Assembly (NCBI GenBank): GCA_949296455.1
Contig: CASFOZ010000004.1
Coordinates: forward strand, 62,001-126,000
Source: an uncultured Eubacteriales bacterium
GTDB taxonomy: Bacteria > Bacillota > Clostridia > Christensenellales > CALVMC01
Length of the DNA stretch: 64,000 nt
Reading direction: 5' to 3'
Shown here: positions 1 through 64,000 of the stretch, piece by piece
Layout of the letters: each line of letters starts with the position of its first letter
Numbering within the stretch: the first letter of the stretch is position 1
Position numbers and translations under genes: made by a program
The notes under the pieces: generated by a model
Databases searched by the model: none
What the model was told of the DNA's origin: nothing
What the model saw: the letters and a program-made list of their open reading frames with translations, nothing else

Positions 1-112
1 TATTATGAATATCGTTACGCCTTTAATCGATAAATACATTTACCCCCGTCCTTTCGGTGCGGTGCGTAAAAAACTCAGTTTCAAAAAAAACAAGGAGGTT
101 AAAGCGGAATAA
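1..112 (+). CDS. rnfD: RnfD, C-terminal end (partial)
   Basis: Only the last 36 residues are in the window, read in the frame starting at base 2 and ending in TAA at 110-112. The peptide contains PLIDKYIYPRPFG, the conserved end of the NQR2/RnfD/RnfE family membrane subunit that carries covalently bound FMN. It is followed at once by rnfG through a TAATG overlap, and the rest of the rnf operon lies downstream. The 5' part of rnfD, and presumably rnfC, lie outside the window. The identification rests on the short tail plus the operon order D-G-E-A-B, which is usual in Clostridia. Confidence 0.85.
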   Translation, partial: IMNIVTPLIDKYIYPRPFGAVRKKLSFKKNKEVKAE

Positions 113-705
113 TGAAGGAAATATTGAAAATCACCGCCATACTCTCCTTAATAGCTTTGATTGCAGGCGGACTTTTAGGACTTGTATATGCTTTCTGTAA
201 AGTAGACGACAGCGAAATTCTCGCAAAAAAAATGAGCGTTGCCTACGAGTCGGAAATTTCCACCGATTTGTCCGCAGACTTTGAAAGGGTAGGCGATTCT
301 TTTAAAAACGGTACCGTTAAAGGAGTTTACAGACCGTTAGACGGCAACAATGTTCAGATTTATTATGCCGCAGGTTACGGAGCTTATAAAGGAACAATCG
401 AACTGCTTGTTGTTATCAAAGACGACGTTATAGATAAAATACTTACTTTCTCGTCGAGCGAAACGCCCGGACTCGGTTCAAAAGCCACCGAAGACACCTT
501 CTATGCTAATTTCATCGGAGTGAACGCAGCTACTACCGATACCTTCGCAGTCGTCAAAGAGGGCGGAACGGTTCAGCAGATTGCAAGCGCTACTTATTCT
601 TCGAGAGCCGTTACTAGGGCGGTTAACTGCGCTATAGAATTTTATCAGCTTTACGGCAAGGCTATTTCCGAAATGGAACTTGTTGTCGAAGGGGAGGCAG
701 AGTAA
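112..705 (+). CDS. rnfG: RnfG, FMN-binding subunit of the Rnf complex
   Basis: This is an electron-transfer subunit of the membrane ferredoxin:NAD+ oxidoreductase (ion-translocating Rnf). One N-terminal membrane helix (about residues 5-28) anchors an extracytoplasmic FMN-binding domain. The family motif ETPGLGSKA is present, as is SATYSS, whose Thr161 corresponds to the threonine that carries phosphoester-linked FMN in RnfG/NqrC. The usual SGAT is here SAT preceded by Ala, a minor change. The length of 197 residues is normal. The start overlaps the rnfD stop (TAATG), with GGAGG at 94-98. The stop overlaps rnfE in the same way, so the genes are probably translationally coupled. Confidence 0.95.
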   Translation: MKEILKITAILSLIALIAGGLLGLVYAFCKVDDSEILAKKMSVAYESEISTDLSADFERVGDSFKNGTVKGVYRPLDGNNVQIYYAAGYGAYKGTIELLVVIKDDVIDKILTFSSSETPGLGSKATEDTFYANFIGVNAATTDTFAVVKEGGTVQQIASATYSSRAVTRAVNCAIEFYQLYGKAISEMELVVEGEAE

Positions 706-1436
706 TGAAAAAATCGCAGATTATCAAAAACGGTTTAATTTACGAAAACCCCGTGTTCAGACTCGTTCTCGGAACATGTCCCACTCTTGCTACAACAACC
801 GGCGCTCTTACGGGACTTAGTATGGGACTTGCCGCAACATTCGTTCTCATATGTTCCAATGTGCTTATTTCCCTTTTGAGAAAGGTTATTCCCGACAGAG
901 TTAGAATTCCCGCTTATATCGTAATCATAGCGACTTTCGTTACTCTTGTCGAAATGATTATGAAAAAATATATGTACGATTTGTACGAAAGTTTAGGCTT
1001 GTTCCTTCCGCTTATAGTCGTTAACTGTATTATACTTGCAAGGGCAGAAGCCTTTGCTTCAAAAAATCCCGTTCTCGACAGTACTATCGACGGAGTGGCT
1101 ATGGGACTCGGTTTTACTTTATCGCTTACCATTATGGGTGCGATAAGAGAAATTTTGGGCGTCGGCGAGTTCTTCGGACTCAGTATTCCGTTCATAGCCA
1201 ATCCTATGACGGTATTCATACTTCCCGCAGGCGGCTTTCTGACTTTCGGAATACTTATTGCTTCTATGAACGCTATTATGAAATATATCGACAAATCCAA
1301 AAAACAGCGTGCCGACAACGCTCAGCTCAAAGAATCTATTCAGGCTCTTTGCGACGCAGAAAACACTCAGGCAGGGCAGAAGGATACTTTGCCTCCTGCC
1401 GAAGATAAAATTTCGGATATAAAGGAGGAGAAATAA
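705..1436 (+). CDS. rnfE: RnfE, membrane subunit of the Rnf complex
   Basis: This is an integral membrane subunit of the RnfA/RnfE (NqrD/NqrE) family with about six hydrophobic helices. It opens with the typical NP(V)FRLVLGTCPTLA stretch, and a glycine-rich LTGLSMGLA segment follows. RnfA and RnfE form an inverted pair that holds an iron-sulfur centre in the membrane. RnfE is usually 200-240 residues. This one has 243 because of a hydrophilic tail of about 40 residues, rich in Gln, Glu and Lys, after the last helix. It starts inside the rnfG stop and ends one base before rnfA, with GGAGG at 1424-1428 serving rnfA. Confidence 0.95.
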   Translation: MKKSQIIKNGLIYENPVFRLVLGTCPTLATTTGALTGLSMGLAATFVLICSNVLISLLRKVIPDRVRIPAYIVIIATFVTLVEMIMKKYMYDLYESLGLFLPLIVVNCIILARAEAFASKNPVLDSTIDGVAMGLGFTLSLTIMGAIREILGVGEFFGLSIPFIANPMTVFILPAGGFLTFGILIASMNAIMKYIDKSKKQRADNAQLKESIQALCDAENTQAGQKDTLPPAEDKISDIKEEK

Positions 1437-2021
1437 ATGGAAACGGCTTATTTCGCTATTTTCATAGGCGGTATTTTCGTTAACAACTTCGTTCTTTCTC
1501 AGTCCTTGGGTATCTGTCCTTTCCTCGGAGTTTCGAGAAAAACCGAAACAGCTCTCGGTATGGGACTTGCCGTAATATTCGTTATGGCTCTCTCGTCTCT
1601 GTTTACTTACATAGTCTATACTTGGATTCTTACACCTTTGAATATCCAGTATATTCAGACCATAGCATTTATTCTTATTATCGCTTCTTTCGTTCAGCTT
1701 GTCGAAATGGTTCTGAAAAAGTTCAGTCCTTCTCTTTACGGTGCGTTAGGCGTTTATCTGCCGTTAATTACCACAAACTGTGCGGTTTTAGGCGTTACCC
1801 TTCTCAATGTTCAGGAATCGTATAATATTCTCGAAGCCTTCCTTAACGGTTTATTCAGCGGAGTCGGATTTACTCTTGCAATACTTCTTCTTGCAGGTAT
1901 AAGAGAAAGGCTCGTTAAATCCGATATACCGGAATCGTTTAAAGGATTTCCGATAACTTTGATTGCGGCGGCAGTTTTAAGTATGGCTTTTACCGCTTTC
2001 TCGGGTATGTTGGGAGGTTGA
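1437..2021 (+). CDS. rnfA: RnfA, membrane subunit of the Rnf complex
   Basis: This 194-residue protein is the normal length for RnfA and has six predicted membrane helices. Its early motif NNFVLSQSLGICPFLGVS is diagnostic. It pairs with RnfE and contributes a cysteine to the intramembrane iron-sulfur centre (Cys in GICPF near the N terminus and in TNCAVLG in the middle). It abuts rnfE with no gap, and rnfB begins five bases after its stop, so it lies within a single transcription unit. Confidence 0.96.
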   Translation: METAYFAIFIGGIFVNNFVLSQSLGICPFLGVSRKTETALGMGLAVIFVMALSSLFTYIVYTWILTPLNIQYIQTIAFILIIASFVQLVEMVLKKFSPSLYGALGVYLPLITTNCAVLGVTLLNVQESYNILEAFLNGLFSGVGFTLAILLLAGIRERLVKSDIPESFKGFPITLIAAAVLSMAFTAFSGMLGG

Positions 2022-2025
2022 AAAA

Positions 2026-2829
2026 ATGAGCGGAATGGATATTTTTATTACAATTATAACTCCCTTGGGAATACTTTGTGCAATCGCTCTCGTTTTCGGG
2101 GTAATATTAAGTTATGCGGGTAAAAAACTCGAAGTCAAAGTCGATGAAAAGGAGGAAAACGTTCTTTCCCTTCTTGCAAACGCAAACTGCGGCGCTTGCG
2201 GATATCCGGGTTGTTCCGGCTTTGCAAAGGCTCTTTGCGAAGGAAAAGCCGAACTTAATATGTGTTCGGCAACCCCAGGTGAAAACAAAAAGAAAATTGC
2301 GGATATTTTAGGTATCGACGCAGGCGATACGGAAGAAAAACGAATCGTAGTCGCTTGCGGCGGCGGTCTTATATGCAAAGACAAATTCGAATACATCGGA
2401 TACGAAGATTGCGCTATGGCTTTGCAGACGGCAGGAGGGAACAAGGCTTGTTCAAACGGCTGTATGGGCTTCGGTAACTGCGCAAAGGTTTGTCCTTCTC
2501 AGGCTATCGAAATCAAGGACAATAAAGCCGAAATAAATTCAAACTGCACCAAATGTCAAAGCTGCGTTAAAACATGTCCGGTTCATATCATAAAAGCCAT
2601 ACCAGAAAAAGCAAAGGTTTATATAAAATGCTCTTCCCATAAAAAAGGCAAGGAAGTTATGGATGTTTGTAAATCAGGTTGTATTGCATGCGGTATGTGC
2701 GTAAGGACCTGTCCTTCCGGAGCTATTGTTATGGAAGACAATCTTCCCGTTATAAATTACGATAAATGTACGGGGTGCGGCGCTTGTGCGGAAAAATGTC
2801 CTACCAAGTGTATAGCTAAATTAGATTAA
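2026..2829 (+). CDS. rnfB: RnfB, ferredoxin-binding iron-sulfur subunit
   Basis: RnfB accepts electrons from ferredoxin and passes them into the Rnf complex. An N-terminal membrane helix (about residues 5-28) is followed by the Fer4_10-type cluster motif CGACGYPGC and later cysteines. Four further CxxCxxCxxxC-like motifs follow, around GFGNCAKVC, CTKCQSCVKTC, CIACGMCVRTC and CTGCGACAEKC. The length of 267 residues is typical of clostridial RnfB with several [4Fe-4S] clusters. It is the last gene of the operon; an intrinsic terminator lies about 85 bases downstream. Confidence 0.96.
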   Translation: MSGMDIFITIITPLGILCAIALVFGVILSYAGKKLEVKVDEKEENVLSLLANANCGACGYPGCSGFAKALCEGKAELNMCSATPGENKKKIADILGIDAGDTEEKRIVVACGGGLICKDKFEYIGYEDCAMALQTAGGNKACSNGCMGFGNCAKVCPSQAIEIKDNKAEINSNCTKCQSCVKTCPVHIIKAIPEKAKVYIKCSSHKKGKEVMDVCKSGCIACGMCVRTCPSGAIVMEDNLPVINYDKCTGCGACAEKCPTKCIAKLD

Positions 2830-2912
2830 TTGTTAAGCCGAATCAATTTTAAAAATTTTGTATGGTTAATAATTAAAATCAACAGACATAATATGTAAAT
2901 TATATAAATTTT

Positions 2913-2941
2913 CAAACCGCTTAAAATGCGGTTTTTTTTAT
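2913..2941 (+). terminator. Intrinsic terminator of the rnf operon
   Basis: The hairpin AACCGC-TTAAAAT-GCGGTT is followed by a run of eight T. It is placed 85 bases after the rnfB stop and before the next promoter. Confidence 0.85.
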
Positions 2942-2996
2942 TGGTTTTAATTGCAAAAAAATAAAAAATTTATAGAAAAAAAATTAAAAAAGGGTC

Positions 2997-3025
2997 TATA
3001 CAAAGACTTTTTTATGTGTTATAAT
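2997..3025 (+). promoter_or_regulatory. Sigma-A-like promoter for ppx
   Basis: The -35 is TATACA (2997-3002), then a 17-base spacer, then -10 TATAAT (3020-3025) with an extended TG one base upstream. It lies 40 bases before the ppx start. The -35 is weak, and the extended -10 probably compensates. Confidence 0.6.
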
Positions 3026-3065
3026 ATTAACATAATTTATTTTTTTTCTTAATAACGGTGATAAA

Positions 3066-4574
3066 ATGGAGAAAATTGCTGTAATCGATTTAGGGTCGAA
3101 CTCTGTAAGAATGGTTCTTGCCAATGTCTTGGAGGGCGGCTATTTTGTTGTTTTCGATGAGCTTAAAGAAACTGTCAGACTTTCTGACGACCTTGAAAAA
3201 GACGGCTACTTAAAGCCGGTAAGAATTACTCAGGCGATAAAAACCCTTAAAATGTTCCGTCAGCTTTGCGACGCTAACAATATCGAAAAGATATATGCTT
3301 ATGCAACGGCTGCCGTGCGCAGGGCAAAAAATCAGAAAAGCTTTCTCGACGAGGTCGCTGTAACCTCAGGTATAAAACTTAAAGTTTTAAGTGCGGAAGA
3401 AGAAACAAACCTTGTTTATCTCGGTGTCGTTAATTCTCTCGATATTTCAAAAGGCCTTATTATGGAAATGGGCGGGGGTAGCACTCACTTGATTTATTAT
3501 TGCAGAAAACATCTTCAATATAGCGAAACCCTTCCTTTCGGAACAATTTCTTTTATTGAAAAATTTGCCGATTTCAAACCCGAAGAACGGGCAGAGAAAA
3601 TTTACGAGTTTATGACGGAAAAACTCAAGGAAATTCCTTGGCTTTCCGAAATAGACCCCGACGCAAAATTTATAGGAGTAGGCGGCGTTTTCAGAAATCT
3701 CGGAAAAATCAGCAGAATGTATAAAAAATATCCTTTCAATATGGCGCATAACTATGTCGTTTCTACTTCCGATTTCAACTCGATTTACGACAGCATAAAA
3801 GGTCTCGAACTCGACAAAACCATGAAAATAAAGGGACTGTCTTCGGACAGAGCGGATATTTTCCCGAGCGCACTCGCTTCAATGAAAGCCGTTATCGATT
3901 TTATGAATTTCGAAAATGTTACCATTTGCGGCGCAGGTCTCAGAGAAGGGGTTATGTTCAAACACGCTTTGCCTTCCGTTCAGGATAAACCTATTTCCGA
4001 TGTTTTAGGGCACAGTCTTCTTACGACGGTTAAGTATTTCGACGAAAACCTTAAACATGCCGAACAGGTTTATAATCTGTCGATTCAATTATTTAAACAA
4101 CTCAAAGTTCTTCATAAATTGCCCCGTCAGTATGTCAAGGTTTTAAGAACGGCTTCCATGCTTCACGATACCGGTAACAGAATAAAGTTCTACGACCACC
4201 AGAAACATTCCTTCTATGTTATTTGCAACAGCAACCTTTACGGTATTTCGCATAAGGATATTTTGCTTGCAGCTTTCGTCGCTTCTCTTCACAGAAAATC
4301 CGAACTTCTTAAAACTGAATTTGCAAAATACAGGGAAATGTTTACCGACGAAGATGTGGACGCTATGATTAAACTCGGTATAATTTTAAGAATTGCCGAA
4401 AGTTTCGACAGAAGTATGAGCGGCGCTATTACAGCAATTACATGCGACGTTTTAGGCGGCAGCGTAATTATGAAAACCGAATCGGAAACAGATTGCACAC
4501 TTGAAATAAAAGACGCACTTTCCTGTTCGAGCGAGTTTAAAAAAGCTTTCAATAAAAATCTCGAAATACTTTAA
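3066..4574 (+). CDS. ppx: Ppx/GppA-family exopolyphosphatase with HD domain
   Basis: This is a predicted exopolyphosphatase / pppGpp phosphohydrolase. The N-terminal half has the ASKHA-type phosphate-binding loop DLGSNSVRMV (from residue 7) and the second phosphate loop MEMGGGSTHLIY, with YATAAVRRA between them, all hallmarks of Ppx/GppA. The C-terminal third is an HD-type region (SMLHDTG followed by HQKHSFY and SLHRKSE), as in longer Ppx proteins. The length of 502 residues fits the two-part architecture. It is a single-gene unit between its own promoter and terminator. Polyphosphate and (p)ppGpp substrates cannot be told apart from sequence. Confidence 0.88.
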   Translation: MEKIAVIDLGSNSVRMVLANVLEGGYFVVFDELKETVRLSDDLEKDGYLKPVRITQAIKTLKMFRQLCDANNIEKIYAYATAAVRRAKNQKSFLDEVAVTSGIKLKVLSAEEETNLVYLGVVNSLDISKGLIMEMGGGSTHLIYYCRKHLQYSETLPFGTISFIEKFADFKPEERAEKIYEFMTEKLKEIPWLSEIDPDAKFIGVGGVFRNLGKISRMYKKYPFNMAHNYVVSTSDFNSIYDSIKGLELDKTMKIKGLSSDRADIFPSALASMKAVIDFMNFENVTICGAGLREGVMFKHALPSVQDKPISDVLGHSLLTTVKYFDENLKHAEQVYNLSIQLFKQLKVLHKLPRQYVKVLRTASMLHDTGNRIKFYDHQKHSFYVICNSNLYGISHKDILLAAFVASLHRKSELLKTEFAKYREMFTDEDVDAMIKLGIILRIAESFDRSMSGAITAITCDVLGGSVIMKTESETDCTLEIKDALSCSSEFKKAFNKNLEIL

Positions 4575-4659
4575 TGTAATATTGATTCGTTATAAATCAA
4601 TTTTATTTCAATAGGTATAGTAAATTTCGATTTTTAATAGATATGATTAATTTAATTTT

Positions 4660-4688
4660 AAAACGGCGCAGAAAAGACGCCGTTTTTC
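4660..4688 (+). terminator. Terminator after ppx
   Basis: The hairpin AAACGGCG-cagaaaaga-CGCCGTTT is followed by a T-rich stretch. It separates ppx from the rpsF promoter. Confidence 0.8.
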
Positions 4689-4701
4689 TTATTTTAAATC
4701 C

Positions 4702-4730
4702 TTTACATTATTTTTTTTCCGTGCTATAAT
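4702..4730 (+). promoter_or_regulatory. Promoter of the rpsF-ssb-rpsR operon
   Basis: TTTACA (4702-4707), 17-base spacer, TATAAT (4725-4730) with upstream TG. A leader of about 70 bases follows. It contains a small hairpin GCATT-GTAA-AATGC (4764-4777) and two copies of TTAGTCC. S6 leaders in Firmicutes are often autoregulated by S6:S18, but the published motif could not be matched with certainty here. Confidence 0.75.
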
Positions 4731-4806
4731 CATAATGCTTTTCACTTGTCAGTGAATTAGTCCTTGCATTGTAAAATGCCATTAGTCCATAAGGAGGTGA
4801 AAATTA

Positions 4807-5088
4807 GTGAATAAGTACGAAATACTTTATATCGTCAATAACGAACTCAGTGACGAAGCAAAAGCGGATGTATGCACTAAATTCAGCGATTTGGTTGAAA
4901 GCCTAAAAGGAAAAGTTATCAATGTCGACAAATGGGGTACAAGAAAGTTTTCTTATCCCATAGACTACAAAACCGAAGGCTACTATGTCATTATGAATTT
5001 TGAAGCAGAGCCTTCCGTTCCCGCTGAAATCGAAAGACAAATGAGAAATGCCGATACCATTATTCGTTATATGATATTGCGCAAGTAA
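4807..5088 (+). CDS. rpsF: 30S ribosomal protein S6
   Basis: This is a small-subunit ribosomal protein that pairs with S18 on the platform of the 30S subunit. It has 93 residues, normal for S6, with the opening YEILYIVNNEL and the central WGTRKFSYPIDYKTEGYYV, which matches the S6 signature region. Translation starts at GTG 4807, preceded by a perfect AAGGAGGTGA at 4791-4800. It is the first gene of the classic rpsF-ssb-rpsR operon; ssb starts 12 bases later. Confidence 0.97.
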   Translation: MNKYEILYIVNNELSDEAKADVCTKFSDLVESLKGKVINVDKWGTRKFSYPIDYKTEGYYVIMNFEAEPSVPAEIERQMRNADTIIRYMILRK

Positions 5089-5099
5089 TCGGAGAGAAA

Positions 5100-5495
5100 A
5101 TGAATAAAGTTTTTTTAATTGGTAATTTAACAAGAGACCCTGAACTCAAAAATACCGCAAACAGTATTCCGGTTTGCAATTTTACTCTTGCGATAGGGCG
5201 TAGATTCAATCAGAACGAAACAGATTATATTCCTATTATCGTATGGAGAACGCAAGCTGAAAACTGCGCCAAGTACCTCAAAAAAGGCAGTAAGTGCGCA
5301 GTAAGCGGAGCTATTCAGACAAGGAGTTATGACGCTCAGGACGGCACAAAAAGATATGTTACCGAAGTTGTCGCTGACGAAGTTCAGTTCCTTGCCACCC
5401 GTTCGGGCGGCTCTGATAACGCCGACGAAAGTTACGGAAAATCCAATGCCGTAGATACTTTGACGGCAGTCGAAGACGAGAGTCTTCCTTTCTAA
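5100..5495 (+). CDS. ssb: Single-stranded DNA-binding protein
   Basis: The protein has an OB-fold (residues 1-105; opening MNKVFLIGNLTRDPEL), a short acidic linker and the C-terminal tip EDESLPF. That tip is the conserved acidic peptide through which SSB recruits replication and repair proteins. The length of 131 residues is at the short end because the linker is brief. Its position between rpsF and rpsR is the conserved bacterial arrangement. Confidence 0.97.
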   Translation: MNKVFLIGNLTRDPELKNTANSIPVCNFTLAIGRRFNQNETDYIPIIVWRTQAENCAKYLKKGSKCAVSGAIQTRSYDAQDGTKRYVTEVVADEVQFLATRSGGSDNADESYGKSNAVDTLTAVEDESLPF

Positions 5496-5513
5496 AATTA
5501 AGGAGAAATAAAT

Positions 5514-5762
5514 ATGGAAGAAAATAAACAGGCTAAGCGTCAGGTAAGACGGGTGCCTAAGAAAAAAGTATGCAATTTCTGTGTCGATAAAGTTACCGAA
5601 ATCGATTACAAAGATACTGCTAAACTTAAAAAGTATATTACCGAAAAGGGTAAAATCATACCGAGAAGAGCAAACGGCTGCTGCGCTAAACATCAGAGAA
5701 TGTTATCGGAAGCAGTAAAAAGAGCAAGAGTAATGGCTTTATTGCCTTACAAAGCAGATTAA
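5514..5762 (+). CDS. rpsR: 30S ribosomal protein S18
   Basis: This 82-residue basic protein has the S18 core [19 protein letters not shown] followed by [15 protein letters not shown]. Cysteines at [11 protein letters not shown] and NGCCAKH suggest a zinc-binding (C+) form of S18. It binds S6 on the 30S platform. It is the last gene of the operon, with ribosome binding site AAGGAG at 5499-5504 and a terminator directly after the stop. Confidence 0.96.
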
Positions 5763-5765
5763 TTA

Positions 5766-5788
5766 AAAGCTCCTTACGGAGCTTTTTT
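5766..5788 (+). terminator. Terminator of the rpsF operon
   Basis: AAAGCTCC-TTAC-GGAGCTTT followed by T residues, immediately after the rpsR stop. The next gene starts only 22 bases later, so read-through may feed it. Confidence 0.85.
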
Positions 5789-5809
5789 GATAGCGACCGA
5801 GGTGAAAGT

Positions 5810-6712
5810 ATGAGTTTTATAGGCAAAGTTTTTATTATGGACGATTACTTTAACGATAAGGCAAGAAACGATGTCGACTTTGAAAACGTCGAGGTAATCG
5901 AAGATATTCTTTACGATAAAACGGACGACGAAGAAATGAAAGCCGATTTATATCTGAATTCAGAGGCGGAAAAACCTTGTCCCGTTGTCATTTACGTGCA
6001 CGGCGGCGGTTGGATTGTCGGAGATAAGAAATTCAGAAGGGGATTTGCCAAAACTATAGCAAGCCATAAAATAGCCGTTTTTAATATCAACTATGCGCTT
6101 TCGCCTCGTCATAAGTATCCTGCTTGCATAAAAAATGTATTTAAAGCAATTGATTGGGTTTACAAAAACTCGGAAAAATATAATCTCGATATAAACAATA
6201 TATTTTTATCGGGAGAGTCGGCAGGAGCCCATATTGCGGCGGTGTGCGGAGCGACTTTAAAAGCGGAAGAGTTCAAAAAGAAAATAGGTGTCGATAAATG
6301 CTATTCTAAAATCAAGGGACTTCTTTTATATTGCGGTGCATATAATGTCGATACTATGGTTAAAAGACCATTTGCTGCGGGAACTTTCAGAGATATGAGC
6401 GGACTCGATTTAAGCGAAATTAAGTCTTTCGAATATTATAAAGAACTTTCGCCCGTTAACTATATCGATAAAAATTTTCCGCCGACCTTTCTTGTTTCAA
6501 GCAAACACGATATTTTCTGTTACGGGCAGGATAAGGAAATAATTGAAAAATTCAATCAGTTTAGAATCCCTTATCATTGGTTTTATGCAAAAACAATGTT
6601 CAATTCCGTTCACTGCTTCCAACTTTCGCTGAAAACAAACAATTCCAGACGGTGCATAGAAAAATCGGTTAAGTTTATAAAAGCAATAGTTTCGGGCGGT
6701 AAAAAAATATAA
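5810..6712 (+). CDS. Alpha/beta hydrolase, HSL-type esterase
   Basis: This is a carboxylesterase/lipase-like enzyme of the hormone-sensitive-lipase (alpha/beta hydrolase 3) group. The oxyanion-hole motif HGGGW and the nucleophile elbow GESAGA (Ser137) are plain. Asp234 (in SSKHDIF) and His268 (in SVHCFQ) complete a plausible catalytic triad. There is no signal peptide, so it should be cytoplasmic. The start ATG 5810 follows GAGGTGA. It sits between two terminators with no clear promoter of its own. The substrate is unknown; it could be a deacetylase as well as an esterase. Confidence 0.85.
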   Translation: MSFIGKVFIMDDYFNDKARNDVDFENVEVIEDILYDKTDDEEMKADLYLNSEAEKPCPVVIYVHGGGWIVGDKKFRRGFAKTIASHKIAVFNINYALSPRHKYPACIKNVFKAIDWVYKNSEKYNLDINNIFLSGESAGAHIAAVCGATLKAEEFKKKIGVDKCYSKIKGLLLYCGAYNVDTMVKRPFAAGTFRDMSGLDLSEIKSFEYYKELSPVNYIDKNFPPTFLVSSKHDIFCYGQDKEIIEKFNQFRIPYHWFYAKTMFNSVHCFQLSLKTNNSRRCIEKSVKFIKAIVSGGKKI

Positions 6713-6734
6713 TCAAGATAAGAAAATTTCGTTA

Positions 6735-6759
6735 AAAACGCACCTTAAAGGTGCGTTTT
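6735..6759. terminator. Bidirectional terminator
   Basis: The near-perfect palindrome AAAACGCACCTT-AAAGGTGCGTTTT lies between the esterase (+) and the ATPase (-). It can serve both converging genes. Confidence 0.8.
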
Positions 6760-6858
6760 AATTATATAGTATTCGATTGGTTTTAGTTAACGGCGGTTTT
6801 ATAAGATAAAAATTTTATTCATTTTAACCGCAGACAGAACAGCTGAACAGTTAAAGTT

Positions 6859-7896
6859 TTAACTTTTGTTTTTTGAAATACTCTCTATGAGTTTATCGAC
6901 GGCTTTGTCGAGCATATTGAAATTTACGGCAGTGAAATAATATTTTTCAAGTTCGTCATGTATGTCGTTAGCTTCGCCTAACAGTTTTTTTGTCACGCTT
7001 AAAGCCTTTTTAAACATTGCGGTATCGCTTTTGTAAAGCTCTGAATATTCTTTGAATTTATTTTTATCGAGATATTTGTCAAACGATATCCGTTCGCTCG
7101 CATTTTCATTATCGTCGCAGGATATGAATCTTCCGTTACAATATATATATTTTACTTTTTCGGGTTCAAGATAATCGAAAAATATATCAGCCTTTACCCC
7201 TTTATTTTCAAGAATTTCGGCAAGTTTTGTTATGACTATTTTAGACGCAACATCAAACTTCGATAACAGTGCGGTATAATTTTCAAAAAACTGCGGATTG
7301 TATTCAATTAAATTATCGGATATCTGCGGGGACGGCGAGGATAAAAACATTTTTTTTATCTTACCCCGTCCTGAATATTCGAAATATTTTTTATATAAAT
7401 TTTCGGCTTCTTTTTCGAGTTCCTTTTCGTTAAGACATTCTTTTATATAATCGGTAATGTTCGAAAGATATATTGACGTGCTTTTTAAATATTTATCGAA
7501 TCTGTTTTTTGTTTTTTTATGACGCTCGTTGATTTCGTCCAATTTATCGGAATAGGGTAGCAGCTTTGTATTGTCGATAAATTCGAAAATATTGAAGATA
7601 GTATCGTTGGCTCTCGAAGCTTCAACGACATGCGGAGATGTTCCGTCAAGCAGTATTATTTTCTTTTCTTCTATTTTAATTCCGTCAAGACTTTTCGGAC
7701 AGGAAAAACATTTGTAACATTTTACGCTGCAATCGTCTTTGAATTTTTCGGCGATTTTTTTCATTAAAGAACTTTTTCCGCTTCCTGCCGTCCCTTTTAT
7801 TATTATCAGTTTGTCTTCCTTTCCGTCGGGGATATCCTCGAAATAACTTATAAAACCTTTCGGAGTCAATGCGCCTGCAAAATAATAATTTAACAT
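6859..7896 (-). CDS. P-loop ATPase, PRK06851-like
   Basis: The 345-residue protein opens YYFAGALTPKGFISYF and then has a Walker A loop, GTAGSGKSS (about residues 35-43). LLDGTSPHVVEA follows near residue 85. This order matches a family of uncharacterised Firmicute ATPases (PRK06851-like) that begin HYFAGGNTAKGF, carry a P-loop and a DGTxPHxxE motif, and are often seen in spore-formers. The role is unknown. The start ATG at 7894-7896 has GGTGA upstream on the minus strand. It is a single gene, convergent with the esterase. Confidence 0.72.
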   Translation of the reverse strand: MLNYYFAGALTPKGFISYFEDIPDGKEDKLIIIKGTAGSGKSSLMKKIAEKFKDDCSVKCYKCFSCPKSLDGIKIEEKKIILLDGTSPHVVEASRANDTIFNIFEFIDNTKLLPYSDKLDEINERHKKTKNRFDKYLKSTSIYLSNITDYIKECLNEKELEKEAENLYKKYFEYSGRGKIKKMFLSSPSPQISDNLIEYNPQFFENYTALLSKFDVASKIVITKLAEILENKGVKADIFFDYLEPEKVKYIYCNGRFISCDDNENASERISFDKYLDKNKFKEYSELYKSDTAMFKKALSVTKKLLGEANDIHDELEKYYFTAVNFNMLDKAVDKLIESISKNKS

Positions 7897-7995
7897 TTTT
7901 TCACCTCGTAATTTTATATATCTAAAATATGTCGTACTTTTTTTAAATGTGCTTGTTTAATTTAACCTGTAATAAATCTTTATCCTTTAATTTTG

Positions 7996-8024
7996 TTGTT
8001 AAACATTTAAGTTTGTGTTAAAAT
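7996..8024 (+). promoter_or_regulatory. Promoter of the alpha-CTD/WG gene
   Basis: TTGTTA (7996-8001), 17-base spacer, TAAAAT (8019-8024) with an extended TG. The start codon follows 16 bases later, with AAAGGAG between, so the leader is very short. Confidence 0.6.
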
Positions 8025-8040
8025 ATTAAAGGAGTATATT

Positions 8041-8934
8041 ATGTCCGAAAAATTTAACAAAAACGACGCTAAAAAGCCGTCAGATTTTAAAAAAAGAAGA
8101 TTTAACAGAAATAAGCATAAGCCTCCTATCGGTGAAGGTTATACTCCTTCCGGTTCAAAAGAGGCTCTCGATACTCCTGTCGAAAACTTAGGACTCAGAC
8201 CTCAGACTCTCGAAATACTTTTAAAAGGCGGAATTAAACGCTGTTTCGATATTGCCGTAAGAACCGAAAGGGATATGTTCAAAATACAAAATCTCGGCAG
8301 GAAGCATTGTAACGAAATAGAGGGGAAAATTAAAAGTCTCGGGCTATGTCTTAGACCTGACGAAAGAAACAATAAACCGTTAAAAGATTTTAATAAAGTA
8401 GCGCAGGAACAGAAAAATCCCCAACAAAACAAGTCTCACGAACAACCTAAAAATCACGAAAAGGACTCGGGGGGACTTCGTAACGGAGGATTGGGCCAAC
8501 GGGTAAAGCCTAAATTTATTCCCGACGAACCGCCTAAAAAAGAACCGGAAACTTTCATTAAATTTTCCAAAAACAAAAAATGGGGCTTTATGGACAGAAA
8601 GGGAATAGAGATTACTTCTCCCGAATACGATGAGGTTTTTCCCTTCAAAGAAGGTTTTGCCTGTGTGGAAAAGGACGGGCTTTTCGGATATATCGATACG
8701 GACGGAAAACCTGTTACCGAGTTTATTTACGATTGCGCTTTAAGCTTTAACGAAGGTTATGCCTGCGTTACCAAAAACGATAAAAGCGGTCTTATAAACA
8801 CGGAAGGAGAAATTATTCTTCCTTTGGAATACGAAGCTGTAACCCCTGTCGAAGAAGGGCGGGCGAAGGTAAAAAAAGACGGTAAATGGTTTAATATTTT
8901 CAAAGACGAAAAAGGAAAATTTATCGCTAAATAA
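8041..8934 (+). CDS. RNA polymerase alpha-CTD-like domain fused to WG repeats
   Basis: The first 45 residues are basic and look disordered. Residues about 45-107 match the C-terminal domain of RNA polymerase alpha: TPVENLGL, then RTERDMFKIQNLGRK, then KSLGLCLRPDE. A charged linker follows, and residues about 170-290 hold WG-type repeats (KKWGFMDRKG, LFGYIDTDGK, KSGLINTEGE, GKWFNI). In an ungapped hand alignment, Gln55 takes the place of E. coli alpha Arg265, the key UP-element residue, while NLG(R/K)K is kept. It may therefore bind proteins rather than DNA. It is not the rpoA gene itself. It lies 44 bases before the mreB-like gene and may share its transcript. The function is unknown. Confidence 0.8.
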   Translation: MSEKFNKNDAKKPSDFKKRRFNRNKHKPPIGEGYTPSGSKEALDTPVENLGLRPQTLEILLKGGIKRCFDIAVRTERDMFKIQNLGRKHCNEIEGKIKSLGLCLRPDERNNKPLKDFNKVAQEQKNPQQNKSHEQPKNHEKDSGGLRNGGLGQRVKPKFIPDEPPKKEPETFIKFSKNKKWGFMDRKGIEITSPEYDEVFPFKEGFACVEKDGLFGYIDTDGKPVTEFIYDCALSFNEGYACVTKNDKSGLINTEGEIILPLEYEAVTPVEEGRAKVKKDGKWFNIFKDEKGKFIAK

Positions 8935-8978
8935 TTTTATGCCTGTCAGAATATTTCTTTCAGGTCTGCGGAGGAAAA

Positions 8979-9977
8979 ATGTTGGAATTAGCTTTCGATT
9001 TAGGAACTTCATTTATAGGCGTTTATGAAAAAGAAAAAGGTATACTTTTGAGAGAACCGAATGTTGCGGTCGTTGCAAAAGTGAAAAATAAAGTTACTCT
9101 TAAAGCAATGGGCGAGAGCGCAAGACAGTTCATTGCAAAAGGTCCCGTCAAGGATCAGATTGTTTATCCTATGAAAGAAGGCGTTATAGCTTATCCCGAG
9201 GTTCTTACCCTTATCGTCAAGGAACTTCTTACAAGAGTTGTTTCCAAACATATCGTATGGCCTAAAATCAAAGCCGTAGTCACTGTCAGTTGCGGGCTGA
9301 GTCCTTTGGAAAGACGCAATGTCGAAATGGTTTTCATTAAAGCCGGCGTAAGCCAGGTGACGATAATAGAAGCCCCCGTCGCAGTCAACGCTTTGCTTCC
9401 CGGAAAGTACAATGTAATAGTTATTATCGGCGGCGGAATCACCGATATAGCAGCTACCGGTCCCGAAGGGATTCTTACAGGTTGCAGCGTTAATATTGCA
9501 GGGAATATTTTTAATTCTCAGATTGTGGATTATTTCGCAAAAAAATTCAAACTCGTTATAGGTCAGTTTACGGCAGATAAGGTAAAAAGGGCGGTAGGAA
9601 GCCTTTTGCCTAACGATATTTCAATGGTTACCGTAACCGGAAAAGATATGATAAGCGGCGAACCTAAAAATGTCGAAGTTTCCGCTATGGATATCCGTAT
9701 AGTTTTGGAAAACTGTATCGACGACGTTATCGAAGCCGTTAATTCCGTACTTTGCTCTATGCCCGGCGAAATCGCTATGGATATTTATAATCAAGGTATA
9801 TTTTTGTGCGGAGGCTCTACGAATATAGTAGGTCTTGCCGAATATATGTCTTCAAAACTGCTCGTTAAAGTCAACCAAATGCCCGACGCTTCAAACGCAC
9901 AGCTCAACGGCGCCGGTAAATTCCTTACAGAAAAAGGTCTTATAGAAAGATATCTTGCAACAGCAGGCTCTATTTAA
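8979..9977 (+). CDS. Divergent MreB/Mbl-like actin homologue
   Basis: This is a bacterial actin of the MreB family (332 residues, normal length), which normally guides cell-wall synthesis at the membrane. The phosphate-1 loop DLGTSFIGVY starts at Asp7. The middle holds IIEAPVAV, and the phosphate-2 loop is VIIGGGITD. In MreB that loop reads VVDIGGGTTE. By hand alignment the Asp is Ile149 here, and the second Glu of IEEP is Ala, so nucleotide hydrolysis may be altered. The C-terminal FLCGGST matches the adenosine motif. It lies upstream of minD, as mreB does in Bacillus, but mreC and mreD are absent. Confidence 0.85.
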   Translation: MLELAFDLGTSFIGVYEKEKGILLREPNVAVVAKVKNKVTLKAMGESARQFIAKGPVKDQIVYPMKEGVIAYPEVLTLIVKELLTRVVSKHIVWPKIKAVVTVSCGLSPLERRNVEMVFIKAGVSQVTIIEAPVAVNALLPGKYNVIVIIGGGITDIAATGPEGILTGCSVNIAGNIFNSQIVDYFAKKFKLVIGQFTADKVKRAVGSLLPNDISMVTVTGKDMISGEPKNVEVSAMDIRIVLENCIDDVIEAVNSVLCSMPGEIAMDIYNQGIFLCGGSTNIVGLAEYMSSKLLVKVNQMPDASNAQLNGAGKFLTEKGLIERYLATAGSI

Positions 9978-10023
9978 TTAATTATAATTACAAACTTCTA
10001 TTTTACTTAATATAAACAGTTCC

Positions 10024-10056
10024 AGAATTGCAATATTGTATTGTAATTCTTTTTTA
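10024..10056 (+). terminator. Terminator after the mreB-like gene
   Basis: AGAATTgCAATA-ttg-TATTGtAATTCT (one G-T pair) followed by TTTTTT. The 287-base gap to the next gene otherwise holds only AT-rich DNA and a promoter. Confidence 0.7.
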
Positions 10057-10172
10057 TTATTTTCCATGCTGAAATCAGCCGATATTCACGGCAAAATTTT
10101 CCACTTGAACCTTTTAAATTATTGTTTTTATATCGAAAAATGAAAAAAAACGGTATTTAAATACAAAAACTA

Positions 10173-10201
10173 TGGCAATTTATAAAAAAATATTATATAA
10201 T
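10173..10201 (+). promoter_or_regulatory. Candidate promoter of the giant lipoprotein gene
   Basis: A good -10 TATAAT (10196-10201) lies 17 bases after a poor -35, TGGCAA (10173-10178). AAGAGGGAC precedes the ATG at 10265. Confidence 0.45.
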
Positions 10202-10264
10202 TAATATGTATAAGTCATTAAATGTAGTCGAAAACTTTCGCATTTAATTAAAAGAGGGACTTTT

Positions 10265-13200
10265 ATGAAAAAAGGAAAATTAATAGTTGTATTTTTATTA
10301 GCCTTAATGTTTGTTTGTACATTATGCTTAACGGCTTGTAACAATACCGATACTTTTTATACAGTAGTATTCGATTCCAACGGAGGAAGTTTCGTTGAAT
10401 CTCAGAATGTTCGTGAAAACAGGTCTGCCGTCGAACCTGCAAGCCCTGTAAAAGAAGGGTACACTTTTGTAGGTTGGTATACCGACAGAAATTTCACTTC
10501 ACGTTACGATTTCAGAAATATAGTGACCGAAAACCTTTATCTTTATGCCAAGTGGGAAAACATGGTTTATGTTAACGTAAATTTCCCGGTTACTACTATC
10601 GAAGAAAAAGGTTATGTCTTTAAGGATTCCTCAGGCGGTCTTAATCTTCCGAGCAGGGTTCCAAGAGGCTCTACCGTCAATTTTTTAGTCGAAATTTCTT
10701 CCACTTGTATGGGTTCTTTAGATGTAAGAATTAACGGCACCTTACTTAATCCTTCCAGTACTTCCAATCCTAATGTGTTTTCCTTTTCCTTTGTGGCAGA
10801 CAGAGAGTTTTCTGTTTCAGCAGGTATTTATTACGATGTCGAGTTTACAAGTACATATGCCGACGGAAAGGTGAATACCGTTACAAGAAAACTCGAACAG
10901 GACCAGACTGTTGCTTCCTATGTGGAAACAAGACAAGGAGAATATTTCAGCGGTTGGTTCTATAACGATAACGGAGAGAACTTACTTGCAGGCGACCTTA
11001 CCGTAGGCTATATGGTTGACGGCAGAATTTTAAAATTAACCGGAAATTATTCATATAAAAATTACACTATCGAATTCGTTATGAACGGCGGAACCTATAA
11101 CGGCACTTCTTTGGAAAAACAGAATATTACTTACGGCGACAATTTGTCTTTGTACGAAAATATTTCTAAAGATAATTGTATTTTTATGGGTTGGTATACC
11201 GAAAACAACGGCGGCGGTCAGAAAATAGAAAGCGGTACTTTTAACAGAGATTATCCTAATAATTCGACCATTAAACTTTATGCTTATTTTATCAAAAATT
11301 ATTATTATGTTCAATATCAATCTGCACCGAATGAATTTTCTTATACTTCTAACCCGAGTAGCGTAAGGTATAATACAGAAGGCAATACGCTTTTTAATGT
11401 AAGTATATCTTTAAAACAAGCAGGTGTAAAGGTTAAACTTTACTATAAAATAGGAAATCAAAGCACAGAATACAGAGAACAAGTGGTAGTTCCCGAAGAA
11501 CAGCAGTATGGGCAAAATGTAACTTTCCAAATTACATTGCCGTCATTACCGCCTGAAAACGACAGCATTAATATCTATTACGATATCTACTATCAAGTTA
11601 ATTTCGAACTTGACGGCGGAACTAACGGCACTTTGAGTTACGATAATGTTTTCGTAAAACAGAATACCGTGCTTATGAGTGCAGGTTCCGAAGCCAATTT
11701 CAGTTCTTCCGATACCCGTGCGATTTCAACTCTCGTTTCTACTCTCTATAAAGACGAATATACCTTTATTTGTTGGTATCTCGACGCAGGTAAGGAAAAT
11801 CAACTTACGCCTAACTATGCTATTATAAATCCGATTACTTTATATGCAAGTTTCAGTTATAACTATCATATTATTTCCTATCCTTCTTCCGATACTGAAT
11901 CGGATTATTATGATTCTAATTTAGGCTCAAATAAATATTATTATTATGCCGTTACTCCAACGGAAAAGATTTCTGTAAACAGCAGTTCTTTCCAACTGAA
12001 ATTGAGTTTTACGAACAATACTGCTAAGGTAATCGTTCAAATGTTTGAAGAGGGCGCTTTAGATGCAGTTTATTCCGAAAGCTTTTTGGTTTACGGAAGC
12101 AACTTCTCGAACACCTTTAATATAGATATATCCGAATATAATAACCAAGCGACCAATTTCAATATTAAAGTTACCGTTTACTATAAAGTTTATATAGGAA
12201 ACAGTCAGGGAATTCAGTTAAGTTCTTCCAATAATCCTCAATCCGTTTCTGATGACGGAAACAGAATCATTTATTATAACGGCACCTATTATCTCTACTT
12301 GAAAGACGGTGAAAATTTAAATCAACCTACAATCGAAGCGCTTAACGGAGTCATAAAACAATATCATAATTTCGTAGAATATACTTCCGACACTCAAGGC
12401 GAGAGCGCAATCGATTTAGGAATTTTCAGCTGTAACGAAAGCACTACGATTTATCCTCAATTCGAAGAAAAAATCTACAATGTAGTTTTACCGAACAGCG
12501 CCTCAACAGGTTACGGAGAACAGGAATTTTATACCGTCAGCGGAAATAGCACAGTCAGAGCGGATGCAGGTCAATATACATTTACTATCAATTTAAAAGA
12601 CAAAAAATGTTATTATTTCGAAGTAAGTGTAAACGGAACAAAACTTGACGATTTTTATTCGGATAGCGCCGTCGAGAACCAAGTTCTTAATGTTATTTAT
12701 CCTATAACCGATAATTTAGCCGATACTTTGACTTTCACAATAACGGTTTATCTGAAAACGGAATTTAATCTTGACGGAGGCTACTTAAAAACAGAACCCG
12801 GTGAAGGAGACCAAAGCGGACTTCAGAAAATTTCCGATTCTTTATACTATCTAATAACGGGTATAGGTGGAAGCATTAATGAAGCGGCGCAAAATATCCT
12901 GCTTCTCACAAATATTGAAAGAAAATTAAACGACGACACCATAATAAGTGCTATGGGTTGGTATGATGGGGAAAGTTTAGTTGCACTTCCGAGTTTAACA
13001 ATCGGACAGAATAAGGTTCTGAAAGCTAAGTACAATACAACTTTCTATGAGGTTAATCTTCCCAAAGCGTCGACCGAATCCGACAAAACACCCATAGGTT
13101 TCGGAGAAAACGAATTTTATACCGTTCAGGGAACAGATTCCGTTTGGTCAGGGAACAGTACCTATACTTTCGATTTAATTTTGGGGGCAAAAGAATGTTA

Positions 13201-16200
13201 CGCTTTTGAAGTAAGCGTTAACGGTACTAAATTAACAAACGACTATCTGTATTCTTCCGCACAAAACGGGAAAATTGAAATAACTTTTAATTTGGAAAGC
13301 GGTGTAGAGGAGTACAATGTAACGGTTAATATAAAATTAAAAGTAAATATTATCCTAAACGGCGGAGCTTTTAAAGTTACACCTACAAGTGAAAGCGGTC
13401 TTATAGAAGATTCAGACTCAAATGTATTTTATGCAATTATCGGTTTAAATCAAGGATTTAACGAAAGTGCAAAATCCGCTCTCGGGTTGGATAATATAAT
13501 ATACGAAGACAGAGTATGTTTAGGTTTGTATTACGATTCTAACTTCTCACAACCGTTTAATATCAGCGATACGTTTACTGAAAATTGCAATTTATACGCA
13601 AAGTTCGATGGAGTGCCTAAAACGATAAATCTTCCGACTTCCTCGTCAGCCGGATACGGAACGGAAAACTTTTATACCGTAGATGGCGAGAGTTCGGTTC
13701 AGGCAAGTGAAAGTAGTTATACTTTCGATATAATTGTAGGGACAAAAGAATGTTACGCTTTTGAAGTAAGCGTTAACGGTACTAAATTAACAAACGACTA
13801 TCTTTATTCTTCCGCACAAAACGGGAAAATTGCAATAACTTTCAGCCTTTCGGAAGGTGTAAATGTTTACAATGTAGTAATAAATGTAAAATTAAAAATA
13901 ACATTTAATTTGAACGGTGCGTCGTTCAATACGCAGCCCGATGAAGAAAGCGGTCTAATCAGCAGTGGTGCAGCAGTCTATTATACTATTTTAAATTTGG
14001 AAAGTCCGTTAACCAGCTCGGCTCAAAATGCACTTGCTTTAACTAATTTAAGCAGCGGAAACAATATCGCCGTAGGTTGGTATGAAAATCAAGATTTCAC
14101 GAATTCCATATCTTTAACCGATACTTCCTTTAATGAAAATAAAACGCTTTATTTAAAAATCGAAGTAAAATTCACAATTACTTTTGACGACGGCGTTGAT
14201 AGCGTAACGAAAGACGATGAAGTATTTCAAGAAATTGTTTTTTACATAGAACCTAATGGGGCTGTTTCTAATACTTATATCAATACTTATTTACAAGGTT
14301 CCGGATACAATATTAACTATAAAGATTACTATAAATTCAAGTCATGGAATTTGGGTGATACAGAACTGCCTTCGAACGGAATGACTGCCTCTCAGGTAGG
14401 CTCGTATGAGATAACTTTAATCACGCAAAGAAGTAGTTTTTCCTATCAGTTAACAAACAGTTCAACCGACTTGATTACTGTAAATACCGTTGTTGTAGAC
14501 AGTGATGGAACAGAACTGGGTTTTCCTTATGCTTACGGAACTTTATTAAAAATAGGAGCAGTGTCTAATAATTCAGCATATATCGTTAAAGCATATATGG
14601 AAAAAGCAGATAATACTTTATTCGAATTAACAAGAAGAGATGAAGCAGGCTTTAATTACGGAATATACTTTAAAGAAACTTCCGAAACAGGTGATTTTAG
14701 TAATTGTGCTTACATAGCAGGCTTTGGAACAAGAGATAATGACGGTAATTATGTAATAAAAATAAAAATTGAAGCGATTGAAAACACACAGCAGCCTGCC
14801 GAAAAGACATTTACCGTAAATTACGGAACGGGTATAAGCAACATAACAAAAGGCACAGAGAGTTATGCAAGCGGTAATTTATCGATAGCGGTTGCGTTAA
14901 ATACGACAATAACGGAAAGTTATTTAAACACATATTTGTCTGATAACGGATATACCGTAAATTATGCAGAAGGCTATGAGTACGACGGTTGGAAGGTAGG
15001 AAATACCGTTCTTACAGAGTCAGGAATAACCATAACGGAATCGACTTCGACCGCTCTTACCCTTTTAGCTAAGACAATAACGGTAACACCCGAATATCAC
15101 ACAATAGTCTTACCGCAGAGTACTGAAGATTACAGAGTATTATCTACCGAAACAAGCGCAGCGGTGGGAGGACCGAGTTATATTTTTAAAATAAAAGTAT
15201 TAAAGAGTGATATTGCAAAAATCGAAATATATGCGAACTCTACTCTTAAAGGAAGTCAAATTAGTCCTAATACAAACATTGAGTATGATTACCCGATAGA
15301 ACTTGCTCAGACTCAGACAACATACACAATAACCGTAAAGGTATACTATAATTTAAAGTTAAATACAAACGGAGCGACAATGAGTAGCCAAAATGCAACG
15401 GCATTGGGGCTTAGTACCGACTCTTACGGCTATTATATAACTTTGGAAAAAGGTTCTAATATAGATACTCTTAAAACCGCATTGAGTACTAACACATATA
15501 ACGGTGATCCTTTATTTACGAAAGAAAACTGCACATTCGGCGGTTGGTACACGGACGCTGAATTTAATAACCCGGTTGATTATGGTAATTTAAGTATCGA
15601 TTCAACAACAAGTCTTTACCTTAAAATGGTCGAAAACACACAGCAGCCTGCCGAAAAGACATTTACCGTAAATTACGGAACGGGTATAAGCAACATAACA
15701 AAAAACACAGAGAGTTATGAAAGCGGTAATATATCGATAACGGTTGCGTTAAATACGACAATAACGGAAAGTTATTTAAACACTTATTTGTCTGATAACG
15801 GATATACCGTAAATTATGCAGAAGGCTATGTGTACGACGGTTGGAAGGTAGGAAATACCGTTCTTACAGAGTCAGGAATAACCGTAACGGAATCGACTTC
15901 GACCGCTCTTACCCTTTTAGCTAAGGTAACGGAAACACCCGCATATTACACAATAGTCTTACCGCAGGGAACGAATAGTAATGGCGTAAATTACGATGTA
16001 AATTGCGGAGATGAATACGAAGTATTATCTACCGAAACAAGCGCAGCGGTGGGAGAAACGAGTTACACTTTTAAAATAGAAGTATTAAAGAGTAATATTG
16101 CAAAAATTGAAATTCATGTAAACGGTTGTTTTGAAATAAGTCAAACTAATCCTGCTATAGACGCTGAGTATGAATTCCCGATAGGACTTGCTCAGACTCA

Positions 16201-17629
16201 GACAACATACACAATAACCGTAAAGGTATATTATTATTTGTGGCTTTATGTAAATGGAGCGACATTAAGTAGTGGGATAGATTTAGGTATTTATCAATAT
16301 CAACCTAATGATTTTTATATTATTAGTGAAAAAGGTTTTATGGTAGATGAAACTCTTAAACCCGCATTATATACAAACACATATAACGGTAATCCGTTAT
16401 TTACGAAAGCTAACTGCACATTCGGCGGTTGGTACACGGACGCTGAATTTAATTACCCGGTTAATTTTGGTAATTTAATTATCGATTCAACAACAAGTCT
16501 TTACCTTAAAATGGTCGAAAACACACAACCTACCGAAAAGACATTTACCGTAAATTACGGAGCGGGTATAAGCAACATAACAAAAGACACAGAGAGTTAT
16601 GAAAGCGGTAATATATCGATAACGGTTGCGTTAAATACGACAATAACGGAAAGTTATTTAAACAGTTATTTGTCTGATAACGGATATACCGTAAGTTATG
16701 CAGAAGGCTATGAGTACAACGGTTGGAAGGTAGGAGATACCGTTCTTACAGAGTCAGGAATAACCGTAACGGAATCGACTTCGACCGCTCTTACCCTTTT
16801 AGCTGATGAAATAGTCGTACCCGCATATCACACAATAGTCTTACCGCAGAGCACTGAAGATTACAGTGTATTATCTACCGAAACAAGCGCAGCGGTGGGA
16901 GAAACGAGTTACACTTTTAAAATAGAAGTATTAAAGAGTGATATTGCAAAAATCGAAATTCATGTAAACGGTTATTTTGAAAGAAGTCAAACTGATCCTG
17001 TTCCAAACAGAAATTATACTTTTGCGATAGAACTTGCTCAGACTCAGACAACATACACGATAACCGTAAAGGTATATTATTATTTGTGGCTTCAAATAAA
17101 TGGAGCGACAACCGGTTATGCTGAAAATTTAGGTTTGGAGAATTATTCTCAAGGTGCTTTGTATTACTTAATAATGGAAAAAGATTCTAATATAGATGAA
17201 ACTCTTGAAACTGCATTGAGTACTAACTTATATAACGGTAATCCGTTATTTACGAAAGCTAACTGTACATTCGGCGGTTGGTACACGGACGCTGAATTTA
17301 ATAATCCGGTTAATTTCGATAATTTAATTATCGATTCAACAACAAGCCTTTACCTTAAAATGGTTATAGAATTTACAATAATAGCAGGTGTAGGGGTGAC
17401 AATTACAAAGGACGGCTATCAATATGAGAGTTTTACAATAAATATTTCGTCGGGCACTGTTATAACGGCAGAATATTTAAAAACCTATTTAGAAGAAAAC
17501 GGTTATATTTTAGATTATACCGGTTATAGCGGTATAAGTTGGATGTTAGGAGAAAGACCGCTGCACGAAAAAGGAGAAATTGCGTCAGAAGCAACTTCAA
17601 CAATTTTGACTGTAAATGCCGTAAAGTAA
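10265..17629 (+). CDS. Giant repeat lipoprotein with InlB-type B-repeats
   Basis: The protein has 2454 residues. The lipoprotein signal peptide ends in the lipobox LTAC, with Cys25 as the predicted lipidated residue. Repeats related to the Listeria-Bacteroides (InlB B-repeat, Flg_new) fold follow. The first complete one is about residues 32-97, ending GYTFVGWYTD...LYAKW. Others carry FMGWYTENN, FICWYLDAG and FGGWYTDAEF. A second module (NGTKLTNDYLYSSAQNG) recurs at about residues 970-1200. From residue about 1505 on there are three long tandem units, each about 285 residues, then a decayed fourth. There is no LPXTG, S-layer or enzymatic domain. It is likely an envelope-anchored adhesin-like or scaffold protein; the ligand is unknown. 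Being an isolated single gene between mreB and minD, it looks inserted into an old neighbourhood. Confidence 0.85.
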   Translation: MKKGKLIVVFLLALMFVCTLCLTACNNTDTFYTVVFDSNGGSFVESQNVRENRSAVEPASPVKEGYTFVGWYTDRNFTSRYDFRNIVTENLYLYAKWENMVYVNVNFPVTTIEEKGYVFKDSSGGLNLPSRVPRGSTVNFLVEISSTCMGSLDVRINGTLLNPSSTSNPNVFSFSFVADREFSVSAGIYYDVEFTSTYADGKVNTVTRKLEQDQTVASYVETRQGEYFSGWFYNDNGENLLAGDLTVGYMVDGRILKLTGNYSYKNYTIEFVMNGGTYNGTSLEKQNITYGDNLSLYENISKDNCIFMGWYTENNGGGQKIESGTFNRDYPNNSTIKLYAYFIKNYYYVQYQSAPNEFSYTSNPSSVRYNTEGNTLFNVSISLKQAGVKVKLYYKIGNQSTEYREQVVVPEEQQYGQNVTFQITLPSLPPENDSINIYYDIYYQVNFELDGGTNGTLSYDNVFVKQNTVLMSAGSEANFSSSDTRAISTLVSTLYKDEYTFICWYLDAGKENQLTPNYAIINPITLYASFSYNYHIISYPSSDTESDYYDSNLGSNKYYYYAVTPTEKISVNSSSFQLKLSFTNNTAKVIVQMFEEGALDAVYSESFLVYGSNFSNTFNIDISEYNNQATNFNIKVTVYYKVYIGNSQGIQLSSSNNPQSVSDDGNRIIYYNGTYYLYLKDGENLNQPTIEALNGVIKQYHNFVEYTSDTQGESAIDLGIFSCNESTTIYPQFEEKIYNVVLPNSASTGYGEQEFYTVSGNSTVRADAGQYTFTINLKDKKCYYFEVSVNGTKLDDFYSDSAVENQVLNVIYPITDNLADTLTFTITVYLKTEFNLDGGYLKTEPGEGDQSGLQKISDSLYYLITGIGGSINEAAQNILLLTNIERKLNDDTIISAMGWYDGESLVALPSLTIGQNKVLKAKYNTTFYEVNLPKASTESDKTPIGFGENEFYTVQGTDSVWSGNSTYTFDLILGAKECYAFEVSVNGTKLTNDYLYSSAQNGKIEITFNLESGVEEYNVTVNIKLKVNIILNGGAFKVTPTSESGLIEDSDSNVFYAIIGLNQGFNESAKSALGLDNIIYEDRVCLGLYYDSNFSQPFNISDTFTENCNLYAKFDGVPKTINLPTSSSAGYGTENFYTVDGESSVQASESSYTFDIIVGTKECYAFEVSVNGTKLTNDYLYSSAQNGKIAITFSLSEGVNVYNVVINVKLKITFNLNGASFNTQPDEESGLISSGAAVYYTILNLESPLTSSAQNALALTNLSSGNNIAVGWYENQDFTNSISLTDTSFNENKTLYLKIEVKFTITFDDGVDSVTKDDEVFQEIVFYIEPNGAVSNTYINTYLQGSGYNINYKDYYKFKSWNLGDTELPSNGMTASQVGSYEITLITQRSSFSYQLTNSSTDLITVNTVVVDSDGTELGFPYAYGTLLKIGAVSNNSAYIVKAYMEKADNTLFELTRRDEAGFNYGIYFKETSETGDFSNCAYIAGFGTRDNDGNYVIKIKIEAIENTQQPAEKTFTVNYGTGISNITKGTESYASGNLSIAVALNTTITESYLNTYLSDNGYTVNYAEGYEYDGWKVGNTVLTESGITITESTSTALTLLAKTITVTPEYHTIVLPQSTEDYRVLSTETSAAVGGPSYIFKIKVLKSDIAKIEIYANSTLKGSQISPNTNIEYDYPIELAQTQTTYTITVKVYYNLKLNTNGATMSSQNATALGLSTDSYGYYITLEKGSNIDTLKTALSTNTYNGDPLFTKENCTFGGWYTDAEFNNPVDYGNLSIDSTTSLYLKMVENTQQPAEKTFTVNYGTGISNITKNTESYESGNISITVALNTTITESYLNTYLSDNGYTVNYAEGYVYDGWKVGNTVLTESGITVTESTSTALTLLAKVTETPAYYTIVLPQGTNSNGVNYDVNCGDEYEVLSTETSAAVGETSYTFKIEVLKSNIAKIEIHVNGCFEISQTNPAIDAEYEFPIGLAQTQTTYTITVKVYYYLWLYVNGATLSSGIDLGIYQYQPNDFYIISEKGFMVDETLKPALYTNTYNGNPLFTKANCTFGGWYTDAEFNYPVNFGNLIIDSTTSLYLKMVENTQPTEKTFTVNYGAGISNITKDTESYESGNISITVALNTTITESYLNSYLSDNGYTVSYAEGYEYNGWKVGDTVLTESGITVTESTSTALTLLADEIVVPAYHTIVLPQSTEDYSVLSTETSAAVGETSYTFKIEVLKSDIAKIEIHVNGYFERSQTDPVPNRNYTFAIELAQTQTTYTITVKVYYYLWLQINGATTGYAENLGLENYSQGALYYLIMEKDSNIDETLETALSTNLYNGNPLFTKANCTFGGWYTDAEFNNPVNFDNLIIDSTTSLYLKMVIEFTIIAGVGVTITKDGYQYESFTINISSGTVITAEYLKTYLEENGYILDYTGYSGISWMLGERPLHEKGEIASEATSTILTVNAVK
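13188..13830 (+). repeat. Internal repeat inside the giant lipoprotein gene
   Basis: A stretch of about 85 bases beginning AAGAATGTTACGCTTTTGAA occurs near 13188-13276 and again near 13744-13831, almost identical, 555 bases apart. A more diverged third relative lies near 12600. It encodes the CYAFEVSVNGTKL module. Confidence 0.8.
14780..17362 (+). repeat. Three long tandem repeats in the giant lipoprotein gene
   Basis: Units begin at 14780, 15632 and 16517, each opening GAAAACACAC and reading (P)AEKTFTVNYG or TEKTFTVNYG. Periods are 852 and 885 bases. Long blocks are nearly identical in DNA, for example the stretch encoding NTTITESYLN and the stretch encoding STSTALTLLA. The middle parts that encode the IVLPQ module differ more and vary in length. 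A decayed unit continues to the stop codon. Near-identity at DNA level suggests recent duplication or gene conversion. Confidence 0.9.
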
Positions 17630-17712
17630 TACTTGGTAATATAGTTAAATTTAGAGAAAGTTTAACGGAAAACAAAATTTACAGTTTTTCCTAAGCTATG
17701 TAAAAGGATTTA

Positions 17713-17739
17713 AAAAACTCGCAAATTGCGGGTTTTTTA
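17713..17739 (+). terminator. Terminator of the giant lipoprotein gene
   Basis: AACTCGCAA-A-TTGCGGGTT (one T-G pair) followed by TTTTTAA, 84 bases after the stop. Confidence 0.75.
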
Positions 17740-18114
17740 ATATATTTAAATTAAAATAAGTAAATTTCAATTACATTTTAAACGATAAAAATTAAATTTA
17801 GTGAAATTACAGTTTTTAATTAAGATTTTATTTTAATAATGTAAATTAAATTCGATATTTTAAATTAAACCGCAACCGTTTACATTTTGTGAGCTGAAAT
17901 AATTTATTATAAATATCTACAATTTAACCTACATTTATTTATATTTTTGCAAATTTATATAAAACTCGTTCTTTACAAAGACTTTATAAAACCTTATACT
18001 TTTTTTACAGCCTTACTTAAATTAAAAGCACAGGCAGGGCTATTACTTTTGCGGAAAAATTAAAAATTAATTAATTAATATAAATCGGAACAATTTGTTC
18101 TTTTTGGGGTAATT
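17740..18114. other. AT-rich intergenic stretch with minD promoter
   Basis: No open frame or RNA gene was recognised. Most is very AT-rich. A good promoter is visible: TTTACA (17972-17977), 17 bases, TATACT (17995-18000), which would give a leader of about 108 bases for minD. Close to the start, GAACAA-T-TTGTTC (18088-18100) is a perfect 13-base palindrome followed by five T. It could be a small operator but is too short for a convincing terminator. Confidence 0.55.
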
Positions 18115-18906
18115 ATGTGCAGAAAAATTGTCGTAACTTCCGGAAAAGGCGGAGTCGGAAAAACTACCGTAACAACTAAACTCGGTATCAATCTTTCCAA
18201 AATGGGAAGAAAAGTAGTACTTATCGACGGCGATGTGGGGCTTAACAATCTCGATGTCGTAATGGGTGTTGAAAACAAAGTAGTTTATGATATGTGCGAT
18301 GTGTTAAGCGGTAAGTGCAGGATAAAGCAGGCGCTTATTCCAGACCTTTACGAAAAGAGTCTTTTCGTACTTCCTTCGGCTCACGCTTACGAAAGCGACG
18401 ATATATCGCCGCAAGGGTTCAGAGCCCTTGTCGACGCTTTATCGGAAGATTTCGATTATATAATCATTGACTGTCCTGCGGGAATAGAAGGCGGATTTCA
18501 CCGTGCGGTATCTTCCGCTACCGAAGCCCTTGTTGTGACTACCCCTCATATATCTTCCGTGCGTGATGCGGATAAAGTTCTGTCTTTGCTTTCCACTTAC
18601 AATATGATAGATATAGGACTTGTAGTAAACAGACTCAGGGGTGACTTGGTAATTTCGGGCGAGATGATGAGCGAAGGGGATATTTCAAGACTTTTAAGAT
18701 GTAAGCCTATGGGAGTTATTCCCGAAGACGATTTGCTTTTACAATCACAGGCGGACAGAGCGGGCAGAAATTCAGGCTGTTCTGCGATAGCTTTCAACCT
18801 TCTTGCAGACAACATAGAAAACGGAAATAAGAGAATTTACGATTGCACGGCAAGGTTCAGAGGTTTCTTTTCAAAAATAAAATTAATGATGAGAAATAAA
18901 GTTTAA
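18115..18906 (+). CDS. minD: Septum site-determining ATPase MinD
   Basis: This is a membrane-cycling ATPase that places the division septum. The deviant Walker A KGGVGKTT is at the N terminus, followed by DGDVGLNNLD and the switch region DCPAGIEGGF. The C terminus has a basic amphipathic stretch (RFRGFFSKIKLMMRNK), the membrane-targeting helix. The length of 263 residues is normal. It is followed by minE after 127 bases. minC, the actual FtsZ inhibitor, is not in the window. Confidence 0.96.
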   Translation: MCRKIVVTSGKGGVGKTTVTTKLGINLSKMGRKVVLIDGDVGLNNLDVVMGVENKVVYDMCDVLSGKCRIKQALIPDLYEKSLFVLPSAHAYESDDISPQGFRALVDALSEDFDYIIIDCPAGIEGGFHRAVSSATEALVVTTPHISSVRDADKVLSLLSTYNMIDIGLVVNRLRGDLVISGEMMSEGDISRLLRCKPMGVIPEDDLLLQSQADRAGRNSGCSAIAFNLLADNIENGNKRIYDCTARFRGFFSKIKLMMRNKV

Positions 18907-19033
18907 GTATTTATCACTCTTATCGAACTTACAATTTATTATATTCAGGTTCATTAATTCAAAGTATATCTGTTAAAAAAAACTATCAAAATTTATTAAA
19001 TTAATCGGTTAAATATTTTTAAAGGAGAAGGTT

Positions 19034-19279
19034 ATGAGAAAAGCGGAAGAGACGGCTTTGCGTTTAAAAAAGGTTCTTTTACAGGATAAACTCAATGTCA
19101 ATGTGGAATTTATGCAGGTTTTGGAGTCAGACCTTTATAACCTTCTTGAAAATTATCTTGCTTTAAAACAAGGCAGTTTGAGAATCAAAATGGATCTTAC
19201 CGACAGCGGAGATTATCGCATTAAAATTACGGCGGATTGCGACAGAGTTAAAAATATAGGCATAGTTAAAAAAGTTTAA
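19034..19279 (+). CDS. minE: MinE, topological specificity factor
   Basis: This 81-residue protein has a helical N terminus (ALRLKKVLLQDKLNV) of the kind that contacts MinD, and a C-terminal beta-rich half. That matches small clostridial MinE proteins. AAGGAGAAGG precedes the ATG. Its place directly after minD is the strongest evidence, since MinE is poorly conserved in sequence. Confidence 0.88.
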   Translation: MRKAEETALRLKKVLLQDKLNVNVEFMQVLESDLYNLLENYLALKQGSLRIKMDLTDSGDYRIKITADCDRVKNIGIVKKV

Positions 19280-19340
19280 ATATTTCGGTTATATTTCTCG
19301 ATTTCTTCGAATATATTTTAATGAATTTGCGAGGTGTGTT

Positions 19341-19604
19341 ATGAAATTTGAAGATTTAAGAGAAACCGAAACGGTTGTTTACGAAAATAATAATATAATT
19401 TATAAACAGAAAAAGAGAAAAAACAGAGATAAAATCGGTTCAAAACACGGCTTTTTCGGACTTCTTGCAATCGACCTTGCCGTTTGTCTTGTTATATCGC
19501 TTGCATGTCTTGCGTTTAATTTTATTAAAGTCAACGCAAACACACAGGTTTCGGAAAGCGGTAGTACGATTGAAGATTATGTCAGTTCTACTATGAATGC
19601 TTAA
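19341..19604 (+). CDS. Small single-pass membrane protein at the spoIVFA position
   Basis: The 87 residues comprise a basic cytoplasmic N terminus (KQKKRKNRDK), one membrane helix (about residues 38-63) and a short outside tail. It overlaps the start of the SpoIVFB-like protease gene by eight bases. In Bacillus the gene before spoIVFB is spoIVFA, a single-pass protein with a LytM/M23 domain that holds the protease inactive. This protein has the same topology but no M23 domain, so it may be a shortened SpoIVFA or an unrelated partner. Similarity to SpoIVFA itself is too weak to claim. Confidence 0.6.
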   Translation: MKFEDLRETETVVYENNNIIYKQKKRKNRDKIGSKHGFFGLLAIDLAVCLVISLACLAFNFIKVNANTQVSESGSTIEDYVSSTMNA

Positions 19605-20436
19605 AATAAGATTTCATTATCTGTTTATTTTACTTGTTATTGCGCTTTTGCTTTTGGGCAGGGCGCAAATTTTAATTTGTTCCGTAACCGCAGTTATACT
19701 TCACGAAGCCGGTCACGCTCTCGCTGCAAAAAACAGGGGATATGTTATGGAAAAAATTCTTCTGATGCCGTACGGCGCCGTTCTTTGCGGGGGAGAAAAC
19801 TTTACGAGAAAAGACAATATTATTATAGCCTTATCGGGACCTTTGGTAAATCTTGCCCTTATTCTTATTTGCGTTTCCTTATGGTGGCTCTTTCCCGAAA
19901 GTTATAACTATACTTTAACATTTGTGGAAGTCAATACCGCTATTCTTCTTTTTAATCTTCTTCCCGCTTTTCCGCTTGACGGGGCGAGAGTGCTTACAGG
20001 GATATTTAAAAACAGATTGAAAGCCCTTAAAATATTAAGAATGTCGGGACTTTTAATTTCATTTATACTGCTTGCGGCTTTTGTCGTCACGGCTTTTTAC
20101 GAAATAAATTATACACTCGGAATTTCAGCCGTATTTCTTGCCTTCGGCGCTCTTTCGGGAACAAAAAAGGAGGCTTATGTGCATATAAGTAAAAATCTTC
20201 CGTTTACAAAAAATTACAACCAGCCTCTCGAAGTCAAGGAATATTCAGTTCAGGCTAAAATTCAGCTTTTTAAAACCGTCCGTCTTATAAAACCGGATAC
20301 CTTGTGCGTCTTTAAAATTTATGACGGCAAAAAACTTATCGCAACGGTAAAGGAAAACGAACTCGAAAGCCTTATTACAGGCTTCGATTTAAAGGACAAT
20401 TTTCTGACCGTTCTTAAAAAAGCAAAAAGAATATAA
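19597..20436 (+). CDS. SpoIVFB-like intramembrane metalloprotease (M50)
   Basis: This is a site-2-protease-family zinc peptidase in the membrane. HEAGH (residues 36-40) supplies the zinc histidines and catalytic Glu, and LLPAFPLDGAR (about 121-131) supplies the aspartate ligand in a second helix. Several other hydrophobic helices surround them. The 279 residues include a C-terminal cytoplasmic domain of about 90 residues, like the CBS region of SpoIVFB though not clearly one. In Bacillus SpoIVFB cleaves pro-sigma-K late in sporulation. Here the substrate is unknown; the synteny with minD, rplU, prp and rpmA supports orthology. Confidence 0.85.
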   Translation: MLKIRFHYLFILLVIALLLLGRAQILICSVTAVILHEAGHALAAKNRGYVMEKILLMPYGAVLCGGENFTRKDNIIIALSGPLVNLALILICVSLWWLFPESYNYTLTFVEVNTAILLFNLLPAFPLDGARVLTGIFKNRLKALKILRMSGLLISFILLAAFVVTAFYEINYTLGISAVFLAFGALSGTKKEAYVHISKNLPFTKNYNQPLEVKEYSVQAKIQLFKTVRLIKPDTLCVFKIYDGKKLIATVKENELESLITGFDLKDNFLTVLKKAKRI

Positions 20437-20646
20437 CTTTTAAAATATCTGATAATTAAAGAAAAAAATTAAAAATTATTTTTATTATCTTTATTGATAT
20501 TCAATAGCTATTTATTATAATTTAAATAAATTCAATATTATTCGTAATTTTTTTGTCCGCTGTCAAATATCTGTTTTTATTTTATGAAATAAAATATCAT
20601 ATTTAATGCAGTTTTATTTTAATGTAAAACTTATTTTAATAAGTTT

Positions 20647-20850
20647 TCAATCTTCCAGTCCTGCAAGGTAGTCAATACTTACGCCGAAATACTTTGACAG
20701 CGCAATAAGTTTAGACAGGGTAGGCTCGCACTTATCGAGTTCCCACAGACTGATTATGGATTTTCCAACATCGATTTCTATTGCAAGCTGAATTTGCCCG
20801 ATTCCTTTTTCCTGACGCAAATTTCTGAGTCTTTCACCAAATCCTTTCAT
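20647..20850 (-). CDS. XRE-family helix-turn-helix regulator
   Basis: This short DNA-binding protein of 67 residues consists only of the Cro/C1 helix-turn-helix domain: ERLRNLRQEKGIGQIQLAIE, then KSIISLWELDKCEPTLSKL, then YFGVSIDYLAG. I prefer the ATG at 20848-20850, since a longer reading from GTG 20868 would run through the palindromic operator. It is divergent from two zinc-ribbon membrane genes. Two matching palindromes lie between them, which points to local autoregulation. Confidence 0.9.
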   Translation of the reverse strand: MKGFGERLRNLRQEKGIGQIQLAIEIDVGKSIISLWELDKCEPTLSKLIALSKYFGVSIDYLAGLED

Positions 20851-20860
20851 AATTATAAAT

Positions 20861-20914
20861 TTTCCCACAATTTTGGGAAAAATACTTTACTTCCCAGTAT
20901 AATGGGAGTATAAT
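20861..20914. promoter_or_regulatory. Divergent operator-promoter with two palindromes
   Basis: Palindrome 1 is TTTCCCA-CAATTT-TGGGAAA (20861-20880), just upstream of the XRE start. Palindrome 2 is TCCCA-GTATAA-TGGGA (20892-20907). Both have the core TCCCA-N6-TGGGA and their centres are 29 bases apart. Palindrome 2 fills the spacer of a forward promoter, TTTACT (20886-20891), 17 bases, TATAAT (20909-20914), so bound regulator would block the zinc-ribbon genes. Confidence 0.8.
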
Positions 20915-20944
20915 AAAATTATCAAAGTTTAAAGGAGTATATTA

Positions 20945-21277
20945 ATGTATTGTAAAAATTGCGGAAAGGAAATATCCGACGGTTCGGTTGTCTGTATACA
21001 TTGCGGAGCAAAAGCCGATAACGAAATACCTTTCAATATTCTTTCGATTGTAGGGTTTGCTCTGTCTTTCTTTTTGGCTGTACCGGGGCTTATATGTTCC
21101 ATAATAGGATACTTACAGATTAAAAAAAGCGTTTACAGGGGAAAATCGTTAGCCGTTGCAGGTATTGTGATAAGTTCCGTTTCCATTGTAATTACTTTTA
21201 TTGCAATAATTTACGCTATTTCTTTGGCGGCTACCATTGCGACTACATATCCTTCTTATCCTAATTACTATTACTGA
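20945..21277 (+). CDS. Zinc-ribbon membrane protein (DUF4190-like), copy 1
   Basis: The protein has 110 residues. An N-terminal zinc ribbon uses Cys3, Cys6, Cys17 and Cys20 (CKNCG...CIHCGAK). Two hydrophobic segments with the pattern GLICSIIGYLQIKKS and GIVISSVSIVI between and around them resemble DUF4190. It ends in an aromatic tail, YPSYPNYYY. It is likely a membrane protein with the zinc ribbon in the cytoplasm. It is transcribed from the promoter that carries XRE operator 2. The function is not known. Confidence 0.75.
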   Translation: MYCKNCGKEISDGSVVCIHCGAKADNEIPFNILSIVGFALSFFLAVPGLICSIIGYLQIKKSVYRGKSLAVAGIVISSVSIVITFIAIIYAISLAATIATTYPSYPNYYY

Positions 21278-21327
21278 TTATCTTTAAATCAATTTTCTAA
21301 TTTAAAAAATAAAAAGGAGTTTTATAT

Positions 21328-21651
21328 ATGTTTTGTTATAATTGCGGGAAAGAGATTGGCGAACATACGATAATTTGTAATAATTGCGGGGCAAAAATTA
21401 AAAAATCCTATAATTTACTTTCGTTAGTTGGCTTTATTTGTTCCTTTTTTTTAGTAATCCCGGGGCTTGTATGCTCGATTATCGGCTTTTTGGAAATTCA
21501 AAAAAGCAACGAAAAAGGTAAGGGCTTAGCCTTAGCAGGTATTATAATAAGTTCTTTTTTAATCAGTGTTTTAATAGTGCTTTTAATAATTTATTTAGTA
21601 AATCTTAGCAATACTCCGGGTTATCCTACTTATCCTAATTACTATTATTAA
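21328..21651 (+). CDS. Zinc-ribbon membrane protein (DUF4190-like), copy 2
   Basis: This is a paralogue of the preceding gene (107 residues), with the same four cysteines at 3, 6, 17 and 20. It has the same two membrane segments (GLVCSIIGFLEIQKS) and the same terminal tail, YPTYPNYYY. It lies 50 bases downstream with its own AAAAAGGAG and probably shares the transcript. Codon use in the two copies differs enough that the duplication does not look recent. Confidence 0.75.
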   Translation: MFCYNCGKEIGEHTIICNNCGAKIKKSYNLLSLVGFICSFFLVIPGLVCSIIGFLEIQKSNEKGKGLALAGIIISSFLISVLIVLLIIYLVNLSNTPGYPTYPNYYY

Positions 21652-22025
21652 AATTAATCCGAACAAAAAAATATACGAAAAAACATTAAAAAATTATTTT
21701 TTTTAAAGACAATTAATCTCATTGAAAAGGTGAAATAAGTTATTTCGGTAATAGGAAAATTTTAGTAATCGGTTAAAAGTAATTTGATATTTATTAAAAA
21801 AGCAGATTAATATTTTCGTTTAAACTGTTGGGGACGGAATAACCGTTTAGCCAAATCGGCATAATTTTGCCGATTTTATTTAATTAATTTTCTTTTATTT
21901 AATTTTATTTATTTAAATTATACAGAAAAACTTTTAAATATATTTAATATTTATTTTCCGATGTGCTATAATAAACCTGTTAAAAGGAGATAAAGAAGGG
22001 TTTTACCGTCTTTAAAAAATTTTCT
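21652..22025. other. Intergenic region with terminator and RNase G promoter
   Basis: A terminator-like hairpin AAATCGGCA-TAATT-TTGCCGATTT lies at 21853-21878. A TATAAT with extended TG (21967-21972) is the likely RNase G promoter; its -35 (TTAATA, 21944-21949) is poor. A strong AAAAGGAGAT at 21983-21990 is 36 bases before the RNase G start, with no start codon at a usable distance. The rest is AT-rich without open frames. Confidence 0.6.
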
Positions 22026-23513
22026 ATGAATAAAATGTATATCGATGTCGAGCCTTCCCGCACTCAGGTTGTTATAACAAGAGACGGAGAGTTCAGCGAA
22101 TATTATATAGAGCCTGCAACTGCCGATAAACTCGTAGGTAATATTTATAAAGGAAAGGTCGTAAATATCCTTCAAGGAATGAAAGCGGCTTTTGTGAACA
22201 TGGGGCTTGAAAGGAACGGTTTTTTGGATGTAGGAAACATACTTCTCGATAAAACCGTACTTTCCGACGAAGAAGCGGGAAAGTTAAACAGATTCGATAT
22301 CAAAGAAGACGACGAAGTTATGTGTCAGATAGTAAAAGAGCCTTTCGGGACAAAAGGTCCTCGCATAACTTTAAATATTTCTATTCCGGGAAGATTTATT
22401 GTTTTTTCGCCCGTTCTCGACTATGTGGGCATTTCAAGAAAAATAGAAGACGAAGAGATAAAAAGCAGACTTACAAAACTTGTGGAAGATAACAAAAAGG
22501 GCAGTTTCGGGTACATTATTAGAACTGCTGCGGCTTGCGCATGTGAAGATGAAATTGTGGCCGAAATGAGACTTCTTGAAAAGGAATGGGAAAAGATAAA
22601 GGAAAATTTCGTAAGCAGCGAGCCTTGCAAAATTATTTATAACGACGGCGATTTGGTAAAGCGTACTTTAAGAGATATGCTTACTCTCGATATCAACGAG
22701 ATAATAACAAACGACGAAAAACTTTACGATATTTTATCTTCCGACGCTCTTTATAAAAGATATAAAACAGAACTTTATTCGGGGGAAGAAGATTTGATTT
22801 ATTTTTACGGTTTTACACCGAAAATAGAAAATCTTTTGAAAAGAAAGGTGCAGCTTAAAAACGGCGCAAATATCGTAATAGAAAAAACCGAAGCTTTAAC
22901 CGTTATCGATGTGAATACCGGCAAATTCGTAGGTTCCGACGATTTCCAAAAAACGATTATGGATACCAATCTTATAGCAGCCGAAGAAATTGCACGGCAA
23001 ATAAAACTCAGAAACATAGGCGGAATAATAATTGTCGATTTTATCGATATGGAAAACGAAGAAAACAAAAGCGAACTTTTAAAAACCCTCGAAAAGGCTT
23101 TCAAAAACGATAAACAGAAAGCCGCCGTTGTCGGAATTACCGGTCTCGGACTTGTTGAAATAACGAGAAAAAAGTCAAGGGGCAGCATAAATTCTCAGCT
23201 TTTGCAAAACTGTCCTTACTGTCACGGCGACGGTTATGTTCAGTCAGGGGAGTTTGTTATAATGAAATTAAGACAGGCGATAGAAAAACTCGTCGCAGAA
23301 GCCGACCCGCCCGCACTTGTCGTAAGAGTTCACCCGACAGTGTTTTCAAAAATTTTTGCTCAAAGGTATCTTGAAAAAGACAGCGCAGGGCCTTGGAAGA
23401 AAATCAGAATTTACATTATACCCGACGAATCGTTGCATATAGAAGACTTTTTCGTTCAGGTGGAAAGAAATATTGTTTTGGACCTTCCCAACAGCGCAAA
23501 AATGCTTTATTGA
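22026..23513 (+). CDS. rng: Ribonuclease G/E family endoribonuclease
   Basis: This is a single-strand endoribonuclease for rRNA and mRNA processing. The S1-type region VGNIYKGKVVNILQGMKAAFVNMGL lies near residue 37. The catalytic motifs TVIDVNTGKF and IIIVDFIDM supply the two magnesium-binding aspartates. CPYCHGDG is the zinc-link that dimerises the enzyme. The length of 495 residues is typical of RNase G without the RNase E scaffold tail. No ribosome binding site lies close to ATG 22026; the second ATG at 22035 is possible. RNase G is commonly found just upstream of rplU in Clostridia, as here. Confidence 0.95.
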   Translation: MNKMYIDVEPSRTQVVITRDGEFSEYYIEPATADKLVGNIYKGKVVNILQGMKAAFVNMGLERNGFLDVGNILLDKTVLSDEEAGKLNRFDIKEDDEVMCQIVKEPFGTKGPRITLNISIPGRFIVFSPVLDYVGISRKIEDEEIKSRLTKLVEDNKKGSFGYIIRTAAACACEDEIVAEMRLLEKEWEKIKENFVSSEPCKIIYNDGDLVKRTLRDMLTLDINEIITNDEKLYDILSSDALYKRYKTELYSGEEDLIYFYGFTPKIENLLKRKVQLKNGANIVIEKTEALTVIDVNTGKFVGSDDFQKTIMDTNLIAAEEIARQIKLRNIGGIIIVDFIDMENEENKSELLKTLEKAFKNDKQKAAVVGITGLGLVEITRKKSRGSINSQLLQNCPYCHGDGYVQSGEFVIMKLRQAIEKLVAEADPPALVVRVHPTVFSKIFAQRYLEKDSAGPWKKIRIYIIPDESLHIEDFFVQVERNIVLDLPNSAKMLY

Positions 23514-23693
23514 TTTAAGGTTGATATTTTAATTTATCTTAGAAAATGTTTTATTTATCTGAGATAAATATTTATACGAATATTTAACTCATTAGATATT
23601 AATGCAATATTCTTTAACGGAATTTAGCTTAAATAATTTTCTGTAAAATAAATAAATTTCATTTTTCTTTTTTATATATATACCTTTTATCCG

Positions 23694-23722
23694 TTGACAA
23701 AAGTATTTAAAATTGTTAAACT
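23694..23722 (+). promoter_or_regulatory. Promoter of rplU-prp-rpmA
   Basis: A consensus -35 TTGACA (23694-23699), 17-base spacer and TAAACT (23717-23722). Transcription would begin just before the structured leader. Confidence 0.7.
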
Positions 23723-23800
23723 ACTTATTAGCCGCTTGAAAAGGGCCACTAAGTGCGTAAGCCGCCCGGGCAGCGAGACTGGTGAAGAGGAGGTATTTTT
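23723..23800 (+). ncRNA. Probable L21 leader (ribosomal protein autoregulatory element)
   Basis: The GC-rich untranslated leader stands out from its AT-rich surroundings. It contains CCGCTTGAAAAGG, then CACTAAGTG, GCGTAAGCCGC and CCGGGCAGCGAGACTGG, able to form short hairpins, and ends in AGGAGG before the rplU ATG. Content and position resemble the Firmicute L21_leader family recalled from memory. A covariance-model search would settle it. Confidence 0.6.
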
Positions 23801-24109
23801 ATGTACGCTATTATTACAGCAGGCGGAAAACAGTACAAGGTCGAAAAAGACCTTAAACTCAATGTCGAAAAGTTAGACGCTAATGTCGGCGATAAAGTCA
23901 AATTCGATTTGCTCTTTATTAGCGACGAAGGCAAGGTTACTAACGGTAACCCTATCAAAAACGCTTATGCGGAAGCCGAAGTTTTAGCTCAGGGCAAAGA
24001 TAAGAAAATTATTGTTTTCAAGTATAAAGCAAAAAAGAACGAAAGAAAGCGTCAAGGGCACAGACAGCCTTTTACTACCGTTAAAATTCTGTCAATAGTT
24101 CAGGGCTGA
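23801..24109 (+). CDS. rplU: 50S ribosomal protein L21
   Basis: This large-subunit protein of 102 residues opens YAIITAGGKQYKVEKD and ends in a basic KRQGHRQPFTTVKI, both diagnostic of L21. AGAGGAGG precedes the ATG. Its stop overlaps the start of prp (TGATG at 24107-24111), the conserved rplU-ysxB-rpmA arrangement. Confidence 0.98.
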   Translation: MYAIITAGGKQYKVEKDLKLNVEKLDANVGDKVKFDLLFISDEGKVTNGNPIKNAYAEAEVLAQGKDKKIIVFKYKAKKNERKRQGHRQPFTTVKILSIVQG

Positions 24110-24438
24110 TGACTACGGTAGAAGTTTACAAAAAAAACAACAGCATTTATAAAGTCGTATGCAACGGGCATACGGATTACGGAATAGCAGGCGAGGATAT
24201 AGTTTGCGCCGCTCTCTCATCGGTAGTTCAGACGGCACTTTTAGGACTGCTTCAAATTGCGGTAATAAACGTCGAATACAAAGCCGATGACAAAGAAGGT
24301 TATTTTGAAATGGTTTTACCGGATAATTTATCTTCTTCAAAAAGGCACGATGCGGACATTATTTTAAATACTATGCTTTGCGGAGTAAAAGATTTACACG
24401 AAGGTTATTCCGATTTTGTGGAATTGGAGGTTCATTAA
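24109..24438 (+). CDS. prp: Prp, cysteine protease that processes L27
   Basis: This ribosomal-processing protease (YsxB family) has 109 residues. The catalytic pair is visible as His21 in NGHTDYG and Cys33 in DIVCAALS. In Staphylococcus, Prp removes the N-terminal extension of L27 after a Phe-Phe or similar site; the rpmA gene two bases downstream has just such an extension. It is overlapped at its start by rplU. Confidence 0.93.
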
Positions 24439-24439
24439 A

Positions 24440-24709
24440 ATGTTTATTAATATACAGTTATTCGCCCATAAAAAAGGCGGCGGCAGCTCCAAAAACGGCA
24501 GAGACAGTGCGGCTCAAAGATTAGGAGTCAAAAGAGCCGACGGTCAGGGAATTCTTGCAGGCGGTATTATCGTAAGACAAAGGGGTACGAAAATTCATCC
24601 CGGAGTCAATGTAGGTAAAGGCAAGGACGATACCTTATTTGCTCTTAAAGACGGCGTCGTTAAGTTTGAAAGAAAGGGCAGGGACAAAAAACAAGTAAGC
24701 GTGTATTGA
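24440..24709 (+). CDS. rpmA: 50S ribosomal protein L27 with cleavable N-terminal extension
   Basis: The protein has 89 residues when started at ATG 24440, which follows GGAGG (24426-24430) and the prp stop. The sequence begins [17 protein letters not shown]. Mature L27 in most bacteria starts at AHKK, so the first eight residues are the Prp-cleaved propeptide, with the cut expected after Phe8. The rest ([18 protein letters not shown], then [13 protein letters not shown]) is typical. L27's free N terminus reaches the peptidyl transferase centre, which explains the need for cleavage. Confidence 0.96.
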
Positions 24710-24712
24710 TTG

Positions 24713-24740
24713 AAAGCCGAACACAATGTTCGGCTTTTTA
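24713..24740 (+). terminator. Terminator after rpmA
   Basis: AAAGCCGAACA-CAA-TGTTCGGCTTT followed by TTA, directly after the rpmA stop. Confidence 0.85.
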
Positions 24741-24800
24741 ATATCGTAAAGATTAAAAATTTAATTTGATGTCTTTACGCTCGGTAAGGTTAAATTTGCG

Positions 24801-24870
24801 CAATTCGATTTGCGTTGTCTAGTCGGTTAGATTAAATATACAATTCAATTTGCGTTGTCTTTACGGTCGG
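24801..24870 (+). repeat. Short direct repeats with 40-base period
   Basis: CAATTCGATTTGCGTTGTCT (24801-24820) returns as CAATTCAATTTGCGTTGTCT (24841-24860), one base different. Flanking TTTACGcTCGGT and TTTACGgTCGGT extend the similarity on either side. They lie between a terminator and the glycosylase gene. Confidence 0.7.
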
Positions 24871-24898
24871 TTTTTTATTTAAACGGAGGATAAAATTT

Positions 24899-25705
24899 TT
24901 GGAAAGGTTAATAATCAGTTCAAAGGATTTTTGTATTAAAGAAACTCTCGATTGCGGGCAGCTTTTCAGATACAAAGAAAAGGACGGCGTGTACAGCGTT
25001 ATTTCCAAGGATAAGAGAGCCTTTATTTCTCAGAGCGAGCAAGATATTATTCTTGAAACGGACGATATGGCTTATTTTGAAAATTATTTCGATTTGAATA
25101 CCGATTACGGCAAAATCAAAGAGAGACTTAAAGACAAGCCTTTAATGAAAGAAGCCGTATCCTTTGCAGGCGGAATAAGGATACTTAAACAGGATTTATT
25201 CGAAACGGTTATAAGTTTTATCATTTCCGCCAATAATCACATACCGAGGATAAAAGGTATTATTGAAAGACTCTGCGAGGCTCTCGGCGAGGAAAAGGAC
25301 GGGTTTTACGCATTTCCGAAGCCAAGCAGAATGGCGGAAAAAAATGCCGATTTTTATTATAAACTCGGTGCAGGTTACAGAGCCGATTACCTTGCCGATA
25401 CCGCCCGTAAAATAGATTCGGGCTTCGATATAAACGCAGTTTTTAATATGGATTTGGAAGAAGCCTCTAAGCACCTTCAGAAACTCAAAGGCGTAGGCGA
25501 AAAGGTTGCGGATTGCATACTTCTTTTCGGGGCAGGAAAAACTCAGGCCTTTCCCGTCGATACATGGATTAAAAAGGTGTATTCCGATATTTTTAAAGAC
25601 GCAGTCACAAATAAACAAATGAGACAAGAATTAATGAGTCTTTACGGTAGCGACAGCGGTTATGCTCAGCAATATTTATATTATTATAAAAGGGAGAATA
25701 AATGA
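24899..25705 (+). CDS. 8-oxoguanine DNA glycosylase/lyase (Ogg type)
   Basis: This base-excision-repair enzyme of the HhH-GPD superfamily has 268 residues. The N terminus has the Ogg feature ETLDCGQLFRY. The helix-hairpin-helix KLKGVGEKVADCILLF carries Lys202, the likely Schiff-base nucleophile, and PVDTW carries Asp221, the catalytic aspartate. There is no C-terminal iron-sulfur motif, which separates it from Nth and MutY. The start is TTG at 24899, chosen because CGGAGGA lies eight bases before it. It overlaps the next gene by four bases. Confidence 0.88.
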   Translation: MERLIISSKDFCIKETLDCGQLFRYKEKDGVYSVISKDKRAFISQSEQDIILETDDMAYFENYFDLNTDYGKIKERLKDKPLMKEAVSFAGGIRILKQDLFETVISFIISANNHIPRIKGIIERLCEALGEEKDGFYAFPKPSRMAEKNADFYYKLGAGYRADYLADTARKIDSGFDINAVFNMDLEEASKHLQKLKGVGEKVADCILLFGAGKTQAFPVDTWIKKVYSDIFKDAVTNKQMRQELMSLYGSDSGYAQQYLYYYKRENK

Positions 25706-26268
25706 AAAAAACAGCAATTTTTCTCGACCTCGATTTAATCGATTTCGAAGGCTTTAAAAAACTGTACGAAAGGCTTTCTTCGTTTTGCGATATTCAGTCG
25801 ATGACTTTATATAATTTTAAAAAAAGCAGGGATTTTCAGTTTAAAAACTGTATTCAGAAGTATTGCGTTAAGGTAAACGACAGTACTTCGCTGAAAAACG
25901 AGAAAAACGCAAAAATCGCTCTCGATATAGCTTGCGCCGTCCTTAAAGGAAATTACGAGGCTTTCTATTTTGCTTGCGGAGAAAAACTTTCTCAAAGACT
26001 TACTTCCTTTTTGAAAGAAGAAGGAAAATTCGTAATTACTTCTTACGATATATTCGGGGCGGATATCGTTTATAAAGATTTATTGAAAAGTCAAAATAAC
26101 AAAACTTCGGATAAATCGAACGATATTTTAAAAAATCTGTTTTCCGATGAAAATATGTCCGCCGAAGATAAATTTCAACCTAAATTAAAAAAATTGAAAT
26201 CAGATTATATCAATCAGCTTCCCGAAGATAATTTCCAAAGCCTTATCGAAAGATTTTTGTCGGTATGA
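25702..26268 (+). CDS. Unknown protein, possibly NYN/PIN-like
   Basis: This 188-residue protein is not confidently recognised. It starts KTAIFLDLDLIDFEGF and has NAKIALDIACAVLKGNYEAF, then FACGEKLSQRLTSFL and KFVITSYDIFG. The order (acidic residue after the first strand, a Lys/Ala-Asp helix, a strand ending in a small-acidic loop, a helix) recalls NYN-domain ribonucleases. However, the usual SGDSDF motif is ACGEKL here, so it would be a degenerate member. It overlaps the glycosylase gene (ATGA) and is probably co-transcribed with it. Confidence 0.4.
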   Translation: MKKTAIFLDLDLIDFEGFKKLYERLSSFCDIQSMTLYNFKKSRDFQFKNCIQKYCVKVNDSTSLKNEKNAKIALDIACAVLKGNYEAFYFACGEKLSQRLTSFLKEEGKFVITSYDIFGADIVYKDLLKSQNNKTSDKSNDILKNLFSDENMSAEDKFQPKLKKLKSDYINQLPEDNFQSLIERFLSV

Positions 26269-26282
26269 CGCCTTTTAATTAC

Positions 26283-26334
26283 TTTACAAATTTTTTGCGA
26301 TAGGTTATATTAATATATAACCTATTTTTTATAT
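26283..26334 (+). promoter_or_regulatory. Hairpin and overlapping promoter before the VOR operon
   Basis: ATAGGTTATAT-TAAT-ATATAACCTAT followed by TTTTTT reads as a terminator for the upstream pair. TTTACA (26283-26288), 17 bases, TATATT (26306-26311) reads as a promoter that starts inside the hairpin. Both may be used. Confidence 0.5.
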
Positions 26335-26364
26335 ATAGAGATTTTACAACAAGAGGTGACGATT

Positions 26365-26571
26365 GTGGGTAGTATTAAAATCAATAAATCTCTGTGCAAG
26401 GGTTGCGGTCTTTGTGTGGGCGCTTGCCCTAAAAAAATATTAAGACTGTCCGAAACAGAGATGAATGCAAAAGGTTATTTCGTAACCGAAATATTCGAAC
26501 CGGAAAAATGTATCGGCTGTGCGTCTTGTGCGGTTATTTGTCCCGATTGCGTTATAGAGGTGGAAAGATGA
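26365..26571 (+). CDS. vorD: 2-oxoacid:ferredoxin oxidoreductase, delta (ferredoxin) subunit
   Basis: This 68-residue protein has two [4Fe-4S] motifs, CKGCGLCVGACPKK and CIGCASCAVICPD. It is the electron-exit subunit of the complex and hands electrons to free ferredoxin. I place the start at GTG 26365, six bases after AGAGGTG; an upstream GTG at 26356 overlaps that site. The stop overlaps the alpha gene (ATGA), so the order is delta-alpha-beta-gamma. Confidence 0.88.
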   Translation: MGSIKINKSLCKGCGLCVGACPKKILRLSETEMNAKGYFVTEIFEPEKCIGCASCAVICPDCVIEVER

Positions 26572-27632
26572 GCGAAAAAGTTTTAATGAAAGGTAATGAA
26601 GCAATAGCCGAAGCGGCTGTAAGAGGTGGGTGCAGATTCTTTGCAGGTTATCCTATTACTCCTCAAAACGAAGTTCCCGAATATCTTTCCAAGAGACTTC
26701 CGGAAGTGGGCGGAACCTTTATTCAGGCAGAAAGCGAAGTCAGCGCCATTAATATGATTTACGGTGCGGCAAGCGTTGGTGCCCGTGCTCTCACAAGTTC
26801 AAGTTCGCCGGGTATAAGTCTTAAACAGGAAGGTATTTCATATATTGCGGGCGCAGAACTTCCTTGCGTCATAATAAATATGGTAAGAAGCGGCCCCGGA
26901 CTTGGCGGTATTCAACCTGCTCAGGGCGATTATTTCCAGGCTGTTAAAGGCGGCGGCCACGGCGATTATAAACTTATCGTTCTTGCTCCGTCTACCGTAC
27001 AGGAAGCAGTGGATATGGTATACGGCGCTTTCGATTTGTCCGAAAAGTACAGAGTCCCCGTTCTCATTTTGGGTGACGGTATGATAGGACAGATTATGGA
27101 AGCCGTTTCTCTTCCCGAAATGAGAGATATTTCTAAAATCAAAAAACCGAGTTGGGCTCTCGACGGTAAAGGCAGCGGAAAAAAACGCAAAATTATTAAC
27201 TCTCTTTATATCGAACCCGATGTGCTTGAAAAAATGAATATCAAACTCGCAGGTATCTATCGTCAGATTGAAGAGAACGAAACCAAGGTGGAAGAATATC
27301 TTACAGACGACGCTACCGTAATAATTACCGCTTACGGTACAGTCGGAAGAATCGCAAAAAGCGCTGTAAATATTTTAAGAAGCAAAGGTATAAAAGCAGG
27401 GCTTATAAGACCTGTTACCCTTTTCCCGTTCCCGTATTTTGCTTATGAAAAAGCGGCTTCTTCGAATAATGTTAAAAAATTCGTTACCGTAGAACTTTCT
27501 ATGGGACAGATGATTGAAGATGTAAAACTCGGCGTAAACGGTAAAAAACCCGTGGAGTTTTACGGAAGAAGCGGCGGTAACGTTATGTCCGCAGAAGACA
27601 TAGTCGATTTTATCGTTTCAAAGGAGGCATAA
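26568..27632 (+). CDS. vorB: 2-oxoacid:ferredoxin oxidoreductase, alpha subunit (VorB-like)
   Basis: This 354-residue subunit has the pyruvate:ferredoxin-oxidoreductase pyrimidine-binding fold. Typical stretches are KGNEAIAEAAVRGGCRFFAGYPITPQ, SSSSPGISLK and GPGLGGIQPAQGDYFQ. These resemble Firmicute VorB proteins (branched-chain 2-oxoacid) more than pyruvate or 2-oxoglutarate enzymes, but substrate cannot be fixed by eye. The start ATG 26568 overlaps the ferredoxin stop and follows AGAGGTGG. It works with the beta subunit to decarboxylate 2-oxoacids to acyl-CoA. Confidence 0.9.
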   Translation: MSEKVLMKGNEAIAEAAVRGGCRFFAGYPITPQNEVPEYLSKRLPEVGGTFIQAESEVSAINMIYGAASVGARALTSSSSPGISLKQEGISYIAGAELPCVIINMVRSGPGLGGIQPAQGDYFQAVKGGGHGDYKLIVLAPSTVQEAVDMVYGAFDLSEKYRVPVLILGDGMIGQIMEAVSLPEMRDISKIKKPSWALDGKGSGKKRKIINSLYIEPDVLEKMNIKLAGIYRQIEENETKVEEYLTDDATVIITAYGTVGRIAKSAVNILRSKGIKAGLIRPVTLFPFPYFAYEKAASSNNVKKFVTVELSMGQMIEDVKLGVNGKKPVEFYGRSGGNVMSAEDIVDFIVSKEA

Positions 27633-27636
27633 TCTT

Positions 27637-28371
27637 ATGGCAAAAGTTTTTCAGAAATCTTCGTTTCTTACCGATGCAGTACTCCATTATTGCCCGGGCT
27701 GCGGTCACGGTATCGTACACAGACTCGTTGCGGAAGCTTTGGACGATATTCAAGCGCAAGGCCATGTTATAGGTATCGCTCCCGTAGGTTGTGCGGTTTT
27801 TGCTTATAATTATTTTAACTGCGATATGATAGAAGCGGCTCACGGCAGAGCGCCTTCCGTCGCAACGGCAGTAAAAAGAGTTAATCCCGATAATATAGTT
27901 TTTGCATATCAGGGCGACGGTGACCTTGCAAGTATCGGTCTTTGCGAAACCGTTCATGCAGCAACCCGTGGCGAAAACGTTACTATTATTTTTATCAATA
28001 ACGCAATTTACGGTATGACAGGCGGTCAGATGGCTCCGACTACTCTTATAGGACAGAAAACAACCACTTCTCCGCTCGGTAGAAATCCTGCTGTAAACGG
28101 CAACCCGATAAGAATTTGCGAACTCCTTTCAACTTTGGACGGACCTTCCTATATAGAAAGAGTAGCCGTTTACGATACTCCGCATATACTGTCTGCTAAA
28201 AAGGCAATTAGAAAGGCTTTCGAAAATCAGGTTAACAAAAAAGGTTTTTCTCTTATCGAAGTTTTATGTAACTGTCCCACTAACTGGGGTATGACTCCTC
28301 AGCAGTCAATGGATTACATTAAAAACGATATGACGAAAATTTTCCCGCTCGGAGTATTCAAGGAGGTTTAA
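27637..28371 (+). CDS. vorA: 2-oxoacid:ferredoxin oxidoreductase, beta (TPP) subunit (VorA-like)
   Basis: This is the thiamine pyrophosphate-binding subunit, 244 residues. CPGCGHG at the N terminus supplies cysteines for a cluster. GDGDLASIG followed about 30 residues later by NNAIYGMTGGQ is the TPP/magnesium motif. SPLGRNP and LEGPSYIERV-like text follow, as in VOR/KOR beta chains. It is four bases after the alpha gene and one base before gamma. Confidence 0.92.
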   Translation: MAKVFQKSSFLTDAVLHYCPGCGHGIVHRLVAEALDDIQAQGHVIGIAPVGCAVFAYNYFNCDMIEAAHGRAPSVATAVKRVNPDNIVFAYQGDGDLASIGLCETVHAATRGENVTIIFINNAIYGMTGGQMAPTTLIGQKTTTSPLGRNPAVNGNPIRICELLSTLDGPSYIERVAVYDTPHILSAKKAIRKAFENQVNKKGFSLIEVLCNCPTNWGMTPQQSMDYIKNDMTKIFPLGVFKEV

Positions 28372-28372
28372 T

Positions 28373-28897
28373 ATGCAGAATATAATAATAGCAGGCTTTG
28401 GCGGCCAAGGCGTTTTGAGTTTAGGACAGTTTATAGCTTATTCTGCTATGTATGAAGGGAAGAATGTTACATGGCTTCCTTCGTACGGTCCCGAAATGAG
28501 AGGGGGAACGGCAAATTGCAGCGTGGTCGTTTCGGACGAACCTGTTGCCTCGCCGATTATCGCTTTTCCCGATACTCTTATCGCTATGAATAAGCCGAGT
28601 CTCGATAAGTTCGTTGATAAGGTCAAACCCGGCGGACTTATTATCGTAAACAGTTCTATAATAAAAGAAAAGGTAAAAAGAACCGATGTCAAAGTTTGTT
28701 ATATCAACGCAAACGAACTGTCTTTGCAGGCAGGGAACACTAAAACCGCAAATATCGTTGTTTTAGGTGCGTTTATGAAACAAACAGGACTTTTTGCAAA
28801 AGAAGATGTTATTAAATCCATCGAAAAAATATTCGCTAAAAAACCGAAAGTCATTCCTATGAATATAAAGGCTTTCGAGATAGGATACGAAGCATAA
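28373..28897 (+). CDS. vorC: 2-oxoacid:ferredoxin oxidoreductase, gamma subunit (VorC-like)
   Basis: This 174-residue subunit starts IIIAGFGGQGVLSLGQ and includes WLPSYGPEMRGGTANC, the diagnostic gamma-domain motifs that contact coenzyme A. It completes a four-gene delta-alpha-beta-gamma operon. The usual role is reductive or oxidative 2-oxoacid metabolism using ferredoxin, which the Rnf complex at the start of the window can reoxidise. Confidence 0.92.
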   Translation: MQNIIIAGFGGQGVLSLGQFIAYSAMYEGKNVTWLPSYGPEMRGGTANCSVVVSDEPVASPIIAFPDTLIAMNKPSLDKFVDKVKPGGLIIVNSSIIKEKVKRTDVKVCYINANELSLQAGNTKTANIVVLGAFMKQTGLFAKEDVIKSIEKIFAKKPKVIPMNIKAFEIGYEA

Positions 28898-29006
28898 AAT
28901 ATAAGCAGCTAAAGATAATTTACTTTCAGGTTTTTTTCAGGGGAAATGTGGGAAATTAAATATAGTTTTATTTTCCGTATCGGAATAAAACGAAGAGAGA
29001 TTAATT

Positions 29007-30485
29007 ATGGATAGAAACTGCGCAATTTTATTGAATTTTTCGTCTTTACCGTCCGACTTTGCCATAGGCGATTTCAACGACAAGGCAATAGACGAAATTA
29101 TAAGCGGTCTTAAAAAAATGGGTATAAAAAGGTGGCAGACTTTGCCTGTAACAATTACAGGCAAAGGCAATTCGCCTTATAGCGGTGTGAGTTCCTTTGC
29201 GGGAAATCCCCTTTACATTGACCCTTATAAACTTGCAAGAGACGGTTATATAACCTATGACGAAATTAAAAAATTTACCTTTTCGGACGACGGTTATCTT
29301 GTAAATTACGATGAAGCCGAAAGGGAAAAATCTCAAATTCTCAGAATATGCTACGATAACAAAAAAGCCGAATTAAAGCAGAAGCTTGCTAATTTCGTAA
29401 GAGGAAAAAGCTGGCTTAACAATTACGCTCTTTTTATGACTGCTAAAAAGGTATTCGACGGTAAAGCGTGGTATGAATGGGATAAAGGATTAAGAGACAG
29501 AAAGCAGTACGCTTTAAGAAAATTTAAAAAAGAAAATTCAGACCTTTTCTATTATTTCGTTTTCGAACAGTTTATTTTTGCAAAACAGTACAGAGAGATT
29601 AAAAAGAAAATCAATTCGGAAGGTATTAAAATTATAGGGGATATGCCTTTCTATGTCGATTACGACAGCGTCGATGTCTGGTATTTCAGTAAAGACTTTA
29701 TGCTCGACAAGGACAAAAAACCCAAACTCGTTTCGGCAGTTCCCCCGGATGCTTTCTGTAAAGACGGTCAGCTTTGGAATAACCCGGTATATGATTTTGC
29801 AGCAATGGAAAAAAATAATTTCCGCTATTTCAGACAGCGTATCACTCTTGCTTTGAGAAGGTACGACGCACTTCGTTTAGACCATTTCAGAGGCTTTTCA
29901 AGTTTCTATGCCGTTAAGTACGGCGCAAAATCCGCAAAAGGCGGAAAATGGTATAACGGACCGGGAATGAAATTTATAAATATTCTCAAAGATAAATTCA
30001 AAAGAGCGGAATTTATTGCAGAAGACCTCGGAACAATAGATAAAAAGGCTCTTAAACTTTGTCAAGACAGCGGATTTGCTCAAACCCGTGTATTAGGATT
30101 TGCTTTCGACAGTGCAAACAACGAACACCTTCCTCATAACTACACTCAGAACTGCGTGGCATACACTGCAACGCACGACAATATGACTACTTTGGGCTTT
30201 TTACAGAATGCGCCCGAAGATAAAAAACTGTATGTTTACAATTATTGCAGAATTACCGATAAGAACGATACCGAAACGGTTAAACAAATGATAACCTATT
30301 TAATTGCCTCGAACGCCCGTACGGTAGTTTTCCCCGTTCAGGATATTCTCGTTTACGGCAACGATACCCGTATGAATGTTCCGGGAAAACCTCAGGGTAA
30401 TTGGGTGTACCGCCTTACTTTCGACGCTTGGAAATCAATCGATTACAGCGCTATCGCTTGGCAGAATTATGTCTACTCACGCTGA
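29007..30485 (+). CDS. malQ: 4-alpha-glucanotransferase (amylomaltase)
   Basis: This GH77 enzyme transfers maltodextrin units in glycogen or maltose metabolism. Typical segments are WQTLPVTITGKGNSPYSGVS near the N terminus, GDMPFYVDYDSVDVW, ALRLDHFRGF with the catalytic nucleophile Asp, AEDLGTI with the acid/base Glu, and THDNMTTLGF. The length of 492 residues is normal. The stop overlaps the next gene (TGATG), an unexpected partner for malQ. Confidence 0.95.
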   Translation: MDRNCAILLNFSSLPSDFAIGDFNDKAIDEIISGLKKMGIKRWQTLPVTITGKGNSPYSGVSSFAGNPLYIDPYKLARDGYITYDEIKKFTFSDDGYLVNYDEAEREKSQILRICYDNKKAELKQKLANFVRGKSWLNNYALFMTAKKVFDGKAWYEWDKGLRDRKQYALRKFKKENSDLFYYFVFEQFIFAKQYREIKKKINSEGIKIIGDMPFYVDYDSVDVWYFSKDFMLDKDKKPKLVSAVPPDAFCKDGQLWNNPVYDFAAMEKNNFRYFRQRITLALRRYDALRLDHFRGFSSFYAVKYGAKSAKGGKWYNGPGMKFINILKDKFKRAEFIAEDLGTIDKKALKLCQDSGFAQTRVLGFAFDSANNEHLPHNYTQNCVAYTATHDNMTTLGFLQNAPEDKKLYVYNYCRITDKNDTETVKQMITYLIASNARTVVFPVQDILVYGNDTRMNVPGKPQGNWVYRLTFDAWKSIDYSAIAWQNYVYSR

Positions 30486-30937
30486 TGTTTGTTTATATTA
30501 CGGATAGAAATACCGATAACGAAAAAATATTCGATATTCATAAAAGGCTTACCGAATCCGATAAAGACCTTGTGCTTACAAAAGACGGCTTCGGCAGGCC
30601 TTTGTTGAATGAAGGGTATATCTCCATTTCGCACAGCGGAGACTATAAGGTCGTGGCGATTTCTTCTAAAAAGGTGGGTATCGATATCGAAAAACACAGA
30701 GATATAAATTTTAAAAGAATTGTTTCAAGATTTTTTAAAAATACCGAAATTTCTTCTTTGAATGAATTTTTCGAACTTTGGGTAAAAAACGAGGCTTACC
30801 TCAAATTTACGGGTGAGGGACTTACAAAAACGGGCACAAACAATAATTACAATAAATCCAGGCTTTATACTTTTATAGAAGGGTACAGTATGGCAATTTA
30901 CAGCGACGATAAAAAGTGCGCTTTTTGTTTTATTTAA
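30485..30937 (+). CDS. Small Sfp-type 4'-phosphopantetheinyl transferase
   Basis: This enzyme attaches phosphopantetheine to acyl or peptidyl carrier proteins. When started at ATG 30485 it has 150 residues, short for the Sfp group (about 220) and closer to AcpS. Key motifs are ISHSGDYKVVAI, GIDIE (Asp67, Glu69 for magnesium) and FELWVKNEAYLK. In Sfp the last reads WxxKExxxK; here Asn102 takes the first Lys position, while Glu103 and Lys107 are kept. The acyl carrier protein gene follows 62 bases later and is its likely substrate. Confidence 0.82.
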   Translation: MFVYITDRNTDNEKIFDIHKRLTESDKDLVLTKDGFGRPLLNEGYISISHSGDYKVVAISSKKVGIDIEKHRDINFKRIVSRFFKNTEISSLNEFFELWVKNEAYLKFTGEGLTKTGTNNNYNKSRLYTFIEGYSMAIYSDDKKCAFCFI

Positions 30938-30944
30938 TAAATAT

Positions 30945-30973
30945 TTGACATAATATATTTATAATGATATAAT
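30945..30973 (+). promoter_or_regulatory. Promoter of the acyl carrier protein gene
   Basis: A full consensus: TTGACA (30945-30950), 17-base spacer, TATAAT (30968-30973). The leader is about 20 bases and includes AAAGGGGGA. Confidence 0.85.
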
Positions 30974-30999
30974 TTTCTTAATTACAAAGGGGGATATTT

Positions 31000-31230
31000 A
31001 TGGTCTTCGAATATATCAGAGATTTACTCTCTACACAGTTTAAAACAGATAAGGATAAAATTACTCTCGATACCGATATCATTGAGGAACTCGGTGCCGA
31101 TTCTCTCGATTTAGTCGATTTGATTATGAATATCGAGGAAAAATATAATATCACGGTTGAAGACGACGCTGCGTTAGGACTTAAAAAGGTTAAAGACGTA
31201 GTAGATTATATAGAACAAAGACAAAAGTAA
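31000..31230 (+). CDS. acpP: Acyl carrier protein
   Basis: This acidic 76-residue protein carries growing acyl chains. The phosphopantetheine attachment serine lies in GADSLDLVDL, the invariant ACP motif. It sits outside any fatty-acid synthesis cluster, next to a phosphopantetheinyl transferase, so it could be the housekeeping fatty acid ACP or a dedicated one. The strong promoter argues for high expression. Confidence 0.95.
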   Translation: MVFEYIRDLLSTQFKTDKDKITLDTDIIEELGADSLDLVDLIMNIEEKYNITVEDDAALGLKKVKDVVDYIEQRQK

Positions 31231-31247
31231 TTTATTTATGATTATTT

Positions 31248-31279
31248 AAAAGCCGTTACCTTAGGTAACGGCTTTTTTG
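31248..31279. terminator. Bidirectional terminator between acpP and leuA
   Basis: AAAGCCGTTACC-TTA-GGTAACGGCTTT, a perfect 12-base stem with T and A runs on either side. It can end both converging transcripts. Confidence 0.9.
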
Positions 31280-31321
31280 TTTAATTTTCAATAGATTTTA
31301 AAAAAATTATGTTTCGATTTA

Positions 31322-32818
31322 TCATAAACCTAACTTATTTACTCCGTCTATATAGGCAAGGATAGAAGCTTCGAGTATATCTGTCGATACTCCTCTTCCG
31401 TTCACCGTGTTTTCGCCGTCCGAAAGTTTTACCAAAGCTTCCCCGAGTGCGTCTTCGCCTTCCGTTACCGCATTAAGACTGTAACTTAATAGTTTAAGAT
31501 TTTTACCTATTATTTTGTTTATTGCCGTAAACGATGCGTCTACGCCGCCTAATCCCGAAGCGTATTCGTTAATAAAATCGTTGTTTTTCAAAAGTATTAC
31601 ATTTGCGTACGCTCCTTGAGAGTGCGACTGAATTACGAAGGATTTAAGGGAATACTTGTTCATTTTCAAATCGGCTGTATTATTATGAATTATAGCTTCG
31701 ATGTCTTTTCCCGAAACAAATTTCTTCTTGTCGGCAAGGGCTTTGAATTTTTCAAAATAATTGTTTATCTCTTCCGGCGTTACGGTGTATCCCATTTCTT
31801 CAAGTTGACTTTGAAATGCGTGTTTACCGCTGTGCTTTCCGAGAATTATTTCGCTCCTTTTCATTCCTATATCTTCGGGTGAGAAAATTTCATAGGTAAT
31901 AGGGGCGGATAGTACTCCGTGCTGATGTATTCCCGATTCGTGTTTGAAAGCGTTTGCTCCCACAATAGGTTTGTTTAACGGAAGTCTGCTACCTGTAATA
32001 TTACTTACAAGCTTACAGGTTTTATATATAAGTTTTGTGTCTGTGTTTGTTTCGGCTTTAACTATATCCGCACGGATTTTTAATGCCATAATAATTTCTT
32101 CGAGCGCTGCGTTTCCGCTTCTTTCGCCGATACCGTTTATCGTTCCTTCTATGTGTTCCGCACCGGCTTCTATCGCCGATATGCTGTTTGCCGTCGCCAT
32201 ACCAAGGTCGTTGTGACAGTGTATACCGAGTTTTACCTTTTCTCTGTTATTCATTACGTTAAGATAGGTTATAAGAGATTTTACCTCTTCGGGCGTTGCG
32301 TAACCCACGGTATCCGCAATATTTACAGTCGTTGCGCCCGCCTTTATGGCAGTTTCAAGAGCCTTTTTCAAAAACTTTCTGTCGGAACGAAATGCGTCTT
32401 CCGCCGAAAACTGTACATTCGCGCATTTTCCGCAAGCATATTTGACGCTTTTTTCTATTCTGTCCAGAACATCGCTTTCGCTCATTTTCAGTTTGTATTT
32501 CATATGAATTTCGCTCGTCGCAAGGAAAATGTGTATTCTCGACGAAACGGCGTCTTTAAGAGCTTTTGCGGCAGCGTCGATATCGCTTTCGGAAGCCCTT
32601 GCAAGACTTGCAATCTCACTGTTCCTAACAGTTTCGCATATCCTTTTTATTGCATTCAAATCGCCTTCGGAACTTGCGGCAAATCCGCCTTCGATTATAT
32701 CTATTCCGAGTTTTTCGAGAGCCGTTGCTATCTCTGTTTTTTCTTCTGTTTGCATCGAGTATCCCGGCGCTTGTTCGCCGTCTCTAAGCGTAGTGTCAAA
32801 TAATATTATTTTCTTCAT
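31322..32818 (-). CDS. leuA: 2-isopropylmalate synthase
   Basis: This is the first enzyme of leucine synthesis (acetyl-CoA plus 2-oxoisovalerate). The N terminus DTTLRDGEQAPG and IHCHNDLGMA give the metal site of the DRE-TIM metallolyase fold, and TINGIGERSGN is typical. The C-terminal part (residues about 370-498) matches the LeuA leucine-binding regulatory domain (SGLGGVDAS). The length of 498 residues favours LeuA over homocitrate or citramalate synthases. It is a lone minus-strand gene; leuBCD are not nearby, and no T-box or leucine attenuator was found in its 292-base upstream region. Confidence 0.9.
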   Translation of the reverse strand: MKKIILFDTTLRDGEQAPGYSMQTEEKTEIATALEKLGIDIIEGGFAASSEGDLNAIKRICETVRNSEIASLARASESDIDAAAKALKDAVSSRIHIFLATSEIHMKYKLKMSESDVLDRIEKSVKYACGKCANVQFSAEDAFRSDRKFLKKALETAIKAGATTVNIADTVGYATPEEVKSLITYLNVMNNREKVKLGIHCHNDLGMATANSISAIEAGAEHIEGTINGIGERSGNAALEEIIMALKIRADIVKAETNTDTKLIYKTCKLVSNITGSRLPLNKPIVGANAFKHESGIHQHGVLSAPITYEIFSPEDIGMKRSEIILGKHSGKHAFQSQLEEMGYTVTPEEINNYFEKFKALADKKKFVSGKDIEAIIHNNTADLKMNKYSLKSFVIQSHSQGAYANVILLKNNDFINEYASGLGGVDASFTAINKIIGKNLKLLSYSLNAVTEGEDALGEALVKLSDGENTVNGRGVSTDILEASILAYIDGVNKLGL

Positions 32819-33052
32819 AAGTCACCTTTTATTAAGTATAAAATATTTTAATAAAGTAGTCAATTGAGTTAGGTAAATCTTAGTTGCTTTATTATTTAAC
32901 TCGTATTTATTTCAGATTTAATTGTTTTTTGCCGTCTCTTTGCAATTGTAAAATTGCGATTTTTTATATTCATATTTTAACCTTTTTTCAGCCTATTTTT
33001 CATTAAAATTAATTATCGGTTAAAATTATAATTTATCTTTTACGGTGAATAC

Positions 33053-33081
33053 TTGTTATAAAATTAATAGTGTGTTATAAT
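33053..33081 (+). promoter_or_regulatory. Promoter of asnS
   Basis: TTGTTA (33053-33058), 17 bases, TATAAT (33076-33081) with extended TG. The leader is only about 25 bases, which leaves no room for a T-box. Confidence 0.65.
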
Positions 33082-33110
33082 TATCATTATCAAATTTTTA
33101 AGGAATTGTT

Positions 33111-34502
33111 ATGGACAGATTGACTCTTGCAGATTTAAGAAAAAATGTAAATAATTTCAGCGATAAAAAAGTTACGGTCAGCGGTTGGGTAAGGACGGTA
33201 AGAGATTCTAAGGTTTTCGGTTTTATAGAACTTAACGACGGTACGGCTTTCAAATCCACTCAGATATTCTTCGATAATAAATTGAAAAATTTCGACGATA
33301 TAGTAAAACTCAACAGCGGAGCAGGTATATCCGTTGTCGGTAAACTCGTTCTTACTCCCGAGAATAAACAGCCTTATGAAATAAGGGCGGAAAAAATTAC
33401 GGTAGAGGCAGAGTCCGACCCCGATTATCCCTTGCAAAAGAAAAGACATAGTTTAGAATATCTCAGGGAAATCGCTCATTTGAGACCGAGAACCAATACT
33501 TTTTCTGCGGTATTCAAAGTCCGTTCAGTTGCGGCTCAGGCAATCCATTCCTTCTTTGCAGGAAGAAATTTCGTATATGTCCACACTCCTATTATTACCG
33601 CTAGCGACTGCGAGGGAGCAGGGGAAATGTTTCAGATAACAACTTTGGATTTGAAAAATATTCCATTGAACGATAATAAAGAAGTTGATTATTCGGAAGA
33701 CTTTTTCGGCAAAAAAACAAGCCTTACCGTTTCAGGTCAGTTGGAGGCGGAATGTTTTGCTCTTGCCTTTTCAAATGTCTATACTTTCGGACCTACTTTC
33801 AGGTCTGAAAAAAGCTTTACGCCAAGGCACGCTGCCGAGTTCTGGATGATAGAGCCGGAAATAGCTTTTGCCGATTTAAAAGACGATATGAACCTTGCAA
33901 GCGATATGCTTAAATATGTGATTAAAGAAGTTATGGATAAATGCGGGGAAGAAATCGAATTTTTCGACTCTTTCGTCGATAAAGGACTCAAACAGAGGCT
34001 TACCGACTTGCTGTCGTCCGATTTTGTTCATATAACTTACAGTAAAGCCGTTGAAATATTAAAAAAACACAACGATAACTTTGCTTACAAAGTAGATTGG
34101 GGCAGCGATTTGCAGACCGAACACGAAAGGTATTTAACCGAACAGATTTACAAATGCCCCGTCTTCGTTACCGATTATCCTAAGGAAATCAAAGCCTTTT
34201 ATATGCGTATGAACGACGATGATAAAACAGTTGCCGCTATGGACTTATTGGTTCCCGGGGTAGGTGAACTTATTGGCGGAAGTCAGAGAGAAGAAAGGTA
34301 CGACAAACTCGTTAAAAGAATGAAGGAACTAAATCTCGACGAAAAAGATTACTATTGGTATTTAGACCTCAGAAAATACGGTGGTGTAAAGCACGCAGGC
34401 TTCGGCTTAGGGTTTGAAAGACTTATTATGTATTTAACGGGTATTTCGAATATAAGAGACGTATTGCCTTTTGCAAGAACTTGTAAAAGCGCAGATTTTT
34501 AA
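33111..34502 (+). CDS. asnS: Asparaginyl-tRNA synthetase
   Basis: This class IIb aminoacyl-tRNA synthetase charges tRNA-Asn. An N-terminal OB-fold anticodon domain ([24 protein letters not shown]) is followed by class II motifs. [15 protein letters not shown] is motif 1, the region around [22 protein letters not shown] is motif 2, and [15 protein letters not shown] is motif 3. The length of 463 residues and the end [14 protein letters not shown] mark AsnS rather than AspS. It is a single-gene unit. Confidence 0.96.
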
Positions 34503-34513
34503 GATTAAAAAAC

Positions 34514-34542
34514 TTGACAACGGTAAACTAATATATTAATAT
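34514..34542 (+). promoter_or_regulatory. Probable promoter of tRNA-Thr
   Basis: TTGACA (34514-34519), 17 bases, TAATAT (34537-34542). The tRNA begins 139 bases downstream. Confidence 0.5.
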
Positions 34543-34680
34543 CTTTATTGCCGCTTTTAAGTTTTAAATTCAATGGATTCGATAATTCCGATATAATTAA
34601 TTTCAGGCTGAAACAGTTAAAACTTAAACGGCAATATAAATCAGATATGTTTAAATATTTTCCTTTAAAAAAGGAAATTT

Positions 34681-34756
34681 GCTACTGTGGCTCAGTCGGT
34701 AGAGCAGCTGATTCGTAATCAGCAGGTCGCCGGTTCAAGTCCGGCCAGTAGCTCCA
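34681..34756 (+). tRNA. tRNA-Thr (anticodon CGT)
   Basis: A full cloverleaf is visible. The acceptor GCTACTG pairs with CAGTAGC; the D arm is GCTC/GAGC; the anticodon stem GCTGA/TCAGC encloses the loop TTCGTAA with anticodon CGT; the T arm is GCCGG-TTCAAGT-CCGGC. The discriminator is T and CCA is encoded. It reads ACG codons. Confidence 0.97.
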
Positions 34757-34785
34757 AAAAAAGCAAGATAATTCTTGCTTTTTTG
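34757..34785 (+). terminator. Terminator after tRNA-Thr
   Basis: AAGCAAGA-TAAT-TCTTGCTT followed by TTTT, directly after CCA. Confidence 0.85.
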
Positions 34786-34905
34786 ATTTTACTCTTTAAA
34801 AAATTTGTATTAAAAAGTTTGTAAAAAATAATATGCGAAATTAATAAAATTCTGATAAAAACTGATATTTGTATTTCAATAAAATATAAAATAATCAGGT
34901 ATTTA

Positions 34906-34975
34906 TACCGATTACAGCCGAAAAAATACCGATTAAGTTTAATATATTGTAAATACTTTTTTTGTAATCTATAAT
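34906..34975 (+). promoter_or_regulatory. LytTR operator and promoter
   Basis: Two identical 9-base direct repeats, TACCGATTA at 34906-34914 and 34927-34935, are separated by exactly 12 bases (21-base centre spacing). LytTR regulators are known to bind two 9-base direct repeats separated by 12-13 bases, usually just upstream of -35. Here a promoter follows: TTGTAA (34947-34952), 17 bases, TATAAT (34970-34975). The downstream gene is itself a LytTR protein, so autoregulation is likely. Confidence 0.75.
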
Positions 34976-34998
34976 TATTTTAAGGAGGAAAAATCGAG

Positions 34999-35451
34999 AT
35001 GAAATTTGAACTGATAATTGATAAAAGCAAAGAAGAATCTCTTACATTATTATCAAAAAAAGAATCAGCATTTACATCAAAAATTGAAAATTTAGTAATG
35101 CAATATAATGGAATAGATTTATTGCAAGTATATTATGAAAATGAAATTGTTAATTTACCGATAGAAGATATCGAATGTTTTTCGGTTATAGACGGGAAGC
35201 TTTATGCAATAGATAATGAAAACAAACGGTTTTTTGTTAATAAAAGACTTTATGAAATTAAAGAAGAATTACCGAAAAATTTTATAACAATTAACAAATC
35301 GTCGATTGCAAATAAAAATGCACTTTCTAAATTTACTTTATCTTTCAGCGGGGCGGTGGATGCGATATTTAAAAGCGGTTATAAAGAATATGTATCAAGG
35401 AGATGTTTTGCGGAAATAAAAAGGAGGATTAAAAATGAACGATTATGTTAA
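34999..35451 (+). CDS. LytTR-domain DNA-binding regulator
   Basis: This 150-residue protein lacks a receiver domain and ends in a LytTR DNA-binding region (residues about 50-146; recognisable by LPIEDIECFSVIDGKLYAI, LPKNFITINKSSIANKNAL and SGYKEYVSRRCFAEIKRRI). Stand-alone LytTR proteins of this size paired with a DUF3021 membrane protein are common in Firmicutes. The membrane protein is thought to control the regulator. The next gene overlaps by 17 bases, a strong sign of coupling. Codon use is somewhat more AT-rich than that of the housekeeping genes nearby. Confidence 0.88.
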   Translation: MKFELIIDKSKEESLTLLSKKESAFTSKIENLVMQYNGIDLLQVYYENEIVNLPIEDIECFSVIDGKLYAIDNENKRFFVNKRLYEIKEELPKNFITINKSSIANKNALSKFTLSFSGAVDAIFKSGYKEYVSRRCFAEIKRRIKNERLC

Positions 35452-35854
35452 AATATTTTTTAAAAGAGGTGCGCTTTTTTCGGTTTTAGGGCCTATAATT
35501 TATGCCATTATTATACTGATATTAGGTTCAATAGGAACTTTAAATTATGAAATATGGCAAAAAATTGTTTTAGGAATTTTTACAAGCGTAATACTTGCTT
35601 TTATTGCAGCAGGAACAAGCGTTGTCTATGAAATTGAAAAATTGCCTATGTTATGGGCGACAGTTATTCATTCGGGAGTTTTATATCTGGATTATATTGC
35701 AATTTATCTTTTGAATGGGTGGTTGGCCTCGAATTGGATTACTGTACTCATTTTTACAGCAGCGTATGTGGCAGGATATTTATTAGTTTGGCTGATAATT
35801 TATTTTTCAATAAAAGCTAAAATAAAAAGCGCAAATAAGAATTTACAATCCTGA
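35435..35854 (+). CDS. DUF3021 family membrane protein
   Basis: This 139-residue protein has four predicted membrane helices in two hairpins, of the size and pattern of DUF3021. The start ATG lies inside the LytTR gene, with AAAGGAGG at 35420-35427. By analogy to similar pairs it may hold the LytTR protein inactive at the membrane and release it on an unknown signal. That mechanism is inferred, not shown here. Confidence 0.8.
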   Translation: MNDYVKIFFKRGALFSVLGPIIYAIIILILGSIGTLNYEIWQKIVLGIFTSVILAFIAAGTSVVYEIEKLPMLWATVIHSGVLYLDYIAIYLLNGWLASNWITVLIFTAAYVAGYLLVWLIIYFSIKAKIKSANKNLQS

Positions 35855-35928
35855 TATGAAAATTTTGTTTAATTGAATAGAATTATAAGGTTGTAATAAA
35901 TATATTTCGGTAAAAATGCCATGTTAAA

Positions 35929-35972
35929 AGCATATAAAAAATCGGTCAAAACTGTCCGATTTTTTATATGCT
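35929..35972. terminator. Long perfect hairpin, probable bidirectional terminator
   Basis: A 17-base perfect inverted repeat, AGCATATAAAAAATCGG and its complement, surrounds a 10-base loop, with T-rich and A-rich runs inside the stem. It ends the LytTR/DUF3021 unit. Confidence 0.8.
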
Positions 35973-36082
35973 AATATTCAAAATATTAAAATTGTCAATT
36001 TTTTAATAATCTGAATCAAATTTTATTTTGCAATTTATACTTAAATAATATTCATATTAATATGAGAATAAGGATTAAATAA

Positions 36083-36111
36083 TTGACTTTTAGCCATAAA
36101 AATAGTATATT
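36083..36111 (+). promoter_or_regulatory. Promoter of the isochorismatase-family gene
   Basis: TTGACT (36083-36088), 17 bases, TATATT (36106-36111), with AACGGAG before the start codon. Confidence 0.65.
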
Positions 36112-36135
36112 AAAAAAAACTAACGGAGAAATATT

Positions 36136-36687
36136 ATGGAAGCGAAAAAAACTGCTATTTTAGTTGTTGACATGTTAAACGATTTTGTAACCGGCGCATT
36201 GAAATGTGACAGAGGACTTGCCATTGTTCCCAATGTCGCAAGACTGCTTGACGGAGCAAGAAAAAAAGGCGTAGCCGTCATTTTCTGTAACGATGCGCAT
36301 ATTAAAGGTATTGACCATGAATTGAAACTTTGGGGCGACCATGCTATTGCAGGGACGAAGGGAGCGGAAGTTATTCCCGAACTTAAACTTTGCGATAAAG
36401 ACTATGTCGTACCGAAGAGAAGATACAGTGGATTTTTCAGAACCGACCTTGAATTATTACTTAAAGAATTAGGTATCGAAAATGTAGTAATGACGGGACT
36501 TCATACCCATATGTGCGTAAGACACACTTCTGCCGACGCATACTGCTTAGGATATAATGTAATAGTGGCCTCAGACGCAACGGACAGTTTTACCGAACAA
36601 GATTATAATATAGGAATAGATTACCTTAAATCGGTTTACGGCGCTCAAGTGTATACGGTAGACGAATTACTTGCAAAAATAAAGTAA
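36136..36687 (+). CDS. Isochorismatase-family cysteine hydrolase
   Basis: This 183-residue enzyme has the catalytic triad of the family: Asp12 (VVDMLNDF), Lys94 (VPKRRYSGF) and Cys127 (HTHMCVRHT). VMTGLHTHMC contains the family's cis-peptide neighbourhood. HIKGIDHELKLWGDH resembles nicotinamidases and related amidases. It may recycle nicotinamide for NAD, but ureidoacrylate- and isochorismate-type enzymes share these residues. It is a single-gene unit. Confidence 0.85.
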   Translation: MEAKKTAILVVDMLNDFVTGALKCDRGLAIVPNVARLLDGARKKGVAVIFCNDAHIKGIDHELKLWGDHAIAGTKGAEVIPELKLCDKDYVVPKRRYSGFFRTDLELLLKELGIENVVMTGLHTHMCVRHTSADAYCLGYNVIVASDATDSFTEQDYNIGIDYLKSVYGAQVYTVDELLAKIK

Positions 36688-36773
36688 CTATAAAATAAGA
36701 TATAAAATTTTATTATAATTTATCATAATAATGAAAGTGATTTTTAATAAAATTTAATTAAATAATCAATTTG

Positions 36774-37190
36774 TTATTCTTTTGCCGTACCCATTAAAAA
36801 AGCTATTGAAACGAGAAATAAATCTCTTACCTGTGACAGTGTAGTGGGTGAGAAATTAATGCTTTCGTCGAAACGTACGGAAATAATAAGTGAAATAGAA
36901 AAAAGACCTATTAATGCTATTATTGTAGATTGAAAAGCGTGTCGTGTTTGCTTTTCTTTATCTTTAAGCGTTAAAGGTTTTTTTTCTATAAAATTTTTAC
37001 TTATAAAATAGCCAGAAAGGGTTGCTATGGCTGTTCTTGTAACTATGTCGAGACCTGTTTTCATATCGTTTTCGGGTAAAGGGAAAACCATACATAAAAC
37101 GAGATTAACAAGCAGTATTATAAAAAATACCGCAAGCCATATATCGTTCAATCCGATTATATTTTTAACGGCGTTCCAAAAATTTTTCAT
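36774..37190 (-). CDS. Hypothetical small membrane protein
   Basis: This 138-residue protein has about four hydrophobic segments (near residues 16-36, 48-64, 86-104 and 120-135). No family was recognised. No ribosome binding site lies before the ATG at 37188-37190, and a TATAAT on the minus strand sits only three bases from it. The true start or the expression is therefore uncertain. Confidence 0.5.
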   Translation of the reverse strand: MKNFWNAVKNIIGLNDIWLAVFFIILLVNLVLCMVFPLPENDMKTGLDIVTRTAIATLSGYFISKNFIEKKPLTLKDKEKQTRHAFQSTIIALIGLFSISLIISVRFDESINFSPTTLSQVRDLFLVSIAFLMGTAKE

Positions 37191-37329
37191 TTTATTATAG
37201 TTTATGAAAAAATGAATTAAAGGGTGTAGAATAAAAAAATTGTTATATTAAAAAAAGTGTAAAATAAACATAACTCATTTTAAGTAAGTTTTTTAATCGT
37301 ACCTCTTGCTTAATAAAATAAAAACCGCA

Positions 37330-37359
37330 TTGACACAGAAATAATTTTTAAGTTAAAAT
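37330..37359 (+). promoter_or_regulatory. Promoter of the 225-residue membrane protein gene
   Basis: TTGACA (37330-37335), 18-base spacer, TAAAAT (37354-37359), 50 bases before the start. Confidence 0.65.
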
Positions 37360-37409
37360 ATATTTATATTTATAACGATTAAATCGAGTACAAAGGAGAA
37401 AGATACGTT

Positions 37410-38087
37410 ATGTATCATCAGGTGATTGATTTAGACGGAAGAATACTGAACTTTGAAAATCTTATGCAACTTTCTAAAATAGCAGAAAAGATAGACGAGA
37501 AAAAACACGATTTCGATGTTGCTTTCAGCGACGGATACCGTGAAAGCGGTGTGGGAGTCGAAGAAGTGAAATCGTATTATAACAGCGGCAGAGAGATAAT
37601 ATCCTTTTCGTCGAGCGAAAAATTTTCCTTAATACATATAGATTTTAACCGATACAAAAACACAATAAATTTAAGACACGACGATAAGGATAAATTCAAT
37701 TCGTTTTTAAAAGAAATAGAAGATTGGAAAAATACTACAAAAAAACAACTCGGCATTTATAAAATTCATAAAAATTCATATCTTGAAAGTATTGTTTATT
37801 TTCTGATTTTTTTATGGTCCTTTGTTCTTGTTCCTATTATAATTTATTTAATAAGTCAAAACAATAATTTAAGCGTTTACATTCTTACCGCCTGTATTAC
37901 GGCTCTAATATCTGCGAAATTTTATACTCTGCTTTTAAAATCCTGTCCTGTTATAGAATTTCAGTTCGGCAGAAATAAAGCATCTTCTGAAAGGAAAAAA
38001 ACCCTTTATATAATAAATACATTTTTTATTCCGATAGTATTAAGTATTGCGGTAGCGTTAATTACAAAATATTTGTTTATAGCTTGA
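37410..38087 (+). CDS. Hypothetical protein with two C-terminal membrane helices
   Basis: This 225-residue protein has a soluble N-terminal part of about 125 residues (charged, with no recognisable domain). Two hydrophobic stretches (about 130-150 and 153-173) and a further one near the C terminus follow. GGAGAAAGA precedes the ATG. No family was recognised. It is a single-gene unit between a promoter and a bidirectional terminator. Confidence 0.65.
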   Translation: MYHQVIDLDGRILNFENLMQLSKIAEKIDEKKHDFDVAFSDGYRESGVGVEEVKSYYNSGREIISFSSSEKFSLIHIDFNRYKNTINLRHDDKDKFNSFLKEIEDWKNTTKKQLGIYKIHKNSYLESIVYFLIFLWSFVLVPIIIYLISQNNNLSVYILTACITALISAKFYTLLLKSCPVIEFQFGRNKASSERKKTLYIINTFFIPIVLSIAVALITKYLFIA

Positions 38088-38146
38088 TTGAAAATTTGGA
38101 GAAAACACAAAAGTTAGAGAAAGTTATTAATTTATTACAATATAAA

Positions 38147-38170
38147 AAAGCGGACGTTTGTCCGCTTTTA
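38147..38170. terminator. Bidirectional terminator
   Basis: AAAAGCGGAC-GTTT-GTCCGCTTTT lies between two converging genes, with T and A runs on both sides. Confidence 0.85.
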
Positions 38171-38209
38171 TTAATGGATTTTAAATGATTTATCGGGTTA
38201 ATTTAAACT

Positions 38210-38485
38210 TTATTGAGCGGATAAATCGTGTTTTACACGGTCTCTTTCTTCCGCTCTTTTTGCGTTATTCCATCTGTCTGTAGTGCCAACAAGATATCCG
38301 GTAATTCTTCTGATTCTTTCGAAGGGGATAGACTCTGTTTTATATTCGAGTTCAACAAAGTCGCCGTCCACTTTGATATTAAGGTAAACAAGTTCTTTAC
38401 CTACATTTTTGCTTTTTACATAATCAACATAAGCGTTGATTTCATTTTGCTCTAATGTTCCGTTTGTTACATTGACATCTACCAT
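38210..38485 (-). CDS. Short NrdD-tail-like protein with glycyl-radical-like motif
   Basis: The C-terminal half of this 91-residue protein, RIRRITGYLVGTTDRWN followed by AKRAEERDRVKH, matches the end of class III (anaerobic) ribonucleotide reductase. There a glycine in RVxGYL holds the radical; Gly63 is the counterpart here. The catalytic barrel and the four zinc cysteines of NrdD are absent. Small Firmicute proteins of this kind are usually named anaerobic ribonucleoside-triphosphate reductase by similarity. It is the last gene of the serC-serA transcript, 26 bases after serA. Its role is unknown; a spare glycyl-radical domain in the manner of YfiD is a speculation. Confidence 0.7.
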   Translation of the reverse strand: MVDVNVTNGTLEQNEINAYVDYVKSKNVGKELVYLNIKVDGDFVELEYKTESIPFERIRRITGYLVGTTDRWNNAKRAEERDRVKHDLSAQ

Positions 38486-38511
38486 AGTTCTACCTCCGAT
38501 TTAATTTAAAA

Positions 38512-39669
38512 TTACAGTATTCTGATTTTCATTATACCTTCTTGACTGTAAAATTCCTTTTCGATATCTTTCGGGATTTTACTGTCTACGTCTATAATCA
38601 TATAGGCAAGTTCGCCTCTGCTGGTGCATAGGATATTTGCTATATTTATTTTGTGATTGGAAAGTATCGTTGTTGCTTTTGCGATAATTCCCGGTACGTT
38701 TTTATGAACGACCGTCATTCTCTGAACTCCTGCTCTCGGGGAAACGGTTGTCGGGAAGTTGACGCTGTTGACTATATTTCCGTTTTCCAAAAAGTCTTTT
38801 AATTGTTTTGCCGCCATAACGGCGCAGTTGTCTTCGGCTTCGGGAGTGGAAGCGCCGAGGTGAGGAATAGTAATAACGTTTTTAACTCCGACAAGTTCTT
38901 CGCAAGGGAAGTCTGTTACATACTTTGCAATTTTACCCGATTTGAGTCCTTCTATAACGGCGTCGTTGTCGACGAGTTCGCCTCTTGCGCAGTTAATTAT
39001 GGTAACTCCGTTTTTCATTTTGGAAACAGCCTCTTTGTTGATAGTGCCTTTTGTATCTTTGTTGTAGGGAACATGAATAGTAATGTAATCGCTTTCGGTT
39101 AATATTTTTTGCAAAGATTTAGCGTTCTGAACTTCGGAAGAAAGTTTCCAAGCGACGTCTACGCTCAGGAAAGGGTCAAATCCCAAGACATTCATATCGA
39201 GTGCGACAGCCGAATTTGCAATCAAAGAGCCTATTGCTCCGAGTCCTATTATACCCAAGGTTTTGCCTTTGATTTCAGGTCCTATAAAAGCCTTTTTCCC
39301 GCTTTCGACCTGCTTTGGAATATCGGGAGTACCTTTTAAAGTATTTACCCATTCAACAGCAGAGACAATGTTTCTCGAAGACAGGATAAGAGAGCAGAGA
39401 ACGAGTTCTTTAACTGCGTTAGCGTTTGCCCCCGGGGTATTGAATACAACAATGGCCTTTTCCGAATAGTCGGGGATAGGTATATTATTTACCCCTGCGC
39501 CGCATCTTGCAACAGCAAGAAGTTTGTCTTTAACGGCATATTCGTGCATTGAAAAACTTCTTAAAAGTATACCTTCGGGATTTTCGGCGTCTTTTGTGAC
39601 TTTATAATTAGAATCGAAAACCTTATCGATTTTATTGCTTATTTCATTCAGTTTGAGTATATTAAACAT
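38512..39669 (-). CDS. serA: D-3-phosphoglycerate dehydrogenase
   Basis: This is the first step of serine synthesis. The NAD-binding motif LGIIGLGAIGSLIAN, the D-2-hydroxyacid dehydrogenase signatures (INCARGELVDNDAV) and the catalytic His in IPHLGASTPEAEDN are present. The C terminus (about residues 310-385) is an ACT domain, the serine-sensing part. The length of 385 residues is the short form without the intervening domain. It follows serC by 24 bases. Confidence 0.95.
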   Translation of the reverse strand: MFNILKLNEISNKIDKVFDSNYKVTKDAENPEGILLRSFSMHEYAVKDKLLAVARCGAGVNNIPIPDYSEKAIVVFNTPGANANAVKELVLCSLILSSRNIVSAVEWVNTLKGTPDIPKQVESGKKAFIGPEIKGKTLGIIGLGAIGSLIANSAVALDMNVLGFDPFLSVDVAWKLSSEVQNAKSLQKILTESDYITIHVPYNKDTKGTINKEAVSKMKNGVTIINCARGELVDNDAVIEGLKSGKIAKYVTDFPCEELVGVKNVITIPHLGASTPEAEDNCAVMAAKQLKDFLENGNIVNSVNFPTTVSPRAGVQRMTVVHKNVPGIIAKATTILSNHKINIANILCTSRGELAYMIIDVDSKIPKDIEKEFYSQEGIMKIRIL

Positions 39670-39693
39670 TATCTGCTCCTTAATAGTTATTTG

Positions 39694-40764
39694 TTATATA
39701 TTCTCTTTTTCGAATTTTTTCATAAATTCAATAAGAGCTTTTATGCCTTCAATAGGCATAGCGTTGTAAATGCTTGCACGCATTCCGCCAACGAGTCTGT
39801 GTCCTTTAATTGAAACGAGACCTGCAGCGGCTGCTTCTTTTATGAATTTAGCGTCGAGATTTTCGTCTCCCGTGACGAACGGAACATTCATTATCGAGCG
39901 GTCTTCCTTTGCAACATTATTTTTATAAAGTTTGGAATTATCGATAAAGTCGTAAAGCATTTTTGCCTTTTCGATATTAATCTTTTCCATAGCGTCGACG
40001 CCGCCGAGATTTTTAAGCCATTTAAATACAAGCATTGAAACATAAATACTGAAAGTAGTAGGGGTGTTATAAAGGCTGTTTGCATTTGCTTGCGTGGAAT
40101 ATTTTAAAAAGTTCGGGCAAGCTTCCGTTGCACCGCTGTCTACAAGGTCTTTTTTAACTATAACTACGGTAAGTCCCGATGCGGAGATATTTTTCTGCGC
40201 ACCGGCGTAAATTAGACCGAAATCGTTTACATTATACCTTTTACCCAATATGTTAGAACTCATATCGCATACGATAGGAGCCTTGCTTTTCGGAAGTTCG
40301 TTATACTGTGTTCCGAAAATAGTGTTGTTCGAAGTGATATGAAGATAATCAATATCTTCTCTTACTTTTACGTTTTTAGGAATATATGTGTAAGTTTTAT
40401 CCTCAGAACTTGCCGCACATACTATATCGCCGTATTTTTTTGCAACCTTGAAAGCGTTGTTTGCGAAGTTACCCGTAACAATATAATCGGCTTTACCTTT
40501 TTTAAGAAGGTTAAGGGGAACCGCTTCAAACTGTAAGGTTGCACCGCCTTGCAGATACAGTACATAGTAGTCGTCGGAAATACCCATAAGTTCTCTCAAA
40601 AGGGAAATCGATGTGTTATGAATTTCCTCGTAGGGTTTACTGCGGTGACTCATTTCGCATACGCTCATACCGGTACCGTTATAATCAGTAAAATCTTTTT
40701 TTACCTGCTCCAAAACTTCGAGCGGAAGCATTGAAGGACCTGCGGAAAAATTATAAACTCTCAT
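39694..40764 (-). CDS. serC: Phosphoserine aminotransferase
   Basis: This PLP enzyme performs the second step of serine synthesis. It opens VYNFSAGPSMLPLEVLEQ, and LQGGATLQFEAVPLNL and the lysine region YAGAQKNISASGLTVV (PLP Lys in AQKN) follow. The length of 356 residues is normal. It is the first gene of the serC-serA-small-protein operon, with AAAAGGAGA before the start. Confidence 0.96.
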   Translation of the reverse strand: MRVYNFSAGPSMLPLEVLEQVKKDFTDYNGTGMSVCEMSHRSKPYEEIHNTSISLLRELMGISDDYYVLYLQGGATLQFEAVPLNLLKKGKADYIVTGNFANNAFKVAKKYGDIVCAASSEDKTYTYIPKNVKVREDIDYLHITSNNTIFGTQYNELPKSKAPIVCDMSSNILGKRYNVNDFGLIYAGAQKNISASGLTVVIVKKDLVDSGATEACPNFLKYSTQANANSLYNTPTTFSIYVSMLVFKWLKNLGGVDAMEKINIEKAKMLYDFIDNSKLYKNNVAKEDRSIMNVPFVTGDENLDAKFIKEAAAAGLVSIKGHRLVGGMRASIYNAMPIEGIKALIEFMKKFEKENI

Positions 40765-40825
40765 AGAAATCTCCTTTTTTTAAACAAGTTAAAATAAAAT
40801 TAAGTCGTTTATTTAGAATATAAAC

Positions 40826-40854
40826 ATAATACAACTTTTTTTAAATTTTCGCAA
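40826..40854 (-). promoter_or_regulatory. Promoter of serC-serA (minus strand)
   Basis: On the minus strand, TTGCGA (40854-40849), 17 bases, TATTAT (40831-40826), 62 bases before serC. No riboswitch or T-box is visible. Confidence 0.6.
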
Positions 40855-40941
40855 GGAAATACTACGGTAAATTAAACGGTATATAAAGTATTTATACATA
40901 TTTTTATTTTTTTTGCTCATTCTATTTGCGAGGTGAGAAAT

Positions 40942-41652
40942 ATGAAAGGTGTTATAATGGCAGGAGGAATAGGAAGCAGATTAAGACCTCTGACTAACGA
41001 TATTCCAAAGCCTATGGTTCCGATAATTGACAGACCGGTTTTGTATTATATCGTAAATTTATTGAAAAGTGCCGGCATTAAAGATATTGCGATGACATTG
41101 AATTATAAACCGCAGAAGATAATAAATTATTTCAGAGACGGAAGCGATTTCGGAGTAAATATTAATTATTTTATCGAAGACCTTCCTTTGGGAACAGCGG
41201 GAAGCATTAAAAACGCAGAAGAATTTATTGACGGAACCTTTGTCGTTATAAGCGGAGACGCTTTTACGAATATAGATTTAAAAAGTGCTATAGCGTATCA
41301 CAAAAAGAAGGGCGGACTTCTGACGGTTATTTCAAAAAGGGTAGACGACCCGTTCGGTTTCGGGGTAATTAAAACCGATAGCCAAGGGCTTATTACCGAA
41401 TTTAAAGAAAAACCCGAAAATGCAGAAAGCAATCTTATCAATACGGGAATTTATATATGCGACAAAAAGGTTCTCGATTATATACCGCAGGGATTTTACG
41501 ATTTCGGCAAGCAGCTTCTTCCGTCTCTTATAGGGGGGATATATTCATTCGAAACCGATAGCTTCTGGTCGGATATAGGAACATTATCGTCTTACTATAA
41601 AACCAACGGAATGGTTGCCGAAAATCCCGAAAAATTTTCAGTCGAGATTTAA
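40942..41652 (+). CDS. Sugar-phosphate nucleotidyltransferase
   Basis: This 236-residue enzyme starts at ATG 40942, preceded by AGGTGAG. The signature GVIMAGGIGSRLRPLTNDIPKPM is the NTP-binding loop and catalytic Lys of the NTP_transferase family; ISGDAFTNIDL and FKEKPE follow. It lacks the C-terminal beta-helix of full-length GlmU or Gcd1-type enzymes. The sugar and nucleotide cannot be decided. Glucose-1-phosphate thymidylyl- or mannose-1-phosphate guanylyl-transferase are the usual names. Confidence 0.88.
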   Translation: MKGVIMAGGIGSRLRPLTNDIPKPMVPIIDRPVLYYIVNLLKSAGIKDIAMTLNYKPQKIINYFRDGSDFGVNINYFIEDLPLGTAGSIKNAEEFIDGTFVVISGDAFTNIDLKSAIAYHKKKGGLLTVISKRVDDPFGFGVIKTDSQGLITEFKEKPENAESNLINTGIYICDKKVLDYIPQGFYDFGKQLLPSLIGGIYSFETDSFWSDIGTLSSYYKTNGMVAENPEKFSVEI

Positions 41653-41654
41653 TG

Positions 41655-41684
41655 ATAAAAAGGCTCTTTAAAGAGTCTTTTTTT
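41655..41684 (+). terminator. Terminator after the nucleotidyltransferase gene
   Basis: AAAAGGCTCTT-TA-AAGAGTCTTTT (one G-T pair) followed by TTT, right after the stop. Confidence 0.85.
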
Positions 41685-41785
41685 ATAGCATAAGCAAAGA
41701 TTTAATTTTTAAATTTGCCGTTAAATTTTTATTATTTTCAAAATACCGTTTCCGATGCCGTTTTATGACAATAATTTATAATACA

Positions 41786-41814
41786 TTGACTTGATTTAAA
41801 ATAATTAATATTAT
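41786..41814 (+). promoter_or_regulatory. Promoter of the RNase J operon
   Basis: TTGACT (41786-41791), 17 bases, TATTAT (41809-41814). A leader of about 90 bases follows, ending in CGGAGG. Confidence 0.65.
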
Positions 41815-41911
41815 ATAATAATTATTACGGAAATGCTTTTATTGTATTATTTCCGCTTTAATGTGAAGTTCAGCGTTTTAGACGCTTTTATAAATATTTT
41901 TTTCGGAGGTT

Positions 41912-43573
41912 ATGTTGAACAAGTCATTAAGATTATATTTTTTAGGGGGCGTCGGCGAGATAGGGAAGAATATGACGGCTATCGAATACGGCGACCATAT
42001 TATTATTGTGGATTGCGGAAGTTCTTTTCCGCCAGAAGATATGCCGGGAGTGGATTTGCTTATTCCCGATATAAGTTATATTATCGAAAACAAACATAAA
42101 ATAAAAGGAATAGTTTTAACGCACGGTCACGAGGACCATATAGGAAGTATGCCTTTTCTTTTGAAAGAGTTAGGCAGTACGGTTCCCGTTTACGGGTCGA
42201 AACTTACTCTTGCTTTTTTAGAACACAAGACTGAAGAATACAAAATCAAAAAGGTCAAAAGCGTTTGCGTAAACGACGGCGATACGGTCAATATCGGCTG
42301 CTTCAATGTCGAATTCATAAAGGTATCCCATTCCATTTCAGGGGCTTTTGCGCTTTCGATAAACACCCCTTCGGGAATAATTTTTCATACGGGCGATTAT
42401 AAAATCGATTATACTCCGATTGACGGAAAGATGACAAATCTTGCAAGAATTGCTGAAATCGGTAAAAAAGGAGTTCTGTTAATGCTCAGCGAAAGTACCA
42501 ATGTTGAAAGAGAAGGGTACACTATGAGCGAAACTACGGTGGGAAAATCTTTCGATAAATTATTTTCCCAAAATATAGGGAAGAGAATAATAATAGCGAC
42601 TTTTTCTTCCAATATCCACAGATTGCAGCAAATACTCGATTTGGCGGACAAATACGGACGTAAAATTGCATTTAACGGAAGAAGTATGTTGAATTCTCTC
42701 GAAATGGCTACTAAAATAGGCGAATTGCATTATAAAGCCGAAGATATAGTGGATATAGATAAAGTTTCGAAACTTCCGCCCGAGCGTGTCGTCATAATAA
42801 GTACGGGTGCGCAAGGCGAACCTATGAGCGCTCTTGCAAGAATGGCGTCCGGAGAAACCAACAGTAAAATTACCGTAGGACCTATGGATACCGTAATAGT
42901 GTCGGCTTCCCCGATTCCCGGAAACGAAAGACTCATTTACAATGTAATAAACAACTTATATAAAAAAGGAGCAAGCGTAGTTTACGGAGCGCTTGAAGAA
43001 GTCCATGTTTCGGGACACGCTTGCAAAGAAGAAATCAAACTTATGCTTTCTCTTGTAAAGCCTCGTTTTCTTATCCCCGTCCACGGCGAATACCGCCACT
43101 TGAAACAGCAGGCGGAACTTGCCGAAAGTTTAGGTATAAGACAGGCGAATATACTTATTCCGTGCATAGGCGCATGTGTAAATGTTAAAAAGAACGGAAT
43201 AGCAATAGAAAAAATTGTGGAAGCAGGGAATATGTTCGTTGACGGGTATGTTATAGGCGACGCTGACAGTTCTGTTATTAAAGACAGATTGAATTTAGGC
43301 GAAAACGGATTTCTGATTACGATAATTAAGGTATCTTCGAAAGACAACAGAATGATAGGCGAACCAGATATAATAACAAGAGGAATTCACGCTCTCGAAA
43401 AGAGTACCGAACAGTTAAAAGATATCGTTATCGAAACATTTTTGAGTTCAGATTATACGGGAGAAGAAAACAATCAGCAATTAAAAGCCGATATACGAAA
43501 AGACGTAAGAAAATGGCTTTTAAACAATACCCTTCAAAGACCTATGATTTTGCCTATAATAATAAATGTATAG
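41912..43573 (+). CDS. rnj: Ribonuclease J
   Basis: This metallo-beta-lactamase-fold RNase has 5'-exo and endo activity and is central to Firmicute mRNA turnover. It begins LRLYFLGGVGEIGKNM and has the zinc motif LTHGHEDHIG, then HTGDYKIDYTP, the beta-CASP motif around STGAQGEPMSALARM and VSGHACKEE. The length of 553 residues is normal for RNase J1. It is the first of four genes that overlap by 8 bases each, so RNA decay and tRNA modification genes form one transcript. Confidence 0.95.
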   Translation: MLNKSLRLYFLGGVGEIGKNMTAIEYGDHIIIVDCGSSFPPEDMPGVDLLIPDISYIIENKHKIKGIVLTHGHEDHIGSMPFLLKELGSTVPVYGSKLTLAFLEHKTEEYKIKKVKSVCVNDGDTVNIGCFNVEFIKVSHSISGAFALSINTPSGIIFHTGDYKIDYTPIDGKMTNLARIAEIGKKGVLLMLSESTNVEREGYTMSETTVGKSFDKLFSQNIGKRIIIATFSSNIHRLQQILDLADKYGRKIAFNGRSMLNSLEMATKIGELHYKAEDIVDIDKVSKLPPERVVIISTGAQGEPMSALARMASGETNSKITVGPMDTVIVSASPIPGNERLIYNVINNLYKKGASVVYGALEEVHVSGHACKEEIKLMLSLVKPRFLIPVHGEYRHLKQQAELAESLGIRQANILIPCIGACVNVKKNGIAIEKIVEAGNMFVDGYVIGDADSSVIKDRLNLGENGFLITIIKVSSKDNRMIGEPDIITRGIHALEKSTEQLKDIVIETFLSSDYTGEENNQQLKADIRKDVRKWLLNNTLQRPMILPIIINV

Positions 43574-44174
43574 TAATGAACAGAAAGCAGTACTTTCTCA
43601 AATGGAAGTATATGCAGAAGAAAATTTTATACCTATAATGAAGAAGGAAAGTCTTTCCGTTCTGATTAAAAAGGTAAAAGAAACCAATCCTAAAGAGGTT
43701 CTCGAAATAGGAACAGCAATAGGGTACAGTACTGCGCATATTCTGATTAACAGCGAAGCAAAGGTGTATACAATAGAGATAGACGAAGAGAGAACAAAAG
43801 AAGCTAAAAAAAACCTTGAAAAATTAGGACTTATCGAAAGAACGGTTTTTTTCAGCGGCGATGTAAAAAACATTCTTCCTTTGGCGGAAGGAAGTTACGA
43901 TTTCATACTTCTCGACGGGCCTAAAAGCTGTTATCCTTTGCTTTTGGAAAACTCGCTTAGATTGCTTAAAGACGGCGGAATACTGTTTTGCGACGATGTA
44001 AAACATTCGGAAGTGAAGGAAGGCAAGATAGGTGCAAAACACAGAAGCATATCGAGAAATATAAACCGTTTTATCGATATTTTAAAATCAGACAAAAGAC
44101 TGAAAACTGAGTTTTACGGCGGCGGCGACGGCTGTGCGGTTGCGGTAAAACTTTCGGGAGATATAAATGATTGA
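43566..44174 (+). CDS. trmR: tRNA 5-hydroxyuridine methyltransferase (TrmR-like)
   Basis: This 202-residue class I methyltransferase of the catechol-O-methyltransferase-like group has the SAM site VLEIGTAIGYSTAHI, FILLDGPKSCYP and ILFCDDV. It lies directly before a U32-family gene. In Bacillus that pair is YrrM (TrmR) with YrrN/YrrO (TrhP), which convert uridine 34 of some tRNAs to 5-hydroxyuridine and then 5-methoxyuridine. It overlaps rnj and the U32 gene by 8 bases each. Confidence 0.85.
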   Translation: MYSNEQKAVLSQMEVYAEENFIPIMKKESLSVLIKKVKETNPKEVLEIGTAIGYSTAHILINSEAKVYTIEIDEERTKEAKKNLEKLGLIERTVFFSGDVKNILPLAEGSYDFILLDGPKSCYPLLLENSLRLLKDGGILFCDDVKHSEVKEGKIGAKHRSISRNINRFIDILKSDKRLKTEFYGGGDGCAVAVKLSGDIND

Positions 44175-45375
44175 ACTTCTCTGTCCTGCGGGAAATTTTT
44201 TAAAACTTAAAACAGCTTTCCATTTCGGAGCCGACGCAGTTTATTTTGCCGGGGAAAATTTCGGACTCAGGGCAAGGGCGGATAATTTCACTTTTGACGA
44301 AATCAGACAGGGCTGCGATTTTGCTCACGGTATCGGAAAAAAATGTTATGTTACGGTGAATATTTTTGCGCATAACGCAGATTTCGAAAAACTTAAAGAC
44401 TATTTAAACATTCTTGAAAAAAGCAATGTGGACGCAGTTATCGTTTCCGATATGGGAATATTCGATTATATAAAGAAAAATTCCCGTTTGAAAATACATA
44501 TAAGTACACAGGCGAACGTGACAAATAAATATGCGGCAAAGGCTTATGCCGAACTCGGTGCAGAACGCATAATCCTTGCCCGTGAAGTAAGGCTTAAAGA
44601 TTTAAGACAGATAAGGGATTTTTTAGACGACAAAATTATGCTCGAAGTATTTATACACGGTGCAATGTGTATTTCTTACAGCGGAAGATGCCTTTTAAGC
44701 AATTTTTTAACGGGAAGAAGTTCTAATAAAGGCGACTGCGCTCAGCCTTGCAGATGGGAATTTATTCCTTCCGGTTACTGTGAAAAAGACGCTTTGACTC
44801 TCGAAGAAGACAGCAGGGGAAGTTATGTTCTGAACGGAAGAGACCTTAATATGTTTATGTATCTCGACAAACTTAAAGATGCAGGCGCAGAGTCTTTTAA
44901 AATCGAAGGCAGAATGAAATCGGAATATTATCTTGCCACATGTACGAACGCTTACAGAAAAGCCGTTGACCTTATGGAAAACGGAAAAGATTTTAAAGAC
45001 GATAATTTGTATTCGGAGCTGTTTAAAACTTCGAACAGAGGTTTTACGACGGGACTCTTTTTCGATAAACAGATTTTAACCGAAAATCCGTATGAAAACG
45101 GCAAAGAATGCAAGTTCGCAGCGTCCGTTCTGAAACGAGAAGGAAACAGAATATTGATAGAGCAAAGAAACAGATTTAAGGAAGGAGACGAATTAGAGAT
45201 AATTTCGCCTAATGTCGAATGCAATACCAAATTCAAAGTAAAAAATATGACCGATATAAACGGAAACAAAATAGAAGATGCCAAAAACGTACAGCAACAT
45301 TTATATATAGATTGTCCGTACGAACTCGAAACTTTGGATATTCTGAGAACGGGAGGGGTTAAAACCAATGGCTAA
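44167..45375 (+). CDS. trhP: U32-family tRNA uridine 34 hydroxylase (TrhP-like)
   Basis: This 402-residue protein carries the U32 signature EVFIHGAMCISYSGRCLLS and a later cysteine group (GDCAQPCRW). ELLCPAGNFLKLKTAFHFGADAVYF at the N terminus is typical. Although classed as a peptidase, this group acts in prephenate-dependent tRNA U34 hydroxylation (TrhP) or rRNA hydroxylation (RlhA). The TrmR-like partner favours TrhP. Bacillus uses two such proteins; here one gene appears to suffice locally. Confidence 0.85.
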   Translation: MIELLCPAGNFLKLKTAFHFGADAVYFAGENFGLRARADNFTFDEIRQGCDFAHGIGKKCYVTVNIFAHNADFEKLKDYLNILEKSNVDAVIVSDMGIFDYIKKNSRLKIHISTQANVTNKYAAKAYAELGAERIILAREVRLKDLRQIRDFLDDKIMLEVFIHGAMCISYSGRCLLSNFLTGRSSNKGDCAQPCRWEFIPSGYCEKDALTLEEDSRGSYVLNGRDLNMFMYLDKLKDAGAESFKIEGRMKSEYYLATCTNAYRKAVDLMENGKDFKDDNLYSELFKTSNRGFTTGLFFDKQILTENPYENGKECKFAASVLKREGNRILIEQRNRFKEGDELEIISPNVECNTKFKVKNMTDINGNKIEDAKNVQQHLYIDCPYELETLDILRTGGVKTNG

Positions 45376-46678
45376 AAAAACTATTGTTATACTTTATGAA
45401 AACGATAGATATGCTGAGTGCGCTCTGACCATGTATAAGCGTCTTCTGGAAAACGAAGATAACGAAGTTCTCATTTTCAACGAAAAAATTTACAGCCCTA
45501 TGATGACCTTGCAGTTGAAAAACAGAATTAAAAATTCTTTAATAAGAAATTTTAATTATATTGCTCGCAGTTATATGGCTTACCGTGATAAGAATTTTAA
45601 AAAAAGACTTAAAAATAACGAAAAGAAAAAAGAAAAACTTATCGAAAAATACAGCGATAAAACCGTAAAAAGCGATTCGGGGAACAGAATAAGAAATATT
45701 ATTTTGCGTCATGCGCCCGATATCATAATCTGTTTTTCAAAGGCTACAAGAAACCTTGCTTTAAAAGAAAAATACCGCTTAAAAGACGATAAAATAAGCA
45801 TAGTTACCGTTATTGCGGAATTTACGCTTAAAGCAGAGCTTGTGGATTTTGCAAACGATATATATTTTGTGGAAAACGAAGAAGTGAAAAATTCTCTTAT
45901 CGAGTTAGGCTTCTCATCCGATAAAATTTTCGTTGTTCCGGTTTGTGTCAGTCCCGAGTGCGAAAAAGGTATAAAGGACGAGGAAGAAGAACAAATTAAA
46001 TTCGAAAACGGACACAAAACCGTCTATCTAAACTGCGGCGCTTACGGTAATCCTTTAATGAAAAAGATTTTTAATGCAATCGTAGAGTACACAAACTCAT
46101 TTAATCTTATTGCGGAAACTTCGGAAAATCTTTCTCTTGAAATATTTTTTAAAACCGTAGCCAAGAATAAAGGTGCGGAAAGCGTTGTTATTTGCAGTAA
46201 AATGAGCGAATTCGATATGCTTAATATTTCAGATATCGTTGTTTGTCCCCCGGAAACCTCTATTATGATAAAAGCCATGATGGCAAAAAAACCGATTATT
46301 CTTACTGCGCCTTACGGCAATTTACAAAAGAAAAATCTCGCTTATGCCGTTCAAAAAGGTTTTGCGCTCGACGGCAGTAAAATAAGCGAACTTATCGATT
46401 TGATTTTAGACACCCTCAAAAACGATAACGAAAAACTTATGCAGGGTGCGACGGCTTATATCGAACAAAATACAGGCCGTTATTATACCGACGATATTAT
46501 AGAAAATAACCGTGTATTTCTTGAACAAAAAGCCCGTTCCATAAAAGAAATAGAGGAAGCAAAAATTCTCGAGGAAAAAGAAAAAGAAGAAAAAATGGAT
46601 AAAATGGAAAAGGAAATAAACGAAAAAATCGATAAAATTATTACAGCGAATAAAAAGAACAAGAAAAAAGGAAAATGA
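45368..46678 (+). CDS. GT-B-fold protein, GT28-like
   Basis: This 436-residue protein resembles a distant MurG/monogalactosyldiacylglycerol-synthase relative. HAPDIIICFSKA, then ANDIYFVENEEVKNSLIELGFSSDKIFVVPVCVSPE, then CPPETSIMIKAMMAKKPIIL mirror the acceptor-domain end and the UDP-sugar region of those enzymes. The usual GGS-type loop is replaced by NCGAYGNP. The last 70 residues are a highly charged Lys/Glu coiled coil ending NKKNKKKGK. It overlaps trhP by 8 bases. The substrate is unknown and catalysis is uncertain. Confidence 0.55.
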   Translation: MAKKTIVILYENDRYAECALTMYKRLLENEDNEVLIFNEKIYSPMMTLQLKNRIKNSLIRNFNYIARSYMAYRDKNFKKRLKNNEKKKEKLIEKYSDKTVKSDSGNRIRNIILRHAPDIIICFSKATRNLALKEKYRLKDDKISIVTVIAEFTLKAELVDFANDIYFVENEEVKNSLIELGFSSDKIFVVPVCVSPECEKGIKDEEEEQIKFENGHKTVYLNCGAYGNPLMKKIFNAIVEYTNSFNLIAETSENLSLEIFFKTVAKNKGAESVVICSKMSEFDMLNISDIVVCPPETSIMIKAMMAKKPIILTAPYGNLQKKNLAYAVQKGFALDGSKISELIDLILDTLKNDNEKLMQGATAYIEQNTGRYYTDDIIENNRVFLEQKARSIKEIEEAKILEEKEKEEKMDKMEKEINEKIDKIITANKKNKKKGK

Positions 46679-46684
46679 TAAATT

Positions 46685-46972
46685 ATGGTTAAACATGTTG
46701 TAATGTACAAGCTTAATGAAAGCAGTGAAAAAGCAAAGGAAGAACTCGTTAATGTTTTTCTTTCAATGAAAGGAAAGATTCCCTATCTGAAAAGCATAAC
46801 TTCGGGCGCCGATTTTCTGAATAGCGATAGAAGCTTCGATGTAGTATTGATTTGTGAATTTGAAAATGCCGAAGATATGGAAAAATACAAAAAGCACGAA
46901 GTACATTTGCCCGTTGTCGATTATGTCAAAAAGACGGTTCAAAAGTCTCATTCGGTAGATTTTATATTTTAA
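46685..46972 (+). CDS. Dabb (stress-responsive A/B barrel) protein
   Basis: This 95-residue protein begins VKHVVMYKLNE and contains RSFDVVLICEFENAEDMEKYKKHEVHLPVVDYV, the typical Dabb ferredoxin-like dimer pattern with a central histidine. The function of bacterial members is mostly unknown. It starts seven bases after the GT-B-like gene and is followed by the cyclophilin gene. Confidence 0.85.
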   Translation: MVKHVVMYKLNESSEKAKEELVNVFLSMKGKIPYLKSITSGADFLNSDRSFDVVLICEFENAEDMEKYKKHEVHLPVVDYVKKTVQKSHSVDFIF

Positions 46973-46982
46973 GGAGAAAATT

Positions 46983-47486
46983 ATGGTAAATCCCAAAGCT
47001 AAAATTATTTTGAAAGACGGAAGAGAAATGAATTTCGAATTATGTCTCGATGTTGCACCTATAACCGTAAAAAACTTTGTAAAACTTGCAAAAGAAGGTT
47101 TTTATAACAATCTTATATTTCACCGTGTAATTGAAGGTTTTATGATACAGGGCGGCGGTTTCGATAAGGATATGAAAGAAAGAAAATGTCTTTCCACAAT
47201 CAAAGGGGAGTTTAAATCCAACGGAGTTACTAATAATTTAAAACATACAACCGGCGTAATTTCCATGGCAAGGACAATGATTAAAGACAGTGCGGGAAGT
47301 CAGTTTTTTATATGCGTCGACAATGCTCAACATTTGGACGGCGAATATGCGGCTTTCGGAAAAGCGCTTGACGAAGAAACAAAAAAGACAGCCATAGATA
47401 TATCCAAGGTTGAAACCGAACCGCATTTTCCGCACGAAGATGTTCCGGTCGAACCCGTTATAATAGATAGAATAAAAATTATTTGA
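46983..47486 (+). CDS. ppiB: Peptidyl-prolyl cis-trans isomerase, cyclophilin type
   Basis: This 167-residue cytoplasmic cyclophilin has FHRVIEGFMIQGG (catalytic Arg in FHR), GVISMAR and GSQFFICVDNAQHLDGEYAAFGK. There is no signal peptide. It is the last gene before a strong terminator. AAGGAGAA precedes its ATG. Confidence 0.95.
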   Translation: MVNPKAKIILKDGREMNFELCLDVAPITVKNFVKLAKEGFYNNLIFHRVIEGFMIQGGGFDKDMKERKCLSTIKGEFKSNGVTNNLKHTTGVISMARTMIKDSAGSQFFICVDNAQHLDGEYAAFGKALDEETKKTAIDISKVETEPHFPHEDVPVEPVIIDRIKII

Positions 47487-47518
47487 TTTTATTAAGATAA
47501 ATATTAAATATATAATTA

Positions 47519-47543
47519 AAAAAGACCTTTAAAGGTCTTTTTT
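47519..47543. terminator. Bidirectional terminator
   Basis: AAAAAGACCTTTAAAGGTCTTTTT, a perfect palindrome between the cyclophilin gene (+) and the next minus-strand gene. Confidence 0.88.
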
Positions 47544-47577
47544 ACGAATAAATAGAGTTTTTTAATTAAAATGCTTA

Positions 47578-48891
47578 TCAATAAACAGTACAAAGTATAA
47601 ATAAATCGTTTTGACCGTTATTCTGCCTGAATTCCGCATACGAGGAATTACTTGTAATTATAAATGTTGCGTAATTTTCTTTCAGACTGAAATATCCTGC
47701 TTGACTGTGTCCGTAACTTGTCAGAATTTTTGTATTAAGAAGAAGTGAGCCGTAAAGGGTAAGCATTGCCGTTTTAATTTGTCCCGCTCCGTCTTTTATA
47801 CTGCTCAGAAAATAGGTTTTATTATCTATAAATACCGCTTTTCGAATATCCGTTATATTCGAAAAATCAATATTATTTCGGCTTTCTTCACTTCCGTCGG
47901 GCGCATAATATCCTATGTAGGGATTATCGCAATTTACGAATACATAAAAAAATCCGTTATCTTTTATAAATAATTCCGTATTGGAAGCGTCGGTAAATTT
48001 TACGGTGAATTCGGTATCCTTATTTATTTTAATGAGATTTATATTATTGTTTTCTCTTTCGAAAATATAATATCCGTTATTTTTATATTCAGCGTAAATT
48101 ATCTCGTTTTTTGTTATCTGTTTGTCTGTAACGGTATTTAAATTTGAGTCAAGCTCAATCATATACGAACCGTCGTTTAAGCCCAAGAAAAATGCAAGTT
48201 TGTTTCCTTTTGAAAATACAAAGGACTTTATATCCGTTACGCCCTTTTGAAATATCAGTCCTTTACTTAAATCGACTGCGTTTACCGATTTATCGGTCTG
48301 ATAAAAAAGATAAAGAGAGTTGTCGCAGTTTACGAGAAATGCGTTTTCGTAATCGGCCTTGACGGTATAGACGGGCTGAATGTTTTCAGTATCGGATTTA
48401 TAGACGACAAGGGTTCCGTTCTCTTCTGTCAGAATATTAATTTCATTATTGAATTTACAGCTTGAAAGATACCTTCCGTTACTTAAAAAAAGCGGGGCAT
48501 ATTCTATAAGGCCGTCTTTGTAGACTCTGGTCAGATTTATACCGGAGCTTTTTACATCGTAATCGTTGCTGTCGCTTTCAAATATCAAATCGTAATAATT
48601 TTCGTTTTCATATACTTCTATTAAATTTTCGTTTCCGCTGCCGCCTATGTTCTGAATGAATTTATAACCGCCTGAAAGTATTTGCGGCTGTTTCGGAAAT
48701 GTTGTAAGCGGGGGAGTATATACGGGCGTATCTGTTTTTTCAATGTTGTTTTCGGTTGAATTACCGTTCTGATGCAAATTTTCGGCGTCAACAATAAGAG
48801 ATTTATATAAAAATGCGCAAGTAAGTATTATGGCTGCCGAAAGAAAAACAATGCTCCATTTAAGGAGCTTTTTTATTTTGGTTTTTTCCAT
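47578..48891 (-). CDS. Membrane-anchored extracytoplasmic protein, unknown
   Basis: The 437 residues comprise a basic N terminus, one membrane helix (about residues 11-30), a Ser/Thr/Pro linker and about 360 residues of beta-rich sequence. The latter has recurring blocks such as DNSLYLFYQTDKSVNAVDL, NGYYIFERENNNINLIKI and NGFFYVFVNCDNPYIGYY, which suggest a beta-propeller. No catalytic motif is recognised. It is probably a signal-anchored surface protein. It follows murG by 83 bases on the same strand. Function unknown. Confidence 0.65.
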   Translation of the reverse strand: MEKTKIKKLLKWSIVFLSAAIILTCAFLYKSLIVDAENLHQNGNSTENNIEKTDTPVYTPPLTTFPKQPQILSGGYKFIQNIGGSGNENLIEVYENENYYDLIFESDSNDYDVKSSGINLTRVYKDGLIEYAPLFLSNGRYLSSCKFNNEINILTEENGTLVVYKSDTENIQPVYTVKADYENAFLVNCDNSLYLFYQTDKSVNAVDLSKGLIFQKGVTDIKSFVFSKGNKLAFFLGLNDGSYMIELDSNLNTVTDKQITKNEIIYAEYKNNGYYIFERENNNINLIKINKDTEFTVKFTDASNTELFIKDNGFFYVFVNCDNPYIGYYAPDGSEESRNNIDFSNITDIRKAVFIDNKTYFLSSIKDGAGQIKTAMLTLYGSLLLNTKILTSYGHSQAGYFSLKENYATFIITSNSSYAEFRQNNGQNDLFILCTVY

Positions 48892-48974
48892 AATTTTCCA
48901 CCTCGCCGAATATTATAAACGAGCGGAAATCGGTTGTAAACGGGGATAACAAAACTTCCGATATTGTTACAAAA

Positions 48975-50003
48975 TTATTCAATTTCGGAAATTATACACC
49001 GTACAATTTTTTCGGGAATTTTTTTGTCGTAATCGTATCTATTCAATTCTGTTTTTTGCAGTTTTTTTAAACTGCTCAAAAGATTTTTACTATTCAGTAA
49101 ATCCTGTTTTAAAGTTAAAGCGTATCCTTTATTAGTGTAATATTCAGCATTGAGTTCCTGGTCTCCTCTCGAATTTCCTTTCGGCAGGGGAATAAAAAGT
49201 ACCTTTTTACCGCATGCAAGAAGTTCGAGTGCGGCTGAGGCTCCTGCACGGGATATTACCATATCGGCAGCGCTTATATAATTTTCTATATCGTCGGCAA
49301 ATTGTATCTGATAATAGCCTTTTATATCGGTTTCAATCATTTTATTGTTTCCTGTAATATTGATTATATTGTATTCTTTTACGAGTTCTTTTGCGCATTC
49401 GGAAATACATTCGTTGATTTTTTTTGCTCCGCTGCTTCCGCCGAACACCAAAAGCACTGGTTTATCGTCGAGATTGAATTTTTCTTTTATCGCATTACCG
49501 TTTCCGCAGAATATGGATTCTCTTATCGGAGTTCCTATAAATATTCCTTTTTTCCCGGCTTGCGTATCTTGAAAAGATGTAATTAGCTTGTTTACATATC
49601 GCATACTGACTTTATTGGCAAGACCTAAACTCATGTCGCATTCGTGGGCTATTACAGGAATTTTCCTTCGGCTTGCGGCTATTACGGTAGGAAGAGCAAC
49701 ATATCCGCCTTTTGAAAATACGGCGACCGGTTTTGTTTCGTCTATTATTTTACCCGCTTGTTCTATTGCCGTATGCAGTTTGAAGGGAATTTTCAGGTTT
49801 TCAAAAATCTTTTTTCTTGAAAATTTTACGGGCGATATGCTTTTAAATGGCAAAAAATATCTTTCGCAAATATTTTTTTCCATACCGTTTTCGCTTCCTA
49901 TAAACAATATTTTATCGAAATGTTCTTTTAATTGAGGAATAAGGGCAATTATGGGCATTACATGTCCTGCAGTGCCGCCCCCGCATACAATAATCGTTCT
50001 CAT
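48975..50003 (-). CDS. murG: MurG, lipid II-forming GlcNAc transferase
   Basis: This membrane-associated GT28 enzyme adds GlcNAc to lipid I in peptidoglycan synthesis. It begins TIIVCGGGTAGHVMP, the lipid-binding G loop. KGGYVALPTVIAA, PVLLVFGGSSGAKKIN and ISRAGASAALELLACGKKVLFIPLP give the nucleotide-binding domain. With start ATG at 50001-50003 (AAAGGA eight bases upstream) it has 342 residues; a TTG two codons earlier is less likely. It stands outside a mur/fts cluster. Confidence 0.95.
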   Translation of the reverse strand: MRTIIVCGGGTAGHVMPIIALIPQLKEHFDKILFIGSENGMEKNICERYFLPFKSISPVKFSRKKIFENLKIPFKLHTAIEQAGKIIDETKPVAVFSKGGYVALPTVIAASRRKIPVIAHECDMSLGLANKVSMRYVNKLITSFQDTQAGKKGIFIGTPIRESIFCGNGNAIKEKFNLDDKPVLLVFGGSSGAKKINECISECAKELVKEYNIINITGNNKMIETDIKGYYQIQFADDIENYISAADMVISRAGASAALELLACGKKVLFIPLPKGNSRGDQELNAEYYTNKGYALTLKQDLLNSKNLLSSLKKLQKTELNRYDYDKKIPEKIVRCIISEIE

Positions 50004-50264
50004 ATTCAATCCTTTTGACTTTAACGAAATTTATGATACTTTTAAATATCTGTTTCTATATTTAACTGTTTATGTTAATTTACTATATTAAAAAAACAAA
50101 ATTTTAAAATATATTTAAAGCATAAATATCCGTTTTTATATTATAAATATGCTGAATATGTATATTTTTATACTTTTTTAATAAATATATTGTATTTAAT
50201 TGAAATTTAATTGAAAAATTTTTGTGTTTGTTTTAAAATATTATTAATAATCACGGAGGGAGTT

Positions 50265-51179
50265 ATGAGCAGTTTTTATTTGACAGCAAAAGACGGTAAA
50301 GAAATTTATATAAATAAATGGGATAATGTTAAAAGTCCCAAAGGCGTAGTTCAGATTATTCACGGTATGGTTGAATATGGCGGAAGATACGACGATTTCG
50401 CAAAATTTTTAAATACAAACGGTTATTTGGTATTTGCAAGCGACCACAGAGGACACGGCAAAACCGACGAAAACAATTTAGGTTGCGTCGGAAAAGATAA
50501 TTTCGATTTAACTTTATCGGATTGTATCGAACTTTCAAAACAAATAAAAAAAGATTATCCTAATCTTCCGTTAATGGTTTTAGGGCACAGTTACGGTTCT
50601 TTCCTTCTTCAAAGATATTTGCAGGAAACCGATGATTTAGCTGCTTGCGCAATTTTAGTCGGTTCTGCTTATCAGAAAGGCTCTGTACTTAACAGTATGG
50701 GAAGATTTGTAACGAGTGTGCTTTGTTTGTTTGCCGAAAAGAAACCGAGTAAATTTATGGCTAATATGGCATTCGGGCCTTACGATAAACCTTTTAAAAG
50801 AGAAAATTTAAAAAATGCATGGCTTACAAAGGATAAAGGTGTTGTCGAAAAGTATAACAATGATAAATTCTGTTCTTTTTATGTTTCGGCAGGTTTTATG
50901 AATTCTATGCTTAAATCTTTTAAAGCTATGCATAAGACGCAAAATCTTGCAAAAATCAAAAAAGATATGCCTATTCTGATTGCAAGCGGGGACAAGGACC
51001 CCGTCGGCAGTTTTTCAAAAACTGTTAAAAAATTATACGACAGTTATCTCGATACCGGTCTTACCGATGTAACTTTAAAGCTCTATAAAGACGACAGACA
51101 TGAAATATTGAACGAACTAAATAAAAAAGAAGTTTATGCTGATTTTCTTAAGTTTTTTGACAGTCATATAAACGGATAA
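50265..51179 (+). CDS. Alpha/beta hydrolase, monoacylglycerol-lipase type
   Basis: This 304-residue serine hydrolase starts at ATG 50265, preceded by GGAGGG. VQIIHGMVEYGGRYDDFAKFL and SDHRGHGKT match the Hydrolase_4 / monoglyceride lipase family. The nucleophile elbow is GHSYGS, the acid Asp lies in ASGDKDPVG, and the His lies in DDRHEILNE. It is cytoplasmic. It may act on lysophospholipids or monoglycerides. Single gene. Confidence 0.88.
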   Translation: MSSFYLTAKDGKEIYINKWDNVKSPKGVVQIIHGMVEYGGRYDDFAKFLNTNGYLVFASDHRGHGKTDENNLGCVGKDNFDLTLSDCIELSKQIKKDYPNLPLMVLGHSYGSFLLQRYLQETDDLAACAILVGSAYQKGSVLNSMGRFVTSVLCLFAEKKPSKFMANMAFGPYDKPFKRENLKNAWLTKDKGVVEKYNNDKFCSFYVSAGFMNSMLKSFKAMHKTQNLAKIKKDMPILIASGDKDPVGSFSKTVKKLYDSYLDTGLTDVTLKLYKDDRHEILNELNKKEVYADFLKFFDSHING

Positions 51180-51228
51180 ATTACAATTTTAATTATTGAT
51201 TTAATATTTAAATATTAATAAATAAAAT

Positions 51229-51254
51229 AAAACACTGTATTAACAGTGTTTTTT
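51229..51254 (+). terminator. Terminator after the hydrolase gene
   Basis: AACACTGT-ATTA-ACAGTGTT followed by TTTT. Confidence 0.85.
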
Positions 51255-51340
51255 ATATTAAAACATACTTTCATAAAAAATATTTAATAAAATTACATTC
51301 GATAATTTAACCAAACTGCGGTTATAATTAAACCGTAAAA

Positions 51341-51366
51341 AAAAGAACGGCAGAGCCGTTCTTTTT
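51341..51366 (-). terminator. Terminator of the 1889-residue surface protein gene
   Basis: AAAGAACGGC-AGA-GCCGTTCTTT. On the minus strand it is followed by a T run of eight. It lies just past the minus-strand stop. Confidence 0.85.
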
Positions 51367-51380
51367 CGATAACGATTTAA

Positions 51381-54300
51381 CTAATCTTTAAACTCGATTT
51401 TATCCATTATAATATTCTGTTTATCGTTTTCTTTATTGTTGTTCAATGATTTTTCGGCATTTTCGATATTTCTCTTTACAGCTTCGATATCGCCTTGGAA
51501 ATCGTCATCGATATAATATTCGGTCGTTTCAACCGTTACGTATTTTGTCGTTTCGACAGTCTGCGAGCCTGCTGCATACTTTTTGTTTGAAGAAACCGAA
51601 AGACCAGTTGTAGAAGGTTGATTCTTTTTAATAAGCATAGGATTGTTTACTTGTTGGTCTTCGATTTTCGTAGATACCTTTTCAATCGAAGCGTCCATAG
51701 GAATATAATTATCTTTTCCCGCTCTTTCGGTAACCGGTCTTAAATAGCCTTTTCCTTTTTTATCCCTTATTAAAATTTTATTGGCAGGTGAGGTTGAAAC
51801 AGGTATAAGGGTATTTTCATTCTTCTTATCAGGCGCAGCATTTTGCGAAGATTTTACAGCAGATTTATTAACCGAAGCTTTTTCTTTATTTGCAGCAGGT
51901 TTGGTTGCTACGGGTTTCTTTTTAGCCGTCGGATTTTCGGCGGGTTTTTGGGCCGTTGCGGTTTCTAAAGGCTTAGCAGTTTTTAAATCGACTTTTTCGG
52001 AAGTCTTTTTCGGTTTGGCTTTTATAACCTTAGGTTCGTTAACCGGTTTTTCAGAAACGGTTTTCTTTTCGCTTGCAACCGGAGCAACTTTATTTACCTC
52101 AGGCTTAATTTCTTTTTTCTCGGTTTTATTTTGAGCAGGTTGCTTTGTTGCTTTGGTTGCAGCGGGTTTTTCAGCAGTTTTTGCTGCTTTTGTCTTTTCG
52201 GCAGGCAAATCTGCTTTTGCAGGTTTGTTTTTTGCTGCAGAGGATGTTTTTTCAGATTTCTTTACAGCATCTTCAACAACTGATTTCTGCGCCTTTTCAG
52301 GTTTTGAAATTAGCTCTTTTGATTCCGTTTTCTTTACTTTGGGTGCAGGGGACTTTTCGTTGTCAACGGTGTCGATCTGCTTTTTAACCGGTTCGGCTTT
52401 TGTCGCAGTTGGCTTGGACTCGACTTTCGGTTTTGCCTTTTTAAGAATCGGTTCTTTTTTGACTTCTGCTTTTTTAGTCTCGTCCGATTTCTTTTCAACC
52501 GAACCTATATCGGAATTTTTAGCGTCGGATAAAATTTTATCGGATTTTTCTTTTGCAGGCATCGGCTTTACATCGCTTTTTACAGGTTTTTTAGTCTTGT
52601 TAATGTTTTCATTAAAGTTTTCGGGCTTTTCTGCTTTGGCAATTTCGGGAACCGATTTTTTAGCGATTACAGGCTTTTCATTGACTGTTTGAGACGACAA
52701 AACATTTTCCTTCTGAGAAGGCTTTTGTATGGGTTTTGTTGTTTCGTTATTTAACTGACTTGTTTCCGCTTTTTTGGGTTTAGCTTTTACAAGTTTGGGT
52801 TTACGATTTTCCGTTTTGTTATTCAAAGAATCGTTTACCGATTGATTTGCTGCATTAATTGTATCTGATTGAGTGTTTTCTGATTTCAAATCGGTAAGTT
52901 TTTTTGCAAAGTCTAAATCTCCGCTTGCTTTATTAACAGCGTTAGTATCGGACTTTTTATTATCGAAATAAACTTTATTTTCATTTGCATTTAAATTTAT
53001 AGGTGACTTAATAGGCGAAACAAAGCTGACAATTTTTTTATCGTCTGTCTTATTGTTTTCAACTGTTTTTACAGGTGAATTAAAGTTTTCAGATAAAGTT
53101 CTGTCGCTGTTTTTAGAACTTTCGGCAGGTGAGTGCGGAACCTTATCCGTATTATTTGAAGTTCCTATACTGCGTGCAGCAAAGAAGTGTGCGGGACGAA
53201 GACTTTCGGCAGTAACTTTTTCAGGTTCTTGTTCTGGTTTGATTCCTGCAATTTCAGCATCGCTGATTCTAACGGCTTTGGTCTTTTTGGATTTTTTATC
53301 CTGTTTTGTTACATCTGAAAATTCATTCAAAACTTCCGCATTGCTGAATTTTTTCTTTTTAAAGCGTTTAAATATCGACTCTTTACGCTTAACTATCGTT
53401 GCGTCGATAGCGGCAGCTATCTCTTTTTCGGGCATTACGGGTTGTTGTAATTCGTTATTTGTATTCTCAGAAGTTGTCTGAGGAAGAAGTTTAATAGGAC
53501 CTGTGCCGCCTTGATAGTCTTTGACGACATATAAACTGTCGTAAGGATAATACCATTTAGCATAGAGAACCATATTGTTTCTCGGCATTACATCAAAATC
53601 ACATAACTGATAGAAGTTTCCGTCAGTGTACCAGCCGCCGAACGCCATACCTTTTTTTGTGGGAACTGGAAGGTCGAACTTTGTGTTCCCTCTTATTTTA
53701 AATGGCTTTATTTCTTCTCCTCCGCATGTGACAAAATACAATGTATACTTTCTGAACCATAAGAGCCACAAAAGATATAAAAGGGCTAGTATCAGTAAAA
53801 TCAAAAGTATTGGAATAAGTATAGAAAGAAGTATCAGCGCTCCTATATCGTTTACATTGAAACTTATCTGTCTTGTTACAGTTTCATAATTGCTGTCAAG
53901 GGGAGTGTATGTCGCATAATAATAATTTTCGCCGGCAGGAAGTTTCATATTAAGGTCGTCGTTCCACGTCCATCCGCTCGGAAGTTCTACATCTCCTAAA
54001 ACATTATTGGTATTGTAATCACCGTTAATCAAAGGAGTATCTACATTAGGTATAAGTTTATTGACATACACGGTAAGTTCGTTAGATTTAGCGACAACCG
54101 TTTGTTTTCCATCGGTAAATGTTACTAAACAAAAATAAGTTGCCGCCTCATTGAGAGCGTTTACAGTAAATGTGCTTAAAGTGTTATCGCTGAAAATTAC
54201 ACCGTCGGTTCTGCGCCATAAATAACTTACAACTCTTCCATTTACGGCGTCCGATTTAACGTCGAGAGTCATTATAAGATTTTCTTTTACATAGGTCGTG

Positions 54301-57050
54301 TTATCATCTTTGTTGGAAGTCAGAGTTACTTCAGGTGCGATTAAGTTCCATTTAGCATAAAGGGTAATATCGCTATCTACGGGCGTATTGAAGAAATATC
54401 TGTAAGTTAATTCTTCGTCAAAATGCCAGCCTGCAAAATCATAACCCGAATAAACGGGAGTCGCAGGTTCTCTGAGAGCCGTTCCCGCAAGAAAATATCT
54501 TGAAAAATTATCTTCTTCGTTTCCTGTTGAAGAGACATAATCTGCTTTGTTTAACGTTACCGAATGTTCGGCTATATTTTTGAATACTTGAAGCTGAGGA
54601 TAATAAAAAGTTTTTGTGCTTTCATCTCCTTCTTTGAAATACCATATGCTTTCGTCAAAATCGACAAATCCAATAGGTTTGGTATTTTCGGGCAAAGTCA
54701 CCATTTCGTCTACATAAAGAGATGTTGCGGCATTCAAACTCGGATATTTCTGAAAATCTGTTATATACCCGTTATAATAGCAATTTATTATATCAGAGTC
54801 TGAATAAACGGATATAGGATCCAATGTAATTTGATTTTTATTGGTACCTTCTGCAAAACTGATTTTTCCTGCAAAGTAACAATTTTCCAAAACAGCGTCT
54901 TTATAATTATTAACGGTTATACCCGCAATTAAAGGGAAATAATCTGTATTACGAGATTCAACTTTAATGTTTTCAATATTTCCGGTATTGTAACAATTTT
55001 TGATTGTACCGTAATTGGAATTTGAAATAAAACCGAAAAACGGAACATGGTCAAAATATTCGCAAGTTATATTACCTGTGTTTACGCATTGTTCAATAAT
55101 ACCGTAATTTGTTACGCATATAATGGAAGATTTGAACATTAACGATCCGCTTGCAGTTTGTTTTTTTGTGAATACTATATTAAGATTGGTCATTATATTT
55201 CTAATGGTGCCGTAATTGTTAGCCACAATTAATGATACTGAATTATCCTCCATAGAAGTTCTATTTCCGAAAGCTATATTGATAGTTCCTTTTGCAAATA
55301 TTATATTTTCTACAATGCTGCCTTCACTCAGAGAATCAAAGATAGGGTTTCCTAAATTTGATAGTGTATCAAACATGTTGAAATCGCCGTCAAAGTGACC
55401 CGAAAAATTGAAAAGCACATTAATATAGCCAACGTTTAAAAATTTACCGAAATTAAGGTAATTATTAATAACTTTATAAGATGCAGTATTAAAATCCTGA
55501 GCGATGGAAGTCTGCGTGCAGACATATTTTAAAATATACATCTGACTGTTGGTTTTTATAAGGTAAGGATTGTTTTCCGTGCCGTTACCGCCTGCAAAAA
55601 ATTCCCATGAAAGCATAGGATATCCGTATTCGCCGGTTTCTTCATTATTGTTGCCGAGTATTATATTTCTCATGAACACAATTTTGCTTTCGGGATTGTT
55701 TTTATCTGCGTTCAGAAGTGTTTCCGCATTCATTGAAGGCAGAACGCTTACATCTATATGGTTTGTGTTTTCTGAATAATCGGTAGAGTATAAAGTGGAT
55801 TCGTTTAAATCGTTACTGATGATATTTATTCCGAATTTTGAGGAATAGGACGAATTGATATTGTAAGTCGGTTTTGTTGCTATACAATTGTCGTAATTAT
55901 TGATTACATAGGAATTGCCTAAAATCAAATTAATGTTACCGCTGCCTGAATTTGCGCTTAAATCTCCATAAAGACCGCTTGCGTTATTTGAATAGGAAAG
56001 TATGCAAATACTGTAATTGTAACGCAGTTTAATATCGTAATTTTCGGCGCCGTTTTCAAAAACAACGGAACCGAAAATACCGCCTGCATTTAAGGCATTC
56101 GAAGAAGAGTCCCCACCGATAACAATATTTTCGGAAGAGGGGATGGGAACGCTTTCACTTTCCGGTCTGTTTATAAGATTATTGTAGTCGGAAGAAAGTT
56201 TATTGTTTAAGGAAATTTTTCCAGCTATTCCTCCTGCGTTGCCTTTTGAAATAATATTTGCGCTGTTTCTGCAATATGTAATTTCAGTATCGGTTGCATA
56301 TCCTACTATACCGCCGCTGTTGCTTGATATTGAATTAATATTTGTTTTATTAGTGCAGTTAATAATTATGCTGTTTTCAGCAAGACCTATAATGCCGCCG
56401 ATATTGTTTATATTAAATGAATCGAGATTTACGGTTGCGCTTGTTTCTATGCCGTTTATTTCGCAATTAACGGCTTTTCCTGCAAGTATACCGAAATTTT
56501 CAACAGTGTCGATTGCATTGGCGATATTTCCGACTTTTATATCTATATACCTGAATATTGTGCCGGTTGCTTGCTTAGCTACTACTGCCGTATTTATATC
56601 GGGGGTTAAGTCTGAGCATTCGATATAAAGTTTTTCAATAACTGCGTTTTCGACAAAACCGAAAAGACTCGAACCGTTACTTAAATCAAGCCCTGTTAAT
56701 TTGTAATTATAACAGTTTAAATTACCTTTGAAAGGATTTGTTTCAGTGCCGATAGGCGTCCAATTTGTCACGGAGGCTAAGGATATATTGTTATTCATTA
56801 TAAAGTATTCGCCTTCATAACTGTTTCCGTTATTGACTAATGTGGCAAGTTCTGTAAGATCGGATGCGGTTTTTAATATATAAGGGTCGTCCTCAGTACC
56901 TGCTTCGCCTGTTGTTCTATAACTCATATTGGTTACTTTATTATCTGCATAAGCAGAAGTAAAATCAGTATTGGTATATAACCATACTATTGATGTGAGT
57001 GCTAAAATTAATGCAAGAAAAATACTTACAAGTTTTTTTATTCTTTCCAT
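51381..57050 (-). CDS. Large GLUG/InlB surface protein with membrane helix and lysine-rich tail
   Basis: The protein has 1889 residues. The signal peptide ends near AYA-D (residue 36). Two blocks of GLUG-type repeats follow (about 50-330 and 480-800), each opened by GTEDDPYILKT or GTENNPYLIKT and carrying units such as NSGGIVGYATDTEITYCRNS, a beta-helix-like fold. An InlB B-repeat lies at about 850-910 and Ig-like text with VTLTSNKDD after it. A membrane helix rich in Ile and Leu lies at about 1066-1096. A second InlB repeat (GMAFGGWYTDGNF, about 1102-1163) follows. The last 720 residues are low-complexity Lys/Pro/Ala/Glu with recurring KAKPKK. A signal peptide plus one stop-transfer helix would put the repeat and the tail in the cytoplasm. 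Single gene with a strong promoter. Confidence 0.82.
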   Translation of the reverse strand: MERIKKLVSIFLALILALTSIVWLYTNTDFTSAYADNKVTNMSYRTTGEAGTEDDPYILKTASDLTELATLVNNGNSYEGEYFIMNNNISLASVTNWTPIGTETNPFKGNLNCYNYKLTGLDLSNGSSLFGFVENAVIEKLYIECSDLTPDINTAVVAKQATGTIFRYIDIKVGNIANAIDTVENFGILAGKAVNCEINGIETSATVNLDSFNINNIGGIIGLAENSIIINCTNKTNINSISSNSGGIVGYATDTEITYCRNSANIISKGNAGGIAGKISLNNKLSSDYNNLINRPESESVPIPSSENIVIGGDSSSNALNAGGIFGSVVFENGAENYDIKLRYNYSICILSYSNNASGLYGDLSANSGSGNINLILGNSYVINNYDNCIATKPTYNINSSYSSKFGINIISNDLNESTLYSTDYSENTNHIDVSVLPSMNAETLLNADKNNPESKIVFMRNIILGNNNEETGEYGYPMLSWEFFAGGNGTENNPYLIKTNSQMYILKYVCTQTSIAQDFNTASYKVINNYLNFGKFLNVGYINVLFNFSGHFDGDFNMFDTLSNLGNPIFDSLSEGSIVENIIFAKGTINIAFGNRTSMEDNSVSLIVANNYGTIRNIMTNLNIVFTKKQTASGSLMFKSSIICVTNYGIIEQCVNTGNITCEYFDHVPFFGFISNSNYGTIKNCYNTGNIENIKVESRNTDYFPLIAGITVNNYKDAVLENCYFAGKISFAEGTNKNQITLDPISVYSDSDIINCYYNGYITDFQKYPSLNAATSLYVDEMVTLPENTKPIGFVDFDESIWYFKEGDESTKTFYYPQLQVFKNIAEHSVTLNKADYVSSTGNEEDNFSRYFLAGTALREPATPVYSGYDFAGWHFDEELTYRYFFNTPVDSDITLYAKWNLIAPEVTLTSNKDDNTTYVKENLIMTLDVKSDAVNGRVVSYLWRRTDGVIFSDNTLSTFTVNALNEAATYFCLVTFTDGKQTVVAKSNELTVYVNKLIPNVDTPLINGDYNTNNVLGDVELPSGWTWNDDLNMKLPAGENYYYATYTPLDSNYETVTRQISFNVNDIGALILLSILIPILLILLILALLYLLWLLWFRKYTLYFVTCGGEEIKPFKIRGNTKFDLPVPTKKGMAFGGWYTDGNFYQLCDFDVMPRNNMVLYAKWYYPYDSLYVVKDYQGGTGPIKLLPQTTSENTNNELQQPVMPEKEIAAAIDATIVKRKESIFKRFKKKKFSNAEVLNEFSDVTKQDKKSKKTKAVRISDAEIAGIKPEQEPEKVTAESLRPAHFFAARSIGTSNNTDKVPHSPAESSKNSDRTLSENFNSPVKTVENNKTDDKKIVSFVSPIKSPINLNANENKVYFDNKKSDTNAVNKASGDLDFAKKLTDLKSENTQSDTINAANQSVNDSLNNKTENRKPKLVKAKPKKAETSQLNNETTKPIQKPSQKENVLSSQTVNEKPVIAKKSVPEIAKAEKPENFNENINKTKKPVKSDVKPMPAKEKSDKILSDAKNSDIGSVEKKSDETKKAEVKKEPILKKAKPKVESKPTATKAEPVKKQIDTVDNEKSPAPKVKKTESKELISKPEKAQKSVVEDAVKKSEKTSSAAKNKPAKADLPAEKTKAAKTAEKPAATKATKQPAQNKTEKKEIKPEVNKVAPVASEKKTVSEKPVNEPKVIKAKPKKTSEKVDLKTAKPLETATAQKPAENPTAKKKPVATKPAANKEKASVNKSAVKSSQNAAPDKKNENTLIPVSTSPANKILIRDKKGKGYLRPVTERAGKDNYIPMDASIEKVSTKIEDQQVNNPMLIKKNQPSTTGLSVSSNKKYAAGSQTVETTKYVTVETTEYYIDDDFQGDIEAVKRNIENAEKSLNNNKENDKQNIIMDKIEFKD

Positions 57051-57095
57051 ATTCTCTCCTTAGTATATATAAATATATATTATACTCAGACTTTC

Positions 57096-57123
57096 ATTAT
57101 ACAACTTAATAGGATTTTGTCAA
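57096..57123 (-). promoter_or_regulatory. Promoter of the surface protein gene (minus strand)
   Basis: Minus-strand TTGACA (57123-57118), 16 bases, TATAAT (57101-57096), both full consensus, about 46 bases before the start. Confidence 0.75.
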
Positions 57124-57283
57124 GATAAATGTAGAAAAAAGGCAATCTATGGCTTTAAATACTATTAAAATTTCTTAAAAAAATGAATAAAAACCGGTTA
57201 TTTTGGTAAATTTTTACTACTCGAATCTTTTTTTGTCGTTTTATGTTTAAAATAATAAACCGTTATTTATATAATAACCCATA

Positions 57284-57312
57284 TTGACATATTAATAATA
57301 ATAAGTTAAAAT
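57284..57312 (+). promoter_or_regulatory. Promoter of the DUF2804 gene
   Basis: TTGACA (57284-57289), 17 bases, TAAAAT (57307-57312), 32 bases before the start. Confidence 0.7.
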
Positions 57313-57344
57313 AAATTATAATAAGCTGCAAATAAGAGGTATAT

Positions 57345-58379
57345 ATGCAAAATAAGATTACGGAAAGTGACAAACTTCTCGATGAAGAAGGTAAATTAAA
57401 ACATTGCGGATACGCTACTTCTCTTATTTTGGAATATTCGAGAAAAGATATTAAGTCATTGTTACTTAAAATTAAAGAATGGGATTATTATCTTGTGTCC
57501 AACGATAAGTATGCAGTTGCTTTAACTATTGCAGACAACGGCTATATGGGGCTTTCGGGAGTTTCGGTTATCGATTTGGAAAAAGGAGAGGAGATAACTA
57601 AAAACTATATGTCTTTTATGCCGAAAGGCAAAACCAATCTTCCTGCCTCTTCCGAAAACGGCGACGTTATCCTATCAACTAAAAAATTCGTTATGGAATT
57701 CAAAAACGATAACGGCAGAAGAAAACTTTACTTTAATTGCGAAAGATTTTTCAAGAATAAAAGTCTTACCGTTAATATAGACGTTTACGAGCCCGAAGGT
57801 GACAGCATCGTTATGGCTACGCCTTTTTTCGAGGACGAGAATGCTTTTTATTACAATCAGAAAATAGTGGGAATGAAAGCATTCGGAGAAGTTATATTCG
57901 GCGAAGATAATATTATTTTCGACGACAGCGATACATTTGCCCTTCTCGATTGGGGGAGAGGAGTATGGCCTTATAAAAATTTATGGTATTGGAGCTCCGC
58001 TTCCTGTTGGCATGAAGGGAAAGTACTTTCTTTTAATCTCGGCTATGGTTTCGGCGACACGAGAGCGGCTACCGAAAACGCCGTGTTTTTAGACGGAAAA
58101 ATTCATAAACTCGATAAAGTTTACTTTGAAATACAAAAGGACAAAGAGGGAAAATTCCAATATCTGAAACCGTGGAAAATTACCTCTAACGATAAAAGGA
58201 TAGAACTTGTTTTCAATCCTGTTTTAGACAGAAAAAATTATTCTTCCGCATTGATTATTTCAAGCGATCAGCATCAGGTATTCGGAAAATTTTCAGGCAA
58301 AATAGTTCTCGACGACGGAAAGGTAATAGAAGTCAAAGATATGAATGGGTTTGCAGAAAGGGTTTTCAATAAATGGTAG
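57345..58379 (+). CDS. DUF2804 family protein
   Basis: This 344-residue protein has LLDWGRGVWPYKNLWYWSSAS, the most conserved stretch of DUF2804, with LSFNLGYGFGD after it and LLDEEGKLKHCGYA at the start. The family is widespread but uncharacterised; the all-beta pattern with many aromatic residues suggests a lipocalin-like or hydroxyneurosporene-synthase-like fold. There is no signal peptide. It is a single gene upstream of tRNA-Leu. Confidence 0.8.
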   Translation: MQNKITESDKLLDEEGKLKHCGYATSLILEYSRKDIKSLLLKIKEWDYYLVSNDKYAVALTIADNGYMGLSGVSVIDLEKGEEITKNYMSFMPKGKTNLPASSENGDVILSTKKFVMEFKNDNGRRKLYFNCERFFKNKSLTVNIDVYEPEGDSIVMATPFFEDENAFYYNQKIVGMKAFGEVIFGEDNIIFDDSDTFALLDWGRGVWPYKNLWYWSSASCWHEGKVLSFNLGYGFGDTRAATENAVFLDGKIHKLDKVYFEIQKDKEGKFQYLKPWKITSNDKRIELVFNPVLDRKNYSSALIISSDQHQVFGKFSGKIVLDDGKVIEVKDMNGFAERVFNKW

Positions 58380-58421
58380 TATCGAAGTTGAATTTTATTC
58401 GCATTAATTTATATAATTTTA

Positions 58422-58450
58422 TTGACAAAAAAAATCAAATAATATACAAT
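58422..58450 (+). promoter_or_regulatory. Promoter of tRNA-Leu
   Basis: TTGACA (58422-58427), 17 bases, TACAAT (58445-58450), 12 bases before the mature tRNA. Confidence 0.8.
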
Positions 58451-58462
58451 AGTCACTGCTAT

Positions 58463-58545
58463 GCGGCCATGGCGAAACTGGCAGACGCGTACGTTTGAGG
58501 GGCGTATGAGCAATCATATGGGTTCAAGTCCCATTGGCCGCACCA
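58463..58545 (+). tRNA. tRNA-Leu (anticodon GAG)
   Basis: A class II tRNA with a long variable arm. The acceptor GCGGCCA pairs with TGGCCGC, the anticodon stem TACGT/GCGTA encloses TTGAGGG (anticodon GAG), and the T arm is ATGGG-TTCAAGT-CCCAT. The discriminator is A and CCA is encoded. It reads CTC and CTT codons. Confidence 0.96.
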
Positions 58546-58672
58546 AACCGAGGATAAGGGCGCATCTTGCGCCCTTTCTTCATGTCTCGGACTTCGGTCA
58601 TTTACGTTTTAGTAAACTCCCTCGTCCTTGCATTTGAAAGTGCACAATCTGCAACCCTTCTGCTCGGTTTGG
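58543..58672 (+). other. Structured non-coding stretch after tRNA-Leu
   Basis: CCAAACCGAG (58543-58552) pairs perfectly with CTCGGTTTGG (58663-58672). Between them are three hairpins: GGGCGCA-TCT-TGCGCCC (58558-58574, then TTTCTT, probably the tRNA terminator), TTTAC/GTAAA inside GGAC/GTCC (58589-58627), and TGCATTT-GA-AAGTGCA (58629-58644). The layout is that of a multi-branched RNA or a mobile repeat. No open frame is seen. Confidence 0.55.
58558..58580 (+). terminator. Terminator of tRNA-Leu
   Basis: GGGCGCA-TCT-TGCGCCC followed by TTTCTT, 12 bases after CCA. Confidence 0.75.
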
Positions 58673-58710
58673 AGGGTAGCATTTTTATCCATTAAACCCA
58701 CTAAGTCGCC

Positions 58711-58791
58711 GCAAGGCGTAACATGCAACAGGTCGGAAAGTCCGACCTGTTTGCTTTAATGCCTGCGGCTCCTTTTTCCCAAAAATTTCGC
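58711..58791 (+). repeat. 81-base structured repeat, copy 1
   Basis: The unit starts GCAAGGCGTAACATGC, contains the hairpin CAGGTCGGA-AAG-TCCGACCTG, and ends CCCAAAAATTTCGC. GGCGT and GCA near its start can pair with TGC and the imperfect (A)TGCC in the second half. It differs from copy 2 at three positions. Its GGCTCC (58767-58772) also pairs with GGAGCC (58816-58821) downstream, around GCAAGCTTGC. Confidence 0.85.
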
Positions 58792-58882
58792 CACGCAAGC
58801 TTGCTGCAATTTTCGGGAGCCCTGTGCAATAAAATATTTTTTACAGTAAGACATACTTTTAAGAGATAACAATATATTTAAA

Positions 58883-58963
58883 GCAAGGCGTAATATGCAA
58901 CAGGTCGGAAAATCCGACCTGTTTGCTTTAACGCCTGCGGCTCCTTTTTCCCAAAAATTTCGC
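58883..58963 (+). repeat. 81-base structured repeat, copy 2
   Basis: Same length and layout as copy 1, 172 bases downstream, with the hairpin CAGGTCGGA-AAA-TCCGACCTG. Here GGCGT(aa) and (tt)AACGCC also pair, so copy 2 has the more complete fold. A minus-strand open frame across the two copies (58756-58965) is only a by-product of the repeat. Confidence 0.85.
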
Positions 58964-59131
58964 AAATCGCATTTTTTTTAATAAGTATTTTTATATGAAT
59001 TTAATTTAAAATTCTGTTTAAATATTTTTAAGTTATTTAAAAATATATTTTAAAATTAAATTTATAATATCCATAACAGATAAAGATAACCGATAATAAA
59101 ATTCATATTTTTTGATAAAAATATGTTTAAT
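58964..59131. other. AT-rich spacer before the aquaporin promoter
   Basis: A stretch of about 168 bases, very rich in A and T, with no open frame, hairpin of note or repeat that I could see. Confidence 0.5.
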
Positions 59132-59160
59132 TTGACAAACTATTTAATGAGGGGTAAAAT
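59132..59160 (+). promoter_or_regulatory. Promoter of the aquaporin gene
   Basis: TTGACA (59132-59137), 17 bases, TAAAAT (59155-59160), 41 bases before the start. Confidence 0.75.
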
Positions 59161-59201
59161 CATTATAGGTTTTAACCTAATACAATAAAAGGAGAATAAT
59201 A

Positions 59202-59951
59202 ATGAAAGAATTTAAAAAATATCTTGCCGAAGCAATCGGAACAATGGTACTTGTTATCTTTGGTTGCGGTGTTGCCGTTATGACAGGTTGTTCGGATAAC
59301 GGCGGTATAGTTGCTACTGCCTTGGCGTTCGGGCTTGTTATAGTTGCAATGGCGTATTCGATAGGTAACATTTCAGGCTGTCACATAAACCCTGCTGTAT
59401 CGTTTGCAATGTATATTGACAGGAGAATAAGCGGTAAAGAACTTATTTTTTATGTAATAAGTCAGTGTGTCGGCGCAATAGTCGGCGCTGCAATACTCGC
59501 TTTATTTGCAGGCAGTTTCGTAAATTTAGGGGGTAATGCCGTTCAACCTGTTCTTACGGAAGCTTACGGTTACGGCCCTGCGCTTGCTGCCGGTCTTGCA
59601 GTTGAAGTAGTATTGACTTTTACATTTGTTCTTGCTATTTTAGGAGTTGTTTCGAGAACGGAAAACAAGAGCGTTACCGGTGTAGTTATCGGTCTTGCTT
59701 TAACCCTCGTTCACTTGCTCGGAATCCGTCTTACGGGAACATCGGTAAATCCCGCTCGTTCGTTAGGACCTGCGCTTTTACAGATGGCAAGCGGAGATTT
59801 TACAGCAATTTCTCAGATTTGGATATTCATAGTAGGACCTTTACTCGGTGCGGCTCTTGCGGCATTGGTTTATCGTTATCTTGAAAGTAAAAAATGTCCG
59901 ATTCAAAAAGCGGTTGAAGTAAAAGAAGAAAAAGAAGAAAACAAAGACTAA
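59202..59951 (+). CDS. aqpZ: Aquaporin (water-specific type)
   Basis: This MIP-family channel has 249 residues and six membrane helices. Both NPA boxes are present: GCHINPAVSFAMY and TSVNPARSLGPAL. The His in LVHLLGIRL and the Arg after the second NPA match the narrow aromatic/Arg filter of AqpZ-type water channels rather than GlpF, and no glycerol genes are nearby. A short acidic and basic cytoplasmic tail (VKEEKEENKD) ends it. AAAGGAG precedes the ATG. Confidence 0.9.
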   Translation: MKEFKKYLAEAIGTMVLVIFGCGVAVMTGCSDNGGIVATALAFGLVIVAMAYSIGNISGCHINPAVSFAMYIDRRISGKELIFYVISQCVGAIVGAAILALFAGSFVNLGGNAVQPVLTEAYGYGPALAAGLAVEVVLTFTFVLAILGVVSRTENKSVTGVVIGLALTLVHLLGIRLTGTSVNPARSLGPALLQMASGDFTAISQIWIFIVGPLLGAALAALVYRYLESKKCPIQKAVEVKEEKEENKD

Positions 59952-59953
59952 TT

Positions 59954-59978
59954 AAAACCCGACGCAAGTCGGGTTTTT
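59954..59978. terminator. Terminator between aqpZ and galT
   Basis: AAAACCCGAC-GCAA-GTCGGGTTTT; both converging genes can use it. Confidence 0.85.
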
Positions 59979-60059
59979 ACTAATTTTATTTCATGAAAAA
60001 ATTTGAATTTCAAAATTTTTAATTATTCTAAAAATAAATTTTATTAAAACAAATGAAAG

Positions 60060-61595
60060 TTAATTTAATTTTATCAAATTAACGGAGCTTAAAAATTTAT
60101 CGATTGCTTTTTTCCCTTCTTCGTTATTTTTAAATACTGCCGACTGTTCGAGCATTGTTTGACATTTTATATTTATGTAATCGGTAATTATTTCTTTTGC
60201 TTTGCTTTCCGTCATATTGATACCGTAATCGTTAATTAACTGAGCAAGCATAGAAGAGTATTCGGAATATACGGAGTTTGTTTCTTTTAAATCGGTTTTG
60301 GATTTTCCTGTAAGAAAATCTATTAAAAGAACGCTGTCGCAGATAAGGCGAGACGGGAGTATGAAGTATCCCATTATTTCGATAATACCTATACCTTCCT
60401 TTTTAATTTCCTTACAGCTTTCATCGGGGCAGAATATACCTTTGGGGCACTGTTCGGAAGTTCTGTTATTTCTCGGAATAATCAGAAATACCGTTTTTCC
60501 GTTTTCGTTATAACATACCGTGTTTACCGAACTGTGCTGATTTTTTTCGGTTTTGCATATGAGATTTATGCTTTCGTCGTTGTAGTTTATGAAAGCATTT
60601 ACAATGTCTTCGATAGCGGAAAGAAGCTGAATTTTGTCGTCAGAAGTTATTTTAAATACGGGAAGGTACCATTCAAGAAGTGAAAGGTTTATATTTTCAT
60701 ATTTTTTGCTGTAAAATCTTTCTTTTTCTTCGGCATTGAAAATAGGAAGATTTTTCAATCCCCCTTGCATGTGTTCGTGGCATAAAAGACTTCCGCCTAT
60801 ATTTTCGAGTTCTGTATTTGAAGCGATAAAATAGTCTTCGAACACAGTGGAGAAATCTATCATTGCTTCGAACTTTTTAATATCGTTTTTCATAGGGGTA
60901 TGTTGAGAGTAGGATACGATAATATGCTTTTTAAAATAGGGGAAGGGCGAAAATTGTATATTCCAAAACCTGCCGCCGAGTTCTATCGGTAAAAGTCTCA
61001 AATTACTTTTAGCGCCGTTATAAGCGCCTTCGTTTTCAGAACAAAGCGGGCATAAGGGAAAAGGCTTTTCGGAGGACGGCATTTTATCTTTATAAGTTTT
61101 TTCGTTAAATACGGATTCTTTTTTCATTGAATTTACTGATATGTATAATGGAGAAAATTTGCCTTTAAAGCAGTGCGTTGCGGTTTTTGCAATTCTATCC
61201 TGATTTATGTAATTTCCATTAACTGCTATTTTATAAAGATAATCCATTGCGCATTCGGAACCTTTGTCGGTAAAAATTTCATCGAAGGTATTAATTATTT
61301 CGTAAGGCTGCGGAATAAGATAGCCTATAAGTTCGGCTTTCAGATTCTCTTTTTCGTCAGGCGGGCATATTCCCGAATTTACGGCGTAGTTTGCGAGTTT
61401 ATTCAAAATGGAATTAACGCTTTCAATATTCGTTGCATTTTGAACGGAACAGGAAAATTTCAGACGGTTGAAAATAAGGTTTCTTGCATAGTTTAAATTT
61501 TCTTGTTTAAAACCGAGATTATTTAGCGCATATTGAAGCAAGCTTTCGATTGCTTGTGCTGTTTCTATTTGAGAAGGTGATTGTGTTAACGGCAT
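60060..61595 (-). CDS. galT: UDP-glucose--hexose-1-phosphate uridylyltransferase, class II
   Basis: This Leloir-pathway enzyme is of the Firmicute type (GalT class II, about 500 residues; here 511). ELGGRFWNIQFSPFPYFKKHIIV and GGSLLCHEHMQGG are characteristic; the His-x-His (HEH) holds the uridylylated histidine. MPLTQSPSQIETAQAIESLL is at the N terminus. CGGAGT precedes the ATG. galK and galE are not in the window. Confidence 0.9.
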   Translation of the reverse strand: MPLTQSPSQIETAQAIESLLQYALNNLGFKQENLNYARNLIFNRLKFSCSVQNATNIESVNSILNKLANYAVNSGICPPDEKENLKAELIGYLIPQPYEIINTFDEIFTDKGSECAMDYLYKIAVNGNYINQDRIAKTATHCFKGKFSPLYISVNSMKKESVFNEKTYKDKMPSSEKPFPLCPLCSENEGAYNGAKSNLRLLPIELGGRFWNIQFSPFPYFKKHIIVSYSQHTPMKNDIKKFEAMIDFSTVFEDYFIASNTELENIGGSLLCHEHMQGGLKNLPIFNAEEKERFYSKKYENINLSLLEWYLPVFKITSDDKIQLLSAIEDIVNAFINYNDESINLICKTEKNQHSSVNTVCYNENGKTVFLIIPRNNRTSEQCPKGIFCPDESCKEIKKEGIGIIEIMGYFILPSRLICDSVLLIDFLTGKSKTDLKETNSVYSEYSSMLAQLINDYGINMTESKAKEIITDYINIKCQTMLEQSAVFKNNEEGKKAIDKFLSSVNLIKLN

Positions 61596-61769
61596 ATCGG
61601 ACTCCGGTTTAGTTAATCGAGTATATCATATTCGATAAAATTATTTTTAGGCAAAATAAATTATATAATCGGTTAAAAAATTTTGCAACGAAAATAAAAA
61701 AACAAGCGATTATAAAATTTAAAAGTGCTGATATTAAACGGTTAAATTTTTTCTTATTAGGAAAATAAC

Positions 61770-61798
61770 TTGTCAAAAAGAAATCGATACTATATACT
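61770..61798 (+). promoter_or_regulatory. Promoter of lgt
   Basis: TTGTCA (61770-61775), 17 bases, TATACT (61793-61798), 21 bases before the start. Confidence 0.65.
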
Positions 61799-61819
61799 TA
61801 ATTTTATATAAGGTGGAAT

Positions 61820-63436
61820 ATGTTAAATAACGCACTTAATCCGGTAGCTTTTTCTATCGGCGGATTGGAAGTCAAATGGTATGCAATTATTTTAGTGACC
61901 GGAATGATTGCCGGATTGATTTACATTATTTTAGACGGTAAAAGATATAAACTTTCCAGCGATTTTGCCATAGAATGTTGGTTATGGTGTATAGTGCTTG
62001 CTATAATATTTGCAAGATTCTTTTATGTAATAGCTCATCCGAGCATATATTTCCCGATAGAATCGTGGGACGATTTTTTAAATTTATTCAAGATATGGAA
62101 CGGCGGTATAACCATACTCGGCGGAATACTTGGCGGAATTCTCGGAGCATATATCGCAAGCGTTCGATACAGAAGGAATTTTTTAATGGTATGTGACTAT
62201 TGTGCGCCGGCGGTTTTAATCGGACAGATTATCGGAAGGTGGGGCAACTATGTAAATCAGGAAGCATACGGTGTAGTTGTTACCAATCCCGATTTACAAT
62301 GGTTTCCTTTTTCGGTTTATATCGACCAGACGCAACAGTGGCACTGTGCGACTTTTTTCTATGAAATAGTACTTAACGCCATAGGTTTTGTTGTACTGTA
62401 TCTATTAAGCAGGAAGGTAAAACATAACGGAATTATTGCAGGCGGATATATTTTTTGGTATTGCGTCGTAAGGGCAATCCTCGAAACTTTCAGATTAGAC
62501 GCCGTAGTTACGGACAGCGGACTCAGAGTAACGCAGCTTATTTGCATAATTTTTGCTATTATATCTTTTGTAATCATAATGCTTATACATTTCAAGGTAT
62601 TCGATAAAATCGACAAAAAAGGCTGGCTTTTAAAAGCGCCTGCCGTTGCTGCGGGGGATATTCCTCTCGAAGAGAGAAAGAAAGGGAAAAAGAAAAAACT
62701 TTCCGAAGCCGTAGAAGGCGAAGACAATTATACCGTTGAAAATAATTCTGACAGATTCAACGAGATAGTAAACGGAATACTCGAAGAAAAAAAGAAATTA
62801 AAAGAAGAGAATGCTTTAAAAGAAGAAAGCAAAAAAACCGAAGAGACGGTAGAATCGGGAAAAGACGATTTATCTGAAAAAAGCGATTTTGCAGGCGATA
62901 ATAAAGAAAAATCGGTTACCGACAATAACGGCGGGAATGGAAAAAATCCCGCAGACGGTCTTTCAGTTAAAGACGCTACTTCAACCGATATTGAAAATCA
63001 ATCGGATTTAATTTCCGATAAAGATACTGTTTCCGCAAAAAACAAAACGACTTCGAAAAAGAATGCCGTGTCTTCTGTAAAAAGTTCTTTAAATAGCGGT
63101 AAAGAAAGCAAGGCAAACGGCGGTTCGTCAAAGGCGGGCAGTATCGGTTCTTTTAAAACGGATACTCAAAAGAAAAGCAAAACTGCGGATAAAACTTCTT
63201 CCAATATCGAAGAAACGGATAAAGATTTAAAAGTAAAGGAAAGTACGGTAAAAAAGACTTCCGTTTCCTCTGATAGCGTAAATAAAAAAACCGTAAAAAA
63301 CAGTAGTTCTGCTTCAAAAAGTTCTTCAAAAAGCGGAAAGGCAAGTTCTGCTGCAAAAAGTTCTTCAAAAAGCGGAACGGCAAACGCTGCTGCAAAAAGC
63401 AAACCTAAAAGCGGAACAACGGCAAAAAAGGATTAA
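61820..63436 (+). CDS. lgt: Prolipoprotein diacylglyceryl transferase with long basic tail
   Basis: This integral membrane enzyme transfers diacylglycerol to the lipobox cysteine of preprolipoproteins. The core (residues 1-275) has about seven helices and the Lgt signature GRWGNYVNQEAYG, plus NGGITILGGILGG. Typical Lgt ends near residue 280. Here the frame runs on for about 260 more residues of charged, Ser/Lys-rich low complexity, with repeats of KSSSKSGK/T near the end. The tail should be cytoplasmic. No frameshift is needed to explain it. AAGGTGG precedes the ATG. Confidence 0.92.
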   Translation: MLNNALNPVAFSIGGLEVKWYAIILVTGMIAGLIYIILDGKRYKLSSDFAIECWLWCIVLAIIFARFFYVIAHPSIYFPIESWDDFLNLFKIWNGGITILGGILGGILGAYIASVRYRRNFLMVCDYCAPAVLIGQIIGRWGNYVNQEAYGVVVTNPDLQWFPFSVYIDQTQQWHCATFFYEIVLNAIGFVVLYLLSRKVKHNGIIAGGYIFWYCVVRAILETFRLDAVVTDSGLRVTQLICIIFAIISFVIIMLIHFKVFDKIDKKGWLLKAPAVAAGDIPLEERKKGKKKKLSEAVEGEDNYTVENNSDRFNEIVNGILEEKKKLKEENALKEESKKTEETVESGKDDLSEKSDFAGDNKEKSVTDNNGGNGKNPADGLSVKDATSTDIENQSDLISDKDTVSAKNKTTSKKNAVSSVKSSLNSGKESKANGGSSKAGSIGSFKTDTQKKSKTADKTSSNIEETDKDLKVKESTVKKTSVSSDSVNKKTVKNSSSASKSSSKSGKASSAAKSSSKSGTANAAAKSKPKSGTTAKKD

Positions 63437-63563
63437 TACTAAAATATTTTAGACAATACTTTTAAAACGAATAAAAGTATTAAAATAATCGGCTTTGAAT
63501 TGAAAACGTCATTATCAAATTGCCGATTTATAAAACAGTCGGAAGAAACATATCGGTATTAAG

Positions 63564-63584
63564 AAAAACCTTTTAAAGGTTTTT
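63564..63584 (+). terminator. Terminator after lgt
   Basis: AAAACCTTTTAAAGGTTTT palindrome, 128 bases after the lgt stop and just before the next gene. Confidence 0.7.
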
Positions 63585-63613
63585 CGCTTTATCGGAAACG
63601 GCGGAAAAAAATT

Positions 63614-64000
63614 ATGAAAAATCATAAATTTGTATTTTTTGTCACGGTTGGAATAATATCGTTTATATTTTCCCTTATAGGGCTTTTGTCCGCACTCGGA
63701 ATTGCCGATATTTATTTTATTTCGAGTTGGTATCTTGCGGTTATACTCTATCTTTGCGCAATTTCGGTATGTTTTGCCGTATGCTATAATTCGCCGGTAT
63801 TTTATGCTTTTGCATTAATTACAGCCGGTCTTTTTCTGTATATAAGCATTACGCAAAGATTAAATTACGGATACGAAAGGCTTTTCGGTATAGTCATTAT
63901 CTGTATAGGATTAGGATTTTTATTGAATGCGTATTTAAACAGAAATACTTACTTTTGGCTCAGAAGCGGTATATTTTTTACGGTAAGCGGTATTATTTTA
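63614..64000 (+). CDS. Hypothetical membrane protein (partial, runs off the window)
   Basis: The open frame begins ATG 63614 (MKNHKFVFFVTVGIISFIFS) and is still open at the window edge, after 129 residues. At least four hydrophobic helices with short loops are visible. No ribosome binding site better than GGCGG is seen. No family was recognised from this part. Confidence 0.65.
   Translation, partial: MKNHKFVFFVTVGIISFIFSLIGLLSALGIADIYFISSWYLAVILYLCAISVCFAVCYNSPVFYAFALITAGLFLYISITQRLNYGYERLFGIVIICIGLGFLLNAYLNRNTYFWLRSGIFFTVSGIIL

Follow-up and report, generated by a model that had tools for sequence, protein, structure and literature searches.

Within the window, the whole 64-kb stretch of a small Clostridia genome analysed here, a receiver-less LytTR transcription regulator and a DUF3021 membrane protein are encoded by a two-gene operon whose promoter is preceded by two perfect copies of TACCGATTA (Table 1). 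The operon most probably specifies a two-gene LytTR Regulatory System (LRS), in which the LytTR protein would activate its own transcription through the repeats, the DUF3021 protein would restrain it at the membrane, and a signal would release it. The probability of this reading is put at roughly 0.86, with binding, activation and inhibition carried over by analogy from S. mutans. The LRS class, which pairs a LytTR regulator with a membrane inhibitor and includes several systems with DUF3021, was described by Zou et al. (2018; PMC6193735). The direct repeats of LRS promoters are 9 bp long; 12 bp mostly separates the two copies, and the distance to the downstream -35 element is most often 10 bp. 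For HdrR of S. mutans, gel shift and mutation established both binding to its repeats and activation of the operon that encodes it (PMC6193735). At the sequence level, the operon described here is a clear but ordinary two-gene LRS, with every feature of the template in place: a LytTR regulator devoid of a receiver, a membrane protein gene directly 3′ in the same operon, 9-bp direct repeats with a spacing of 11-13 bp immediately ahead of the -35, and retention of the repeat pair upstream of orthologous operons. Since this design has already been published as a class, the self-activating, membrane-gated switch predicted in the sequence-only reading is not new.

The repeat pair and its promoter

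The two copies of TACCGATTA flank a 12-base spacer (34915-34926), and their identity runs one base further to the left, yielding the 10-bp word ATACCGATTA. Written in the register of Zou et al., the half-sites become ACCGATTAC and ACCGATTAA, still 12 bp apart; 10 bp separate the second from TTGTAA, and another 17 bp lead to TATAAT. The sequence-only reading had described the copies as perfect, 12 bases apart, directly upstream of the -35 and akin to known LytTR operators. The coordinates in Table 1 bear out the first two points; the gap to the -35 amounts to 11 bases counted from TACCGATTA and to 10 in the LRS register; and the repeats, their spacing and their distance to the -35 all fit published LRS promoters. 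Further downstream, the LytTR start codon at 34999 lies 24 bases past the -10 element, with a good ribosome-binding site ahead of it.

Table 1. Features of the LytTR-DUF3021 operon and its promoter, in window coordinates
Feature	Position	Strand	Details
Distal half-site	34906-34914	+	TACCGATTA; in LRS register ACCGATTAC, 34907-34915
Proximal half-site	34927-34935	+	TACCGATTA; in LRS register ACCGATTAA, 34928-34936
-35 element	34947-34952	+	TTGTAA; 10 bp past the proximal half-site in LRS register (ACCGATTAA ends at 34936)
-10 element	34970-34975	+	TATAAT; 17 bp past the -35
Ribosome-binding site	34982-34989	+	AAGGAGGA; read directly from the sequence
Receiver-less LytTR transcription regulator	34999-35451	+	150 aa; Pfam PF04397, E 1.8e-16, residues 49-144
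DUF3021 membrane protein	35435-35854	+	139 aa; Pfam PF11457, E 3.4e-21; predicted inhibitor or sensor
Probable terminator	35929-35972	+	3′ of the operon; strong hairpin with T-rich arm, -24.2 kcal/mol, z -10.9

The neighbours of the operon are a tRNA-Thr gene, an asparaginyl-tRNA synthetase gene and an isochorismatase-family gene. The tRNA-Thr gene lies 5′ of the operon together with its own terminator-like hairpin, and the downstream isochorismatase-family gene has a promoter-like site of its own, TTGACT-17-TATATT. A search for RNA families across 34500-36200 returned none above threshold except the tRNA. Elsewhere in the window, the minus strand at 38512-40764 bears two adjoining genes that, named by eye, resemble the phosphoglycerate dehydrogenase and phosphoserine aminotransferase of serine synthesis, followed by a small uncharacterised gene.

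What stands out in this promoter is the pairing and placement of the repeats, not the word TACCGATTA by itself. The lone word is not rare in the window, with seven exact copies, and 40 copies at up to one mismatch versus 25 expected. The pair, in contrast, is unique in the 64-kb window and occurred in 0 of 100 shuffles, and the 1.38-Mb genome (95% complete) contains no second exact copy of it. Conceivably, the pair could be a chance repeat in AT-rich intergenic DNA, as exact 9-mer pairs of any sequence at the period of the site arise a few times per 64 kb (seven start positions in the window versus 1.9 expected). Yet for a region of the relevant size the odds are far longer: when the 250 bp preceding the LytTR gene served as the Markov model, ~0.2% of the simulated sequences contained an informative exact 9-mer pair at a period of 20-22. 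The pair is also conserved in relatives, and coincidence, already refuted by the comparison of orthologues described below, is left with a negligible share of the probability.

The LytTR and DUF3021 proteins

The pairing of a receiver-less LytTR gene with a DUF3021 membrane protein, initially proposed from the sequence, was upheld by Pfam at the E-values listed in Table 1. PF04397 is the single Pfam domain of the LytTR protein, and a receiver domain is absent. A LytTR two-component response regulator was considered and ruled out, as the 150-aa protein is without a receiver domain and has no adjacent histidine kinase. NCBIfam gave no family above cut-off for either protein. Structural searches placed the regulator in the expected family: a PDB search with the single protein sequence produced nothing useful, a profile search with the same protein reached the LytTR structure 3d6w (E 1.2e-4), and Foldseek, queried with a low-confidence LytTR model, listed 3d6w, 4g4k and 3bs1 among its first matches. 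The structure models were built on two-sequence alignments and are weak (pLDDT 53 and 65).

The DUF3021 gene begins inside the LytTR gene, and the two share 17 bases. Its product has at least three clear hydrophobic segments, and four helices in the low-confidence model. No second member of either family was found in the genome; as the assembly is 95% complete, another LytTR gene or a target may have escaped detection. With one LytTR gene found, there is no competing LytTR reader in the genome for the repeats.

Conservation among relatives

Up to 396 genomes of the same order were searched for relatives of the LytTR protein. Matches at E 1e-8 or better were present in 44 genomes, indicating that the gene is patchy in the order. 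In the close relatives of the DUF3021 type, DUF3021 directly follows the LytTR gene, mostly with a 4-base overlap.

The sequence-only reading had staked its proposal on conservation of the repeats upstream of orthologues, and the repeats are indeed conserved. Among the 17 close operons of the DUF3021 type that are directly preceded by a promoter, the window's own included, the best-scoring pair has a 12-bp spacer in every case, with 11 and 13 also allowed and a shuffle frequency of at most 0.013 each. A -35/-10-like pair starts 8 to 10 bp downstream of the repeats in these same 17 operons. Two relatives, L019 and L049, in which another gene lies immediately upstream and no promoter is present there, were left out. 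In both, the LytTR-DUF3021 pair stands directly behind that other gene, an arrangement that may reflect an operon of different organisation. Among the relatives, all 30 best pairs have a period of 21, although 20 and 22 were allowed. A count independent of the pair score gave the same period: among the upstream regions of the window and 25 relatives, 24 of the 26 have a CC[GA]..CC[GA] pair at period 21, and no more than seven have one at any other given period from 8 to 45.

Across the close group, the half-site takes the form xCCG[AT][AT], with xCCGA[AT] given as the form common to the order-level relatives, and the proximal half-site (ACCGA) is better conserved than the distal one. In a genome of the same genus, the distal half-site is identical and the proximal one carries a single substitution, at its last base (TACCGATTG). 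This substitution is a point against the LRS reading, although LRS repeats tolerate A or G at the last base of the repeat. The protein side is altered as well. The most conserved LytTR motif, FhRhHRS, is FITINKS here (residues 95-101; window 35283-35301), and its conserved histidine is replaced by N in nearly all close relatives, alongside the altered half-site. From these sequences, co-variation of the LytTR reader and its half-site appears possible.

The same comparison bears on a very different account, in which LytTR plays no part: some unrelated factor would recognise the repeat, or the repeat would be a structural or UP-element-like feature. Such an account can draw on the lone word TACCGATTA being fairly common in the genome. 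It sits poorly, however, with the behaviour of the pair, the 12-bp spacer and the distance to the -35, all of which go along with LytTR-DUF3021 genes in many families of the order, and with the fit of the site to the published LytTR site. It is judged very improbable.

Proposed mechanism and direction of regulation

In the favoured LRS reading, the LytTR protein would bind as a pair to the two 9-bp direct repeats, which are two helical turns apart (period 21), such that both half-sites would lie on the same side of the helix immediately ahead of the -35. AgrA provides a structural parallel, as a dimer on direct repeats upstream of a promoter (PMC4227749). The bound LytTR protein would then recruit RNA polymerase to the promoter of the operon that encodes it. 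Its DUF3021 partner, presumably produced from the same mRNA by coupled translation, would keep the regulator in an inactive state at the membrane until a membrane or envelope signal arrives, whereupon release would initiate a positive feedback that raises the operon.

We infer the sign of this regulation, activation, from the position of the site and from analogy. The evidence gathered here gives a predicted binding position, not the direction of control, and the pair could also be a LytTR operator through which LytTR represses, or DUF3021 could be a positive co-activator or sensor, producing a homeostatic loop and not a switch. With no other detectable targets, simple negative autoregulation would also be economical. 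The layout of the promoter argues otherwise: a gap of 10 bp lies between the half-sites and the -35, and the promoter itself stays uncovered, which is the position of an activator. In all five S. mutans LRS tested, moreover, the regulator activates and the membrane protein inhibits the operon (PMC6193735). Repression by the LytTR protein, or a positive role for DUF3021, is improbable, if less so than a role for an unrelated factor.

Further sites in the genome

To our knowledge, the LRS of S. mutans are the only ones characterised so far, and little has been established about what such systems sense and control. A genome-wide search had been expected to reveal the regulon of the LytTR protein. 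This expectation failed: no wider regulon was found in the 95% complete genome at the stringency searched, and the one promoter-placed copy of the site is that of the LytTR-DUF3021 operon itself. A search with TACCGATTA-12-TACCGATTA at up to three mismatches gave 15 matches in the genome, and another with ACCNNTTA-N13-ACCNNTTA at up to one mismatch gave 18. Apart from the operon's own, the matches overlap open frames of at least 70 codons, usually in mid-gene or at the 3′ end. The two best of these (C2:165444 and C12:15916) fall at the 3′ ends of genes, one ChrA-like and the other of the helix-turn-helix type, and neither match is followed by the start of a gene. A promoter-constrained pattern retrieved the operon and one coding match. 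When six relatives were searched, each with its own form of the half-site, the operon site was recovered in every one; the other matches inspected, which for G112, G145 and G046 were a part of the total, fall in open frames, save one in G286 that is too near its gene for a promoter. On the minus strand of the window, at 63963-63992, TACCGCTTA-12-TACCGCTTC resembles the streptococcal LRS half-site; it is probably a chance occurrence, as it runs antisense within a plus-strand open frame (63614 onward).

The failure to find a regulon leaves the output of the LytTR system unexplained. A tentative and rather doubtful solution is that in this lineage the LytTR protein has one operator genome-wide, that of its own operon, and would operate as a closed, self-only membrane switch instead of a regulon regulator. 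If its own operon were the single target, the output would be none other than the DUF3021 protein. Whatever its output, a small genome with one LytTR gene and one clear operator offers a simple case for asking what LRS do. The clade consensus, consisting of a second half-site ACCGA[AT]nn, a period of 21 and 10 bp to the -35, differs from the streptococcal form and helps to find further members.

Comparison with known systems

The closest parallels are BrsRM and HdrRM of S. mutans, in which a small, soluble, receiver-less LytTR regulator is likewise directly followed by a membrane protein gene, and paired 9-bp direct repeats with a 12-bp spacer are located just upstream of the operon -35 (PMC6193735). 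The 10 bp separating the repeats from the -35 here is the commonest value tabulated for LRS promoters (PMC6193735). The systems diverge in the sequence that would be read and in reach: the half-site here is ACCGATTA, versus ACC(A/G/T)CTTA in most LRS listed (PMC6193735), and BrsRM and HdrRM act on genes for bacteriocins and competence, whereas no further sites were found in this genome. The LytTR protein here would share the DNA-binding fold of AgrA, a LytTR response regulator of S. aureus, as suggested by the low-confidence model, but AgrA also carries a receiver domain and works with a histidine kinase, neither of which accompanies the operon here. The S. aureus pair SACOL_RS12395/RS12400, a putative novel LRS (PMC6193735), has another repeat sequence and a 9-bp distance to the -35; by domain and layout, it resembles the present operon in combining LytTR and DUF3021 in a two-gene operon with repeats upstream of the -35.
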